From positions 1-44,279 of the IMG/VR virus record IMGVR_UViG_3300022693_000703: a stretch of DNA of 44,279 nt; one strand, 5' to 3'. This DNA is from a virus. Made by a program: the position numbers and the translations under genes. Below the pieces are notes generated by a model that was not told the origin of the DNA, searched no databases, and worked only from the letters and a program-made list of their open reading frames with translations. Shown here in pieces: positions 1-44,279 of the stretch; the first letter of the stretch is position 1, and each line of letters starts with the position of its first letter.

Positions 1-2
1 CT

Positions 3-380
3 AAAAAGACAGCACCTAAAAAATCCGTTCCCGTTCCTGATGATACTGAAGACGATGAGCCAATAACGGCCACTGGTATCAATCAGCAAAACCTAGCTGC
101 ACAATTCAACAAAGCAAAACTGGCTGAAAAAACGTATCAGGCAAAGTTAAAAGAAATCGAGTACAAAAAGGCCCGTGGTGAATTGCTCGATATTGATGAA
201 GTTCGTGCTGATGCAAAAGCAACGGCTGAGGATGTGCGCGGTAAATTATTTGCTATTGCGCCAAAGTTGGCGCCACAGGTAGTAGACAAAACCCCGAGAG
301 AAGCACAGCGCATGATTGAGGAAGCGATAAACAAAGCGCTGGCCGCTTTCCATTCTTCGAGGTTTTCAAAAGAGCACTAA
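3..380 (+). CDS. Terminase small subunit (Nu1-like), 5' partial
   Basis: The reading frame is open from the window edge, so the N-terminal DNA-binding part is missing; 125 codons remain. The visible part has a basic/acidic linker, a charged helix (AKLAEKTYQAKLKEIEYKKARG), then a region with LLDIDEVRADAKATAEDVRG and a C-terminal helix rich in Ala and Glu. This matches the C-terminal half of lambda Nu1-type small terminases, which bind cos or pac DNA and recruit the large subunit through the C-terminus. Its stop shares a base with the start of the large terminase gene, as expected for a packaging operon. The family call rests on pattern and neighbourhood. Confidence 0.75.
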   Translation, partial: KKTAPKKSVPVPDDTEDDEPITATGINQQNLAAQFNKAKLAEKTYQAKLKEIEYKKARGELLDIDEVRADAKATAEDVRGKLFAIAPKLAPQVVDKTPREAQRMIEEAINKALAAFHSSRFSKEH

Positions 381-2227
381 TGAGAAACAATCACTGGTCA
401 CAAGCGTTTTTTAAAACATGCAAGCCACGCCCAGTGCTTGAGTGTTCGCAATGGGCTGATCAATATCGTTACGTTGCACCTGGCACCTCACCTGAACCGG
501 GCGAATGGGAAACAAGCCGCGTTCCCTACCTGAAAGAACCAATGGATTGCTGCAGCGATCAGATAACCGAAGAAATTGTGATGATGTGTTCGTCACAGAT
601 TGGTAAATCTGAGCTGCTTATAAACGTAAATGGATATTACGCACACCAAGATCCAGCACCTCAGTTAATGATACAGCCAACGGTTGAAGCAGCCGAGGCA
701 TTCAGTAAAGAACGCCTTGATCCTACTTTTAAGCACACTAAAGCGCTTTCTGCTTTGCTGGATGAAGGAAAAGAGGGGCGCGGAGCCGCTAAAAAGTCCG
801 GTAACACTATCAGAATGAAGCATTACCCAGGCGGTTATATCGCTATGGTTGGTGCAAATAGTCCGGCTGGCCTTGCTTCACGTCCTATACGCGTGGTTTT
901 AGCGGATGAAATAGACCGTTACGTTGACACAAAAGAGGGTGATCCTCTTAAACTGGCGATTCAGCGTACTGAAAACTTCCACAATAAGAAGCTGGTTTTT
1001 GTTTCTACGCCTACCATTCTAGGCATTTCAAAGATAAATGAGCGCTTTGAACGATCAGATCAGCGCCGTTATCACTTGCCTTGTCCAGCTTGCGGTAGTG
1101 AACAACACTTGGAATGGTCACAACTTAAGTTCAAAAAGGACAATGAAGGCAATCTGGTTCCCGGTTCTATTCATTATGAGTGCAAACACTGCAAAGAACC
1201 GATTCACGAAAAAGAAAAAATGGACTTGCTGCAGAAAGGCCGATGGATTGCCAGCCAGCCATTTAGACGAGTAGCAGGTTTTCACATTAACGCGCTTTAC
1301 TCACCGTGGACGAAGTGGGAAAAGCTTGTTGAACAATGGATTGAAATACACAAGAGCCGAGATCGCACTGGCCTTATGGAGTTTATCAACCTTAAGCTTG
1401 GTGAGCCGTTCGTTGATAGCTTTGAACAAATTGATGAGCAATACATGCTACGTAGACGTGAATTCTATGATGCTGAATTACCTAATGGCGTTTTATTGCT
1501 TACCGCTGGCGTAGATACGCAGCCTGATCGTTTAGAAGCTGAGCTTGTTGGTTGGGGCGTGGGTAAAGAAAGCTGGGGTATTGAGTATCGAACCTTCATG
1601 GGTGATCCTGATCAGCCGCAAGTGTGGGAAGAATTAGACCAATGGCTACAAAAGCAATGGGCTTACAAGGATGGTAGAAAGCTTGGTATTGCCTGCACCA
1701 TTATCGATTCAGCCGGTCACAACACAAGCGCCGTTTATAAGTTTTGTAAACCGCGTGAACCAAGGCGTGTGTTTGCTGGTATCGGTCGTGGTGGTCTAGG
1801 GCGTGAGATTGTAAGCAAGCCAACACGAAACAACCGTATGAAGTGCGCCTTGTTTACTGTTGCCGATGATACAGGCAAAATAACTGTGCTTTCTAATGTT
1901 CGTATAGAAGAAGCTGGCCCCGGTTACTGTCACTTCCCGCGTGGTGATTTTGGCTATACGGAGGAATATTTTAAAGGTCTGCTTTCCGAGAAGCGTAAAA
2001 TCGTGATACGCGGCGGCCTAAAAAAGATAGAATGGGAGAAGATACACGAGCGGAACGAGCCGCTTGATTGCCGTAAATATGCTGTTGGGGCAATGGAAAT
2101 CATAAACCCTGATTTTGATTGGTTGGCAGAAGATCAAAGCAGATTGAGCCTTTATGTTCCTAGTCAATCAAGCCAATGCAGAGCAAATAAAAAACGTAAA
2201 AGAGTAATAAGTCAGGGCGTAAATTAA
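380..2227 (+). CDS. Terminase large subunit (GpA family)
   Basis: This 615-residue protein is the packaging motor and nuclease that cuts concatemeric DNA and drives it into the prohead. The N-terminal ATPase carries a Walker A-like SSQIGKS at residues 71-77 and a Walker B VVLADE at about 172-177. A treble-clef-like cluster (CPACG, then CKHC) lies near residues 235-275, and the C-terminal half is the nuclease part, with VDTQPDRLEAELVGWG and later IDSAGHNT. Length and motif order fit the lambda GpA family (about 640 residues). It directly follows the small subunit and precedes the connector genes. Confidence 0.95.
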   Translation: MRNNHWSQAFFKTCKPRPVLECSQWADQYRYVAPGTSPEPGEWETSRVPYLKEPMDCCSDQITEEIVMMCSSQIGKSELLINVNGYYAHQDPAPQLMIQPTVEAAEAFSKERLDPTFKHTKALSALLDEGKEGRGAAKKSGNTIRMKHYPGGYIAMVGANSPAGLASRPIRVVLADEIDRYVDTKEGDPLKLAIQRTENFHNKKLVFVSTPTILGISKINERFERSDQRRYHLPCPACGSEQHLEWSQLKFKKDNEGNLVPGSIHYECKHCKEPIHEKEKMDLLQKGRWIASQPFRRVAGFHINALYSPWTKWEKLVEQWIEIHKSRDRTGLMEFINLKLGEPFVDSFEQIDEQYMLRRREFYDAELPNGVLLLTAGVDTQPDRLEAELVGWGVGKESWGIEYRTFMGDPDQPQVWEELDQWLQKQWAYKDGRKLGIACTIIDSAGHNTSAVYKFCKPREPRRVFAGIGRGGLGREIVSKPTRNNRMKCALFTVADDTGKITVLSNVRIEEAGPGYCHFPRGDFGYTEEYFKGLLSEKRKIVIRGGLKKIEWEKIHERNEPLDCRKYAVGAMEIINPDFDWLAEDQSRLSLYVPSQSSQCRANKKRKRVISQGVN

Positions 2228-2288
2228 AAAGTATTTGACTTTTTAAAACTATGCGTACACCATTTAACCAAATTTAAGGGGGAATTCA
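2228..2288 (+). other. Short gap with a weak hairpin before the connector gene
   Basis: This 61-bp gap is the largest inside the packaging block. It holds AAAAAGT-atttg-ACTTTTT, a 7-bp A/T-rich stem, and a TTGACT that resembles a -35 box without a convincing -10 box. A GGGGGA ribosome site lies just before the next ATG. I see no clear promoter; the hairpin may only modulate processing. Confidence 0.3.
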
Positions 2289-2519
2289 ATGCCAGCTTGG
2301 ACATTGGAACAGGCAAAACAACATTTAGCTTCATGGCTTGAAGCTGATGCCGCTTGCGCAACTGGTCAATCTTACAAGATTGGAACCCGATCACTTACTC
2401 GCGCTGATGTTTCTGAAATTGCAGAGCGCATTCGTTTCTGGAAGCGTGAAGTTGATAAACTTTCATCTGGCCGTAGAGGTGGTGTAAGAGTTATGCGCGT
2501 GGTGCCAAGAGACTTATGA
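2289..2519 (+). CDS. DUF6148 family head-tail connector-like protein
   Basis: This 76-residue protein begins WTLEQAKQHLASWLEAD and contains GQSYKIGTRSLTRADVSEI followed by a basic helix. This is the layout of DUF6148 proteins, which occupy the place of lambda gpW between large terminase and portal. By position it is expected to help seal the head-tail connector after packaging, which is inference. A GGGGGA ribosome site precedes the ATG, and its stop overlaps the portal start by 4 bp. Confidence 0.8.
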   Translation: MPAWTLEQAKQHLASWLEADAACATGQSYKIGTRSLTRADVSEIAERIRFWKREVDKLSSGRRGGVRVMRVVPRDL

Positions 2520-4084
2520 ACGTATTCGATAAGTTAAACCCTTTCTCACCACAGAATAAGCTTAACCGTGCTGTTGCGCGTAAAAAGCTTAACGCTATTA
2601 CTAATTCTGGTTACTCGCATCATGGGGCCAGTAAATCAAAGAAATCATTATTGGGCTGGATAAGCAAAGGCTTATCACCTGATGAAGATATCGTTGAAAA
2701 CCTTTCTACATTGCGCGAACGTTCCCGTGATCTTTATATGGGAACGCCAATTGCCACAGGCGCATTAAAAACCATTCGTACCAATGTTGTTGGTGCTGGC
2801 CTTAAGCTTAACCCACGTATTGACTATGAATTTCTAGGCATGACATTAGAGCAAGCCGAGGAATGGGAAAAGCAAGTTGAGCGTGAATGGAAACTATGGG
2901 CGAACTCTAAAGAGTGTGATGCAGCGCGTATGCTTACATTTGGTCAGATCCAGTCTGTAACGATGCTTTCTGTTCTCATGAGTGGTGATGTTTTTGCAAT
3001 GTTGCCTGTTAAAGAGCGTAAAGGTAGCGTTTATGATTTGCGCGTTTCACTGATTGAAGGTGATCGTGTTGCAGATCCGAAGATGAAACCCGAGCTTCCA
3101 AAAGGTCAAAAGCTTTCTGGCGGTATTGTTACCGATAAGTATGGCGAAGCGTTGAAGTGCTACATTTACCCCGGTCATCCAGACAGCCGCAAAAACACGA
3201 ATCAGAAACCAGTTTCTGTTGATATGTTTGGCAGGCAAACGGGAAGACCTAACGTTTTACACGTGGTTAGTGAAATTGAACGACCCGGACAATTACGCGG
3301 GGTTCCTTTACTTGCGCCAGTGATTGAAAGCCTTAAACAGCTTGGACGTTATACTGAAGCTGAACTTATGGCCGCAGTAGTAAGCGGAATGTTCACGGTT
3401 TTCATTAAATCAGAATCGCCAGAAAATCCGTTGCAGGGTGTTATTCCTGAAGAAGAACGCCTTGATGATATGGACGAAAGCAGCTATGAGCTAGGCAATG
3501 GCGCGATCATTGGTCTTGATAAAGACGAAAGCATTGAAACCGCTAACCCAGGCAGACCTAACACCGCCTTTGATGGTTTTGTTACTAGCATTTGCAGACA
3601 AATAGGTTCAGCGCTTGAAGTACCTTATGAACTACTGATAAAACATTTCACGGCTAGTTATTCAGCCAGCCGTGGCGCATTGCTTGAAGCGTGGAAAATG
3701 TTCCGTATGCGTAGACAGTGGTTGGTTGAATCTTTCTGTCAGCCTATCTATGAGGAATGGTTAGCAGAAGCCATTGCCAAAGGTCGCATTGCTGCACCTG
3801 GATTTTTCAATGATCCTACTGTTCGTGCAGCGTGGTCTGGATCTGAATGGTATGGCCCGACACAAGGCCAGCTTGATCCACTTAAAGAAGCAAATGCCGC
3901 TAAGGTTCGTGTAAATGAAGAATTTAGCACGCGAACCAGAGAAGCCGCTGAACTTACGGGCGAAGATTGGGATCGTGTTCACAAGTTGCGTACACGAGAA
4001 GAAAATAAACGCCGAGAAGATAACACTTATTTTGGTGATGCTGTTAAAGTAGCCGAGGTTATGGAGGGCGAACAAGATGCCTAA
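2516..4084 (+). CDS. Portal protein (lambda gpB family)
   Basis: This 522-residue protein forms the dodecameric vertex ring through which DNA enters. Typical family features are visible: an N-terminal region with RSRDLYMGTPIATGALKTI, a long EWEKQVEREWKLWA helix, a SGDVFAM core strand, and a C-terminal SYSASRGALLEAWKMFRMRR segment followed by FCQPIYEEWLAEA. The order terminase, connector, portal, protease is standard for lambda-type heads. Its C-terminus overlaps the protease start by 8 bp, suggesting coupled translation. Confidence 0.95.
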   Translation: MNVFDKLNPFSPQNKLNRAVARKKLNAITNSGYSHHGASKSKKSLLGWISKGLSPDEDIVENLSTLRERSRDLYMGTPIATGALKTIRTNVVGAGLKLNPRIDYEFLGMTLEQAEEWEKQVEREWKLWANSKECDAARMLTFGQIQSVTMLSVLMSGDVFAMLPVKERKGSVYDLRVSLIEGDRVADPKMKPELPKGQKLSGGIVTDKYGEALKCYIYPGHPDSRKNTNQKPVSVDMFGRQTGRPNVLHVVSEIERPGQLRGVPLLAPVIESLKQLGRYTEAELMAAVVSGMFTVFIKSESPENPLQGVIPEEERLDDMDESSYELGNGAIIGLDKDESIETANPGRPNTAFDGFVTSICRQIGSALEVPYELLIKHFTASYSASRGALLEAWKMFRMRRQWLVESFCQPIYEEWLAEAIAKGRIAAPGFFNDPTVRAAWSGSEWYGPTQGQLDPLKEANAAKVRVNEEFSTRTREAAELTGEDWDRVHKLRTREENKRREDNTYFGDAVKVAEVMEGEQDA

Positions 4085-5189
4085 AGAGAATAAACCAAAT
4101 AAAAAGTTTTGGTCTGTTGCCAATAACGGGCAAGATACCGCTGAATTACTCATTCACGGTGAAATAGCAGACGATTCGTGGTGGGATGAAGCAGGTAGTA
4201 AAGAATTTGCCGCTGATATGCTATCTTTACGCGGTAACCCGATTAAGGTGCGTATTAACTCACTTGGTGGTAGTTTGTTTGCTGGTCAGGCAATGTATGC
4301 CGCTATTAAGCAGCACGATAAGCATGTAACTACCTATATTGACGGTGTTGCAGCCTCAGCAGCTACGTTCCCAGCGATTGCTGGCGATACGGTTATCATG
4401 CCAGCCAATGCTATGTTTATGATCCACAATCCAAGCACTGGCGCATGGGGAAATTCTAACGACTTTAGAAAGGCCGCTGATGATTTAGATAAGATCCGTG
4501 AATCAATGGTTTCAGCTTACCAAGATAAAACGGGTTTAGAGCGTGATGAAATCATTAAAATGCTGGATGAGGAAGAATGGTTGACAGCTTCACGAGCCAA
4601 AGAACTTGGCTTTATTGATGAAATTGAAACCAGCATGAACATTTCCGCTTCATTATCTGGTAAAAACATGATAGTAAACGGTGTTGAATTTAGTATGGAT
4701 CGTTTTAAAACAATCCCTACTTCATTAGTTCAGGCAGCGGCCACCAAGCCAAAGCCAGAAAAACCCCAAAAACCTAACGCTGGAACCGATAATGCGGCCA
4801 GCACAACGGAGGATGTTATGGACATCGAAACTTTGAAAGCCAAACATCCTGACCTGTATGCACAGGTTACGGATGCTGGCGTAAAAGCAGGCGTTGACCA
4901 AGAACGCAACCGAATCAAAGCTATTGAAGAAATGGCGATGCCCGGTCACGATGAAATGGTTAACAAAGCCAAGTTTGATTCAGGTATTTCAGCAGAAGCG
5001 CTTGCTGTTGAAATTGTTAAGGCTGAAAAACAGCGCGGTAAAAAGTTTCTTGATCAACGTGAAGAAGATGCTGATAATCTTAGCGATGTTGAGCAGGATG
5101 AGCCTGAAACCAATGTTAGCGCTAGCGCTGATGACGAAAAGCGTAATAAGTGGCGTGCAGCTGCAAAACGCGCTGGCCGTAAATCTTAA
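4077..5189 (+). CDS. ClpP/S49-like head maturation protease with C-terminal scaffold domain
   Basis: The N-terminal ~200 residues are a ClpP-fold protease: NSLGGSLFAG gives the oxyanion glycines, Ser94 in VAASAA is the likely nucleophile and His117 in MFMIHNPS the base. From about residue 225 a Pro/Lys linker leads to a charged, helical region (DIETLKAKHPDLYAQV, then an acidic tail and a basic C-terminus) typical of a scaffold. This is the lambda gpC/Nu3 arrangement, in which one gene encodes protease and scaffold. It processes prohead proteins and itself. The 370-residue length is compatible with that family. Confidence 0.9.
   Translation: MPKENKPNKKFWSVANNGQDTAELLIHGEIADDSWWDEAGSKEFAADMLSLRGNPIKVRINSLGGSLFAGQAMYAAIKQHDKHVTTYIDGVAASAATFPAIAGDTVIMPANAMFMIHNPSTGAWGNSNDFRKAADDLDKIRESMVSAYQDKTGLERDEIIKMLDEEEWLTASRAKELGFIDEIETSMNISASLSGKNMIVNGVEFSMDRFKTIPTSLVQAAATKPKPEKPQKPNAGTDNAASTTEDVMDIETLKAKHPDLYAQVTDAGVKAGVDQERNRIKAIEEMAMPGHDEMVNKAKFDSGISAEALAVEIVKAEKQRGKKFLDQREEDADNLSDVEQDEPETNVSASADDEKRNKWRAAAKRAGRKS
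4818..5189 (+). CDS. Nested scaffold protein from an internal start in the protease gene
   Basis: An in-frame ATG at codon 248 of the protease is preceded by GGAGG at 4808-4812, five bases upstream, a much better ribosome site than chance would give inside a gene. The 123-residue product would be exactly the scaffold domain: charged helices followed by an acidic stretch (DQREEDADNLSDVEQDEPE) and a basic KRAGRKS end that could touch the capsid protein. In lambda, Nu3 is made the same way from the 3' end of gene C. Expression here is inferred from the ribosome site. Confidence 0.6.
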   Translation: MDIETLKAKHPDLYAQVTDAGVKAGVDQERNRIKAIEEMAMPGHDEMVNKAKFDSGISAEALAVEIVKAEKQRGKKFLDQREEDADNLSDVEQDEPETNVSASADDEKRNKWRAAAKRAGRKS

Positions 5190-5203
5190 GGGGGATTTGA
5201 GAA

Positions 5204-5557
5204 ATGGCTGAAACATTTAATTATGACAACCTGTTTGCTGGCAAAATTCAGCCAGTAGTGGCAGGCAGTGAAACGATTACTGGCGCAGCGTTAGCGCGTG
5301 GCACAATTCTTGGTTTAGTTACCGCTTCTGGTAAATGCGTTGCGGTTAATGATGCGCTTACCAACGGTGCAGAAAACGTTTATGCGGTTCTTGCTGAAGA
5401 CGTAGACGCTTCAGGCGGTGACGTTGAAGCAGCGGTTTACTATACCGGTGAGTTTAATGAAACAGCAGTTGCTTTTGGTGGTGACGATACCGTTGCTGAT
5501 CACAAGCAAGCCGCTCGAAATGTCGGGATCTTTTTCAAGCCCGTTGTATCAGCATAA
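5204..5557 (+). CDS. Head decoration protein (lambda gpD family)
   Basis: This 117-residue protein has the D-family layout: a flexible N-terminus, then GAALARGTILGLVTASGKCV, ENVYAVLAEDVDASGGDVEAAVYYTGEFN and a C-terminal ARNVGIFFKPV. D trimers cap the three-fold sites of the expanded capsid and stabilise it against packaged-DNA pressure. It lies between protease/scaffold and major capsid genes, as in lambda, with its own GGGGGA ribosome site. Confidence 0.92.
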   Translation: MAETFNYDNLFAGKIQPVVAGSETITGAALARGTILGLVTASGKCVAVNDALTNGAENVYAVLAEDVDASGGDVEAAVYYTGEFNETAVAFGGDDTVADHKQAARNVGIFFKPVVSA

Positions 5558-5571
5558 AGGGGGATACTTAA

Positions 5572-6612
5572 ATGCCTATCAGCATGTTTGAAACGCGGGA
5601 AATGATCCCGATGCTGGAAGAAGCAAAGCCAGCAAATACGTTTTTGAAGAATACGTTCTTCTCTAACGTTGTAACGCACGAAACAAAGTACGTTGATATT
5701 GATATCTGGCAAGGCAAGCGCCGTTTAGCGCCGTTTGTTAACCCTAATATCGGTTCAAAGACGGTTGAGCGTACTGGTTACAAAACAGAAACATACGAGC
5801 CACCACAAGTAGCGCCAGACATGGTTACTACCGCTGAAGATCTTCTTAAGCGTTCGCCTGGTGAAACCATTTATGGTGCAAAATCACCTGATGAGCGTGC
5901 AGCGGAACAGCTAACCAAAGACATGATGGAAATGGACAGCATGATCACGCGCCGTGAAGAGCAAATGTGTTCACAAGCGCTTTTCACTGGTCAGGTTCAG
6001 GTTGTTGGTGAAGGTGTTAACGATACTATTCAGTATTGGTCGCAGCTTGCCGCTAATGAGCAGCCGAAAGAAACGCTAGCTTCTGGCTCACGCTGGAACG
6101 AATCGGGCGCTGAAATTCTTAGCAACCTACGCGCATGGCGCAGAAAAGTTGTTCAGAACTCAGGTATTGCGCCAACTAATGCAATTCTTGGTGCTGAAGC
6201 AGCGGAAGAACTACTTGGTAACGATACCCTGCTTAAAATTCTTGATACACGCCGCATGGATGAGGGCATGTTATCACCAGAGTTTCAGGCAGACGGTGTT
6301 GTTTACTACGGCCGCTTAAAAGGTACTGGTCTTGACCTTTGGGGTTATGACGAGTGGTATCTTGATGCGAACGGTGAAGAACAGCCGATGGTTCCTACCA
6401 AGTCTGTTCTTTTGGGTAGCCCTAACGTTCGTACTTCAATGCTTTACGGTTGCGTAGTTGATCCGGTTGAAGGTTCTTTTGCTGCACCGCGTGTTCCAGT
6501 TAGCTGGACGCAGCGCAAAGACCCAGCAGGCCGTATCCTAGCCGTTAAGTCTAAGCCACTACCTGTTATTCATCAGGTAAACGGCTTCTACGTAGCGGAT
6601 GTGTTAGCCTAA
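5572..6612 (+). CDS. Major capsid protein (lambda gpE family)
   Basis: This 346-residue protein is the shell subunit with an HK97-type fold. Family signatures are the N-terminal MFETREMIPMLEEAKP and FLKNTFFSN, VDIDIWQGKRRLAPFVNP, a central TKDMMEMDSMITRREEQMCSQ helix, and near the C-terminus LLGSPNVRTSMLYG followed by PRVPVSWTQRKDPAGRILAV. Length matches lambda gpE (341). A strong GGGGGA ribosome site precedes it, consistent with high expression. Confidence 0.95.
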   Translation: MPISMFETREMIPMLEEAKPANTFLKNTFFSNVVTHETKYVDIDIWQGKRRLAPFVNPNIGSKTVERTGYKTETYEPPQVAPDMVTTAEDLLKRSPGETIYGAKSPDERAAEQLTKDMMEMDSMITRREEQMCSQALFTGQVQVVGEGVNDTIQYWSQLAANEQPKETLASGSRWNESGAEILSNLRAWRRKVVQNSGIAPTNAILGAEAAEELLGNDTLLKILDTRRMDEGMLSPEFQADGVVYYGRLKGTGLDLWGYDEWYLDANGEEQPMVPTKSVLLGSPNVRTSMLYGCVVDPVEGSFAAPRVPVSWTQRKDPAGRILAVKSKPLPVIHQVNGFYVADVLA

Positions 6613-6965
6613 TGGTTATCCTTAAGAAAAACGTGCGTACCAAGGCTGGCTTATTGCCAGCCGGTACTGACGTTGAAGGTAAACTATCTGATGAGGTAAT
6701 CGCGGATCTCGTTAAGAATGGTTTGGCTTCAATAGCCGATAAAAATCAAGTTGAAGAAGGATCGGACAATGCCAGTGACAGCAGCGATGTTGAAACCAGT
6801 GCTGAAGAACAGCAAGAAACCGAACAATCTGATGATGAATCTACTGAAACGAGCGAAGAAGTAGAAGAAACTGAAGAAAGCGCGGATGATGTTGATCTTA
6901 ACTTGCCCGATACTAGCAAAACCACAAAAACCACTACACGTGGCCGTGGGAGAAAAAGCAAGTAA
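6612..6965 (+). CDS. Acidic head-region protein of unknown function
   Basis: The first ~40 residues (VILKKNVRTKAGLLPAGTDV and DEVIADLVKNGLAS) form a compact domain seen in small proteins next to phage capsid genes. The rest is a low-complexity, strongly acidic Ser/Glu/Asp tract of about 60 residues, ending in a basic TTRGRGRKSK tail. The start overlaps the capsid stop (TAATG) and its own stop overlaps the next start. A role in head completion or as a capsid-bound tail is inferred from position only. Confidence 0.7.
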   Translation: MVILKKNVRTKAGLLPAGTDVEGKLSDEVIADLVKNGLASIADKNQVEEGSDNASDSSDVETSAEEQQETEQSDDESTETSEEVEETEESADDVDLNLPDTSKTTKTTTRGRGRKSK

Positions 6966-7291
6966 TGGGCTTTAAAGCGCAACTTGAAAAAGATATCGCT
7001 GGGGTTTTCATTAACCCTAGCGAATTCGCTACGGAACACAACGTAGACGGAACACTGGTTGATTGTGTTGTTGATGACGACATTATCAACGAGCGAACCG
7101 GGCTAGATCCGCAATTGGAATATGACGGTGTTTTTGTTGTCAGAAAGATGCTTTATATAAATGAATCGTTTTTCAGCGCTAAACCCATTGAGGGCCAGCG
7201 CATGGAATTAGACAACGATTACTACTATGTAAAAAATGTTTCTGCAAACATGGGAATGTTAGAGGTTGAATTGGAGCGAAACGACACATGA
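6965..7291 (+). CDS. Head completion / head-tail joining protein
   Basis: This 108-residue protein starts MGFKAQLEKDIAGVFINPSEFA and is beta-rich after that (VDGTLVDCVVDDD, YDGVFVVRKMLYI, YYYVKNVSANMGMLEVELER). This resembles the small family often labelled Gifsy-2 'ATP-binding sugar transporter-like', an old misnomer for a lambda FII-like head closure protein. Position after the capsid genes and before the gpZ-like protein supports a connector role. I see no evidence for ATP or sugar binding. Confidence 0.65.
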   Translation: MGFKAQLEKDIAGVFINPSEFATEHNVDGTLVDCVVDDDIINERTGLDPQLEYDGVFVVRKMLYINESFFSAKPIEGQRMELDNDYYYVKNVSANMGMLEVELERNDT

Positions 7292-7890
7292 AAAAAGGTG
7301 TTATAAATATCGACTCTACACGATTTAACCAGATACTTGCTGAATTTAGTGAGTTTGAAGGAAACGTTCCTATTGCTTTATCACGCGCAATCAATCGCGC
7401 CGTTTCTTCTGCAAAAACTGAGGCCGTGCGCACAGTTCGCAAAAACTACACGGTTAAGGCTGGGCAAGTTAATAAGACGATTAAAATAACGCGGTCAAAG
7501 CCTAGCAACTTAGAAGCAACCATTTTTTCTTCTGGTGCTTCCATTCCACTTTCAGATTTTAAAGTTTCACCTAGCACAGTAAACCCACGGCGAAGAACAG
7601 CGGTCAACGTTGAGGTTCGCAGAGGTTCAAAGGCTACATTAAACAGCGCGTTCATTGCGCGTATGCCTAATGGCAAAGTGGGCGTATTTGAAAGAACGGG
7701 ATCTTTCCGTATTGCGGCCAAGGGTTCACATAAAGGTGAACGCCGTGAAGATATCGATCAGTTATTTGGGCCAGCGGTGCCAGTAATGATGAATTCAGAC
7801 TCAGTTGTTGATGCGGTACAGCGTAGAGCAGAACAGCAACTTGAAGATCGTATTCCGCACGAAATAAATCGCATATTGGGGGTTCGTTAA
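7288..7890 (+). CDS. Minor tail protein Z-like (prophage gpZ family)
   Basis: This 200-residue basic protein has the gpZ-family pattern: an N-terminal helix with ALSRAINRAVSSAKTEAVR, a middle section KASNLEATIFSSG-like with ISLSDF-type strands, and a C-terminal IDQLFGPAVPVMMN followed by a helix. Such proteins act at the head-tail interface or in tail completion. It overlaps both neighbours by 1-4 bp, so it is part of the same translationally coupled block. Confidence 0.75.
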   Translation: MKKGVINIDSTRFNQILAEFSEFEGNVPIALSRAINRAVSSAKTEAVRTVRKNYTVKAGQVNKTIKITRSKPSNLEATIFSSGASIPLSDFKVSPSTVNPRRRTAVNVEVRRGSKATLNSAFIARMPNGKVGVFERTGSFRIAAKGSHKGERREDIDQLFGPAVPVMMNSDSVVDAVQRRAEQQLEDRIPHEINRILGVR

Positions 7891-8381
7891 TGACTGAGGT
7901 TGAGTTAATTGAAGGACTAAGAAAGCGGTTTGAAGTCACGCTTAAGGATATCTATCATCCTACTGATCCCAGTCGCGGCCGTGAGCAAACATTCAAAGCA
8001 CCGCAAATTGTTGAAGGCTATCTTCCACCAAAACGTTCAGGCGCTAACGAAGATGATTTTCCGCTGGTTATCGTTAGGCCTCATAAGTGGCGCAGTGAAG
8101 ATGCCGGCGGCGTTATTACCGATTTGCTTGATATTAAGATCTTGGTTGGATCATACGGTGAAGAACCAGACGATTTTAAATACACGCTGATCATTTGGCG
8201 GCGAATACTTAATGACCTACGAAAGAAACCGTGGTTAAATGACGCTTATAAAATGCGAAGAACCATACAGGCAGAAATGCCAGACGAGCAGGGCAGAGAC
8301 ATTTATTATTTGTCGGCTGTCACTACTTGGGAGCTTCCGACCCCACAAGAGGTGGAAATAGACGATGGATTTGAAGAATAA
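7890..8381 (+). CDS. Putative tail terminator / neck protein
   Basis: The 163-residue product begins with a short helix (MTEVELIEGLRKRFEV) and continues with PLVIVRPHKW, a beta-strand pair LLDIKILVGSYGEE and a helix WRRILNDLRKKPW. This shape, and the slot between gpZ and the tail sheath, fit a tail completion or terminator protein that caps the tube. No specific family motif is certain, so the role is positional. It overlaps the next gene by 17 bp. Confidence 0.55.
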   Translation: MTEVELIEGLRKRFEVTLKDIYHPTDPSRGREQTFKAPQIVEGYLPPKRSGANEDDFPLVIVRPHKWRSEDAGGVITDLLDIKILVGSYGEEPDDFKYTLIIWRRILNDLRKKPWLNDAYKMRRTIQAEMPDEQGRDIYYLSAVTTWELPTPQEVEIDDGFEE

Positions 8382-8622
8382 AAGTAAAATCTACATTGGC
8401 CCAGATATACCTGGCACAATGTTGCAGCGTTATACGGTTTTACGCGGTGAGTGGCATGAAAGTGTCAAGGCTCTAAGCGCACAATTGCCAGCAGTTAATC
8501 GTTTAATTGTTGGTGTAGAAGAAATGGCAGAGCGTGAGCAAAAGCTGGCAGACAAAACCAGTGTTGAGGCGCATAGTTTTGCTGAGGTTATCAATCACAT
8601 AAAAGGGGTGATTAAATCATGA
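8365..8622 (+). CDS. Small tail-region protein of unknown function
   Basis: This 85-residue protein starts with a short beta stretch (KIYIGPDIPGTMLQRYTVLRGEW) and ends with helices (VNRLIVGVEEMAEREQKLAD, EVINHIKGVIKS). Equivalent small genes commonly precede the sheath gene in Mu- and P2-like phages. It overlaps the upstream gene and the sheath start, so it is clearly part of the tail operon. I do not recognise a function. Confidence 0.6.
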   Translation: MDLKNKSKIYIGPDIPGTMLQRYTVLRGEWHESVKALSAQLPAVNRLIVGVEEMAEREQKLADKTSVEAHSFAEVINHIKGVIKS

Positions 8623-10064
8623 GTTACAATCATGGCGTTTATGTAAGCGAGGTGCCTACGCAGATTACACCGCCTGTTACAGCTGAGGGTTTTGTCCCTG
8701 TTGTGATCGGTACTGCACCAGTAAACCTAGCTTCTGATCCAAAGGTAAACGAGCCAGTATTGTGTTATAGCTACGCTGAAGCAGTAGCGGCACTTGGTTA
8801 CTCTACCGATTACGAAAGCTACACGCTTTGTGAGCAAATTTACGCACAGTTTGCACTGTTCGGTGTTGCACCTGTCGTGTTTATCAACGTTTTAGATCCA
8901 GCAACGCACTCTACCAGCGTAACGGGTGAATCTGTAACGTTGGTTGATGGTCAGGTTAAGCCAGCAAACAAAGGCGTATTAATCGATACACTGGTTGTTA
9001 AAAATTCAGCCGGTGACACAAATTACATTTTAGGCACTGACTACACAGCAGCGTTTAACGATGATGAAGAACTGGTTATCAACCGTATTGTTGATGGTTC
9101 GATTGCATCAGATACCGCTGATCTGCAACTTGACTATGACCGTTTAGATCCTAGCGCAGTAACAAGCGCTGATGTAATTGGTGGTGTTGATGCAAACGGT
9201 GTGTCTACGGGCCTTGAACTGATTAACGAGATCTTCCCACGTTTCCGTCTTGCTCCAACGCATGGCGCAGCACCGGGCTTTTCAACTGATCCAGCCGTTC
9301 GTGCTGTTGGTATCGCTAAAATGGCGCTTATCAATAACAACTTCCGTGGTCAGTGGCTAAGCGATATTCCTACTGATACGGTCACGCAATACGCAGACGT
9401 AGCAGCATGGAAGAACGATAACAACTACACAGCCGCGCATGAAATTGTATGCTGGCCTAAAGTAAAGCTTGGTGATAGCCAGTTCCACCTATCAACGCAA
9501 ACGCTTTGTGTAATTGGTAGCGCTACGGCTGACAATGGCGGTGTTTTGAATGTAACGCCTTCTAACCGTTCATTACAGGCTGATAGCTCTGTTCTTGCGG
9601 ATGGTACAGAGATCTTTTTGCAGCAGCCGCAAGCGAACGCATTAAACGGCCAAGGAGTAGTAACCGCGCTTAACTTTATTGGTGGTTGGAAAGTTTGGGG
9701 TAACCGCACCGCGATTTATCCAAGCAATTCAGATCCTAAGGACGCGTTTATTAAAATTCGTGGTTTCCAGAACTGGCTAGCTAATACGCTAATCACTACC
9801 TTCTGGCAAAAAGTAGACGGTGATTTAAGCCGTAGACAGCTAGAATCAATCACAGACTCAGCAAACATTTTCTTAAATGGCCTTACTGCTTCTGGTGATT
9901 TGCTTGGTGGTCGCGTTGAGTTCTTGCCAGAGGATAACCCTACTACCTCATTACTTGACGGTAAGGCGGTATTCCGAGTCTATCAAGCCGCGCCAGTGCC
10001 TAACCGTGAAATTGAATTCGTGGTTGAGTACGATGCTGACTACCTATCAACGCTTTTTGAATAA
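8619..10064 (+). CDS. Contractile tail sheath protein (P2 FI-like)
   Basis: The 481-residue protein opens with HGVYVSEVPTQITPP, the typical sheath start, followed by VVIGTAPVNLASDPKVN. The C-terminal third has GGWKVWGNRTAIYPSN, FIKIRGFQNWLANTLITTFWQKVD and a final extended arm IEFVVEYDADYLSTLF, which in sheath proteins joins neighbouring subunits. This places the virion among contractile-tailed phages. Length is in the usual range for phage sheath proteins. Confidence 0.95.
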   Translation: MSYNHGVYVSEVPTQITPPVTAEGFVPVVIGTAPVNLASDPKVNEPVLCYSYAEAVAALGYSTDYESYTLCEQIYAQFALFGVAPVVFINVLDPATHSTSVTGESVTLVDGQVKPANKGVLIDTLVVKNSAGDTNYILGTDYTAAFNDDEELVINRIVDGSIASDTADLQLDYDRLDPSAVTSADVIGGVDANGVSTGLELINEIFPRFRLAPTHGAAPGFSTDPAVRAVGIAKMALINNNFRGQWLSDIPTDTVTQYADVAAWKNDNNYTAAHEIVCWPKVKLGDSQFHLSTQTLCVIGSATADNGGVLNVTPSNRSLQADSSVLADGTEIFLQQPQANALNGQGVVTALNFIGGWKVWGNRTAIYPSNSDPKDAFIKIRGFQNWLANTLITTFWQKVDGDLSRRQLESITDSANIFLNGLTASGDLLGGRVEFLPEDNPTTSLLDGKAVFRVYQAAPVPNREIEFVVEYDADYLSTLFE

Positions 10065-10075
10065 GGGGGTGACTT

Positions 10076-10588
10076 ATGAGCACAGTACCAGAGCGTTTAA
10101 CGAGTTTTAATGCCTACAATGACGGTATAAAGCTGATCGGTGTTGTTGATGTTGAGTTACCGGAAGTAGCTTACATGACAGATACCATTTCAGGCGCTGG
10201 CATTGCGGGTGAAATTGAAAGTACGGTTCAAGGCATGGTTCAGGCCATGTCTACCACTATGACGTGGCGAACGGTAACCAAAGCGGCCAGCGTGCTATCT
10301 GCACCACGTATTCATGCAATTGAATTGCGCGGAACACAAGAAGTGTTTGATAGTGCAACGGGTGTTAAACGTAATCAGCCTGTTCGTGTAGCAATGCGCG
10401 TTCAGCCTAAGCGTTTTGCAGGCGGAAGTTTTGAAGTTGCATCTGCCACTGGAACAGAAAGCGAATTTGAAGTAACGTATTACAAGTTGATTATTGACGG
10501 TGAAACCGTTCTTGAAATCGACAAGTATAACTTCATCTGCTTTGTAGACGGTACAGACTACTTAGCTGATGTGCGTGAACAAATTTAA
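10076..10588 (+). CDS. Tail tube protein (P2 FII-like)
   Basis: The 170-residue product has the FII-family outline: an N-terminal strand with FNAYNDGIKLIGVVDVELPEVAYM, a loop GAGIAGEIE, then MVQAMSTTMTWRTV and AIELRGTQEVFDSATG, and late EFEVTYYKLIIDGETVLEIDKYNFI. It forms the inner tube inside the sheath. It follows the sheath by 11 bp with a GGGGGTG ribosome site, the standard sheath-tube order. Confidence 0.93.
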   Translation: MSTVPERLTSFNAYNDGIKLIGVVDVELPEVAYMTDTISGAGIAGEIESTVQGMVQAMSTTMTWRTVTKAASVLSAPRIHAIELRGTQEVFDSATGVKRNQPVRVAMRVQPKRFAGGSFEVASATGTESEFEVTYYKLIIDGETVLEIDKYNFICFVDGTDYLADVREQI

Positions 10589-10607
10589 TTAAGAAGGAAT
10601 GAAGAAC

Positions 10608-10961
10608 GTGCAAATAAAATTCAGAAAGCCGTATGAATTTGAAGGTGAAAACTTTGATTCAATCGATCTGGATTTGGACGGGTTGCGCGGTTCTGATATC
10701 ACCCAGGCTTATCGGCTGTATGCAGCAGCCGGTAACTTTTCGCCTATGGTGTCAACAGATCCAAACTTCTGCGCTCAAATTGCAGCAAATGCAGCTAGTA
10801 AGCCATTAGAATTTATTGATAACTTACCAGCGCCAGATTTTATTCACATAACGCAGTCGGTACAGAATTTTTTGTTAAGCTCGGGCTTGATAGAAGACGA
10901 CCCGACAGCGACATCAGAAAAACCTGCTACGTCCTCGCCCAAAAAAGCAAAACAGGCGTAG
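10608..10961 (+). CDS. Tail assembly chaperone, short form (gpE-like)
   Basis: A 117-residue protein in the slot between tube and tape measure, where P2 gpE lies. I chose the GTG at 10608 because the AGAAGGA at 10592-10598 touches the upstream ATG at 10599 but is nine bases from this GTG; the longer form would add three residues. It has IDLDLDGLRGSDITQAYRLY and a Pro/Ser/Lys-rich end. Near its 3' end six A residues (10941-10946) after CCC form a likely frameshift site (see next entry). Confidence 0.8.
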   Translation: MQIKFRKPYEFEGENFDSIDLDLDGLRGSDITQAYRLYAAAGNFSPMVSTDPNFCAQIAANAASKPLEFIDNLPAPDFIHITQSVQNFLLSSGLIEDDPTATSEKPATSSPKKAKQA

Positions 10962-11053
10962 ATTATTGGTTAAGTCTTCCGATAGCTGAGTATAATTACT
11001 GGCTTGAAGATATTACCCAATTAGAAAAGTCATTAGATAAAGGGGGCCGTTAA
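10608..11053 (+). CDS. Tail assembly chaperone, -1 frameshift extended form (gpE+E'-like)
   Basis: Shifting back one base at the CCCAAAAAAG run (10938-10947) changes the frame from KKAKQA-stop into SKTGVDYWLSLPIAEYNYW and on to a stop at 11051-11053, exactly abutting the tape measure GTG. The extension has the aromatic, helical look of E' domains, and no ATG start serves it. P2, lambda and many others make such an extended chaperone that binds the tape measure. The exact slip (C AAA AAA) is not the classic heptamer, so the efficiency is uncertain. Confidence 0.6.
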
Positions 11054-13513
11054 GTGTCTAAAGTCTATGAGATTGCTTTTAAAATGGGCGGTCAGATATC
11101 CGGCACCTTTACTAAGGCTATGAAAGGCGCTGAGCATTCGCTTGGCGGCCTTCAAAAAGAAATTAGTAACTTAAATAAAGAGCAAAAAGACATTGGCAAA
11201 TTACAAGATTTGCAAATGTCAGTTGGTAAACTTTCCCGCGAATTCACACAAGCGCAAGCCACAGCCCAGCGTTTAGGCAGAGAGCTAACCAGCACAACGA
11301 ACCCTACCAAAAAACAAACAGCAGAATTTGAGCAGGCCCGTAAAGCTTCCGTTAAATTAAAAACGAAGCTAGCAGAGCAGCGCCAAGAATTAAGAGAACT
11401 ACGCACCACGCTTAACGCGTCTGGTCAAAGTTACCGTGATCTTACTGCACGCCAAAAAGAATTAGCCCGTAGCGCTGAAAAAGCGCAGCAGGCACAAGCC
11501 AGTTTGCAAAAGACAATGCTGGCCCAGCAAAAGAACACGCAAAAGCGCGATAATTTACGCGGTCAGTTGTTTGATGCCGCTGGACTTGCTTTTGCATTGG
11601 CAGCGCCTATTAAAATGGCCGCTCAGTTTGAACAGTCAATGGCGAACGTTGGCGCGGTAGCAAATGCCACCGATCAGGAAATGGCACAACTTACTGCAAC
11701 TGCCAGACAATTAAGTTCTACAACCAATTGGAGCGCAAGCCAAGCCGCTGAAGGTATGAAATTCTTAGCGCAAGCTGGCTTTGATACTCAGCAAACAATG
11801 AAAGCTATGCCTGGTATGTTGGATCTTGCATCTGCAGGCGCTATTGATTTGGGGCAAGCGGCAGACATTGCCTCTAATATCCTTTCAGGTTTCAAGTTGA
11901 ATGCTAGTGAAATGACGCGTGTTGGCGATGTAATGACAAATACGTTCACCAGTTCAAACACGAACCTTTCAATGTTAGGCGAAACCATGAAGTATGTAGC
12001 GCCTATTGCATCATCTGCCAGCGTTCCACTTGAACAGGTTGCAGCTATGGCGGGTAAGCTTGGTGATGCTGGCGTTCAAGGTAGTGAAGCAGGTACCGCC
12101 TTGCGTGCTGTAATCGCTAGATTATCCGCGCCAAGTAAAACCGCAGCCAAAGCCCTTGATGAATTAGGTATAAGCACAAAAGACGCTGAGGGTAATTTGC
12201 GTGATGTGCCTACCGTATTGGCAGAGATCCAGAAAGCCACGCAAGGCATGGGATCGGCGGCAAGGCTTGAATACACAAAAACCATTTTTGAAACTGAAGC
12301 CATGAGCGCGGCCACAATCCTAATGGAGCAATCCGCTACGGGTGCGCTTCAAAAGTACGAAGAAAGCTTATACAAAGCTGGATCAGCTACTGAGGTGGCA
12401 AGAAAGCAAAACGAAACCGCTATGGGTGCTATGCGCCGTTTAAGTTCAGCGGCAGAGTCGATTGCTATTACAATGGGTAATGTGCTTTTGCCTACGCTGG
12501 CCGATGGCGCAATGATGTTTGCCAATGTTATTGGTGTTGTTGATGGCCTGGCTCAGAAGTTCCCATTACTTACTAAGATTGTAGTTGGTGTTACCGCTGG
12601 GCTTATCGCGCTTAAGGTGGCTACGATTGCCGGCGGTTTTGCATTTACCTATCTGAAAGGTGTCTGGCTTACTGGTGTTGCTGTTCTTAAAACATTAAGA
12701 GCCGCTTACCTATTAACTACTGGCGCAACCATTGCGTCTACTAACGCCACCAAAGCGGCCATAGTGGTGAGCAAGGCGTTTACCGCTGCACAATGGTTAT
12801 TTAATGCCGCGTTAGCTGCGAACCCTATCGGATTGGTTATTGTTGCCATAACCGCGCTTATTGCTGCAGGCGTTGCCTTATATCGAAATTGGGATAAGGT
12901 AACGGCTGGGTTTAGTGCAATGTGGGAAAACATAAAAAAATGGACTACGCAGGGCATTAAGTGGCTATCTAATGTTTTTATGAACTTTCACCCTCTTGGC
13001 TTTCTTGTTAATAACTTCGGTGCAATTGATAAGTGGCTTTCTCAGTTCAGCCTTTACAATTCAGGTAAGAAGATCATTCAAACACTTGCAAGTGGGATCA
13101 TGTCTAAAGCGCGTGCAATTATTGACAGCGTTAAAGGTATCTTTTCAAAGGTAAGGCAATACCTGCCCTTCTCTGATGCCAAAGTAGGCCCGTTCTCTGA
13201 CTTAACAAAATCGGGCGCGTCTATTATGAGCACGCTGGCCGAAGGTGCCAACGGTGATCAATCTTTGCAACAAGCTATGGCTGGTCAAATGCAATCTAGC
13301 CGTGGTGGTTTATTGCAAAGCGCTGAAAATGCCGCTGGGGGTGCTGGCGGTGGCTCTATTGTTGTTCACTTGCAGCAAAGCATTAGTGTACCAGGCGGTG
13401 ATAATGCAGCTATTCGTGAGCAAGCCGCAGCAGGTGCGCGTGAAGGTGTGGAAGGTTTTGAATCTAAGCTTAATGAGTTAATGAGCAGGAGGCGCAGACT
13501 AAGTTATGGCTGA
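11054..13513 (+). CDS. Tail tape measure protein
   Basis: This 819-residue protein sets tail length. Residues 30-170 are coiled coil with many Gln and Lys (LNKEQKDIGKLQDLQMSVGK). Next is the TP901-type core with FEQSMANVGAVANATDQEM and LASAGAIDLGQAADIASNIL, then GTALRAVIARLSAPSK. Hydrophobic membrane-like segments follow between about 495 and 615 (IVVGVTAGLIALKVATIAGG, IGLVIVAITALIAAGVALY), and the C-terminus holds FSDAKVGPFSDLTKSG. It is the largest gene here and follows the chaperone, as expected. GTG start. Confidence 0.95.
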   Translation: MSKVYEIAFKMGGQISGTFTKAMKGAEHSLGGLQKEISNLNKEQKDIGKLQDLQMSVGKLSREFTQAQATAQRLGRELTSTTNPTKKQTAEFEQARKASVKLKTKLAEQRQELRELRTTLNASGQSYRDLTARQKELARSAEKAQQAQASLQKTMLAQQKNTQKRDNLRGQLFDAAGLAFALAAPIKMAAQFEQSMANVGAVANATDQEMAQLTATARQLSSTTNWSASQAAEGMKFLAQAGFDTQQTMKAMPGMLDLASAGAIDLGQAADIASNILSGFKLNASEMTRVGDVMTNTFTSSNTNLSMLGETMKYVAPIASSASVPLEQVAAMAGKLGDAGVQGSEAGTALRAVIARLSAPSKTAAKALDELGISTKDAEGNLRDVPTVLAEIQKATQGMGSAARLEYTKTIFETEAMSAATILMEQSATGALQKYEESLYKAGSATEVARKQNETAMGAMRRLSSAAESIAITMGNVLLPTLADGAMMFANVIGVVDGLAQKFPLLTKIVVGVTAGLIALKVATIAGGFAFTYLKGVWLTGVAVLKTLRAAYLLTTGATIASTNATKAAIVVSKAFTAAQWLFNAALAANPIGLVIVAITALIAAGVALYRNWDKVTAGFSAMWENIKKWTTQGIKWLSNVFMNFHPLGFLVNNFGAIDKWLSQFSLYNSGKKIIQTLASGIMSKARAIIDSVKGIFSKVRQYLPFSDAKVGPFSDLTKSGASIMSTLAEGANGDQSLQQAMAGQMQSSRGGLLQSAENAAGGAGGGSIVVHLQQSISVPGGDNAAIREQAAAGAREGVEGFESKLNELMSRRRRLSYG

Positions 13514-13721
13514 TACGTATAGAACTGTTCAAGGTGATACGTGGGATATCATCAGTAAAAAACAATATGGATCTGAAAAGTACGTTGATTCGCTTATTGC
13601 AGCAAACTGGCCTCAGCGCCTAACGATGATCTTTAAGGCTGGCGTTGATATTGTGGTGCCTGAAATAACTATCGAAGAACAGGCCTCGCAGAACCTACCA
13701 CCTTGGAAGCGCAACACATGA
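13506..13721 (+). CDS. Tail protein X (LysM-like)
   Basis: A 71-residue protein beginning MADTYRTVQGDTWDIISKK-QYG, with the LysM-like pattern continuing LIAANWPQRLTMIFKAGVDI and ending IVVPEITIEEQ. P2 gpX family members act in tail or baseplate assembly, possibly binding the tube end or peptidoglycan. It overlaps the tape measure by 8 bp and the gpD-like gene by 4 bp. Confidence 0.9.
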   Translation: MADTYRTVQGDTWDIISKKQYGSEKYVDSLIAANWPQRLTMIFKAGVDIVVPEITIEEQASQNLPPWKRNT

Positions 13722-14713
13722 CAGTAAGGCGCACAAGGATCAGTCTGTTATATAATGACACCGATATTTCACGCGATATATCGCCCGATCTTATTTCATT
13801 CGATTATACCGATAAAGAATCGGGTGAAGCGGATGATTTATCTATTAAGCTTAAAAACAATCACGGCTTATGGACAGGTGATTGGTTCCCCAGCAAAGGC
13901 GATACATTAAAAGCCAGCATTGTTGATGAAGGCTTTGGTGAAATGTATTGCGGCACGTTTAAGATTGACGATATTGAATCATCTGGCCCACCTGATGTAA
14001 TGGTGATCAAGGGGGTTTCCATTCCGCTTGATGAATCAATTAGGCGTAAAGATAAAAGTAAAACGTGGGAAGATACCACGCTATCAGCCATAGCCAATGA
14101 AATAGGTGCTACGGGCGCGCTTGAAGTAATTTATGATGCGGATTCAGATCCTGCCTTTTCTCGCTTGGCTCAAAACGAAGAGCCTGATTTGGCTTTTCTT
14201 AACCGTATCTGTAAAGACGAAGGCTTCAGTTTAAAGATCACTGATCAGAAGTTGGTTGTATTTGAACAAGCCAAGTATGAAGCACAGGCCGCAACTATCA
14301 CGTTTACCAAAGGCGTTGATAATATAGAAGGTTACCGCTTCAGTTCTCAGGCGTTTGATTTATATAAGTCATGTACGGTTAATTACTACAATAGCGAAGA
14401 AGAGAAACAGCTTTCTTATACGTGTACGGCTCCCAATATTTCTGAAGGTATGGAAGCCAACGTTGTAAAGGTGGCTGATTCGCTGGCCGAAGCAGAGCGC
14501 TGGGCAAAAGCCGAACTAAGAAAACGTAACAAGCATGAGATCACAGGAGATCTTACAATCACTGGCCGTACTGATGTTTTTTCTGGCACCAATATCGAAC
14601 TTAGCGGTTTTGGTAAATATGATGGTGTTTACATCATTGAAGAAGCAGGGCATTCTGTAGGTTCTGGTTACAGAACGGCTTTGAAGGTTCGCCGCGTGTT
14701 GGAGGGTTACTAG
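13718..14713 (+). CDS. Baseplate hub protein (P2 gpD / late control D family)
   Basis: I start at the ATG overlapping the gpX stop (ATGA), rather than a TTG 15 bp upstream; this gives 331 residues. Family traits include DISPDLISFDYTDKESGEADD near the start, LKNNHGLWTGDWFPSKGDTL, YCGTFKIDDIESSGPP, and late SGTNIELSGFGKYDGVYIIEEAGHSV. In P2 this protein forms the hub at the bottom of the tail tube. 'Late control' is a historical name; no regulatory role is implied. Confidence 0.92.
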   Translation: MTVRRTRISLLYNDTDISRDISPDLISFDYTDKESGEADDLSIKLKNNHGLWTGDWFPSKGDTLKASIVDEGFGEMYCGTFKIDDIESSGPPDVMVIKGVSIPLDESIRRKDKSKTWEDTTLSAIANEIGATGALEVIYDADSDPAFSRLAQNEEPDLAFLNRICKDEGFSLKITDQKLVVFEQAKYEAQAATITFTKGVDNIEGYRFSSQAFDLYKSCTVNYYNSEEEKQLSYTCTAPNISEGMEANVVKVADSLAEAERWAKAELRKRNKHEITGDLTITGRTDVFSGTNIELSGFGKYDGVYIIEEAGHSVGSGYRTALKVRRVLEGY

Positions 14714-15369
14714 TGTTTTCAGCTAAAGAAATGGAAAGCATAATGCGCCAGCTTGTACGTGTTGGCGTGGTAACCAGTACAAATGATGAAGCAGGAACGG
14801 CAAAGGTTCAGTTCTTAGATCGTTCAGGCGTAGTAAGCCATGACTTTAGGGTGCTTGTTCGCAATACTCTGAAAAATAAAGATTACTGGATGCCAGATAT
14901 TAATGAACAGGTGATTTGTGTTTGCTTGCCTACTGGCACGCAAGAGGGCTTCATCCTTGGTAGTTTTTACAGCAACAAAACCACGCCACCTGTTACCGAT
15001 AAAAAGCAGCGTCACGTTGAATTTGAAGATGGAACCACGGTTGACTATAACCGCGATACGCACACGTTAACGGTAGATATACCAGAAGACGGTGGAAACG
15101 TAGTTGTAAATGCACACACAAAAGTAACCGTTAACAGCCCCGCTATTGACTTGGGTGAAAATTCAGATCTTGAGCCTAGCGTATTAGGTGATAAACTGGC
15201 CGCATGGATAGAAGGCGAACTTAAACCTTGGCTTGATGATCACACGCACCTTTCAGCTTCACCGGGCAACCCGTCAGGGAAAGCCAAAGACGCGCCAAGC
15301 GGTGCGTTTAATGCTGGCAATGGTGCCAATGGTGGGAATGTTTATAGTGCAAAAAACCGCAATCAATAG
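14713..15369 (+). CDS. Baseplate spike protein (P2 gpV family)
   Basis: This 218-residue protein has an N-terminal OB-fold (QLVRVGVVTSTNDEAGTAKVQF) and TGTQEGFILGSFYSNKT, a beta-prism middle (VEFEDGTTVDYNRDTHTLTV), and a C-terminal DDHTHLSASPGNPSG. In P2 gpV an HxH motif at the tip binds iron to make a sharp membrane-piercing point, and DHTH fits that. It starts with GTG overlapping the hub stop. Confidence 0.92.
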   Translation: MFSAKEMESIMRQLVRVGVVTSTNDEAGTAKVQFLDRSGVVSHDFRVLVRNTLKNKDYWMPDINEQVICVCLPTGTQEGFILGSFYSNKTTPPVTDKKQRHVEFEDGTTVDYNRDTHTLTVDIPEDGGNVVVNAHTKVTVNSPAIDLGENSDLEPSVLGDKLAAWIEGELKPWLDDHTHLSASPGNPSGKAKDAPSGAFNAGNGANGGNVYSAKNRNQ

Positions 15370-15381
15370 GATGGTGTTTAA

Positions 15382-15777
15382 ATGATTGGTTCGTTTGGTG
15401 AAATACCGTTTATTGCATCATCTAGCACACTTAGAACCTTTGATGGTTTAAGCCGAAGCTATAAGGCCAGATATTCACGCCATGAAGTGATCGGTAAAAA
15501 GCCAGTGCTTGAATTCATTGGCCCCGATACGGTTACCATTCCTTTAAACATACGCCTTGATATTACTAAGGGCGTAACGCCAGCCACTGAAATTGATAAT
15601 CTCACCAACAAAATGAACGCGGGAACGGATGAGCCGCTTGTGATTGGTAACAAGTATTTAGGCCAGTTTGTTATTCAAAGTATTGATGAAGTAGACAAGT
15701 TCATTGATAAGCGCGGTGTGGTGCGTATTGCCAATATAACAATCAACTTGGAGGAATACGCTGATGACAGAGTTTGA
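15382..15777 (+). CDS. Tail completion/assembly protein U (P2 gpU family)
   Basis: The 131-residue protein opens MIGSFGEIPFIASSSTLRTF and has YKARYSRHEVIGKKPVLEFIGPDT followed by LNIRLDITKGVTP and YLGQFVIQSIDEVDKFIDKRG. These are recognisable gpU-family features; such proteins are essential tail assembly components. In P2, U lies between T and X; here it is between V and W, so the tail module has been rearranged. Confidence 0.85.
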   Translation: MIGSFGEIPFIASSSTLRTFDGLSRSYKARYSRHEVIGKKPVLEFIGPDTVTIPLNIRLDITKGVTPATEIDNLTNKMNAGTDEPLVIGNKYLGQFVIQSIDEVDKFIDKRGVVRIANITINLEEYADDRV

Positions 15778-16087
15778 AGTCACACCAACTGAAGTAAGCG
15801 TTAATTTTTTACCTTCAAGTGAATTAGAAGAGATTTTACAGAACGTTCGTACTATCATAGGTACGCGTAAAGGCACGGTTCCGCTTGATCGTGATTTTGG
15901 CCTTGACTGGTCATTTGTAGACAAGCCCATAAATGTAGCGCAAGCACTGGTAAGTGCTGAGGTTGCAAAGCAAGTAAGAAAGTATGAACCAAGAGCGAGG
16001 ATCATTTCTATTAGTCTGGTTGAAGATTTAACAGGCGCATTAGATGGAAAGATGATCCCAAAAGTAACTATTGGGGTGGTTGAATGA
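15764..16087 (+). CDS. Baseplate wedge protein (gpW/gp25 family)
   Basis: This 107-residue protein shows the gp25-like signature NVRTIIGTRKGTVPLDRDFGLDW near residues 27-50, then IAQALVSAEVAKQV-type helix (NVAQALVSAEVAKQVRKYEP) and a final beta hairpin. Gp25 proteins link wedge to sheath and start sheath polymerisation; the older 'lysozyme' label is misleading. It overlaps gpU and gpJ genes by 14 and 4 bp. Confidence 0.92.
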   Translation: MTEFEVTPTEVSVNFLPSSELEEILQNVRTIIGTRKGTVPLDRDFGLDWSFVDKPINVAQALVSAEVAKQVRKYEPRARIISISLVEDLTGALDGKMIPKVTIGVVE

Positions 16088-17208
16088 GCGATTTTCCACG
16101 GGGTAACTTACCTGACATTACTTTTGCAGCAAAGACTGTTGCAGAAGTTGAAACCGATATCATTACCGGCTATGAGTCAGTGGCGAATCGTACACTTGCA
16201 GATGGTGATCCTGTTCGCCTATTTCTTGAATCAATTGCAGCGGTCATTGTAAACCAGCGTAATATTATTGACTTTGCGGCAAAGCAAAATTTACTGAGTT
16301 ACGCGCAAGATATTTACATTGATTATATTGGTGAATTGGTAGGCGTTACCCGCTTAGAAGCAAATGCCGCTATCACCACATTGCAATTCAGACTTTCACA
16401 GGCGCAAGCTGGCGTTTATACCGTTGCCGCTGGAACAAGAGTTAATGCCGGTGAATTAGAGTTCACCACTACTGAGGTGCTTGAAATACCAGCCGGACAA
16501 GTAACAGGTAATGTAACCGCGCAATGTACAACTGCAGGCGCTATCGGTAACAACTTATTGCCCGGTCAGATAAACACGCTTGTTACCCCACTTCCTTATG
16601 TTCAGTCAGTAACGAACACCACAACTTCTTCAGGCGGTGCAGACATTGAAAGTGATGAAGCGCTTGTTGAGCGTATCAGGCTTGCACCTGCTTCATTTAG
16701 TGTTGCTGGGCCTCGTGATGCGTATGTGTATTGGGCGCTAACTGCTAACCAAGCTATTATTGATGTGGGTGTTTCAAGCCCTTCACCGGGCGTTGTCGAT
16801 ATTAGACCGCTACTTGAAAACGGTGAGATACCTGGCACTGATGTACTTGATCAAGTGAGCGACACATTAAGCGCTGATGATGTTAGACCATTAACAGATC
16901 AGTTAAACGTGTTGGCACCAGTTGCCTTAAGCTACAACATTGATCTTGATTACTGGATAAGCGGCGATGATGCGAACCGTATCACTACCATTCAGAACGC
17001 GGTAACCAATGCTGTAAATGATTTTGTTACATGGCAAAAGACAAAGATTGGCCGTGATATTAACCCTGACGAATTGCTTTCACGCATTAAACAGGCGGGC
17101 GCTAAACGTGCCATAATAACCGCACCTGTATTTACAACGCTTGATGATACGCAAGTTGCTCAGGAAGGAACGGTAACCGTCAATTATCAGGGTACTGAGA
17201 ATGGCTAA
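16084..17208 (+). CDS. Baseplate J-like protein
   Basis: The 374-residue protein shows the baseplate-J pattern: EVETDIITGYESVANRTLAD at the start, LLSYAQDIYIDYIGELVGVTR, VAAGTRVNAGELEFTTTE, GAIGNNLLPGQI and SDEALVERIRLAP before SVAGPRDAYVYWALTA. It is the main wedge component in contractile baseplates. It sits in the W-J-I order seen in P2. Confidence 0.95.
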   Translation: MSDFPRGNLPDITFAAKTVAEVETDIITGYESVANRTLADGDPVRLFLESIAAVIVNQRNIIDFAAKQNLLSYAQDIYIDYIGELVGVTRLEANAAITTLQFRLSQAQAGVYTVAAGTRVNAGELEFTTTEVLEIPAGQVTGNVTAQCTTAGAIGNNLLPGQINTLVTPLPYVQSVTNTTTSSGGADIESDEALVERIRLAPASFSVAGPRDAYVYWALTANQAIIDVGVSSPSPGVVDIRPLLENGEIPGTDVLDQVSDTLSADDVRPLTDQLNVLAPVALSYNIDLDYWISGDDANRITTIQNAVTNAVNDFVTWQKTKIGRDINPDELLSRIKQAGAKRAIITAPVFTTLDDTQVAQEGTVTVNYQGTENG

Positions 17209-17857
17209 TATTGATGAAGTAGAATTGTTGGATCTTGTTCCTGATAATTTAACGCAGGATCAGAATGTTTACGCTTCATCTATTGCTATTGATCCAGAGT
17301 TAAAAGCCGTAAGTGAACAGCTTATGGTTCCCGCTATATTTTCACGCATTGACGAACTAAGCAGCAAAGAGCTTGATCACATAGCATGGCAGTTTGATAG
17401 CAAAGTTTGGCGAGATAGCTGGCCGTTACACTTAAAGCGAAGCGTTATACGTACCATTATCAGCGAGAAGTCAAAGAAAGGTACGTTATCAGCGGTTAAA
17501 AAAGCGGTTGAAAGCTTAGGTTCAGCGGTGATCATTCGTGAGTGGTGGCAACAATCGCCATTAGGCACGCCACACACCTTTACCGTTACGCTTTCTGTTA
17601 ATGAGATCCCCGGCCAAGTAAGCGCACAAACACAGGCTGATTTGATGTTGCGCATAGATGACGTGAAGCCAGTACGCTCACACTATACGTTATCTGTTGC
17701 AACGCAAGCCAATGGCGGGTTAAATCTAAGTAACGGGGTACGCGTTGCCACGTTCGCAAGGCTTAAGTTTGAAGAAGGGCCAGAAACTTTTTACATGGCT
17801 AGGCCTGGTGGCGGGTTGTACCTGACTCAATCTGGCGCTTATTACACGTTTTATTAG
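17201..17857 (+). CDS. Tail protein I (P2 gpI family)
   Basis: The 218-residue protein begins with a helical part (LDLVPDNLTQDQNVYASSI), then LDHIAWQFDSKVWRDSWPLHLKRSV and GTLSAVKKAVESLG, which is the family hallmark. The C-terminal part is beta-rich with GGLNLSNGVRVATFARLKF and may attach to the receptor-binding proteins that follow. It overlaps J by 8 bp. Confidence 0.92.
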   Translation: MANIDEVELLDLVPDNLTQDQNVYASSIAIDPELKAVSEQLMVPAIFSRIDELSSKELDHIAWQFDSKVWRDSWPLHLKRSVIRTIISEKSKKGTLSAVKKAVESLGSAVIIREWWQQSPLGTPHTFTVTLSVNEIPGQVSAQTQADLMLRIDDVKPVRSHYTLSVATQANGGLNLSNGVRVATFARLKFEEGPETFYMARPGGGLYLTQSGAYYTFY

Positions 17858-17868
17858 GAGTTGAATAG

Positions 17869-20058
17869 ATGGCAGACATTAAAATTACAGAATTGCCACA
17901 GGTTTCAGAAGTATCTGATGATGATGTATTAATACTGCTTGATTCATCTGACACCACAGCAGGCCCAAAAGGTACGGATAAGCGTGCAGTAGTTTCTGAC
18001 TTAAGGCGCATGTTCGGGAAAATTGAATCAACCGAAGATATTATAAACGTCTCTTTCCCTAATATTCCTGAAGGTTTTATATTAGAGTCTAGGCGCTACT
18101 CACCACATGTTGATGTTGGCGGGGGAAAATGGAAAACGACAGCAATAACCGGATTATCGCCAAATCAACGGCCAAAAGATAGAACGGATGGTAGATTGGT
18201 TGATGGCGACGGTAGACTTTGGGAGCTTTCCGGCAATGCTGTATTTTTATCGCAATTCGGGGTGTTGAAAAACTCAGGTGAAAATGAAACGGCGGGGATA
18301 ATCTCAGCCATTAACTATCACGCAGAAAAAGGCATTACGCTTTATGCAGAAGCTGGTGAGTACATTTTTGACGGGATATCGCGCACAGGTAAAGAGAACA
18401 TAAACATTGTTGGTATCAATGGTCGCGCCGTTTTTAAATCAACTGCGGTTAACCAGCGTACATTTAGATTCCAGTGCAACAATGAAGAGGTTTCAGTAAC
18501 ATCAGACAGTGATATCAATGTTAGTCAAAATAGCATTACAGTAACTGACGCGTCCGCGTTACAGGTTGGCATGATGATTCGTATCACGTCTAACGTGTTA
18601 TGGCCTTATGATGCGCGTTCCGTTTACTATCGCGGCGAAACTCATTTAATCGAGAGCATTGTAGGCAATGAAGTTTTCTTTACTGATTACACGCGTGACA
18701 GTTACACATTAGCGAAGATTGACAACATCACGGCGTGGATGCCAGCTAAGTTAAAACTTAAAAACCTAGAGGTTGACCATTCTGATTTTCGTGGTACGTC
18801 TTGCTATCAGATAACAGGTTACTACGAACCCATTTTCCGCAACTTGAAATCAGTTAAAGCTAAAACCGCTGGATTGTGGATGCTGCGTTGTTGGCATCCT
18901 AGAGCATTCGATATACATTCTGAATACATCGGTGACGGTATCGAAACGGGTTACGGTGCACAGGATAGAAGTTGCGTAGGCTTGCGTATAGACGGACTCT
19001 ATACAGTGGGATGTAGGCGCTCATTTGACGCTGAGACTGAATCAGGTTCGAATGGTAGCCCATCACGCGACTATCTAGTAACTAACTTCGTTGTTCGTGG
19101 TGGTGGTGACTACTTCCCTGAAACGACAGAAACCAGCTATGGTATCGGAAACCACGGCCCCAGTGAAAACGGACGCTTCATCAGCGGGAAGATATACGAT
19201 TGCAAGGTTGGCGTAAATCATCGCGGCTCTAATCTTGAGTTGAATGATATCGAGGTGTACGGTCAGTGTAATACTGTTATTGATGGTACGTTTGGCTCCG
19301 GCTACACTATCGACAATGTAAGGTATTACCCGACTGAATACCCCAACACAATTCAAGATATGAGCGCGTTAACATTAAGCTACTTGCCTGAGTGCTTTGT
19401 GCGCTTTGGCCGCTCATCTACTACCGATGCTGATTTTAATTTTGATTTACCGATTAACATTTCAAACTGTTTAGCGGTTGGCGTTAGGGATGCGTTTATA
19501 TATAGCGAGAATGCCACGCAGAAGCTAGGCAACTTGAATGTAGTGGATAACTCAGTGTCAATTGCAACTGATGTGTCTTTGTCTGATTTCTTCTTTGTTC
19601 GCCATGTTTCCACCTTGTCGCGCTCTAACTTTGATTCAAACAAAGTCGAAGCTGGTGATAGGGATTGGATTTTCTGCAATAATGATGTTGGCGTCAGGGA
19701 TGGTATTGACGATAGATACGGCGTAATGATTGATGGCGCTTGGACGTTTAGGGTTCAAGATGATGACTTTATACGCATACCTGGCATTGCGACCTACACA
19801 GGTGCTAGACCAATCATAGGGTTGTCATCTGATGCGCTAGGTAGAGAGATATTCGAGATACGGCCAGAAAACGCAGCCAAGGTAACGCAAAGCGTTTCTA
19901 GTTGGGCGGCACTTATTGCAACCGCCACACCAGCAAGTATTAACGGAACATTTGGTGTGGATGGAGAATACACCATAGGGTTAACCTCAAAGAATGAGAT
20001 ATACCTAGAAAACAGAGGCGGCGCAGAGAGAGCATTTAGGCTTTCTGTTGTACTATGA
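17869..20058 (+). CDS. Tailspike-like protein with beta-helix
   Basis: The 729-residue product has an N-terminal attachment domain (MADIKITELPQVSEVSDDDV, LLDSSDTTAGPKGTDK) common in virion adhesins, followed by AINYHAEKGITLYAEAGEYIFDGISR, typical of pectate-lyase-like spikes. Long stretches of short strands with Asn and Gly turns continue to about residue 560 (FRNLKSVKAKTAGLWMLR, FVVRGGGDYFPE, VNHRGSNLELNDIEVYG), then a trimerisation-type C-terminus. It probably binds or cleaves a host surface glycan; no catalytic residues can be assigned with certainty. Confidence 0.8.
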   Translation: MADIKITELPQVSEVSDDDVLILLDSSDTTAGPKGTDKRAVVSDLRRMFGKIESTEDIINVSFPNIPEGFILESRRYSPHVDVGGGKWKTTAITGLSPNQRPKDRTDGRLVDGDGRLWELSGNAVFLSQFGVLKNSGENETAGIISAINYHAEKGITLYAEAGEYIFDGISRTGKENINIVGINGRAVFKSTAVNQRTFRFQCNNEEVSVTSDSDINVSQNSITVTDASALQVGMMIRITSNVLWPYDARSVYYRGETHLIESIVGNEVFFTDYTRDSYTLAKIDNITAWMPAKLKLKNLEVDHSDFRGTSCYQITGYYEPIFRNLKSVKAKTAGLWMLRCWHPRAFDIHSEYIGDGIETGYGAQDRSCVGLRIDGLYTVGCRRSFDAETESGSNGSPSRDYLVTNFVVRGGGDYFPETTETSYGIGNHGPSENGRFISGKIYDCKVGVNHRGSNLELNDIEVYGQCNTVIDGTFGSGYTIDNVRYYPTEYPNTIQDMSALTLSYLPECFVRFGRSSTTDADFNFDLPINISNCLAVGVRDAFIYSENATQKLGNLNVVDNSVSIATDVSLSDFFFVRHVSTLSRSNFDSNKVEAGDRDWIFCNNDVGVRDGIDDRYGVMIDGAWTFRVQDDDFIRIPGIATYTGARPIIGLSSDALGREIFEIRPENAAKVTQSVSSWAALIATATPASINGTFGVDGEYTIGLTSKNEIYLENRGGAERAFRLSVVL

Positions 20059-20121
20059 TTTTCAAAGCCCTTATCAGGGGATTTAAAAGAAACAAATTAA
20101 TCAGCCAAAAGAGGCGATAAA
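20059..20121 (+). other. Short intergenic spacer between the two adhesin genes
   Basis: This 63-bp spacer contains AAAGCCCTTATCAGGGGATTT, in which CCCTtatcAGGGG can form a small hairpin, and an AGAGGCG ribosome site before the fibre gene. No convincing promoter or T-run terminator is visible. Confidence 0.3.
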
Positions 20122-21660
20122 ATGTCACTACAAATAGTTATTACAGATGCAGGAAAAGCAGAAATAATTAACGCGGAAAATACTGGAACTGCGCCTGTCA
20201 CTATATCGGAAATAGGGTTTGGATCAGGTCAGTATACAGCTAGCACATCACAAACAGCTCTAGTTTCTGAAATTAAAAGATTAAACACTATATCAGGTGT
20301 TGTGGTTGGTGATGATACTATTCACGTAACAGGTAGAGATGAAAGCGCTGATAGTTACGATGTTTTTGAAATAGGCTTATTTCTTGAAAGTGGTACATTG
20401 TTTGCAGTTTACTCGCAAAACACACCTATCTTAAATAAAAGCGCTCAATCGATAGCGCTTATTGCAATTGATATTGCAATTCAATCTCTAAACCCTGCAA
20501 GTGTGACTTTTGGTGATGCTAACTTTACCAACCCGCCAGCCACAACTGAAAATGAAGGTGTGGTTAAGTTGGCTACTAATGCTGAAGTTCAAGCTGGCAC
20601 TGACACGCAAAAAGCAGTGACACCAGGATCAATTTCAAGTAGAACAGCCACAACCACAAGAACGGGGCTAGTTGAGCTGGCTACTAATGCTGAAGCGGCG
20701 GATGGCACAGATTCAATTCGTGCAGTTACCCCCGCCGGCGTTAAAGCTGCCATTGATAATAGTGCACCACCTGACGCAACTACAACGCAAAAAGGTATTA
20801 TAGAGCTTGCCACTAATGCTGAAACTCAATCTGGTAATGATTCTTCACGCGCAGTCACTCCTGCAGGCTTGGCAAGCTTGACCGCAACGGAAAGTAGAAG
20901 GGGGATCGTAGAACTTGCGAATGAATCTGAAACCCAAGCTGGTAATGATTCTTCACGCGCAGTCACTCCTGCAGGCTTGGCAAGCTTGACCGCAACGGAA
21001 AGTAGAAGGGGGATCGTAGAACTTGCGAATGAATCTGAAACCCAAGCTGGTAATGATTCATCAAAAGCAGTTACCCCTGCAGGATTAAACAGTAGATTAG
21101 CTACTAGAACAACAGCCGGACTTGTTGAATTAGCCACGAATCCCGAAACTCAGTCTGGCATTGATGCTGCACGCGCAGTAACACCGGCAGGCTTAAAATC
21201 ATGGTCTGATGATCGTGGCGTGTACGGCGAAGATAACAATGAAATGATTGGATCAGTCGCTTATTTCATTACTACCGTAGCACCTGACGGATGGATTAAG
21301 GCCAATGGCGCAGCGGTAAGTCGAACCACTTACGCAAAACTATTTGCTAAGGTTGGCACGTTTTGGGGGAACGGTAACGGTTCAACCACATTCAATGTAC
21401 CAGATTTGCGCGGTGAGTTTATTCGTTGTTGGGATGATGGGCGCGGTGTTGATAGTGGGCGTTCTTTTGGTACTTTTCAGGCTGATGAATTCAAAGAGCA
21501 CAGACATTCACTGCCTTCACGGGATAACGCTGGCAATGGAAACAGCTATATTGAAGATGCTGATCCAGGCGGCATTGTAAGATCAGCTTACACAGGCTTA
21601 GAAGGCGGCAGTGAAACGCGCCCACGTAACGTAGCACTTGTGGCCTACATCAAATATTAA
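20122..21660 (+). CDS. Tail fibre protein with repeats and collar domain
   Basis: The 512-residue fibre begins with the tail-collar fibre N-terminal domain (SLQIVITDAGKAEIINAENT, GTAPVTISEIGFGSGQYT) that anchors to the baseplate. Residues ~145-355 are repeats of about 36 residues around GLVELATNAE and AVTPAGL. The C-terminus is a phage tail collar domain: GSVAYFITTVAPDGWIKANG, NGSTTFNVPDLRGEFIRCWD and FKEHRHSLPS. It is a likely host-range determinant. Two repeats are identical at the DNA level. Confidence 0.9.
   Translation: MSLQIVITDAGKAEIINAENTGTAPVTISEIGFGSGQYTASTSQTALVSEIKRLNTISGVVVGDDTIHVTGRDESADSYDVFEIGLFLESGTLFAVYSQNTPILNKSAQSIALIAIDIAIQSLNPASVTFGDANFTNPPATTENEGVVKLATNAEVQAGTDTQKAVTPGSISSRTATTTRTGLVELATNAEAADGTDSIRAVTPAGVKAAIDNSAPPDATTTQKGIIELATNAETQSGNDSSRAVTPAGLASLTATESRRGIVELANESETQAGNDSSRAVTPAGLASLTATESRRGIVELANESETQAGNDSSKAVTPAGLNSRLATRTTAGLVELATNPETQSGIDAARAVTPAGLKSWSDDRGVYGEDNNEMIGSVAYFITTVAPDGWIKANGAAVSRTTYAKLFAKVGTFWGNGNGSTTFNVPDLRGEFIRCWDDGRGVDSGRSFGTFQADEFKEHRHSLPSRDNAGNGNSYIEDADPGGIVRSAYTGLEGGSETRPRNVALVAYIKY
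20833..21059 (+). repeat. Tandem 108-bp direct repeat inside the tail fibre gene
   Basis: Two copies (20833-20940 and 20941-21048) read identically base for base, and a third begins at 21049 before diverging after 11 bases. Each unit encodes 36 residues containing SSRAVTPAGLASLTATESRR. Because neighbouring repeats of the same fibre are clearly diverged, these two arose recently by duplication or slippage and keep the reading frame. Confidence 0.95.
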
Positions 21661-21671
21661 AGGGGAATCAC

Positions 21672-22154
21672 ATGCAGATTTATCACTATCACCCTGTTAC
21701 AAATGAATACCTTGGAACTGGCGTTGCCGATCCTGATCCGCTTGATAAAGATAACTGGCTTGTACCGGCACACGCTACTGAAAAAGAGCCACCTACATTA
21801 AGCGATAACCAAGCCGCGGTTTTTAATGGTTCTGATTGGGAAGTAAAGCCCGATTATCGCGGCCAGCCATATTGGCTAGATCACGAATCAAAATGGGCAA
21901 CGTCTACCATAGGCGAAGAACCGCCAGAAGGGGCCACGCTTGAACAGCCAAGCGCACCAGAACCAACGATGGAAGAAAAAACCGCTTCAATAGACGAAAT
22001 TAGACAAACTTTGTACAGAAAACAGGTTGACCCTCTTATCAATGAGTCTAATATAAAGCGTGCAATGGGTGAGAATGAACAGGCTGATATGCTAATGCAG
22101 CAAGCCATTGAAAAACGGCTAAGCATTCAAGCTGAAAACCCTTGGCCTGAATAA
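21672..22154 (+). CDS. Tail fibre assembly-like protein
   Basis: This 160-residue protein starts MQIYHYHPVTNEYLGTGVAD, followed by LVPAHATEKEPPTLSDNQAAVFNGSDWEV and PYWLDHESKW, features common in proteins next to tail fibres that aid folding or cap the fibre. The C-terminal ~60 residues form a charged helix (EEKTASIDEIRQTLYRKQVDPL). It follows the fibre by 11 bp with a GGGGAA ribosome site. Confidence 0.75.
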   Translation: MQIYHYHPVTNEYLGTGVADPDPLDKDNWLVPAHATEKEPPTLSDNQAAVFNGSDWEVKPDYRGQPYWLDHESKWATSTIGEEPPEGATLEQPSAPEPTMEEKTASIDEIRQTLYRKQVDPLINESNIKRAMGENEQADMLMQQAIEKRLSIQAENPWPE

Positions 22155-22169
22155 TGCAAAGGAGGTTTG

Positions 22170-22490
22170 ATGTTGAATATTGAATTGCTGCACTTGCTTT
22201 GGGTAGTCGCGGTGTTTGTTGCAAACATGCAGCGCGAGAAAAACAAAGAATTGAGCAACGAAAATAAATCTTTGAAGGATCGGTTAGGTAAAGTTGAAAC
22301 CGCATTAAGTAAATGCGTTGACGATCAGCATGTTCGAACGTTAATAGAGAAGTCTAACGCGCCCATGCGAGGCGACTTAAAGGAAGTCGCAGCAAATATC
22401 AATAATTCAATGCGAGAATTTGACGAAAAAATTCACGGCCTTGCGTTGGATATTGCAAGAGGCTCGAAAGGGGCGAGACATAATGACTGA
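22170..22490 (+). CDS. Small protein with N-terminal membrane segment and coiled coil
   Basis: The start is the ATG at 22170, five bases after AAGGAGG; the product is 106 residues. Residues 3-19 are hydrophobic (IELLHLLWVVAVFVANM), followed by a long charged coiled coil (REKNKELSNENKSLKDRLGK) to the end. This layout is like DUF2730-type phage proteins and also resembles inner-membrane spanins. It is the first gene of the lysis-side cassette and overlaps the response regulator by 8 bp. Function is not known; a lysis accessory role is inferred from position. Confidence 0.65.
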   Translation: MLNIELLHLLWVVAVFVANMQREKNKELSNENKSLKDRLGKVETALSKCVDDQHVRTLIEKSNAPMRGDLKEVAANINNSMREFDEKIHGLALDIARGSKGARHND

Positions 22491-22938
22491 AACTGTAATG
22501 ATTGTTGATGACAATAACCTTGAGCGCGAGTTCTTCACCGAAGCGTTTAAGCAACATGGTATTAAAACGGTAGCAACGGGCGATCCCACAAAAGCTTTGT
22601 TGCTTGCCGTTGAAGCCCAGCCTGATTTTATTATTCTTGACTTATACATGCCTGGCATTGATGGGCTTGAAGTTTGCCGATTGATTAAAAGTGACGAGCG
22701 AACGCGCAATATACCCGTGCTTTTCGTTTCATCCAGTAGCGATGTTAACGACATACGAGAAGGCTTTCACCTTGGTTGCTTAGACTACATTAACAAGCCA
22801 GTTGATATTTATAGCTTGGTAGATTTGATTGGAAGGCACCGCATTGTTCAAAAGCTTCAAGAATCTTATAGACCGTTGCGCGAATGCCTTGATAATTTCG
22901 TTAAAAAATATCACACGGAGGATGATCAAGTTGTCTAA
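22483..22938 (+). CDS. CheY-like response regulator receiver protein
   Basis: I use the ATG at 22483, behind GGGGCGAG. The 151-residue protein is a single receiver domain with all key residues: acidic pair Asp9-Asp10 (MIVDDN), phosphoacceptor Asp53 (FIILDLYMPGIDG), Ser83 at the end of beta-4 (VLFVSSSS) and Lys105 in DYINKPVD. About 30 residues follow (SYRPLRECLDNFVKKYH) with no DNA-binding or enzymatic output domain. Such proteins accept phosphate from a histidine kinase and act by protein contact. No kinase is present in the window, so a host kinase would be needed. It overlaps neighbours on both sides, so it is truly part of the late operon. Confidence 0.9.
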   Translation: MTETVMIVDDNNLEREFFTEAFKQHGIKTVATGDPTKALLLAVEAQPDFIILDLYMPGIDGLEVCRLIKSDERTRNIPVLFVSSSSDVNDIREGFHLGCLDYINKPVDIYSLVDLIGRHRIVQKLQESYRPLRECLDNFVKKYHTEDDQVV

Positions 22939-23644
22939 ATTTAAACTATTTTTAGATGCTGGGCATGGCGGCCATGATTCAGGTGCAGTAGGCCATGGCT
23001 TAAAGGAAAAGGATATTGTTCTTGAAGTTTGCCAGCGCGTTGATAACTACCTAGCTAAACACTATCCCGATATCGAATGTTTATTGTCGCGAAACGATGA
23101 CACATTTGTTGAGTTGCGTGATCGTACCAGTAAAGCGAACCGCTTAAAATCTGATTGCCTTGTATCAGTTCACGTTAATAGCGCCAGCGCAACTAGCGCA
23201 AACGGCTTTGAGTCATTCATTTACACCACCGATGATGAAACCACTAAATCATACGCGTTACAGCAAAAGTTACACAAAAAGCTCGCAGGCCTTTGGACGG
23301 GTAAAGGCAGGCGTGATCGTGGGCAGAAGAAAGCCAACTTTCACATGGTGCGAGAATTTAAAGGCGCTTCCGTTCTTGTTGAGCTTGGTTTTATTGTTAA
23401 CGATAAGGACGCAGCCTTGCTTAAATCTGACGCATTTTTGCAACAGAACGCTGAAGAAATTGCAGATGCCGTTGCAGAATACGCAGGTGTAAAAAAACTT
23501 GTAAAACAATCTGATGCTATGTATCGCGTTATTGTAGATGGTAAGCAGCAAGGCGCATACGCCGTAACTGAAAACGTAGTAAACGCATTTGAAAAAGCGG
23601 TTCAGTCTGGTGCAAGTAAGATTGAAGCGGAAATGGTTAAATAA
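22931..23644 (+). CDS. N-acetylmuramoyl-L-alanine amidase (endolysin)
   Basis: Amidase_3-type endolysin that cleaves the bond between muramic acid and the stem peptide. Zinc ligands and catalysts are visible: His in FLDAGHGGHDSG, Glu in DIVLEV, His in VSVHVNSASA and Glu in VLVELGFI. I chose the TTG at 22931, nine bases after GGAGG at 22917-22921; the ATG at 22922 touches that ribosome site. This gives 237 residues. A C-terminal YRVIVDGKQQGAYAV module of about 40 residues resembles repeats in other endolysins and may bind cell wall. No signal peptide is seen, so release depends on the holin. Confidence 0.9.
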   Translation: MSKFKLFLDAGHGGHDSGAVGHGLKEKDIVLEVCQRVDNYLAKHYPDIECLLSRNDDTFVELRDRTSKANRLKSDCLVSVHVNSASATSANGFESFIYTTDDETTKSYALQQKLHKKLAGLWTGKGRRDRGQKKANFHMVREFKGASVLVELGFIVNDKDAALLKSDAFLQQNAEEIADAVAEYAGVKKLVKQSDAMYRVIVDGKQQGAYAVTENVVNAFEKAVQSGASKIEAEMVK

Positions 23645-25110
23645 TGGCGTTTCTACTGCGGTTTGATGGGGCTGACGATAACGTTGATTTGGCCTCGCCT
23701 ATATCTGCAACAGGAGATGGTGTACTAGCTGAAATTGATTTCGAGTACCAAGGTGCTTTAAATGATGTTATCTGCGGCGGCACGTCTTTCAGTGATTTTT
23801 GGCGCATAAATGGCGATACTCAATTCAGAATATCAATCGCTGGAGCGGTTACCAATGTAAACATAAACACGCCACTTGTCATCGGCACGAGGTACGTATT
23901 AAGGCTAGTTCGTACAGGCTCAAGCGTTATCGTAGAGGACGAGAACGGAGTAGCACTAACTCCTGCGACCAACTTTAACGCTAATCCATTTATAGTCGAT
24001 AAAATAGGCTCGTTTCATAACGGCACATCTGACCTTGCAATGGACTTGTATGGGTTCAAAGCAAACAATGGAGCTAGCAACTACGACCCAACCGCTTCTT
24101 TTGACCAGGGTGAATTGGTTGATACCGTAGCTGGCAACAATGGATCGCCAATAAATTTCCCTACTAATTTTAATGATGCGTTGATATTCTATGACGATGG
24201 TGGCGGTACAGTAGAACAACAAGTAACAGCCAATGAATCAAAGCAGGCCGCGCAATCAGAAACACAAAGTGTAACTTTTACGCAGCAAGCAGGTTCTAAT
24301 GAATCTCAGCAAGTTAGCGAAGCTGATGAGAAAAGCGCTTCTACTACACAAGTTGCATCTTCTAATCAATCGCAGCAGTTAAGCCAATCTCAGCAGCAAG
24401 CCGCTTCTATTACACAGTTATTATCAATTTTAGACGATGAGCAGATAAGCGAATCAACGCAACAAACTGTTCAATTAGCACAGCAAATTCAGCACAATGA
24501 AGCGCAGCAAAATACTAACGCTGATACACAGGCTGTTACACTTTCTCAAGCATTGCAGCCAATTGAAGTAAAGCAGAAAGCGCAGGCTGAACAGCAAACA
24601 GTGCAAGACGGTGGTGGTATAACTGCCAATGATGCGCAGCAGCAAAGCGAATCTGAGCAGCAATCTATTACAGCTAATCAATCTGTAAATTCATTTGAAG
24701 AAAATCAAAACGTTGAAAGCGTACAAGCCACTGTTACACTTGCTCAGCAAATTAATGCTGTTGAAGTTGAGCAGTTCGCACAAGCGGAGCAATCCGTTAT
24801 TACTGATGGTAATGGAATTGTAGCGGTACAGGTTGAGCAAAAAGCCCAAGCGCAAGTTTCAGAAGTTAAGCAAACACAGCAAGTTTCACCGTTTAATGTT
24901 GAGCAGCATTTAGAATCTGAAAAAGCATTACCAGCAATAATTCAACGTTTACTGGCTGTAGATGCTGAGCAAATAACCCAAGCACCGACATTGCAAGTCA
25001 GTGATTCCGATATTATTATTGATCCACAAAAAATAAGTGTTGAGCGTGTAACGCCCACATTTACTATTCAACTGGTCGAAAGGCCAAAATACACAATAGT
25101 GAGGTTATAA
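23644..25110 (+). CDS. LamG-like protein with 22-residue Gln-rich repeats
   Basis: The 488-residue product has a beta-rich N-terminal domain (1-185) of concanavalin/LamG look (LLRFDGADDNVDLASPI, IDFEYQGALND, RYVLRLVRTGSSVIVEDENG, AMDLYGFKANNG). Residues 197 to about 454 are an exact 22-residue repeat, and the last 35 residues are a separate Val/Thr-rich end (VERVTPTFTIQLVERP). It sits in the late operon between amidase and holin, so it may be a virion appendage or wall-binding protein. I do not recognise a defined function. Confidence 0.7.
   Translation: MAFLLRFDGADDNVDLASPISATGDGVLAEIDFEYQGALNDVICGGTSFSDFWRINGDTQFRISIAGAVTNVNINTPLVIGTRYVLRLVRTGSSVIVEDENGVALTPATNFNANPFIVDKIGSFHNGTSDLAMDLYGFKANNGASNYDPTASFDQGELVDTVAGNNGSPINFPTNFNDALIFYDDGGGTVEQQVTANESKQAAQSETQSVTFTQQAGSNESQQVSEADEKSASTTQVASSNQSQQLSQSQQQAASITQLLSILDDEQISESTQQTVQLAQQIQHNEAQQNTNADTQAVTLSQALQPIEVKQKAQAEQQTVQDGGGITANDAQQQSESEQQSITANQSVNSFEENQNVESVQATVTLAQQINAVEVEQFAQAEQSVITDGNGIVAVQVEQKAQAQVSEVKQTQQVSPFNVEQHLESEKALPAIIQRLLAVDAEQITQAPTLQVSDSDIIIDPQKISVERVTPTFTIQLVERPKYTIVRL
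24232..25005 (+). repeat. 22-residue (66-bp) protein repeat array, 11 full copies plus a partial
   Basis: Counting residues by hand, eleven successive units are each exactly 22 long with no gap. Gln at unit position 5 is invariant (for example NESKQ, NESQQ, DDEQ, NEAQQ, EVKQ, VEVEQ), with common A/S/E near 8-9 and V or I near 14. The DNA copies are diverged, so selection on the protein period is implied. A strict 22-residue period suggests a solenoid or stalk. Confidence 0.9.
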
Positions 25111-25115
25111 AACCA

Positions 25116-25514
25116 ATGGCTAATTATACCGATTTAGATGTTAAGCGTTACGGCCCACAACGCGCAGCTGATAACTGCGACACCATTGCAATTGTTAAGA
25201 ACCCTGTTAAATCTGACAGCTACGCAACGTTTTTAACAAGAGTTATTGCTAGTGCGCCAATTGATAACACTGATTGGTCTTTTACAGACGTTTCAGAAGA
25301 TCTCCGTGTTGATGTTGCTGGTGTAACAGGTGTTGATCCATCTGGTACAGCGGCAGATACTGACGATTTATCACTGGCAGTTTACGACTCAGTAAATTCA
25401 AAAGTTTACATCGTAAGTGACGCGGTAGATCGCAACATTACCAATGAGACTGGCGATCTAGTAAATATTCCAGCATTGCGCTATTGGTTCCGTGAATTAA
25501 CACCGGTGGCCTAA
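25116..25514 (+). CDS. Late-operon protein of unknown function
   Basis: This 132-residue protein begins MANYTDLDVKRYGPQRAADN and is beta-rich and acidic (LRVDVAGVTGVDPSGTAADT, VNSKVYIVSDAVDRNI). It has no signal peptide or membrane segment. Its place directly after the repeat protein and 1 bp before the next gene suggests these three work together, perhaps as virion decoration. I do not recognise the family. Confidence 0.6.
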   Translation: MANYTDLDVKRYGPQRAADNCDTIAIVKNPVKSDSYATFLTRVIASAPIDNTDWSFTDVSEDLRVDVAGVTGVDPSGTAADTDDLSLAVYDSVNSKVYIVSDAVDRNITNETGDLVNIPALRYWFRELTPVA

Positions 25515-25515
25515 T

Positions 25516-25857
25516 ATGATTATTCCGGTGTTTCCAGGCTCGGACAACACCGAGTCACTACTGGTTTCTTTGGATGGTTCGCCGTTTACCTTTTCTGGTG
25601 TTACTAAGGTTGAGGTTTCCGCTTGTGACCCATTGAAGCGGTGCGTTGGTTGTGATGAACCTGTCATATCCAGTGAAACGGATGCTGTTAATTACACATC
25701 AGGTTCTAATCAGTTAGATGTTCGTTTTGGCTGGCTAAATTTGCAGCAAGGAAGATATAACTGTAAGGTAACAGTTTACAGTCCTAACTCACCCAAAGGT
25801 GTGGTAATTGTTGGTGATGGGCTTGATTCGAAAATCCAATTAAGCGTTAAATGCTAA
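25516..25857 (+). CDS. Small beta-rich protein, possibly Ig-like
   Basis: The 113-residue product reads like one beta sandwich: SLLVSLDGSPFTFSGVTKVEVSA, then YTSGSNQLDVRFGWLNLQQGRYNCKVTVYS and VVIVGDGLDSKIQLSVKC. It has six Cys residues, including CDPLKRCVGC, unusual for a cytoplasmic phage protein. Similar proteins occur near adhesin or stalk genes in phages. Function is unknown; Ig-like is a fold guess from strand pattern. Confidence 0.55.
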   Translation: MIIPVFPGSDNTESLLVSLDGSPFTFSGVTKVEVSACDPLKRCVGCDEPVISSETDAVNYTSGSNQLDVRFGWLNLQQGRYNCKVTVYSPNSPKGVVIVGDGLDSKIQLSVKC

Positions 25858-25878
25858 CTAACTGAAAGGGGTTCTTTC

Positions 25879-26109
25879 ATGGAACAAAACATTGTTGAAT
25901 ACATCATGCTGGCTTTACAGTGGATCACTACCATTGTGGGTGCAGCGTCAATCATTGTAGCGGCGTTAATTAAGGTTGCTAAGCTTACACCTTCAAGCAA
26001 GGACGATGAATGGCTGTCAGGCGCTGAACGTTTTCTGGCAAGCATTATTGCATTGCTAGATAAGCTAGCCTTAAACCCTAACAAAGAACAAGCACGGCCA
26101 CCAAAATGA
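25879..26109 (+). CDS. Holin-like membrane protein
   Basis: A 76-residue protein with one clear membrane segment at about residues 9-35 (IMLALQWITTIVGAASIIVAALIKVAKL, hydrophobic core), a soluble middle, a second weaker amphipathic helix (FLASIIALLDKLAL) and a charged tail. Size, topology and position immediately before the spanin pair support a holin that forms lesions to release the amidase. GGGG ribosome site; overlaps the next gene by 4 bp. Confidence 0.7.
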   Translation: MEQNIVEYIMLALQWITTIVGAASIIVAALIKVAKLTPSSKDDEWLSGAERFLASIIALLDKLALNPNKEQARPPK

Positions 26110-26357
26110 AGCTTATAGAGCTTGTTCTTTCATTGCTTAATAGGTTGCTTGGCGCAATCGATAAGCAGCATAAGCGACAGGAGCAACAGCAGCATGAAGA
26201 AAGTGTTAATGATGTTCAGAAAAACCCTGTTAATTGGTTTGATGATCATTTTAACGGGTTGCGTGACAACGGAGTGTCCGACAATGCCAGCGAAACCAAC
26301 GAAGCCTACACTCGAAAGCATACAACAGACGAGCGAAGGCGGGATGATACTGAGTAA
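26106..26357 (+). CDS. Inner spanin-like protein (Rz-like)
   Basis: This 83-residue protein has an N-terminal amphipathic or weak membrane helix (LIELVLSLLNRLLGAI) and a charged coil (KQHKRQEQQQHEESVNDVQK), then NPVNWFDDHFNGL, a phrase often seen at the end of small Rz/LysB-like proteins. A lipoprotein gene is embedded in another frame within it, which is the diagnostic Rz/Rz1 arrangement. Spanins fuse inner and outer membranes in the final lysis step. The weak membrane segment makes this less certain than the partner. Confidence 0.6.
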   Translation: MKLIELVLSLLNRLLGAIDKQHKRQEQQQHEESVNDVQKNPVNWFDDHFNGLRDNGVSDNASETNEAYTRKHTTDERRRDDTE

Positions 26358-26418
26358 GGGTGATGCGCAAAAGCTAGGTATTTACATTCTTGAACTTGAG
26401 CGTGGTTACAACCTATGA
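26194..26418 (+). CDS. Outer spanin lipoprotein (Rz1-like), nested
   Basis: The ATG at 26194 follows AGGAGC and opens a 74-residue frame inside the preceding gene, in a different frame. It is a classic lipoprotein: MKKVLMMFRK, a hydrophobic core, and a lipobox LTGC with Cys23 as the lipidated residue. The mature part starts VTTECPTMPAKPTKPTL, with the Pro/Lys-rich look of Rz1 proteins. It would be anchored to the inner leaflet of the outer membrane and pair with the inner spanin. It overlaps the next gene by 4 bp. Confidence 0.85.
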   Translation: MKKVLMMFRKTLLIGLMIILTGCVTTECPTMPAKPTKPTLESIQQTSEGGMILSKGDAQKLGIYILELERGYNL

Positions 26419-26648
26419 ATGATAGCTATGAATTTAAAGCTACGCATCATGGTAGTTTACATGGCGTTCCTTGTTGGATTGATATGCGCGATGATATTGA
26501 ACCGGGCATTCAAGCCAAAGGCGGCTTCATAGGTGAATTTGCACTTGATGTAATGGAGTTCTTGTTTGGCTGTTACTGCGCATTAAGGTGTAGTGTAGAT
26601 CCTGATTTTGAGCCTATGTTTCCGATCAAATTAAAAAAGCCCGTTTAA
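26415..26648 (+). CDS. Small hypothetical protein closing the late operon
   Basis: This 77-residue protein has no signal peptide. It reads ATHHGSLHGVPCWIDMRDD and IGEFALDVMEFLFGCYCALRC, and several Cys residues cluster in the second half. Similar genes occur after lysis cassettes in phages of marine gammaproteobacteria, but I do not recognise a function. The coding end overlaps the terminator stem that follows. Confidence 0.6.
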   Translation: MNDSYEFKATHHGSLHGVPCWIDMRDDIEPGIQAKGGFIGEFALDVMEFLFGCYCALRCSVDPDFEPMFPIKLKKPV

Positions 26649-26658
26649 CGGGCTTTTT
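26633..26658 (+). terminator. Bidirectional rho-independent terminator of the late operon
   Basis: AAAAAAGCCCG-tttaa-CGGGCTTTTT gives a GC-rich 5-bp core (26639-26643 with 26649-26653) extended by A/T pairs, with a T run on each strand. It closes the rightward late transcript and also lies just past the stop of the minus-strand gene at 26660, so it serves both directions. Confidence 0.92.
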
Positions 26659-26659
26659 G

Positions 26660-27181
26660 TTATCCAAGTCGTGCTGTTTCAAACCACTTTAAATAAAGAA
26701 ATCCTTTAGCCGGATCAGAATTTGGATTTACGACCCTAAGAAGAAATTCAGTGTTATCAGGCAAGATCTTTATGTCTTCAGGATCAATAGATTCATCCCC
26801 TTCAAGCCTGTTACCTGTTAGTTCTGTTCCTCCAAGTGGTGCCAAGTCTGTCAACTGGCCTAAGTCAGAAGCCGTACACATCTGTATTGTGTTTTTGGTT
26901 TCAGCAGAGCTATAACTGTTCATGTTAAATATTTCAAGTTCATCGCCTACATAGCCGGTTATTGTTGCGCCAGTTCTCACCTCATAAGAAACATCAGGAT
27001 GATTCGCCTTGATCAGCCTTGAAAACAAGTGAATAGCCCTAGCGCCGTTCTTAACGCTAATTAAATAATCATCGTTTGGTGGTATATCAAACAGGTGGAA
27101 AAATCTGAAAGCAATGCCTTAATAAATGGCGCTTTGTGTAAGCGTCATTGTGGGTTTAATTTTGTATTCAGGAAAAAACAT
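26660..27181 (-). pseudogene. Minus-strand gene interrupted by an in-frame TAA
   Basis: On the minus strand a ribosome site (AAAGGTGG) precedes an ATG at 27181-27179. The frame reads MFFPEYKIKPTMTLTQSAIY, then TAA at 27121-27119, then continues in the same frame without further stops for about 150 codons (GIAFRFFHLFDIPPNDDYL, VKNGARAIHLFSRLIKANHP, a beta-rich middle with ATITGYVGDELEIFNM, and LLRVVNPNSDPAKGFLYLKW). A single base change, for example from AAA, would explain it. The downstream part might still be made from a TTG at 27028. It lies alone between late operon and integrase, a typical cargo-gene spot. Function unknown. Confidence 0.65.
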
Positions 27182-27251
27182 AGCGCCACCTTTAGTAATG
27201 AGAGCAATTTAATAATACTCCCAGCTATGTTAAAAGGCTAATTTATGTACA

Positions 27252-27478
27252 GTTACACATGGGTTACACATAACCTGTTTTTATATCTATTAAAGCGCGT
27301 CATAGAGCGATTTTGTTTTGATTTTTGGCAGTAGGGCAGTATTGTAAAGCGTTTTTGTGCTACACTTATAAACAAGCGGTAAATACCGCCACTGGCGTAT
27401 TTTACGCCCTTTATGGTAGTATTTAATTAACCCTAATTGGGTACAAAAATGTAACGTATGGTTACACATGCGTTACAC
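27252..27478 (+). repeat. Pair of GTTACACATG(G/C)GTTACAC direct repeats upstream of integrase 1
   Basis: Two 18-bp copies differing by one base lie at 27252-27269 and 27461-27478, the second just before the integrase ribosome site. Each copy itself contains two GTTACAC units 11 bp apart. Paired short repeats spaced about one helical turn next to an integrase gene look like arm-type binding sites or direct operator sites. No core site can be named without the host junction. Confidence 0.6.
27342..27408 (+). promoter_or_regulatory. Integrase 1 promoter with two palindromic operators
   Basis: A possible promoter is TTGTAA (27342-27347) and TTATAA (27366-27371) with 18 bp between. Directly downstream are two palindromes: GCGGTAAATACCGC (27376-27389) and GGCGTATTTTACGCC (27394-27408). 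The latter recurs exactly upstream of the excisionase-like gene at 29447. A GGGTACA half-site of the early operator also lies at 27439-27445. A regulator binding these would control the integration and excision genes together. Confidence 0.6.
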
Positions 27479-27493
27479 GAAAGGGTGCTGTTT

Positions 27494-28555
27494 ATGAGCA
27501 AAGATATACCTTCTAAAAAGTATAAAGGTGTTTATTATCGAGACTTAAAAAGCGGTGATCGTTCTTACTTTATTATCACTCGCATAGCTGGCAAACAAAA
27601 ACGTATAAGCGTTGGTAAAAAATCAGAGGGTATCACAGAGGCTTTCTGTTACCAGCAAAAAGTCAAGATCATCAACGCTGAAAAGTTTGGTGAAGGCACG
27701 GCCGAAATACTGCAGCGCAAAAACAAAGAAGATCCCACATTCCGTGAACTGTTCGACTACTGGCTGAAGAACAGCGGCCACAAAGAAAACTCAAAGCGCG
27801 TAGCAAAATACCTAATTAATCAGGTGCCATTTGCTAACGAAAGAAAGATAACGCGAAACCACATAATTAAGTTCCAGCGCGAAATGCAAAAGGAACGCTC
27901 GAGCAATACCGTTGATCACAAAATCAATATGCTTTCATCGGTTTTTAACCTGGCAATTGCTGACGGTAAATATCGTTTTGAAAATCCGTGCGCTAACGTA
28001 CCTAGAACGAACGCAAATGATAAACGTGATAGATACCTCACCAAAGAAGAAGTACGCGCGTTGCTGGATGCTACGCGTGACAATGATCGGCTTTACATGT
28101 TTACTAAGTTGGCACTTTGCACAGGCGCCAGAATAGGAACCCTTATGAACATACGGGCCGAGCACATAAAAGGCGAAACCGTACAGCTTTACAACGTTAA
28201 AAAGGATCGTTATTACACTGGTTTTTTGAACGCAGAAACGCAGCAGCTTTTGAAAGGCCGTAAAGGTTTTGTATTAAGCTGGGATGATCCAGAACGTATG
28301 CCCAATAACAATCAATATCAGTGGCGCATGGCTAGAATATTCAACCGGCTATTCAATGAGGGTGTAACAGACCGCAGACAACGCGTAGTAATTCACACGT
28401 TACGCCACACAGTAGCCAGCCAGTTAGTACAGAGCGGTACACCATTACAGGTAGTTGCCAGAGTATTAGATCACGAGTCTATACGCAGTGCAGAACGTTA
28501 CGCGAAGCTAAACCAAGACAATGTTAAAACCGCGTTGAATAATATTTGGCAATAA
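27494..28555 (+). CDS. Tyrosine recombinase / integrase 1
   Basis: I choose the ATG at 27494, eight bases after AAGGG; the protein has 353 residues. It has an N-terminal arm-binding region (KYKGVYYRDLKSGDRSYFI), a core-binding helix bundle (FRELFDYWLKNSGHKENSKR) and a catalytic domain with Arg in CTGARIGTLMNI, HTLRHT (His-x-x-Arg), His in VLDHES and the nucleophile Tyr in ERYAKLN. All catalytic residues are intact. It would join phage and host DNA at att sites. A second, unrelated-looking integrase lies at 35.8 kb. Confidence 0.95.
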   Translation: MSKDIPSKKYKGVYYRDLKSGDRSYFIITRIAGKQKRISVGKKSEGITEAFCYQQKVKIINAEKFGEGTAEILQRKNKEDPTFRELFDYWLKNSGHKENSKRVAKYLINQVPFANERKITRNHIIKFQREMQKERSSNTVDHKINMLSSVFNLAIADGKYRFENPCANVPRTNANDKRDRYLTKEEVRALLDATRDNDRLYMFTKLALCTGARIGTLMNIRAEHIKGETVQLYNVKKDRYYTGFLNAETQQLLKGRKGFVLSWDDPERMPNNNQYQWRMARIFNRLFNEGVTDRRQRVVIHTLRHTVASQLVQSGTPLQVVARVLDHESIRSAERYAKLNQDNVKTALNNIWQ

Positions 28556-28582
28556 AAAACTGTAAATAATTGCTTTTTATAC

Positions 28583-28617
28583 TTGCTTTTGGGTACAAGC
28601 GGATTTAATATGTACCC
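28583..28617 (+). promoter_or_regulatory. Early promoter with GGGTACA...TGTACCC operator (copy 1)
   Basis: TTGCTT (28583-28588) and TAATAT (28606-28611) are 17 bp apart. The inverted repeat GGGTACA (28591-28597) and TGTACCC (28611-28617) lies across spacer and -10 box, 13 bp between arms, ideal for repression. The same element occurs before several other early genes. The stretch from about 28562 is also nearly the same as the region following integrase 2 (37000-37057). Confidence 0.8.
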
Positions 28618-28655
28618 AGTTTACAATAAACACCCAAGCAAACAGGAAAAGCAAA

Positions 28656-29366
28656 ATGAAAGAAATCAACGAAATTGTTAATAACCATATCAGCTCACTT
28701 CAAAGTGAAGGTATTCTTCAAAAAGCCATTGAAGAAGGCGTTGGCAAGGCGGTAATGAAAGCCATTGAGGAACAATTTAACTCATGGGGTGGCATTACTA
28801 AGCAGTTGGAAACAATTTTTAAAGAAAAGCTTTTGATTGATGCCAGTAATTTAGATCTTCCAACTTACAATCATGTAATGGGTCAAGCGGTAAAGATGCG
28901 AATTGAAAAGCACTTAACTGAAGAAGCAGGCGCTCGAATGATGGCAAGCATTGAAGAACTGCTAACGCCAATGCCAGCCGAAATGAAAACGCACGATTTT
29001 ATTGAAAAAATTTGTGAATACTGGAAGTCAGACGATCCTTGTAGTTGTTATGATGATCTTGACGAGAGTGCAACCGTTGAAGTAACAGAAAGCTCAGGCG
29101 CATTAAGAAACACTTACAATCTTAAAATATGGAAACAAAGAAAAGATGATTCTTATTTAAGCGGTTCAAGGGATAAAAGGCCAGACGTTGATTTATATAT
29201 TTCAGGAAAAGGCGAAATTAGAATTTCACATGCTTTTAATCCTACCCTTTTGCATGAGGAAGAAAGTGTTATTGTGAAAGCTTATACCGCTGGTACAAAG
29301 TTAACCGACATAGCTGATTATGACCCTGACGATTATGAATATGAATTGAAGGGCGAGTATTACTAA
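28656..29366 (+). CDS. Early protein of unknown function, 236 residues
   Basis: The N-terminal ~120 residues are helical (EINEIVNNHISSLQSEGIL, KAVMKAIEEQFNSW, VKMRIEKHLTEEAG); the rest is beta-rich and acidic with a Cys pair (DDPCSCYDDLDES) and ends in DPDDYEYELKGEYY. It is a single-gene unit between the operator-controlled promoter and a terminator. An AGGAAA ribosome site precedes the ATG. I recognise no family; the strong acidic character could suit a DNA-mimic or inhibitor, which is only a guess. Confidence 0.7.
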   Translation: MKEINEIVNNHISSLQSEGILQKAIEEGVGKAVMKAIEEQFNSWGGITKQLETIFKEKLLIDASNLDLPTYNHVMGQAVKMRIEKHLTEEAGARMMASIEELLTPMPAEMKTHDFIEKICEYWKSDDPCSCYDDLDESATVEVTESSGALRNTYNLKIWKQRKDDSYLSGSRDKRPDVDLYISGKGEIRISHAFNPTLLHEEESVIVKAYTAGTKLTDIADYDPDDYEYELKGEYY

Positions 29367-29391
29367 CAAAACACCTATACCTAACAAAGAG

Positions 29392-29424
29392 AGCCTGTAA
29401 GTACAGCTTACAGGTTCTTTTTTT
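29392..29424 (+). terminator. Rho-independent terminator after the 236-residue gene
   Basis: AGCCTGTAAG (29392-29401) pairs with CTTACAGGTT (29407-29416) around a 5-base loop, followed by an eight-base T run. It isolates the upstream single-gene operon from the regulator genes that follow. Confidence 0.92.
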
Positions 29425-29446
29425 GTGTCGAATTTCTGAATTTTGT

Positions 29447-29509
29447 GGCGTATTTTACGCCCTTACATACGAACACCAGTTGCCATAATTAAGCCTATGG
29501 TCGTATATT
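29447..29509 (+). promoter_or_regulatory. Promoter and palindromic operator of the excisionase-like gene
   Basis: GGCGTATTTTACGCC (29447-29461) repeats exactly the palindrome in front of integrase 1. Downstream, TTGCCA (29480-29485) and TATATT (29504-29509) form a possible promoter with 18-bp spacing, and GGGGGTG provides the ribosome site. The shared palindrome suggests coordinated control of integrase 1 and this gene. Confidence 0.65.
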
Positions 29510-29533
29510 TATTTTATGGGGGTGCTTTAGCTT

Positions 29534-29737
29534 ATGAAAGAGTATTTAACCACTTCAGAATCCGCAAAATATTCAGGGCTTTCTGTATCTCTATTATCAA
29601 AATTAAGGCAGCGTGGAACCGGTTGCGCATACACGCGCATTGGTGACCCAAAAACAAAAGCGGTTATCAGATACAAGCGATCTGATCTTGATGCATGGAT
29701 GAGCCAAAACAAAATACAGACAATAGGCGGTGCATGA
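29534..29737 (+). CDS. Excisionase / AlpA-like helix-turn-helix protein
   Basis: The 67-residue protein has a MerR/HTH_17-type winged helix: YLTTSESAKYSGLSVSLLSK, a wing with CAYTRIGDPKTKAVIRYKRSDL and DAWMSQ. Proteins of this shape act as excisionases or AlpA regulators of integrase. Its operator is shared with integrase 1, which supports the excision link, though the genes are 1 kb apart. Alternative: simple transcription regulator. Confidence 0.75.
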   Translation: MKEYLTTSESAKYSGLSVSLLSKLRQRGTGCAYTRIGDPKTKAVIRYKRSDLDAWMSQNKIQTIGGA

Positions 29738-29746
29738 TTATTGAGA

Positions 29747-29959
29747 ATGTTTCTGCGCATTAAACGCATTGAAAACGGCTATTCACAAAGCGAACTAGCC
29801 AATGTTGTAAAGGTATCTCAGCAAACAATAGCTAAGTGGGAAAAGGGTGTTACGAAACCGTCAGAGTTCAAACAAATAAGATTACTGGAAAACTTACTTA
29901 ATGCAGATGCAAGGGATCTTTTCCCTGATCTGTTTGATGATTCAGTTTTAGCCGAATAA
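29747..29959 (+). CDS. XRE-family transcription regulator
   Basis: From the ATG at 29747 the product has 70 residues; a TTG six bases upstream would add two. It is nearly a pure Cro/CI-type HTH: LRIKRIENGYSQSELANVVK, VSQQTIAKWEKGVTKPSEFK and LLENLLNADARDLFPDLF. It has no dimerisation or cleavage domain, so it resembles a Cro or a small activator. It follows the excisionase-like gene by 10 bp and precedes the C4/ant locus, so it may regulate either. Confidence 0.8.
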   Translation: MFLRIKRIENGYSQSELANVVKVSQQTIAKWEKGVTKPSEFKQIRLLENLLNADARDLFPDLFDDSVLAE

Positions 29960-29963
29960 GGCG

Positions 29964-29992
29964 TTTACTTTAATAAAAAACATGCTTACTAT
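29964..29992 (+). promoter_or_regulatory. Promoter of the C4 RNA / ant transcript
   Basis: TTTACT (29964-29969) and TACTAT (29987-29992) are separated by 17 bp. Transcription would start near 30000, right at the beginning of the structured segment, and continue into ant. No operator of the other two kinds lies here, which fits constitutive synthesis as in P1 immI. Confidence 0.6.
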
Positions 29993-29999
29993 AAGCAGG

Positions 30000-30120
30000 C
30001 AATAAGCGACAGGGCATAGTTCCCGAGCATGGCGGCATTGGTATCCTGTCCACCGATGATATAAACCGTCATGCTCACCCGCTGAATAGTTTAGCAACGA
30101 AGCAGTAAAATCCTTTACGA
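30000..30120 (+). ncRNA. C4-like antisense RNA controlling ant
   Basis: This stretch has no gene but dense complementarity. GAGCATGGCGG (30025-30035) pairs with CCGTCATGCTC (30066-30076), an 11-bp stem with one G-U; inside, CATTGG (30036-30041) pairs with CCGATG (30053-30058). The loop's CCTGTC can pair with GACAGG at 30008-30013. CACCC and ATAG (30077-30088) match CTATGGGTG at 30129-30137 in the leader, and ATGGCGG (30029-30035) matches CCGCCAT at 30182-30188 by the ant ribosome site. In P1 and P7, C4 RNA is cut from the ant transcript and blocks ant expression by such pairing. Position and pairing fit; the family call needs a covariance search. Confidence 0.65.
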
Positions 30121-30204
30121 ACAAAATTCTATGGGTGAAACGGCAGGCCGAATGTTCGCGGCCTTTGCTAACCGGAGTAACCCGCCATTTCAAAGGTGAT
30201 GGTT
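30121..30204 (+). promoter_or_regulatory. ant leader, target of the C4-like RNA
   Basis: The leader has its own nested hairpin: GGGT with ACCC, CGG with CCG, and GGCCG with CGGCC around an aatgttcg loop (about 30133-30183). CTATGGGTG at the left and CCGCCAT at the right are complementary to the upstream RNA. The ribosome site AAAGG (30192-30196) follows directly after the second target, so pairing could hide it. Confidence 0.55.
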
Positions 30205-30993
30205 ATGTCAAATATAATTCCCTTCAATTTTCACAATAATTCAGTTCGCGTAATTGAAAAAGATGGTGATCCTTGGTTTGTTGCTAAGGATGTTGCTGAA
30301 CTTTTGGGTTATGCAAACACCAGCAAGGCAACCAATACGCATTGCAAAAACGTTCAGACCTGCCCTACCGAAATGGGAGGTCAGGTTAGAAACGTTCAAA
30401 TAATACCTGAACGTGATGTTTACCGATTAATCATGAGATCAAAACTTCCTGAAGCCGAAGCTTTTGAAGAATGGGTTGTTGGTGAAGTTCTTCCTGCCAT
30501 TCGAAAAAATGGTGAATATAAAGCGCCACAACTACCAGACTTCAATGATCCAGCAGCAGCAGCGCGAGCATGGGCTGATCAGTTTGAACAGGCGAAGTTT
30601 GCTAAAGAAAAGCTTGAAGTAGCAGATCAAGAGATCCAGCGCTTGCAAGGTGTTTGCCACACAATAGCCGCTCAATTCACGCCTGGCATGACACCGGCTC
30701 AATTTTGCAGACAGTTAAACGGTGTTAACGTCCAGCAGGTTCAGAACCACCTTGCCCAGCGCGGCCTGCTAATTAAAGAACGCCACGGCTTCAAAGCAGC
30801 TTCATACTACCGAGACAACTGGTTTGCTGAAAAAGTATCTGAACCGCAAGAAGGCATTGTTGCAACTAAGGTTGTTCTCACCAAGAAAGGCGCGGTTAAC
30901 CTCTACAAGTTTTATTTGAAAGGCGATTTACCAATGAAAGCGAATTGGGATGGTTCACACACTCATTGCCTATTCGATGATAAACCGCAGTGA
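30205..30993 (+). CDS. ant: Phage antirepressor Ant (BRO-N plus KilAC-type domain)
   Basis: The ATG at 30205 is eight bases after AAAGG; GTG and ATG codons upstream overlap the ribosome site. The 262-residue protein has a BRO-N domain (NSVRVIEKDGDPWFVAKDVA, ELLGYANTSKA, RDVYRLIMRSKLPEAEAFEEWV, EVLPAIRKNGEY), a helical linker, and a C-terminal KilAC-like domain (MTPAQFCRQLNGVNVQQVQN, LIKERHGFKAASYYRDNWFA, VVLTKKGAVNLYKFYLKG). In P1 and P22, Ant inactivates a CI-type repressor. No such repressor is in this window. Confidence 0.88.
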   Translation: MSNIIPFNFHNNSVRVIEKDGDPWFVAKDVAELLGYANTSKATNTHCKNVQTCPTEMGGQVRNVQIIPERDVYRLIMRSKLPEAEAFEEWVVGEVLPAIRKNGEYKAPQLPDFNDPAAAARAWADQFEQAKFAKEKLEVADQEIQRLQGVCHTIAAQFTPGMTPAQFCRQLNGVNVQQVQNHLAQRGLLIKERHGFKAASYYRDNWFAEKVSEPQEGIVATKVVLTKKGAVNLYKFYLKGDLPMKANWDGSHTHCLFDDKPQ

Positions 30994-31178
30994 AAATAAC
31001 ACCGCTTAACGCCAACGTTGAAAACGCAAAAATGAAGGCGTACAGCGTAGAACTGAGCAATGGCAAGGCGTTTACGTTCTTGTCAGAGGTTTGCTCGAAC
31101 GTGGAAGAAGTTGAGGCCGCTATCTTAGAACGGTGGCCTCAGTATAATGAGCAAGGCGATAACTATGATAATAAATAA
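30990..31178 (+). CDS. Small early protein of unknown function
   Basis: This 62-residue protein starts at a GTG overlapping the ant stop. It reads KITPLNANVENAKMKAYSVEL and VCSNVEEVEAAILERWPQYN, an alpha-beta mix. The phrase VEEVEAAILERWP is common in small phage proteins next to ant or replication genes, but I know of no assigned function. It is translationally coupled to ant. Confidence 0.6.
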   Translation: MKITPLNANVENAKMKAYSVELSNGKAFTFLSEVCSNVEEVEAAILERWPQYNEQGDNYDNK

Positions 31179-31196
31179 CATTTGGGGGTTTGGTCT

Positions 31197-31946
31197 ATGA
31201 GTATGGAGCTTATGGTCAAAGCCATGAAAACAAAGGTCGGCAATCCTTTAAGAAAACTGGTGCTTTTAAAGCTAGCAGATAACGCCAATGACGCTGGTGA
31301 ATGCTGGCCTTCATTGCAATACATAGCTGACCAGTGCGAGGTTAGCCGTTCTTCAGTTAAGAACCATATACGCGAACTAGAAAGTGCTGGCCTAGTAACT
31401 CGACAGTATAGAAAAACTGATCGCGGTAATCAGTCAAATATTTATCACATTACCCTAGGTCAGAATAAAACCGACATGGGGCAGCATTTGCCTGATGTAG
31501 GGCAACAGGTGACTGAGGGTAGGTCAAAAGCTGCCCTACCCCATAAGGCAGCAGATGCCCCCAGAACCAGTCACTCTTTAGAACCTATCACTGAACCAGT
31601 CAATGAACCTCTTATTGCCGATTCTAAAAAATCGGCCAAGCCGAGCGGTAAAAAGTCAGCAAGTAGGAAAGTTGCTTTACCTGATGACTTCAAACCTACG
31701 GCGCAGCATGTAGAACTTGCAAATAAATCAGGTGTTGATTTAAACCATGAGTTTGAGCAGTTCAAGGATTACCACAAAGCCAAAGACAGTAAGATGGTTG
31801 ACTGGCACGCAGCACTTCGAACATGGATACGCAACGCTGCAAAGTTTGCCAAGAACAAGCCAGCAGGTAAGCGTGCTGGGTATTTAGCGGGTAACTCTAA
31901 ACAAATGGATTATAGTAAGGGGATCGGTAAAGATGGTAAATTCTAG
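31197..31946 (+). CDS. Phage replication initiator (lambda O-like, HTH_36 type)
   Basis: The chosen ATG lies after GGGGG; the product is 249 residues. Residues 1-85 are a winged helix: MKTKVGNPLRKLVLLKLADN, ECWPSLQYIADQCEVSRSSV, KNHIRELESAGLVTRQYRKT. A Pro/Ser/Lys linker follows, then a DnaT/primosome-like C-terminus (LPDDFKPTAQHVELANKSGV, DWHAALRTWIRNAAKFA). It would bind the origin and recruit the helicase loader encoded next, with which it overlaps by 14 bp. As in lambda, the origin may lie inside the linker region, where GTAGGGCA and TGCCCTAC form an inverted pair near 31498-31540. Confidence 0.85.
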   Translation: MSMELMVKAMKTKVGNPLRKLVLLKLADNANDAGECWPSLQYIADQCEVSRSSVKNHIRELESAGLVTRQYRKTDRGNQSNIYHITLGQNKTDMGQHLPDVGQQVTEGRSKAALPHKAADAPRTSHSLEPITEPVNEPLIADSKKSAKPSGKKSASRKVALPDDFKPTAQHVELANKSGVDLNHEFEQFKDYHKAKDSKMVDWHAALRTWIRNAAKFAKNKPAGKRAGYLAGNSKQMDYSKGIGKDGKF

Positions 31947-32736
31947 CGCAAACAGCATTGCGGATATATTGGCGTGTAAATCAATGGAAACTAAAACTGA
32001 ATTTTGTGAAAAGCATGGCGAGTTTACAACCAGCCTTGTTAAGTTCCCCGGCCAAGAGCCGCGCTGGACAACTTGCCAAGCGTGTTTTGCTGAAGAACGT
32101 AAAGCCGAAGAACGCCAAATGGCGCAGAAACTGGAAAAGGAAAACAAAGAACGTAAGATCCAGTTCGCTTTAGGCCGTGCAGCAATACCACCACGTTTTT
32201 CAGATCGTAAGTTTGACAACTACGTGATTGAAAACGAGGGCCAGCAAAAGGCTTATAATGCCGCTAAACGTTATGCGGAACAGTGGGAAGAAAACAAAAA
32301 GCTTGGTCGTTGCCTCATGATGGTTGGTAAGCCTGGCACTGGTAAAACGCATTTAGCTATTGCCATAGCGCGTGTGGTGCTTGATGGTGATGAAGTTGCC
32401 ATGTACGTAAGAGCGACAGAGGCCATTTCAACGGTTACTGAAACATACAGCCGCGACAGCCAGAAAACAGAGCGACAGGCGTTAGACAGCTTTGCTATGC
32501 CAGATCTGTTAATCATTGACGAACTTGGCAGACAGCGCGGAACCGATAACGAGCGCATTATCTTGTTTGAAATCATTAACCGCCGTTACGAAGAAGCCAA
32601 GCCAACGATTATCATAAGTAACCTTGATCTGGCTGGTTTACGCGGTTACATGGATGAAGCCACTGAGGATCGTTTGCGTGAAGGCGGTGGGCGTGCAATT
32701 GGTTTTGATTGGGATAGTTACCGCCGTAAGGTTTGA
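31933..32736 (+). CDS. Helicase loader / DnaC-like AAA+ ATPase
   Basis: The 267-residue protein has an N-terminal part with a Cys cluster (CEKHGEF, TTCQACFAEERK), a coiled charged segment, then an AAA+ domain: Walker A GKPGTGKTH, Walker B LLIIDELG, and TIIISNLDLAGLRGYMDE before EDRLREGGGRAIGFDWDSYR. This matches DnaC/lambda P-functional analogues that load host DnaB at the origin. Gene overlap with the initiator supports a replication pair. Confidence 0.93.
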   Translation: MVNSSANSIADILACKSMETKTEFCEKHGEFTTSLVKFPGQEPRWTTCQACFAEERKAEERQMAQKLEKENKERKIQFALGRAAIPPRFSDRKFDNYVIENEGQQKAYNAAKRYAEQWEENKKLGRCLMMVGKPGTGKTHLAIAIARVVLDGDEVAMYVRATEAISTVTETYSRDSQKTERQALDSFAMPDLLIIDELGRQRGTDNERIILFEIINRRYEEAKPTIIISNLDLAGLRGYMDEATEDRLREGGGRAIGFDWDSYRRKV

Positions 32737-32789
32737 CCGCTCCTGTAATACCTGTTAAAAATTAGCTTTTAATAAATCGAGTAAGCTAC

Positions 32790-33002
32790 ATGAGCAGGGA
32801 TATTGATCTGATCGTTGAACGAGAGGAAGAAATTAAAAACAAACAAATTCAGGCAGCGCGAACGCCAGCAAAGAACGCGTTGCCTAACCCAAACGGGTAT
32901 TGCTTCTTTTGTCGTGAGAAGTTAACAAGTGGTGAGAGGTTTTGTGATGATGATTGCGCTGCAGACTGGAACCACGAACGAAGAATGAAAAAGATTTATT
33001 GA
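32790..33002 (+). CDS. Small zinc-finger protein
   Basis: The 70-residue protein has a charged N-terminal helix (DIDLIVEREEEIKNKQIQAA) and a four-Cys zinc knuckle, CFFCREKLTSGERFCDDDC, followed by WNHERRMKKIY. Similar zinc-ribbon proteins follow DnaC-like genes in many phages; their role is not settled. It ends the replication operon before a terminator. Confidence 0.7.
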   Translation: MSRDIDLIVEREEEIKNKQIQAARTPAKNALPNPNGYCFFCREKLTSGERFCDDDCAADWNHERRMKKIY

Positions 33003-33058
33003 CGCACAAAAAATAAACCGATATGGTTTATCTGCTTGTTTTCCTTGGGTGTGTGTTT

Positions 33059-33087
33059 GGCCGGTTCCCACAGCCGGCCTTTTTTTA
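33059..33087 (+). terminator. Rho-independent terminator of the replication operon
   Basis: GGCCGG (33059-33064) pairs with CCGGCC (33074-33079) around a nine-base loop, followed by eight T residues. It is the end of the ant-O-P transcript. Confidence 0.92.
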
Positions 33088-33099
33088 TCAGGATGAGTT

Positions 33100-33327
33100 A
33101 TGGCCGCAAGTTCTCTAACAGAGGCTTATATGTTCAGCGAAGGCAGCGGTACGTATGAATCATTTACAACAATTATTTATTTTCACGATGAAGCCATGCT
33201 TGTTGGCTTGGATAGGGGTATAACACCTTCTCAGTATCGAGAAATAAAAGAACACCTTATAAGTAAAGGTGTTCGTGTAGTAAGGTATGTTAGGAAGGGC
33301 AAGGTTAAAACCAAGCTTGTAAGATGA
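33100..33327 (+). CDS. Hypothetical protein, 75 residues
   Basis: A weak GATGAG precedes the ATG 12 bp after the terminator. The protein reads TTIIYFHDEAMLVGLDRGIT, PSQYREIKEHLISKGVRVVR and a basic end KGKVKTKLVR. The strand-helix order suggests a small DNA- or RNA-binding fold. It is the only rightward gene in this spot and converges with the methylase gene. Function unknown. Confidence 0.55.
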   Translation: MAASSLTEAYMFSEGSGTYESFTTIIYFHDEAMLVGLDRGITPSQYREIKEHLISKGVRVVRYVRKGKVKTKLVR

Positions 33328-33339
33328 GCCTAGTTATTT

Positions 33340-33879
33340 TTAATTGGTACCTGAATTTATTAATTCGTTTCTATCTACTAATCTAACAAAGCAAGGTATC
33401 TTGCTTGGCCTGAATATTACAAACATAGAACCTTTTGTGTTTCCGTTAACTTTAGCGCCCGTTATAGGGTGATAAAAACTAAGTCTTCCACCTGTCACAA
33501 TTCTTATTTCAGAAATATTTTCAACTGGTAGCCATTGTGCATCCAGTGTTGCTGGAACAAGTAAGACAGTGGTTACACCTTTTTCTTTCTGTTCAATCGC
33601 CTTGTTCATGAATCGTTTAATAAATCCTTTACCGTATGGCGGGTTTATCCATACGTTAAGGTTCGGCTGATTGCAGCTTTTCATTTTTTGGTACCAATCA
33701 ACTTTTAAAGAATCATCTTCTTTGGTTAAAAAGCATTTAGGTACCTTGGTGTTTTTAATTGAGCACGCAGCATCAAGAGAAAAATTAAACTCTTTATTGA
33801 GTGCGTTAAAAATTACCGGGTCAGTTCCCCAGCTATTTTTCATGTCATCGTTTAAATCAGAACTAATAATGTCACTCAC
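33340..33879 (-). CDS. Phage DNA N6-adenine methyltransferase
   Basis: This 179-residue enzyme matches the phage Dam-like family: SWGTDPVIFNALNKEFNFSL and DAACSIKNTKVPKCF bind AdoMet, and the catalytic motif is NPPYG in VWINPPYGKG. Later segments VTTVLLVPATLDAQW and RIVTGGRLSFYHP are also family-like. Phages use it to hide from restriction or to mark origins. It lies on the minus strand with a regulator gene that overlaps it by 4 bp, so both form one operon. Confidence 0.92.
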   Translation of the reverse strand: MSDIISSDLNDDMKNSWGTDPVIFNALNKEFNFSLDAACSIKNTKVPKCFLTKEDDSLKVDWYQKMKSCNQPNLNVWINPPYGKGFIKRFMNKAIEQKEKGVTTVLLVPATLDAQWLPVENISEIRIVTGGRLSFYHPITGAKVNGNTKGSMFVIFRPSKIPCFVRLVDRNELINSGTN

Positions 33880-34175
33880 TGCCAGTTTTCCTTTTTGTAT
33901 TCCTTAAGTGCCTGCTTGCCCTTGTTGGTGATACGAACCAACGTTTTTGGCCTGCCTGGTGTAGCGTTGAAGTTTAAAGCCGTTTCAATAAGTTCAGCTT
34001 CATACAACTCATTGAATGCTTTCTTTCTAACCACAGCATTGTGATCACGCACTGACATCGTTAAAACGGTTTTACCGATTTTGCCTTTTGCTAATAGCTT
34101 AAGCATACGGTGTTTTACGTTGTTTACTGCTTTGTTTTCCACGTTGTTCCCTTTGTTTATGAGTGGTTCACACAA
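33876..34175 (-). CDS. Winged-helix regulator upstream of the methylase
   Basis: The 99-residue basic protein has a winged-helix pattern: VKHRMLKLLAKGKIGKTVLT, AVVRKKAFNELYEAELIETA, a wing with PGRPKTLVRITNKGKQ and a Lys-rich tail. It is transcribed leftwards from the gap at 34.2 kb, divergently from a rightward early promoter that carries a TGTACCC half-site. It could be the regulator of the early operators or of its own operon. Confidence 0.7.
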   Translation of the reverse strand: MCEPLINKGNNVENKAVNNVKHRMLKLLAKGKIGKTVLTMSVRDHNAVVRKKAFNELYEAELIETALNFNATPGRPKTLVRITNKGKQALKEYKKENWQ

Positions 34176-34204
34176 TATACCTGTAAAATATTATGTAGTA
34201 AATA

Positions 34205-34244
34205 TTGTAATTAATTAAAAAGGTGTTTATATTGCTTGTACCCA
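34205..34244 (+). promoter_or_regulatory. Early promoter with TGTACCC half-site (copy 2, divergent region)
   Basis: TTGTAA (34205-34210) and TATATT (34228-34233) are 17 bp apart; TGTACCC lies at 34238-34244, just past the -10 box, and the left GGGTACA arm is absent. The area is very AT-rich and also drives the leftward wHTH-methylase pair. It precedes a 56-residue gene. Confidence 0.5.
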
Positions 34245-34263
34245 ATTAATAAAGGCAGGAAAA

Positions 34264-34434
34264 ATGGAACAAGTAACAGAGTGTTTTGCAAAGCTAGAAA
34301 TAGAAAATAAAGAAGAATTCTTTATACATTACGCCAATGAACATGGTGTTGTTATATTTATGCGTGGCTGGGGAAACAGGCTAATTGCGTATTCAGATGT
34401 TAAGCGAATTACTGTTCGCGAACGCATTATGTAA
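34264..34434 (+). CDS. Small early protein, 56 residues
   Basis: This short gene has GGCAGGA seven to eight bases before its ATG. The product reads MEQVTECFAKLEIENKEEFF, then NEHGVVIFMRGWGNRLIAYS and ends in VKRITVRERIM. It is compact and beta-rich in the second half. It lies between two operator-bearing promoters. I recognise no family, but start, ribosome site and codon pattern support a true gene. Confidence 0.6.
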   Translation: MEQVTECFAKLEIENKEEFFIHYANEHGVVIFMRGWGNRLIAYSDVKRITVRERIM

Positions 34435-34440
34435 AACTAT

Positions 34441-34474
34441 TTGTATTATGGGTACGGTTGTTTATACTGTACCC
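34441..34474 (+). promoter_or_regulatory. Early promoter with GGGTACG...TGTACCC operator (copy 3)
   Basis: TTGTAT (34441-34446) and TATACT (34463-34468) are 16 bp apart. GGGTACG (34450-34456) and TGTACCC (34468-34474) flank the spacer with 11 bp between, one base different from the other copies. It drives the operon that ends with integrase 2. Confidence 0.75.
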
Positions 34475-34491
34475 ACGACAAGGATCGTGTG

Positions 34492-34797
34492 ATGAATAAA
34501 ATTTCTATTTTAGAAAAGTCTATGTTTTTAGGTGTTGGCGCCATTTGGTATGGCATCGATAATACACCTGCGAAAGAAAGAACGGCTATTTGCGAAATTA
34601 AGAACGTGGTTGTTTATCGCGTTTGGCATTTACCCGGTGCTGGTATCGGTTACGTTTTGGAAGTTAAAGTTCTAGGCCGCAAGAGTTATGAGGTTAATTT
34701 CACACCAAGCTATTCAAATGGTGTTGAGTTGGCAGCGAGAACGGCCAAGGCCATAGCTGATGGTTTAATTAAAATGAAGGTTTATAATGACAGCTAA
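34492..34797 (+). CDS. Early protein of unknown function, 101 residues
   Basis: The open frame extends back into the promoter, so I use the ATG at 34492, behind AAGGATCG. The protein reads ILEKSMFLGVGAIWYGIDNT, then CEIKNVVVYRVWHLPGAGIGY and ends with a helix AARTAKAIADGLIKM. It is the first gene of the five-gene operon that includes an HTH protein, an HD hydrolase and integrase 2. Function unknown. Confidence 0.65.
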   Translation: MNKISILEKSMFLGVGAIWYGIDNTPAKERTAICEIKNVVVYRVWHLPGAGIGYVLEVKVLGRKSYEVNFTPSYSNGVELAARTAKAIADGLIKMKVYNDS

Positions 34798-34990
34798 TCA
34801 AAAACGCTTGCGCGAATTAATGGCAAGAAAAAAGCACATTTCAAGCTATGCAAAGCTTGCTGATGTTTGGGGAGTATCAACGGCCACGGTTCACGCTTAC
34901 CTTAAGCCTGAAACCAGCAAGAGCAGCCGACCGATACCAGATGAAAAGTTAGCGGAATTGGAGAACTTACTTGGCACAGCCACGACCTAA
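34787..34990 (+). CDS. Helix-turn-helix protein, 67 residues
   Basis: The small basic protein has an HTH pattern: KRLRELMARKKHISSYAKLA, DVWGVSTATVHAYLKP, then DEKLAELENLLG. It resembles YdaS/CII-like or XRE-type phage regulators. It overlaps both neighbours (11 and 20 bp). Being inside an operon whose promoter has the shared operator, it is one candidate for the operator-binding protein. Confidence 0.65.
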   Translation: MTANQKRLRELMARKKHISSYAKLADVWGVSTATVHAYLKPETSKSSRPIPDEKLAELENLLGTATT

Positions 34991-35288
34991 ATTTTGTTTA
35001 AGTGAAGTTGTACGCTTAAGCGTTGAGGGTGATGAGCGCCTTGATCATTCAATCGCTGAGATCACCACTATGTATTTCATGGTTAATCAGCGTATCTGGA
35101 TTAAGTGGGGCCATTGCATTAACTACACTGGATGGGCTTACAAAGTCAGCACTTCAGAAGCATGGTTTTTTGAAAAACAATTAAACAAGACAGAGCAGCC
35201 AGACACAGCAGCATGGTTCGCTGAAATAACAAAAAGGAAAAGCAGTGAAAACACTAATCAACACCGGAAAACTGGTCGATCCAATTAA
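34971..35288 (+). CDS. Early protein of unknown function, 105 residues
   Basis: The likely start is TTG at 34971, about seven bases after GGAG. The protein has FCLSEVVRLSVEGDERLDHS, ITTMYFMVNQRIWIKWGHCI and YTGWAYKVSTSEAWFFEKQL. The many Trp and Tyr residues and beta pattern suggest a small SH3-like or barrel fold. Translation seems coupled with its neighbours (44-bp overlap with the HD gene). Confidence 0.55.
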   Translation: MAQPRPKFCLSEVVRLSVEGDERLDHSIAEITTMYFMVNQRIWIKWGHCINYTGWAYKVSTSEAWFFEKQLNKTEQPDTAAWFAEITKRKSSENTNQHRKTGRSN

Positions 35289-35835
35289 AGGTTTAACCGC
35301 TGAAGAAATCACCATTGAAAGCATTGCATCTAGCTTATCGAAAATTTGCCGTTTTAATGGGCATTGTAATCGATTTTATTCAGTAGCAGAGCATTGTTAT
35401 GTTTCAGCGCTGTGGGCAATGGAACGCTACAACGATCCAAGAGTTGCACTGGCCTGTTTGCTACATGATGCCGCAGAAGCATATCTTGGTGATATTGTTA
35501 CACCGCTAAAAGTAACGTTGCCGCAGATGAATGTGCTTGAAGGCAATATATTAAAAACCATTTCTAAGAAGTACAAAGTTGATATTGCTGTAAAGTGGAA
35601 TGATCTACTGCCAGAGATTAAAGAGATAGATAAATTGATACTGGCCGTTGAACGCAATTTGTTTATGCCATCTAACCCGCTATGGGCGATTGATATGCCG
35701 ATGATGCCACCAAAAGTAAGAAACCATTTCTTCATTGGTAGTAAGTTGATCGGTGAGGTGCAATGGCAAGAAGCAGAGCAGATGTTTATTGTCATGGCTT
35801 TGCGTCTACTAAAGGAGGTTGGCGAATTTGGGTAA
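35245..35835 (+). CDS. HD-domain phosphohydrolase (YfbR-like)
   Basis: This 196-residue enzyme has the HD metal-binding set: His in FNGHCNRFYSVAEHCYV, His-Asp in CLLHDAAEAYLGDIVTP and a later IKEIDKLILAVE. Relatives such as YfbR are 5'-deoxyribonucleotidases; phage versions may shift nucleotide pools or deplete a signal. GTG start. The gene precedes integrase 2 with 8-bp overlap, a peculiar pairing. Confidence 0.85.
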   Translation: MKTLINTGKLVDPIKGLTAEEITIESIASSLSKICRFNGHCNRFYSVAEHCYVSALWAMERYNDPRVALACLLHDAAEAYLGDIVTPLKVTLPQMNVLEGNILKTISKKYKVDIAVKWNDLLPEIKEIDKLILAVERNLFMPSNPLWAIDMPMMPPKVRNHFFIGSKLIGEVQWQEAEQMFIVMALRLLKEVGEFG

Positions 35836-37009
35836 AACCATTGTTGCCAAGATAAGTGATGCCGCTATTAAGCGGCATTCTTTGTCTGAGTGTTATCAAA
35901 TACGGGATGAAAAAACTAACGTCCGTCTACGCTTTCACCAGAACCGCAGAACCGCAAGCTGGTTCATAGTCGATTATTCTCGTGGTAAAACAATCTGGCG
36001 TAAGGTTGGGAACTGGCCTGCTATTAACAGCAAAGCATTGTTTGACCGCTTGCCACAGTTAAACGCACAAATGGCCGTTGATGCCAGTTCAGAAAAAATA
36101 CGCGTTGGACAAATGCACAACGTTGCACAGGTGTTAGCCTGGTATCTTAACCGCGTTAAAAATGACAGGAACTTGAGTGCTGGCCGTAAGTCATCGATAA
36201 AAACCGCAATACGCAAACACCTTGCACCGCGTTTGGGGCTTTTACGTTTGGATAAGCTAGAACGTAGCAATATTGATAAATCGCTAATGTGGCCATTACA
36301 GGCTGGTTATTCACTGGCAACGGTAAAGGCGATATTTTCAGTGTTAAAGGCAGCAATGCGGCAAGCTGAAAAGATTGGTGTTATCGAGCGCGATCCATGT
36401 GCAAGTATGAAATTCACTGATTTTATTAGCGCGGAGATATTGCCCAAAGGATCACGCTTAAGGCCGCATAATATAGAAGGCGTATTGAAGCAACTGCAGC
36501 AGGCACCACCACGAACGCAATTCATTGTCCTGATGATGCTAATGTACGGAACGCGGTTAAATGAAACAGTGCTTACCAGAAAGGCAGATATAAGTTTTGT
36601 TGATCAGTTGTGGTTTATACCTGAAAACCACACCAAAACGCGCCAAGCGCACGAGCTACCATTAACAATCACTTCTATAAAGGTGATTGAAAAATTCTTG
36701 CCGCACATCAAAGGCCGCTATGTTTTCCCTTCCAGGCAAGGTAAGCCGCTGTCAGGTTCTAGCGCATCAAAAGCGGTTCGTGAAGTGTCTGGCGGTGAAT
36801 GGTCAGCGCATGACTTGCGAAAAGTAGCCCGTACTATCTGGCAAGATCAAGGCGTTGATTACTACATTGGCGAACTGATGTTAAACCACAGCCTTTCAAA
36901 GTTAGATAAGGCTTACATTCACACTCACGCTAAATCACTAATCCAAAAAGAATTTGAAACCTATCACCAGTGGTTGCTAGAACGCGGCCTGAATTATTTC
37001 TGTAAATAA
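35828..37009 (+). CDS. Tyrosine recombinase / integrase 2
   Basis: I prefer the TTG at 35828, nine bases after AAGGAGG (35812-35818), over a TTG touching that site; the product is 393 residues. The N-terminus has a DUF4102-like arm-binding domain (VRLRFHQNRRTASWFIVDYS, KTIWRKVGNWPAI), then a core-binding domain, then catalytic Arg in MYGTRLNETVLTR, HDLRK (His-x-x-Arg), His in LNHSLSK and Tyr in KAYIHTH. Its type differs from integrase 1, and unlike most integrases it is the last gene of an early operon. Its final 22 bp fall in the 144-bp inverted repeat. Confidence 0.93.
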   Translation: MGKTIVAKISDAAIKRHSLSECYQIRDEKTNVRLRFHQNRRTASWFIVDYSRGKTIWRKVGNWPAINSKALFDRLPQLNAQMAVDASSEKIRVGQMHNVAQVLAWYLNRVKNDRNLSAGRKSSIKTAIRKHLAPRLGLLRLDKLERSNIDKSLMWPLQAGYSLATVKAIFSVLKAAMRQAEKIGVIERDPCASMKFTDFISAEILPKGSRLRPHNIEGVLKQLQQAPPRTQFIVLMMLMYGTRLNETVLTRKADISFVDQLWFIPENHTKTRQAHELPLTITSIKVIEKFLPHIKGRYVFPSRQGKPLSGSSASKAVREVSGGEWSAHDLRKVARTIWQDQGVDYYIGELMLNHSLSKLDKAYIHTHAKSLIQKEFETYHQWLLERGLNYFCK

Positions 37010-37131
37010 TTACTTTCCATGCTTGCAATTGGGTACAAGATAAATAATAATGTACCCACATTAAGCAAAAGCAAGCAGGGCAATCATGAAAATCACATTA
37101 CCTAAATCATGTATAAGCTGCACGAACTACG
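36988..37131 (+). repeat. 144-bp inverted repeat, internal copy
   Basis: Base-by-base comparison shows this segment is the exact reverse complement of 44136-44279, the last 144 bases of the window. It covers the end of integrase 2, the operator-promoter and the first ~15 codons of the next gene, so this is the natural copy. Confidence 0.97.
37023..37057 (+). promoter_or_regulatory. Early promoter with GGGTACA...TGTACCC operator (copy 4)
   Basis: TTGCAA (37023-37028) and TAATAA (37045-37050) are 16 bp apart, with GGGTACA at 37031-37037 and TGTACCC at 37051-37057 (13 bp between). The region following integrase 2 from 37000 on resembles the region following integrase 1, including CTGTAAATAATT and TTGGGTACAAG. 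It would drive the accessory operon starting at 37086. Confidence 0.8.
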
Positions 37132-37346
37132 AACCGAAAGGCAAGAAAGAAGATCCTCACACTCCTTTTAAAGAAATTTTTTACTTACAAACAACGCGTG
37201 TTCAATACGGCCAGTGTAGTAAGCATTGAAAAGAAGTTTTCTGTACTGAAATTTGCAACGGTTACAATCAAAACGAATTGGTTAATGTTGTCGAGGTAAA
37301 GAACCGACCTGAACCAATGGTTCCACACCAAGAAAATTTAATCTGA
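37086..37346 (+). pseudogene. Small Cys-rich protein gene interrupted by in-frame TGA
   Basis: The ATG follows GCAGGGC and reads MKITLPKSCISCTNYEPKGK and on to RVQYGQCSKH, then TGA at 37227-37229. The same frame continues KEVFCTEICNGYNQNELVNV to a stop at 37344, and the next gene follows 8 bp later, as if this were one 86-codon gene. The Cys spacing (CxxC, then C, C, C) spans the stop. TGG (Trp) to TGA is the simplest explanation, so either it is a point mutation or the stop is read through. Confidence 0.65.
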
Positions 37347-37354
37347 GGTTTAGC

Positions 37355-37651
37355 ATGGAATTGAAAAAATCAGAACTTAAGCCCTGCCCTTTTTGCGGTT
37401 GCGAAAATGTTGAAGTAAAAGACATGCATATTGTTCGCCCTAGCCTTGTTGAAACACGAATAAACGTATGGGTTTCTTGCCCTGGTTGTCATTGCGGCTT
37501 TCACATGAATTTTACAGACAAGGATGAAAACTGGCGTGAAATATTCGTTGATAAGTGGAATGAGCGGCCAGAAACAGAATCAACCGCAAAAAAAGTTAAG
37601 CGCGTTATTTCAGTAGCAGAACACACACAACACCAAGAAAAACTCTTTTAA
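37355..37651 (+). CDS. Lar-like restriction alleviation protein
   Basis: The 98-residue protein has the Lar pattern: LKPCPFCGCENVEV near the start, a second Cys set in VSCPGCHCGFHM, and DKWNERP toward the end. Lar of the Rac prophage reduces restriction by type I systems, perhaps by boosting modification. Together with the methylase at 33.3 kb it suggests an anti-restriction function. The C-terminal 30 residues are a basic extension. GAGG ribosome site. Confidence 0.75.
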   Translation: MELKKSELKPCPFCGCENVEVKDMHIVRPSLVETRINVWVSCPGCHCGFHMNFTDKDENWREIFVDKWNERPETESTAKKVKRVISVAEHTQHQEKLF

Positions 37652-37660
37652 GGAAAACTT

Positions 37661-38560
37661 ATGTCATTTGGAATAATTGTAAATGGTATATCGATACCAG
37701 ATGAAAAGGTAATAGCGGTACATGATCTTGCTGATCATGTAAGCCCCGCGGTTGTAGGTTCAAAAGTTGGCTTGCTTAAGTCGCAGGTGATTGAGGTTCG
37801 TAAGTATTTGCGTGCTGGCGTAGCTGATGAAATAGTTCAGATGCGTAAAAACATGAAGGCAAGAACGGCGGTACCAAAACAACCAGCTGCACTAAGGGTG
37901 AGAACGCCAAAGCCAGCATATAAAGCGAATCAGCCAGCAGTAAAGACTTTAGAAAAAGAGCCTTCATCACTTAAAGTTCTTTCTGTTATTGCTGAATCAA
38001 GTTCGCGAGTAGCTCAAAAAGATATTGTTAAGGCCACTGGATTTAATGGCCGCAAAGTTATTCAGGCAATACTGAAAGGTTTGCGTGAGAAAAAATTGGT
38101 TGATTACAAGCACCCTGGCAATTACTCACCAACGCTTGAAGGTATCAATCATCTGCGTTTGCGTAATCCTGATTGCAAGCCACACGAAAAGGCTTTGGTT
38201 CGTGCGCGTGAAGCGGCTTATGATGTGAAATTAGAAAGTGAGCAAAAGGAAGTTAAGAAACAGGAACCCGGCGCAGTAACTTTTTACTGTACCGATTGCA
38301 ACCAGCCAGAAGGGTTTCATTCTAATGACTGCCCCAGGGTAAAACATGCCGCTAAAAAGCTAACTGAAAGTATAGATAAACAGGCTGGCAGTGTTGCCGG
38401 GTGCTTGGCTGATATTGATACCATTTTTGAAAAGCAAGCTATTCAGAAGTTGGAAACACAAGTTGATTTGCTGAATAAGATCCACGCGCTTACTGGTAAG
38501 CTTGCCGAAGAAATGAAGCAAAGCTTGGCAGAAGTTAAAACGTTTTTGGGGAGTAATTAA
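37661..38560 (+). CDS. Winged-helix / zinc / coiled-coil protein of unknown function
   Basis: The 299-residue protein has an odd domain chain. Residues 1-75 are alpha-beta with a KSQVIEVRKYLRAGVADEIV helix; a Pro/Lys linker follows; 105-165 are a winged helix (LKVLSVIAESSSRVAQKDIV, GRKVIQAILKGLREKKLVDY); about 208-230 are a Cys/His site (FYCTDCNQPEGFHSNDC); and the C-terminus is coiled coil (KQAIQKLETQVDLLNKIHAL). This could bind DNA and a partner. I recognise no named family. Confidence 0.65.
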   Translation: MSFGIIVNGISIPDEKVIAVHDLADHVSPAVVGSKVGLLKSQVIEVRKYLRAGVADEIVQMRKNMKARTAVPKQPAALRVRTPKPAYKANQPAVKTLEKEPSSLKVLSVIAESSSRVAQKDIVKATGFNGRKVIQAILKGLREKKLVDYKHPGNYSPTLEGINHLRLRNPDCKPHEKALVRAREAAYDVKLESEQKEVKKQEPGAVTFYCTDCNQPEGFHSNDCPRVKHAAKKLTESIDKQAGSVAGCLADIDTIFEKQAIQKLETQVDLLNKIHALTGKLAEEMKQSLAEVKTFLGSN

Positions 38561-38562
38561 AG

Positions 38563-39006
38563 TTGAAGCAAATAATAATTAAGGGTGATGGGCAAAGCGG
38601 AAAGTCTGACTCAGCTAAAAATTTAATTAAACATTTAGCAGTTCGTTACGGTGATAAATGCCTTGTTGTAGCGCCAAGGCAGGAAGAGGCCGAAGACATT
38701 GAGCGCGATATAAGGTTCTGTAAGGATCCTGATGTTAAGTGTATAGGCGCTTCAAGGTTTAATGAGTCAGTACGAAGCCATTATTATGATGTTATTGCGT
38801 TAATAGATATAAGCCGATTCCCTGAAAACAAAGAAGGATCTTATGAAGTTTTGGCAAGCCAAAGACTTATTCATAAAAACCAATGTACTTTAATTTTGGT
38901 TGATGAGGGTTTTTCAATAGAAAAAAGCAAGTGGGTTTCAACTGCTACTTGGTGGAAGCCTTGGACGTGGAACCGTGGTTATTATGCTAAGGGGCCAGTC
39001 CAATGA
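38563..39006 (+). CDS. P-loop protein of unknown function
   Basis: From a TTG start the 147-residue protein has a P-loop at residues 7-14 (KGDGQSGKSDS) and then KHLAVRYGDKCLVVAPRQEE, YDVIALIDISRFPENK and CTLILVDEGF, a possible Walker B-like strand. The C-terminus is Trp-rich (WVSTATWWKPWTWNRGYY). It looks like a short P-loop NTPase domain without a full helicase set. It overlaps the next gene by 4 bp. Confidence 0.6.
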   Translation: MKQIIIKGDGQSGKSDSAKNLIKHLAVRYGDKCLVVAPRQEEAEDIERDIRFCKDPDVKCIGASRFNESVRSHYYDVIALIDISRFPENKEGSYEVLASQRLIHKNQCTLILVDEGFSIEKSKWVSTATWWKPWTWNRGYYAKGPVQ

Positions 39007-39269
39007 ATAAGAAATTGAAAGCGCATCTTGAAAAGAAAATTCAAATTTGCCAAAGATTGCTACAAGGAAAAATGTTTTACGTACACGATTCGCAGATTGA
39101 TTGTGTTCCGGTTCCAGTTATGACAGTAACAGCAGCAAAGAAGAAAGGCTTGGTGTTAAAGCGCGGTGCCAAAATTGTTGGAGAATGGCGGTTTACGCTA
39201 TCTCGCGCTAATGGTACTGGTTACGGTAATCTTTACCTTGCTAGTAGTTTCAAGAAAAAGGAAAGATAA
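39003..39269 (+). CDS. Small basic protein of unknown function, 88 residues
   Basis: The basic N-terminal helix (NKKLKAHLEKKIQICQRLLQ) is followed by beta strands (QIDCVPVPVMTVTAAKKKGL, WRFTLSRANGTGYGNLYLAS) and a basic tail. It is coupled to the P-loop gene and is last in its operon. It could bind nucleic acid. No family is recognised. Confidence 0.55.
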   Translation: MNKKLKAHLEKKIQICQRLLQGKMFYVHDSQIDCVPVPVMTVTAAKKKGLVLKRGAKIVGEWRFTLSRANGTGYGNLYLASSFKKKER

Positions 39270-39272
39270 GTA

Positions 39273-39315
39273 GTTCGGTAATACCGAACAAGTGAACCAT
39301 CCGGTAATTCCGGAT
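39273..39315 (+). repeat. Two sister palindromes after the accessory operon
   Basis: GTTCGGTAATACCGAAC (39273-39289) is a 17-bp palindrome, and ATCCGGTAATTCCGGAT (39299-39315) shares the CGGTAAT core with a different arm. They start right after the stop of the 88-residue gene and before the terminator. They could be operators, or hairpins protecting the 3' end. Confidence 0.75.
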
Positions 39316-39323
39316 AGTTTAAG

Positions 39324-39348
39324 AACCCGCCAATGAGCGGGTTTTTTA
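39324..39348 (+). terminator. Rho-independent terminator
   Basis: AACCCGC (39324-39330) pairs with GCGGGTT (39337-39343) around a six-base loop and runs into TTTTTT. It terminates the operon beginning at 37.0 kb. Confidence 0.92.
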
Positions 39349-39623
39349 TTGCCTGAAATTAACGAGTGTTAACCACTGGTATTAACGGAGACAGAACCGA
39401 GACAGCGTGTTCCTATCTATTTGCATTTAGTCTATATTTTTAAAAGGCTGGCGCTGGTATTGGTTCATATATCTCAGAGGATTATGCGGTTCATTTTTAA
39501 AGGTGGCGTTTTTGCGAAGTGTTAACCAGCGTGAAAGCCTTAACAGTAGCGCGTTTGGCGTTGGTTACGCGGCATAAATGACCGTATAGCGGTTAACAGT
39601 GCTATATTTTATTAAAATACCGC
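39349..39623 (+). other. 275-bp non-coding stretch with GTGTTAACCA repeats
   Basis: No gene of plausible length with a ribosome site is visible. GTGTTAACCA occurs at 39366-39375 and 39519-39528, and a related GGTTAACAGT lies at 39591-39600. Further similar words are GGTATTAACGG and GGTTACGCGG. The spacing is irregular. The stretch could carry binding sites for a replication or recombination protein, or be remnant sequence. Confidence 0.5.
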
Positions 39624-39657
39624 TTGCAATTGGGTACAAAGTAGCTAATATGTACCC
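39624..39657 (+). promoter_or_regulatory. Early promoter with GGGTACA...TGTACCC operator (copy 5)
   Basis: TTGCAA (39624-39629) and TAATAT (39646-39651) are 16 bp apart; arms GGGTACA (39632-39638) and TGTACCC (39651-39657) lie 12 bp apart. It resembles copy 4 closely, including CTTGCAATTGGGTACAA. It drives the next operon. Confidence 0.8.
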
Positions 39658-39684
39658 ATAACGAAGCGAAAAGGAAAGCAGGAA

Positions 39685-39975
39685 ATGTTTCATACACCTA
39701 AGTTTGATGAAATAGCAAAAGCTGTTTTTGATGCAGAACGTGATTATGTTGTTACAAATGGCACTAGGCCAGTCATGCATGTTTACGTTGAGTACGATTA
39801 CCACCGTGAGGTTTTGCAGGAAATTTTATTAGCTGGTCAAGTTCATATTGAAGCAGTTAATTACCATGAGCGTTGTGAAGTGCTTGGACAAAAGGTTTGG
39901 CCTGTTATTCGAAACATAAAGAACGAAAAAGCGCCAACGTTTAATATTTGTATTACAGGAGAACAGGAAGCATGA
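39685..39975 (+). CDS. Early protein of unknown function, 96 residues
   Basis: The protein reads FDEIAKAVFDAERDYVVTNG, then PVMHVYVEYDYHREVLQEIL and VWPVIRNIKNEKAPTFNICI. It is an alpha-beta mix with a strand-helix-strand core. AAAGCAGGA is the ribosome site. It is the first gene after operator copy 5, and overlaps the next gene by 4 bp. Function unknown. Confidence 0.6.
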   Translation: MFHTPKFDEIAKAVFDAERDYVVTNGTRPVMHVYVEYDYHREVLQEILLAGQVHIEAVNYHERCEVLGQKVWPVIRNIKNEKAPTFNICITGEQEA

Positions 39976-40085
39976 ACCAGCGTATTAAAAACATCATTTT
40001 AGCCATTGTTGTTATCGGTAGTTATTGCGCAGTTAGCACAATGGATTATCAAGACGAAGTTGCACGTTATGAGGTTAGCGAGTAA
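39972..40085 (+). CDS. Tiny membrane protein, 37 residues
   Basis: The start overlaps the upstream stop as ATGA. Residues 6-22 are a membrane segment (KNIILAIVVIGSYCAVS), followed by a short acidic tail TMDYQDEVARYEVSE. Such small membrane proteins are frequent in phage early regions; the function is unknown. Confidence 0.6.
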   Translation: MNQRIKNIILAIVVIGSYCAVSTMDYQDEVARYEVSE

Positions 40086-40086
40086 A

Positions 40087-40191
40087 GGTAAGCGCACTTT
40101 GCGGAGTGCGTTTTGAGATACCGCTTACCGCTGGGCGTTTCCCGGTGGCGAGTGTTGCAACCTAAGCGGTATCGTCAAAGCGTATTTTTTT
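40087..40191 (+). ncRNA. Structured element with two mutually exclusive pairings
   Basis: GATACCGCTTA (40117-40127) pairs perfectly with TAAGCGGTATC (40163-40173), 11 bp, enclosing CTGGG with CCCGG. But GGTAAGCG (40087-40094) is also perfectly complementary to CGCTTACC (40122-40129), which uses the same left arm. A small hairpin CGCACT/AGTGCG (40093-40110) with TTTT lies between, and a seven-T run follows at 40185-40191. This is the logic of an attenuator or riboswitch-type switch, or a small RNA with a terminator-like end. I recognise no known family. Confidence 0.55.
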
Positions 40192-40302
40192 GGATTCGCT
40201 GAACCATGTAGCGTGAGATCATGGGATTTTAAAAGGTGATTTTATGTAGCATGAAGCCGTTAGAAGCGGCCAATCAATTTTTTTAAACAACGGGGTGGAA
40301 CT

Positions 40303-40722
40303 ATGTTTAAGGTATATGGTGTAACCATTGAGGTTGCAAAAAAGAAAGCTGAAGAAAAGATCAAGCGAATGACAAAGTGGGAAAAGCCAAAGACCGCTGA
40401 TGGGCATGAGGTTTTGTTAAAAAGCATTTCAGAATATTGCGTTAATGATATGAAACCAGTTGCTATTGGCAAGCCTTTTGACGCGCCACAATTTGCGCAA
40501 GAGCTTATTGATTTAGCAAAAAAAACAACGCGTTGTCGCGGTATGCATATTCGCATACATGTACCTAAAGCAGATAGCAAAGGTGGTGTTGTTCTAAACC
40601 AGAGAACAAAAAAGCCAGCAATGCAATGGGTAAAATACGATCCAGATACAAATTACAGCTTAATCATTGCTGCAGCTGATGCGGCAAAAGAGAAGGCAAT
40701 TTCAAAAAGCAAACAGCAATAG
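40303..40722 (+). CDS. Early protein of unknown function, 139 residues
   Basis: The protein reads FKVYGVTIEVAKKKAEEKIK, then LKSISEYCVNDMKPVAIGKP, and CRGMHIRIHVPKADSKGG, with a basic Lys-rich end. It follows the structured element after ~110 bp and precedes the RdgC-like gene by 9 bp, so it probably belongs to the same operon. It might be a recombination accessory protein; no family is recognised. Confidence 0.6.
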   Translation: MFKVYGVTIEVAKKKAEEKIKRMTKWEKPKTADGHEVLLKSISEYCVNDMKPVAIGKPFDAPQFAQELIDLAKKTTRCRGMHIRIHVPKADSKGGVVLNQRTKKPAMQWVKYDPDTNYSLIIAAADAAKEKAISKSKQQ

Positions 40723-40731
40723 GAAATCAAG

Positions 40732-41862
40732 ATGAAAAATATTCACGTATACAGCACGGCACTACCAGCAATGGCAGAAATGATCAAGGCGGTTGAGTCT
40801 GAAAACCGCTTTTTTAAAGATTGTGAGCCTAACCAATTCAGTAGTTTTGGGTTTGCTGAAAATGGTATTACAAGCATGGCGAATGGTTACGAAATGAAGT
40901 TCATGTTTGAAGAAAAGATTTTGCCAAAGCCGGTGATTAACCGTGAGTGCCAAAAGCGTATAGAAGCCGAAGAAGAAATGATCGGTATGCCGCTTGAACG
41001 CAAAGTACGTGACATCATAAAAGAACGCGTGGTGCAAGAAATGCTTGAAAGGGCGCTTACTAAGGTAACCGCGTTTAGCGCTTACTATCACGCCAATTCA
41101 GAGCGCGTATTTGTTGATGTGAGCAGTGAAGATTTGGCAGGCCGCGCAATAGGTGAAATGTGCCATGCGCTAAAATCACTAAAAACAAGTACGCTTCATG
41201 TTTCTGGAGTTTCAAATTCCCTTACTCAAAACATTCGCGAATGTATTGATACTGAGCAGGATCTTAGTTTTAGCGGTTTTTACTATGCCGATAAGCTGCA
41301 CATGAAAAACAGTGAAAAAGAAAGCGTTAAGTTTGATTGTGATTATACGCTCAAACACGTTGCTGAACTCATTGATTCCGGTTATTCAGTTAAGCGGGTT
41401 CGCCTGGCGCGTGAAGGTGTTAGCTTTGATTTAACTGATGATTTTAAAATCAAAACCATACGTCATGAATTTGAAGCTGGTATGTACGAAACTAAGGAAG
41501 AAGCAGAGCAGAACCTTAAGGAAGGTTTGCTTGAAATTATGGCAGCTAATGTTCAAGAGCTTGTTGATTATTTTAGTAAGTCAGATGAGCAAAATGAAGG
41601 TGATCAAGTTATCAAAACGCTAGATGCAGTTGAAGAAGTTGCTAATCCATTTTTCAATGATGAAGGCAAAGACGTGTTCCAAGATGAGGCGGTTGCTTTT
41701 GTTAAAGAAACAAGAAAAGCAAGCGTTTCAGCTATACAGCGTAAGTTTAGAATTGGGTATAACAGGGCCGCACGAATTGTTGAGAAAATGGAGTGTGACG
41801 GTTTAGTGAGTACGCCGGGCCATAATGGTGAGCGTGAAGTATTGGTGCCAGCAGATGAGTAA
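40732..41862 (+). CDS. RdgC-like recombination protein fused to an FtsK-gamma domain
   Basis: The 376-residue protein has two parts. Residues 1-285 resemble Rdg[21 protein letters not shown], then [60 protein letters not shown] and [15 protein letters not shown], in the same order as in host RdgC, a ring-shaped DNA-binding protein that limits RecA. After an acidic linker, residues ~312-375 form a winged helix of FtsK-gamma type: [40 protein letters not shown], then [10 protein letters not shown]. FtsK-gamma reads KOPS motifs and activates XerD. No FtsK motor domain is present. The fusion is unusual. Confidence 0.85.
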
Positions 41863-42103
41863 CACAATTTCAGACTTAAACGCGGCATTATTTAAGCAGC
41901 TTGAACGCCTTAATGCTGATGATATGAATGATGATCAGATTAAGACTGAGGTTGAACGCACAAAAGCCGTGGTTGATATTGCTGGTTCAATCGTAGAAAG
42001 CGCAGAACTGGCATTTGCAGCAACCAAGTTCAAAACTGAATATGGTTTGCGTGAAATGCCAGAAGTTTTAAGTCTACCGAGTAAAGCAAGTGGCACAAGG
42101 TAA
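41855..42103 (+). CDS. Small helical protein of unknown function, 82 residues
   Basis: The ATG at 41855 overlaps the RdgC-FtsK gene by 8 bp. The protein is nearly all helical: [40 protein letters not shown], then [20 protein letters not shown]. Proteins with this phrase pattern precede HNH endonuclease genes in other phages; the function is unknown. It overlaps the HNH gene by 14 bp. Confidence 0.65.
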
Positions 42104-42695
42104 GAAAACCTTTTACACGCCTGAACAGGTGCAGTTTGTTAAAGACAACTGCACCATGACCGCTAAAGGGTTGCATAAGGCTTTTTGCGAACGCTTTGAT
42201 CGCTATGATGTGTCAATGTATACGCTTAAAGCCTTACGCTTGCGCAATGGTTGGAAAACAGGCCGTGACGGTAGGATGGAGCAAGGGCATGAAGCTTGGA
42301 ATAAAGGGTTCAGCTATATTCCTAAAGGTGCTGAAGATAACCTTTTTAAAAAAGGTCATGTTCCTTGGTCAGCGCGTGATTTGGGCAGTGAACGCATTAA
42401 TGGTGACGGGTATATTGAAATAAAATTGCCTGGTAGTGATAAGCGTGGTAAATGGGTTTTAAAGCACCTTTATATTTGGGAGCAAGCGAACGGCAAGAAG
42501 CCAGATGGACACGCTGTTATTTTTATCGATAACGACAGACAAAACGTTGAAATTGATAATCTAATGCTAGTAACACGCGGTGAATTGTGCATAATGAATA
42601 AAACGGGTACAAGTCGCTGGACAGGCCAAGCGAAGCGAACCGCGCAACTTATAGCACAAACAAAGATCCGCCAACGGGAATTAACTAAAAAATAA
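42090..42695 (+). CDS. HNH endonuclease
   Basis: From a GTG start the 201-residue protein has an N-terminal helix-turn-helix-like part (YTPEQVQFVKDNCTMTAKGL, VSMYTLKALRLRNGWKTGRD), a linker with EAWNKGFSYIPKGAEDNLFK, and an HNH_3-type nuclease (WVLKHLYIWEQANGKKPDGH, AVIFIDNDRQNVEIDNLMLV). It could be a free-standing homing endonuclease, but its tight overlap with the upstream gene suggests an established operon member. Confidence 0.85.
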   Translation: MAQGKKTFYTPEQVQFVKDNCTMTAKGLHKAFCERFDRYDVSMYTLKALRLRNGWKTGRDGRMEQGHEAWNKGFSYIPKGAEDNLFKKGHVPWSARDLGSERINGDGYIEIKLPGSDKRGKWVLKHLYIWEQANGKKPDGHAVIFIDNDRQNVEIDNLMLVTRGELCIMNKTGTSRWTGQAKRTAQLIAQTKIRQRELTKK

Positions 42696-42727
42696 CGCTA
42701 CGCAGTTTGTGGCATGGAGCCTAAGAC

Positions 42728-42829
42728 ATGAAAAGAAGAAGTAGTGATATTGATCGTACAAAGCAAGCTTTTGTACTTTGTTTGGCAATAGTAGCCATTG
42801 GCTTAGTTATTAAGCTATCTGGTTTGTGA
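42728..42829 (+). CDS. Tiny membrane protein, 33 residues
   Basis: The ATG opens a frame with a basic head MKRRSSDIDRTKQ and a membrane segment (AFVLCLAIVAIGLVIKLSGL). The positive-inside head predicts N-terminus in the cytoplasm. It is isolated by 32 bp from the HNH gene. Function unknown; the ribosome site (GGAGC) is acceptable. Confidence 0.55.
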   Translation: MKRRSSDIDRTKQAFVLCLAIVAIGLVIKLSGL

Positions 42830-42837
42830 AAGTTTAT

Positions 42838-42956
42838 AGGCCGCTTTTAAAGACTATTTATCAATGATGCACAGCGCTTCTTATTAGGTGTTTGCCTGCT
42901 TTTACGATGTACTAATAAGAGGCTTGGGAAGTATAGCGCCCTTAGCGGCCTTTTTT
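42838..42956 (+). ncRNA. Nested structured element ending in a terminator
   Basis: AGGCCGCT (42838-42845) pairs with AGCGGCCT (42944-42951) at the ends; inside, GCGCT (42874-42878) pairs with AGCGC (42935-42939), and directly next to it TCTTATTAG (42879-42887) pairs with CTAATAAGA (42912-42920). TTTTTT follows. Three perfect nested stems over 114 bp with no gene inside suggest a small RNA or an elaborate terminator/attenuator. I recognise no known RNA family. Confidence 0.55.
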
Positions 42957-42973
42957 ATTCAAAGGTGACAGGA

Positions 42974-43063
42974 ATGGACAGGAAACAGAAAAGAGAATTG
43001 ATCATAGTAGCTTGCTATTTGATCGCGTGTGTTGGCTTGGCTTTGTGGGCGGGTAACGCATGA
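42974..43063 (+). CDS. Tiny membrane protein, 29 residues
   Basis: MDRKQKREL is followed by a membrane segment IIVACYLIACVGLALWAG. GACAGGA gives a ribosome site, and its stop overlaps the next ATG (ATGA), so the frame is likely translated. Two Cys lie in the membrane part. Function unknown. Confidence 0.55.
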   Translation: MDRKQKRELIIVACYLIACVGLALWAGNA

Positions 43064-43254
43064 AAAACTATATTGATGTTTCTAAGCTGAAAACTTTTAG
43101 CTTAGATGATTTGGTAGGTAGAACGGTATCTATTCGATGCTTCAGAGATAGCTCCGAAGATGTGCAAATGCTTATGGCTTTTGATACTGACACTAATGAA
43201 AGCTTTTTAATTAAAGTTGAAAGGCTTCCTAAGATTGGTGGTGAGCATGAGTGA
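43060..43254 (+). CDS. Small protein of unknown function, 64 residues
   Basis: This soluble protein reads NYIDVSKLKTFSLDDLVGRT, VSIRCFRDSSEDVQMLMAFD and a C-terminal KVERLPKIGGEHE. It overlaps the neighbours on both sides by 4 and 8 bp, in a string of tiny genes. No family is recognised. Confidence 0.55.
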   Translation: MKNYIDVSKLKTFSLDDLVGRTVSIRCFRDSSEDVQMLMAFDTDTNESFLIKVERLPKIGGEHE

Positions 43255-43375
43255 ACTTGAAGGCTGGCTAATATTCATTTGCGTTTGGGTTTTACTGTTC
43301 TCTATTTTTATGGGTGTCGTTACTGGGATGTATGAGTTTATGGAATCCAGAAATAAGGAGCAAGAGAATGGGTAA
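43247..43375 (+). CDS. Tiny membrane protein, 42 residues
   Basis: The ATG lies behind GGTGGTGAG and overlaps the previous gene. The product is one long membrane segment (WLIFICVWVLLFSIFMGVVT) and a charged tail EFMESRNKEQENG, so the C-terminus is probably cytoplasmic. It overlaps the next gene by 8 bp. Function unknown. Confidence 0.6.
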   Translation: MSELEGWLIFICVWVLLFSIFMGVVTGMYEFMESRNKEQENG

Positions 43376-43586
43376 GCGTGTTTCAGTTCTAGGCTGTGGA
43401 GTTATAAAAGCGGCGATGATTCATGCGCTATCCAATATGGGTCATGAAGTGATGGTTGAAGATAAGCCAAAGCAGACGGTAAAAAGAAAGCAGTATGCAC
43501 CGCTCGATATGAGCGATTATAAAAAGCCTGTTAATGGCTACCAAGCAAAGCAGCGCAAGCGTAAGGCAAAGAGAAGGGTTAAGTAA
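43368..43586 (+). CDS. Small basic protein of unknown function, 72 residues
   Basis: I use the ATG at 43368 (GGAGCAAGAGA upstream). The start, KRVSVLGCGVIKAAMIHALS, resembles the first strand and helix of a nucleotide-binding fold but is too short to be one. The C-terminal 35 residues are very basic (YQAKQRKRKAKRRVK) and may bind nucleic acid. Its stop overlaps the next start. Confidence 0.55.
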   Translation: MGKRVSVLGCGVIKAAMIHALSNMGHEVMVEDKPKQTVKRKQYAPLDMSDYKKPVNGYQAKQRKRKAKRRVK

Positions 43587-43828
43587 TGATTGCCGATAGA
43601 GTTTATATTTGTTTTTATTTGTTGTGTTCAATGGCAGCAATATGCTTTTCCTTTTATGTTTGTATTGACCAAAGTTATCCGTTTTGGGTGTATTACGCTT
43701 GCTTGTTTTTTATAGGCGGCATTTTCTTTTGTTGGGTTGCTATAAGTAGGGCGTATTATATTGCGATTCTTCTGTATGCTAACTACGTTGAGAAATTAAA
43801 ACAAAGCGTAGAGTCCAAGCGTGATTAA
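43586..43828 (+). CDS. Small membrane protein, 80 residues
   Basis: Two hydrophobic segments are clear: YICFYLLCSMAAICFSFYVC (about 7-26) and YYACLFFIGGIFFCWVAISR (about 36-55), then an amphipathic helix and a charged end KLKQSVESKRD. It is rich in aromatic residues and Cys. The start overlaps the upstream stop (TAATG). It could be a superinfection or host membrane factor, but that is only a guess. Confidence 0.6.
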   Translation: MIADRVYICFYLLCSMAAICFSFYVCIDQSYPFWVYYACLFFIGGIFFCWVAISRAYYIAILLYANYVEKLKQSVESKRD

Positions 43829-44051
43829 TACCAGCGAGGCCGTAAGGAAAATAATCAGCACGATACCAAAGGGTAATGTGTGTAAGACTATGGAGCAATC
43901 AGGCCTTACACAGCGTGGTGTCTATGACTGGCTGAAGGGCAGGAAGTGCGCCAAGCTAGACAACCTCATTGCCCTAGCGAATGCCGCTGGGGTTGAGGTC
44001 GTGCTTGTTGAAAAGGGAAAGCTAGAAGCGATCAGGGAGCACATATTGTGA
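43821..44051 (+). CDS. Helix-turn-helix protein, 76 residues
   Basis: From GTG the protein has an HTH: TSEAVRKIISTIPKGNVCKT, MEQSGLTQRGVYDWLKGRKC, then LDNLIALANAAGVEVVLVEK. It resembles XRE-like regulators in lambdoid early regions. From about 43880 the base composition is clearly richer in GC than the neighbours. It could be a regulator of the next operon. Confidence 0.65.
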   Translation: MINTSEAVRKIISTIPKGNVCKTMEQSGLTQRGVYDWLKGRKCAKLDNLIALANAAGVEVVLVEKGKLEAIREHIL

Positions 44052-44140
44052 GTGTTTGCGAAGTCATGCCGCTAGAGGCAGCGCCAGCCGTGGCCTGTGG
44101 GCGCACCATGACGGTGCAGATCAATGCCGTAGGTACGTAG
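44048..44140 (+). pseudogene. Truncated gene running into the inverted repeat
   Basis: A GTG overlapping the upstream stop (GTGA) opens MSVCEVMPLEAAPAVACGRT, then TVQINAVGT and a TAG at 44138. The stop lies inside the inverted-repeat copy, whose boundary is between 44135 and 44136, so the true downstream coding sequence has been replaced. The gene therefore appears to be cut by the repeat joint. Confidence 0.5.
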
Positions 44141-44279
44141 TTCGTGCAGCTTATACATGATTTAGGTAATGTGATTTTCATGATTGCCCTGCTTGCTTTT
44201 GCTTAATGTGGGTACATTATTATTTATCTTGTACCCAATTGCAAGCATGGAAAGTAATTATTTACAGAAATAATTCAGG
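44136..44279 (-). repeat. 144-bp inverted repeat, terminal copy
   Basis: Read on the minus strand, this is identical to 36988-37131: end of integrase 2, operator-promoter and the first codons of the Cys-rich gene. It ends exactly with the window. Identity over 144 bp with no mismatch, and the cut of a coding frame at its border, indicate a recent inversion/duplication or an assembly joint. Confidence 0.95.

Follow-up and report, generated by a model that had tools for sequence, protein, structure and literature searches.

Receivers that work post-translationally by contact with the cytoplasmic part of a membrane protein have been described in bacteria, where a single-domain response regulator acts on a membrane enzyme (EpsW-EpsZ; PMC12802240) and a CheY-like protein binds the cytoplasmic domain of a membrane subunit (PorX-PorL; PMC5005315). 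In phages, known lysis-timing systems use intrinsic holin clocks, antiholins and superinfection signals; in phage N4 lysis timing is set through a cytoplasmic region of the pinholin gp63, which is paired with the regulator gp62 (PMC12642591). Receivers in phages have been noticed one by one: gp48 of Alteromonas phage R8W was published as a 'PhoB' auxiliary metabolic gene (AMG) for adaptation to low phosphate (PMC8228385); Alteromonas phage V22 lists a histidine kinase/CheY-like gene (PMC7289586); and the R9Y and V19 copies are deposited as hypothetical proteins. Our literature searches found no description of a receiver in a phage lysis cassette, although these covered openly licensed papers only.

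Here we analysed a 44,279 nt virus record (IMGVR_UViG_3300022693_000703; the window) in which a receiver gene lies among putative lysis genes, next to a small membrane protein. The same two-gene pair was found in several unrelated phages, which suggests, without proving it, that a signal from the host helps to decide when the cell is burst.

Results

A stand-alone receiver overlaps a membrane protein gene and an endolysin gene

The ORF at 22483–22938 (+) is predicted to encode a protein of 151 amino acids that matches Pfam Response_reg (PF00072) with an E-value of 2.8e-24 (85.9 bits against a cut-off of 30.2; positions 1–109 of the 111 in the profile; residues 5–115 of the protein) and no other family. 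The acidic pair (D9 and D10), the phosphoacceptor D53, S83 and K105 are all present. An AlphaFold2 model gave a confident receiver fold (mean pLDDT 86.6) followed by helices at residues 109–128 and 130–148; only the receiver matches a family and the remaining 35 residues are predicted to be helical, so there is no output domain. The initial annotation, which described a receiver with these five residues, no output domain and overlaps with both neighbouring genes, is therefore confirmed, with two corrections. By sequence the nearest solved receiver is PleD (1.7e-38), compared with 2e-26 for DivK and at best about 2e-25 for CheY, and the protein is therefore PleD/WspR-like rather than specifically CheY-like; and the receiver is followed by a helical extension of about 30 residues.

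The upstream ORF (22170–22490, +; ATG 22170, although TTG 22167 is also possible) overlaps the receiver gene by 8 nt and encodes a 106-amino-acid protein, here termed the partner. Hydropathy and sequence indicate one N-terminal transmembrane (TM) helix followed by a long helical, coiled-coil-like part, and AlphaFold2 predicted two long helices (residues 2–49 and 52–102; pLDDT 83.5). No Pfam, PHROG or NCBIfam family matched the partner above cut-off. As a small protein with one TM helix next to an endolysin gene it has the size, membrane segment and position expected of a holin or antiholin, although any effect on membrane permeabilization is inferred. It does not match the XhlA family phrog_937 at E 0.1, and a reading as an Rz spanin was rejected as phrog_739 was reached only at E 0.039 and spanin candidates lie elsewhere in the window.

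The downstream gene (22931–23644, +) encodes an N-acetylmuramoyl-L-alanine amidase endolysin (Pfam Amidase_3, 5.1e-46; PHROG endolysin, 4.2e-51) with 56% identity to the endolysin of Vibrio phage X29. The overlap with the receiver gene is 8 nt if translation starts at TTG 22931, which has a well-spaced GGAGG, or 17 nt if it starts at ATG 22922; both starts also exist in the closest relative of the window, viral contig L001, which has the same block of genes. An endolysin scan of viral contigs found only L001.

Genes from the tail fibre (20122) to the spanins (26418) run on one strand with gaps of at most about 20 nt. The tail fibre and its assembly protein lie at 20122–22154; the tail fibre (20122–21660) has internal near-identical repeats (ETQSGNDSSRAVTPAGLASLTATESRRGIVELANES) that differ in number from L001. 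Between the amidase and the holin candidate lie a 488-amino-acid protein (23644–25110) with a long glutamine/serine-rich repeat region (QQxxQSEQQ-like units) and two further small genes. The holin candidate (25879–26109, +; 76 amino acids, TM) is assigned by position and synteny only, as it matches phrog_9685, of unknown function, and has 59% identity to the X29 protein at the same place. The inner-membrane spanin (Rz) candidate (26106–26357, +; phrog_9219, function unknown) is based on its position overlapping an Rz1 and an X29 homologue at E 1e-8; the outer-membrane spanin (Rz1) lipoprotein has its true start inside the ORF at 26122–26418 (+), matches the Rz-like spanin family phrog_8971 (2.8e-21) and has a lipobox-like LTGC in its translation. 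The record also carries capsid and contractile-tail genes and two tyrosine integrases (27458–28555 and 35819–37009; phrog_1 at 1.9e-52 and 1.5e-37), and X29 likewise carries two annotated integrases. By TerL the nearest phages are Vibrio phages such as XM1 and X29 (57–58%); a terminase search found only 32–37% relatives, in one genome.

The receiver and its partner recur in seven phage groups

Related receivers in cultured Alteromonas phages lie in quite different genomes but in the same setting. In podoviruses R8W and H4/4 the order is holin, coiled-coil protein, receiver, unknown TM protein and terminase; the TM protein of R8W (gp49; L003:6453–6845) is conserved, belongs to phrog_2524, of unknown function, overlaps the receiver gene and may be a further lysis gene. 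In siphoviruses R9Y1-3 and uncultured relatives the order is coiled-coil protein, receiver and GH108 lysozyme; in PB15 it is XhlA-like protein (phrog_937, 1.8e-16), receiver, M15 endolysin and 3-TM holin; and its sister phage XX1924 has the same with DUF5675 in place of M15. That DUF5675 proteins (L104:6027–6422, −; L103:2438–2836, +) sit where an endolysin would be expected suggests that DUF5675 is a lysis enzyme. More distant receivers show the same order in the N4-sized podoviruses V19 and R22Y, in uncultured phages L092 and L102 (followed by an Amidase_2 endolysin) and in uncultured L098 (followed by terminase genes). With the window and L001 this gives seven groups, comprising myo-, podo- and siphoviruses, N4-sized podoviruses and uncultured phages, with unrelated flanking genes. 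As the groups were found by similarity to each other, this count does not cover stand-alone receivers elsewhere in phages.

In each group the upstream gene encodes a protein of about 80–120 amino acids with a single TM helix and otherwise charged, helical-looking sequence (14 of 14 measured; R22Y has a V19-like partner), and the two genes overlap by 4 to 23 nt. By comparison, only 7 of 233 genes in four such genomes have a small one-TM gene just upstream, counting the receivers themselves. By flanking charges the long part of the partner is cytosolic whether the TM is N-terminal (most) or C-terminal (PB15 and XX1924), although these charges are weak for the window partner and the rule can mislead for Rz-like proteins. 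A recognized lysis gene lies within two genes of the receiver in five of the seven groups (Amidase_3, GH108, M15 plus 3-TM holin, Amidase_2 and a holin PHROG); L098 has none, and V19 and R22Y have only a convergent block with DUF5675 and an unknown TM protein, which are lysis genes only by association.

Several records were set aside. IMG/VR contigs L093–L097 have receivers without the pair and look, by eye, like bacterial pieces; and several deposited 'phage' records (such as OQ572403, OQ572412 and MW462191) hold full bacterial two-component genes and look like host DNA, and receiver counts in phage databases are inflated by them; the three similar records that were inspected (Pseudomonas Y1 and Y11, MW462191) look like bacterial DNA. 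Hits in 'Listeria', 'Staphylococcus', 'Enterococcus' and fecal phage records were left out, and full-length regulators with output domains in Stenotrophomonas phage Bhz63 and Pseudomonas phage Komp_PAO1_1 were regarded as another kind. PADLOC matches of the receiver were only to receiver parts of larger proteins, and identity as a known defence gene was therefore rejected. Among 397 genomes of the Alteromonas family, searched for prophages, no receiver reached E 1e-32 with a receiver profile and no endolysin reached 1e-45; both results say little, as no positive control gave a signal and only the nine best candidates per genome were scored in the first.

Receivers have been recruited more than once and the pair is under purifying selection

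The R8W partner matches six of 50,697 phage records, all directly upstream of a receiver, and reaches R9Y at E 5e-4; three viral contigs behave likewise. This version of the pair is therefore shared between a T7-like podovirus and a siphovirus. The receiver tree joins the window, L001, R8W, H4/4 and R9Y types (support 99/92) but keeps PB15/XX1924, V19/R22Y, L102 and L098 apart; well-supported branches force at least two changes and bootstraps give four to five recruitments, although with few columns and long branches this is a rough estimate. Partners of different groups otherwise have mostly no detectable homology: profile comparisons, which used very few sequences, gave nothing beyond a weak TM-region match to L098, and a joint partner alignment is not meaningful across groups. 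This fits repeated assembly or fast evolution of the coil.

Comparison of the window with L001 gave similar dS values for receiver and partner (1.78 and 1.54), well above those of the amidase (0.50) and the tail-fibre assembly gene (0.70), and R9Y2 behaves the same way in comparison with L090 (receiver 2.4, partner saturated, lysozyme 0.54). This fits exchange of the pair as a unit. With dN 0.14 for the receiver and dN/dS near 0.08, both genes are maintained by purifying selection. X29 has homologues of the tail-fibre assembly protein, amidase, holin candidate and spanins in the same order, with a different small TM protein, no receiver, and nothing in place of the genes between amidase and holin candidate; the pair is thus an accessory to a complete lysis cassette.

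Given these findings we consider it very unlikely that the receivers are chance cargo, picked up from hosts as morons that happen to lie beside small membrane genes at the permissive end of late operons. Receivers are common in hosts (about 40 matches per Alteromonas genome) and most partners are not detectably homologous between groups, but purifying selection, pairing in seven of seven groups against a 3% background, overlapping frames throughout and transfer of the R8W/R9Y version as a pair all argue against it.

Phosphodonor and catalytic residues

Twelve of 12 records carrying the pair that were tested hold exactly one receiver and no histidine-kinase ATPase (HATPase_c) domain, so that any phosphoryl group must come from the host or from a small donor such as acetyl-phosphate. 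The full catalytic set is intact in 13 of 15 receivers. In the two Alteromonas phages V19 and R22Y the phosphoacceptor, Ser/Thr and Lys positions read P/T, V and I/L respectively; these phages keep the pair without the chemistry and phosphorylation cannot be essential to every version.

The best matches in two Alteromonas genomes are receivers of REC-GGDEF/EAL and REC-HD-GYP proteins, with domains read from the sequence. This similarity, that to PleD and the intact residues would be consistent with a decoy that titrates phosphoryl groups or kinases of host PleD/WspR/RpfG-type systems late in infection, changing c-di-GMP, surface or motility states, with the lysis-region position giving only late expression and the partner tethering the receiver near membrane kinases. 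We regard this as unlikely, as phospho-dead receivers are kept with their partner, and neither repeated placement among lysis genes nor constant pairing with a TM protein is needed for a decoy.

A transcriptional role, as published for the R8W homologue, is highly improbable. NCBIfam PhoB is the top family by E-value, but only over the receiver half and at 80 bits against a cut-off of 296, and there is no DNA-binding domain in these proteins of 151–153 amino acids; the C-terminal winged-helix domain of PhoB is absent, and an identity as PhoB is thus refuted by domain content.

Discussion

The interpretation offered in the initial annotation is partly supported. It proposed that the phage could sense or hijack a host two-component pathway to time lysis or alter motility, or that the receiver may be packaged or act with the membrane coiled-coil protein. 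A stand-alone receiver inside a lysis block, most likely acting with that protein, is supported by a pairing that recurs in every related phage found, and a host phosphodonor is supported by the absence of a HATPase_c domain in the 12 records. Motility or CheY mimicry as the main role is not supported, since the sequence is PleD/WspR-like and the context is lysis; and packaging in the virion has no evidence.

Our preferred explanation, held with no more than moderate confidence, is that the receiver and the small membrane protein form an accessory lysis-control module that has been inserted repeatedly into otherwise complete phage lysis cassettes. Sequence analysis establishes that the pair recurs, overlapping and in the same order, in seven phage groups; that it is under purifying selection; that the records tested lack a kinase domain of their own; and that the core lysis genes exist without it in a syntenic relative. 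The remainder is inferred from sequence alone: that the partner sits in the inner membrane with its coiled coil in the cytoplasm; that the receiver docks on that coil; and that phosphorylation of D53 by host histidine kinases or acetyl-phosphate changes the docking and so advances or delays membrane triggering, either because the partner is itself a small holin or antiholin or because it acts on the holin. In this view lysis timing would follow the host's signalling or metabolic state, and in V19 and R22Y the switch would have become constitutive.

Small membrane proteins next to lysis genes often serve exclusion or lysis inhibition, as with the N4 pair gp62/gp63 (PMC12642591). It is conceivable, although unlikely, that the membrane protein detects membrane or superinfection stress and that the receiver is only a folded binding platform, not a phospho-switch. 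The phospho-dead receivers are consistent with this, but 13 of 15 receivers keep the full catalytic set, which a mere scaffold would not need.

The broadest form of our reading, which remains tentative, is that phages have repeatedly wired host two-component signalling into their lysis machinery, such that the moment of lysis is set post-translationally by host signalling or energy state. A recurring receiver and coiled-coil pair in lysis cassettes would be a direct link from host signal transduction to lysis; it would explain an unexplained gene in several cultured phages (R8W, H4/4, R9Y1-3, PB15, XX1924, V19 and R22Y), in which the idea is testable and the phospho-dead members offer a natural comparison; and it would correct the published reading of PhoB and low-phosphate adaptation. 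The components are of known kinds, whereas their combination and recurrence are new as far as tested here.

By comparison with described systems, EpsW-EpsZ and PorX-PorL share a receiver that works by contact with the cytoplasmic part of a membrane protein (for the phage pair, inferred), but are chromosomal with known upstream signalling, whereas here a phage gene has no cognate kinase detected in the phage and its partner is a tiny one-TM protein among lysis genes. The N4 system shares a small membrane protein with a cytoplasmic helical region through which lysis timing is set (for the pair described here, inferred), paired with a second regulator, but has no response-regulator receiver ('Receiver domain' is only a label for a stretch of gp63) and its second protein is a 2-TM protein. 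The XhlA/hemolysin-type lysis accessory proteins (phrog_937) are matched by the PB15 partner, with a coiled coil plus one C-terminal TM next to endolysin and holin, but the window partner has its TM at the N-terminus and does not match that family. PleD is the best sequence match in the PDB and WspR (PA3702) a structural match over nearly the full length, receiver plus stalk, but the phage protein has no GGDEF output domain. Finally, R8W gp48 is a homologous receiver with about 45% identity; it was published as a DNA-binding regulator for low phosphate (PMC8228385) and is read here as a stand-alone receiver in a holin-partner-receiver operon.
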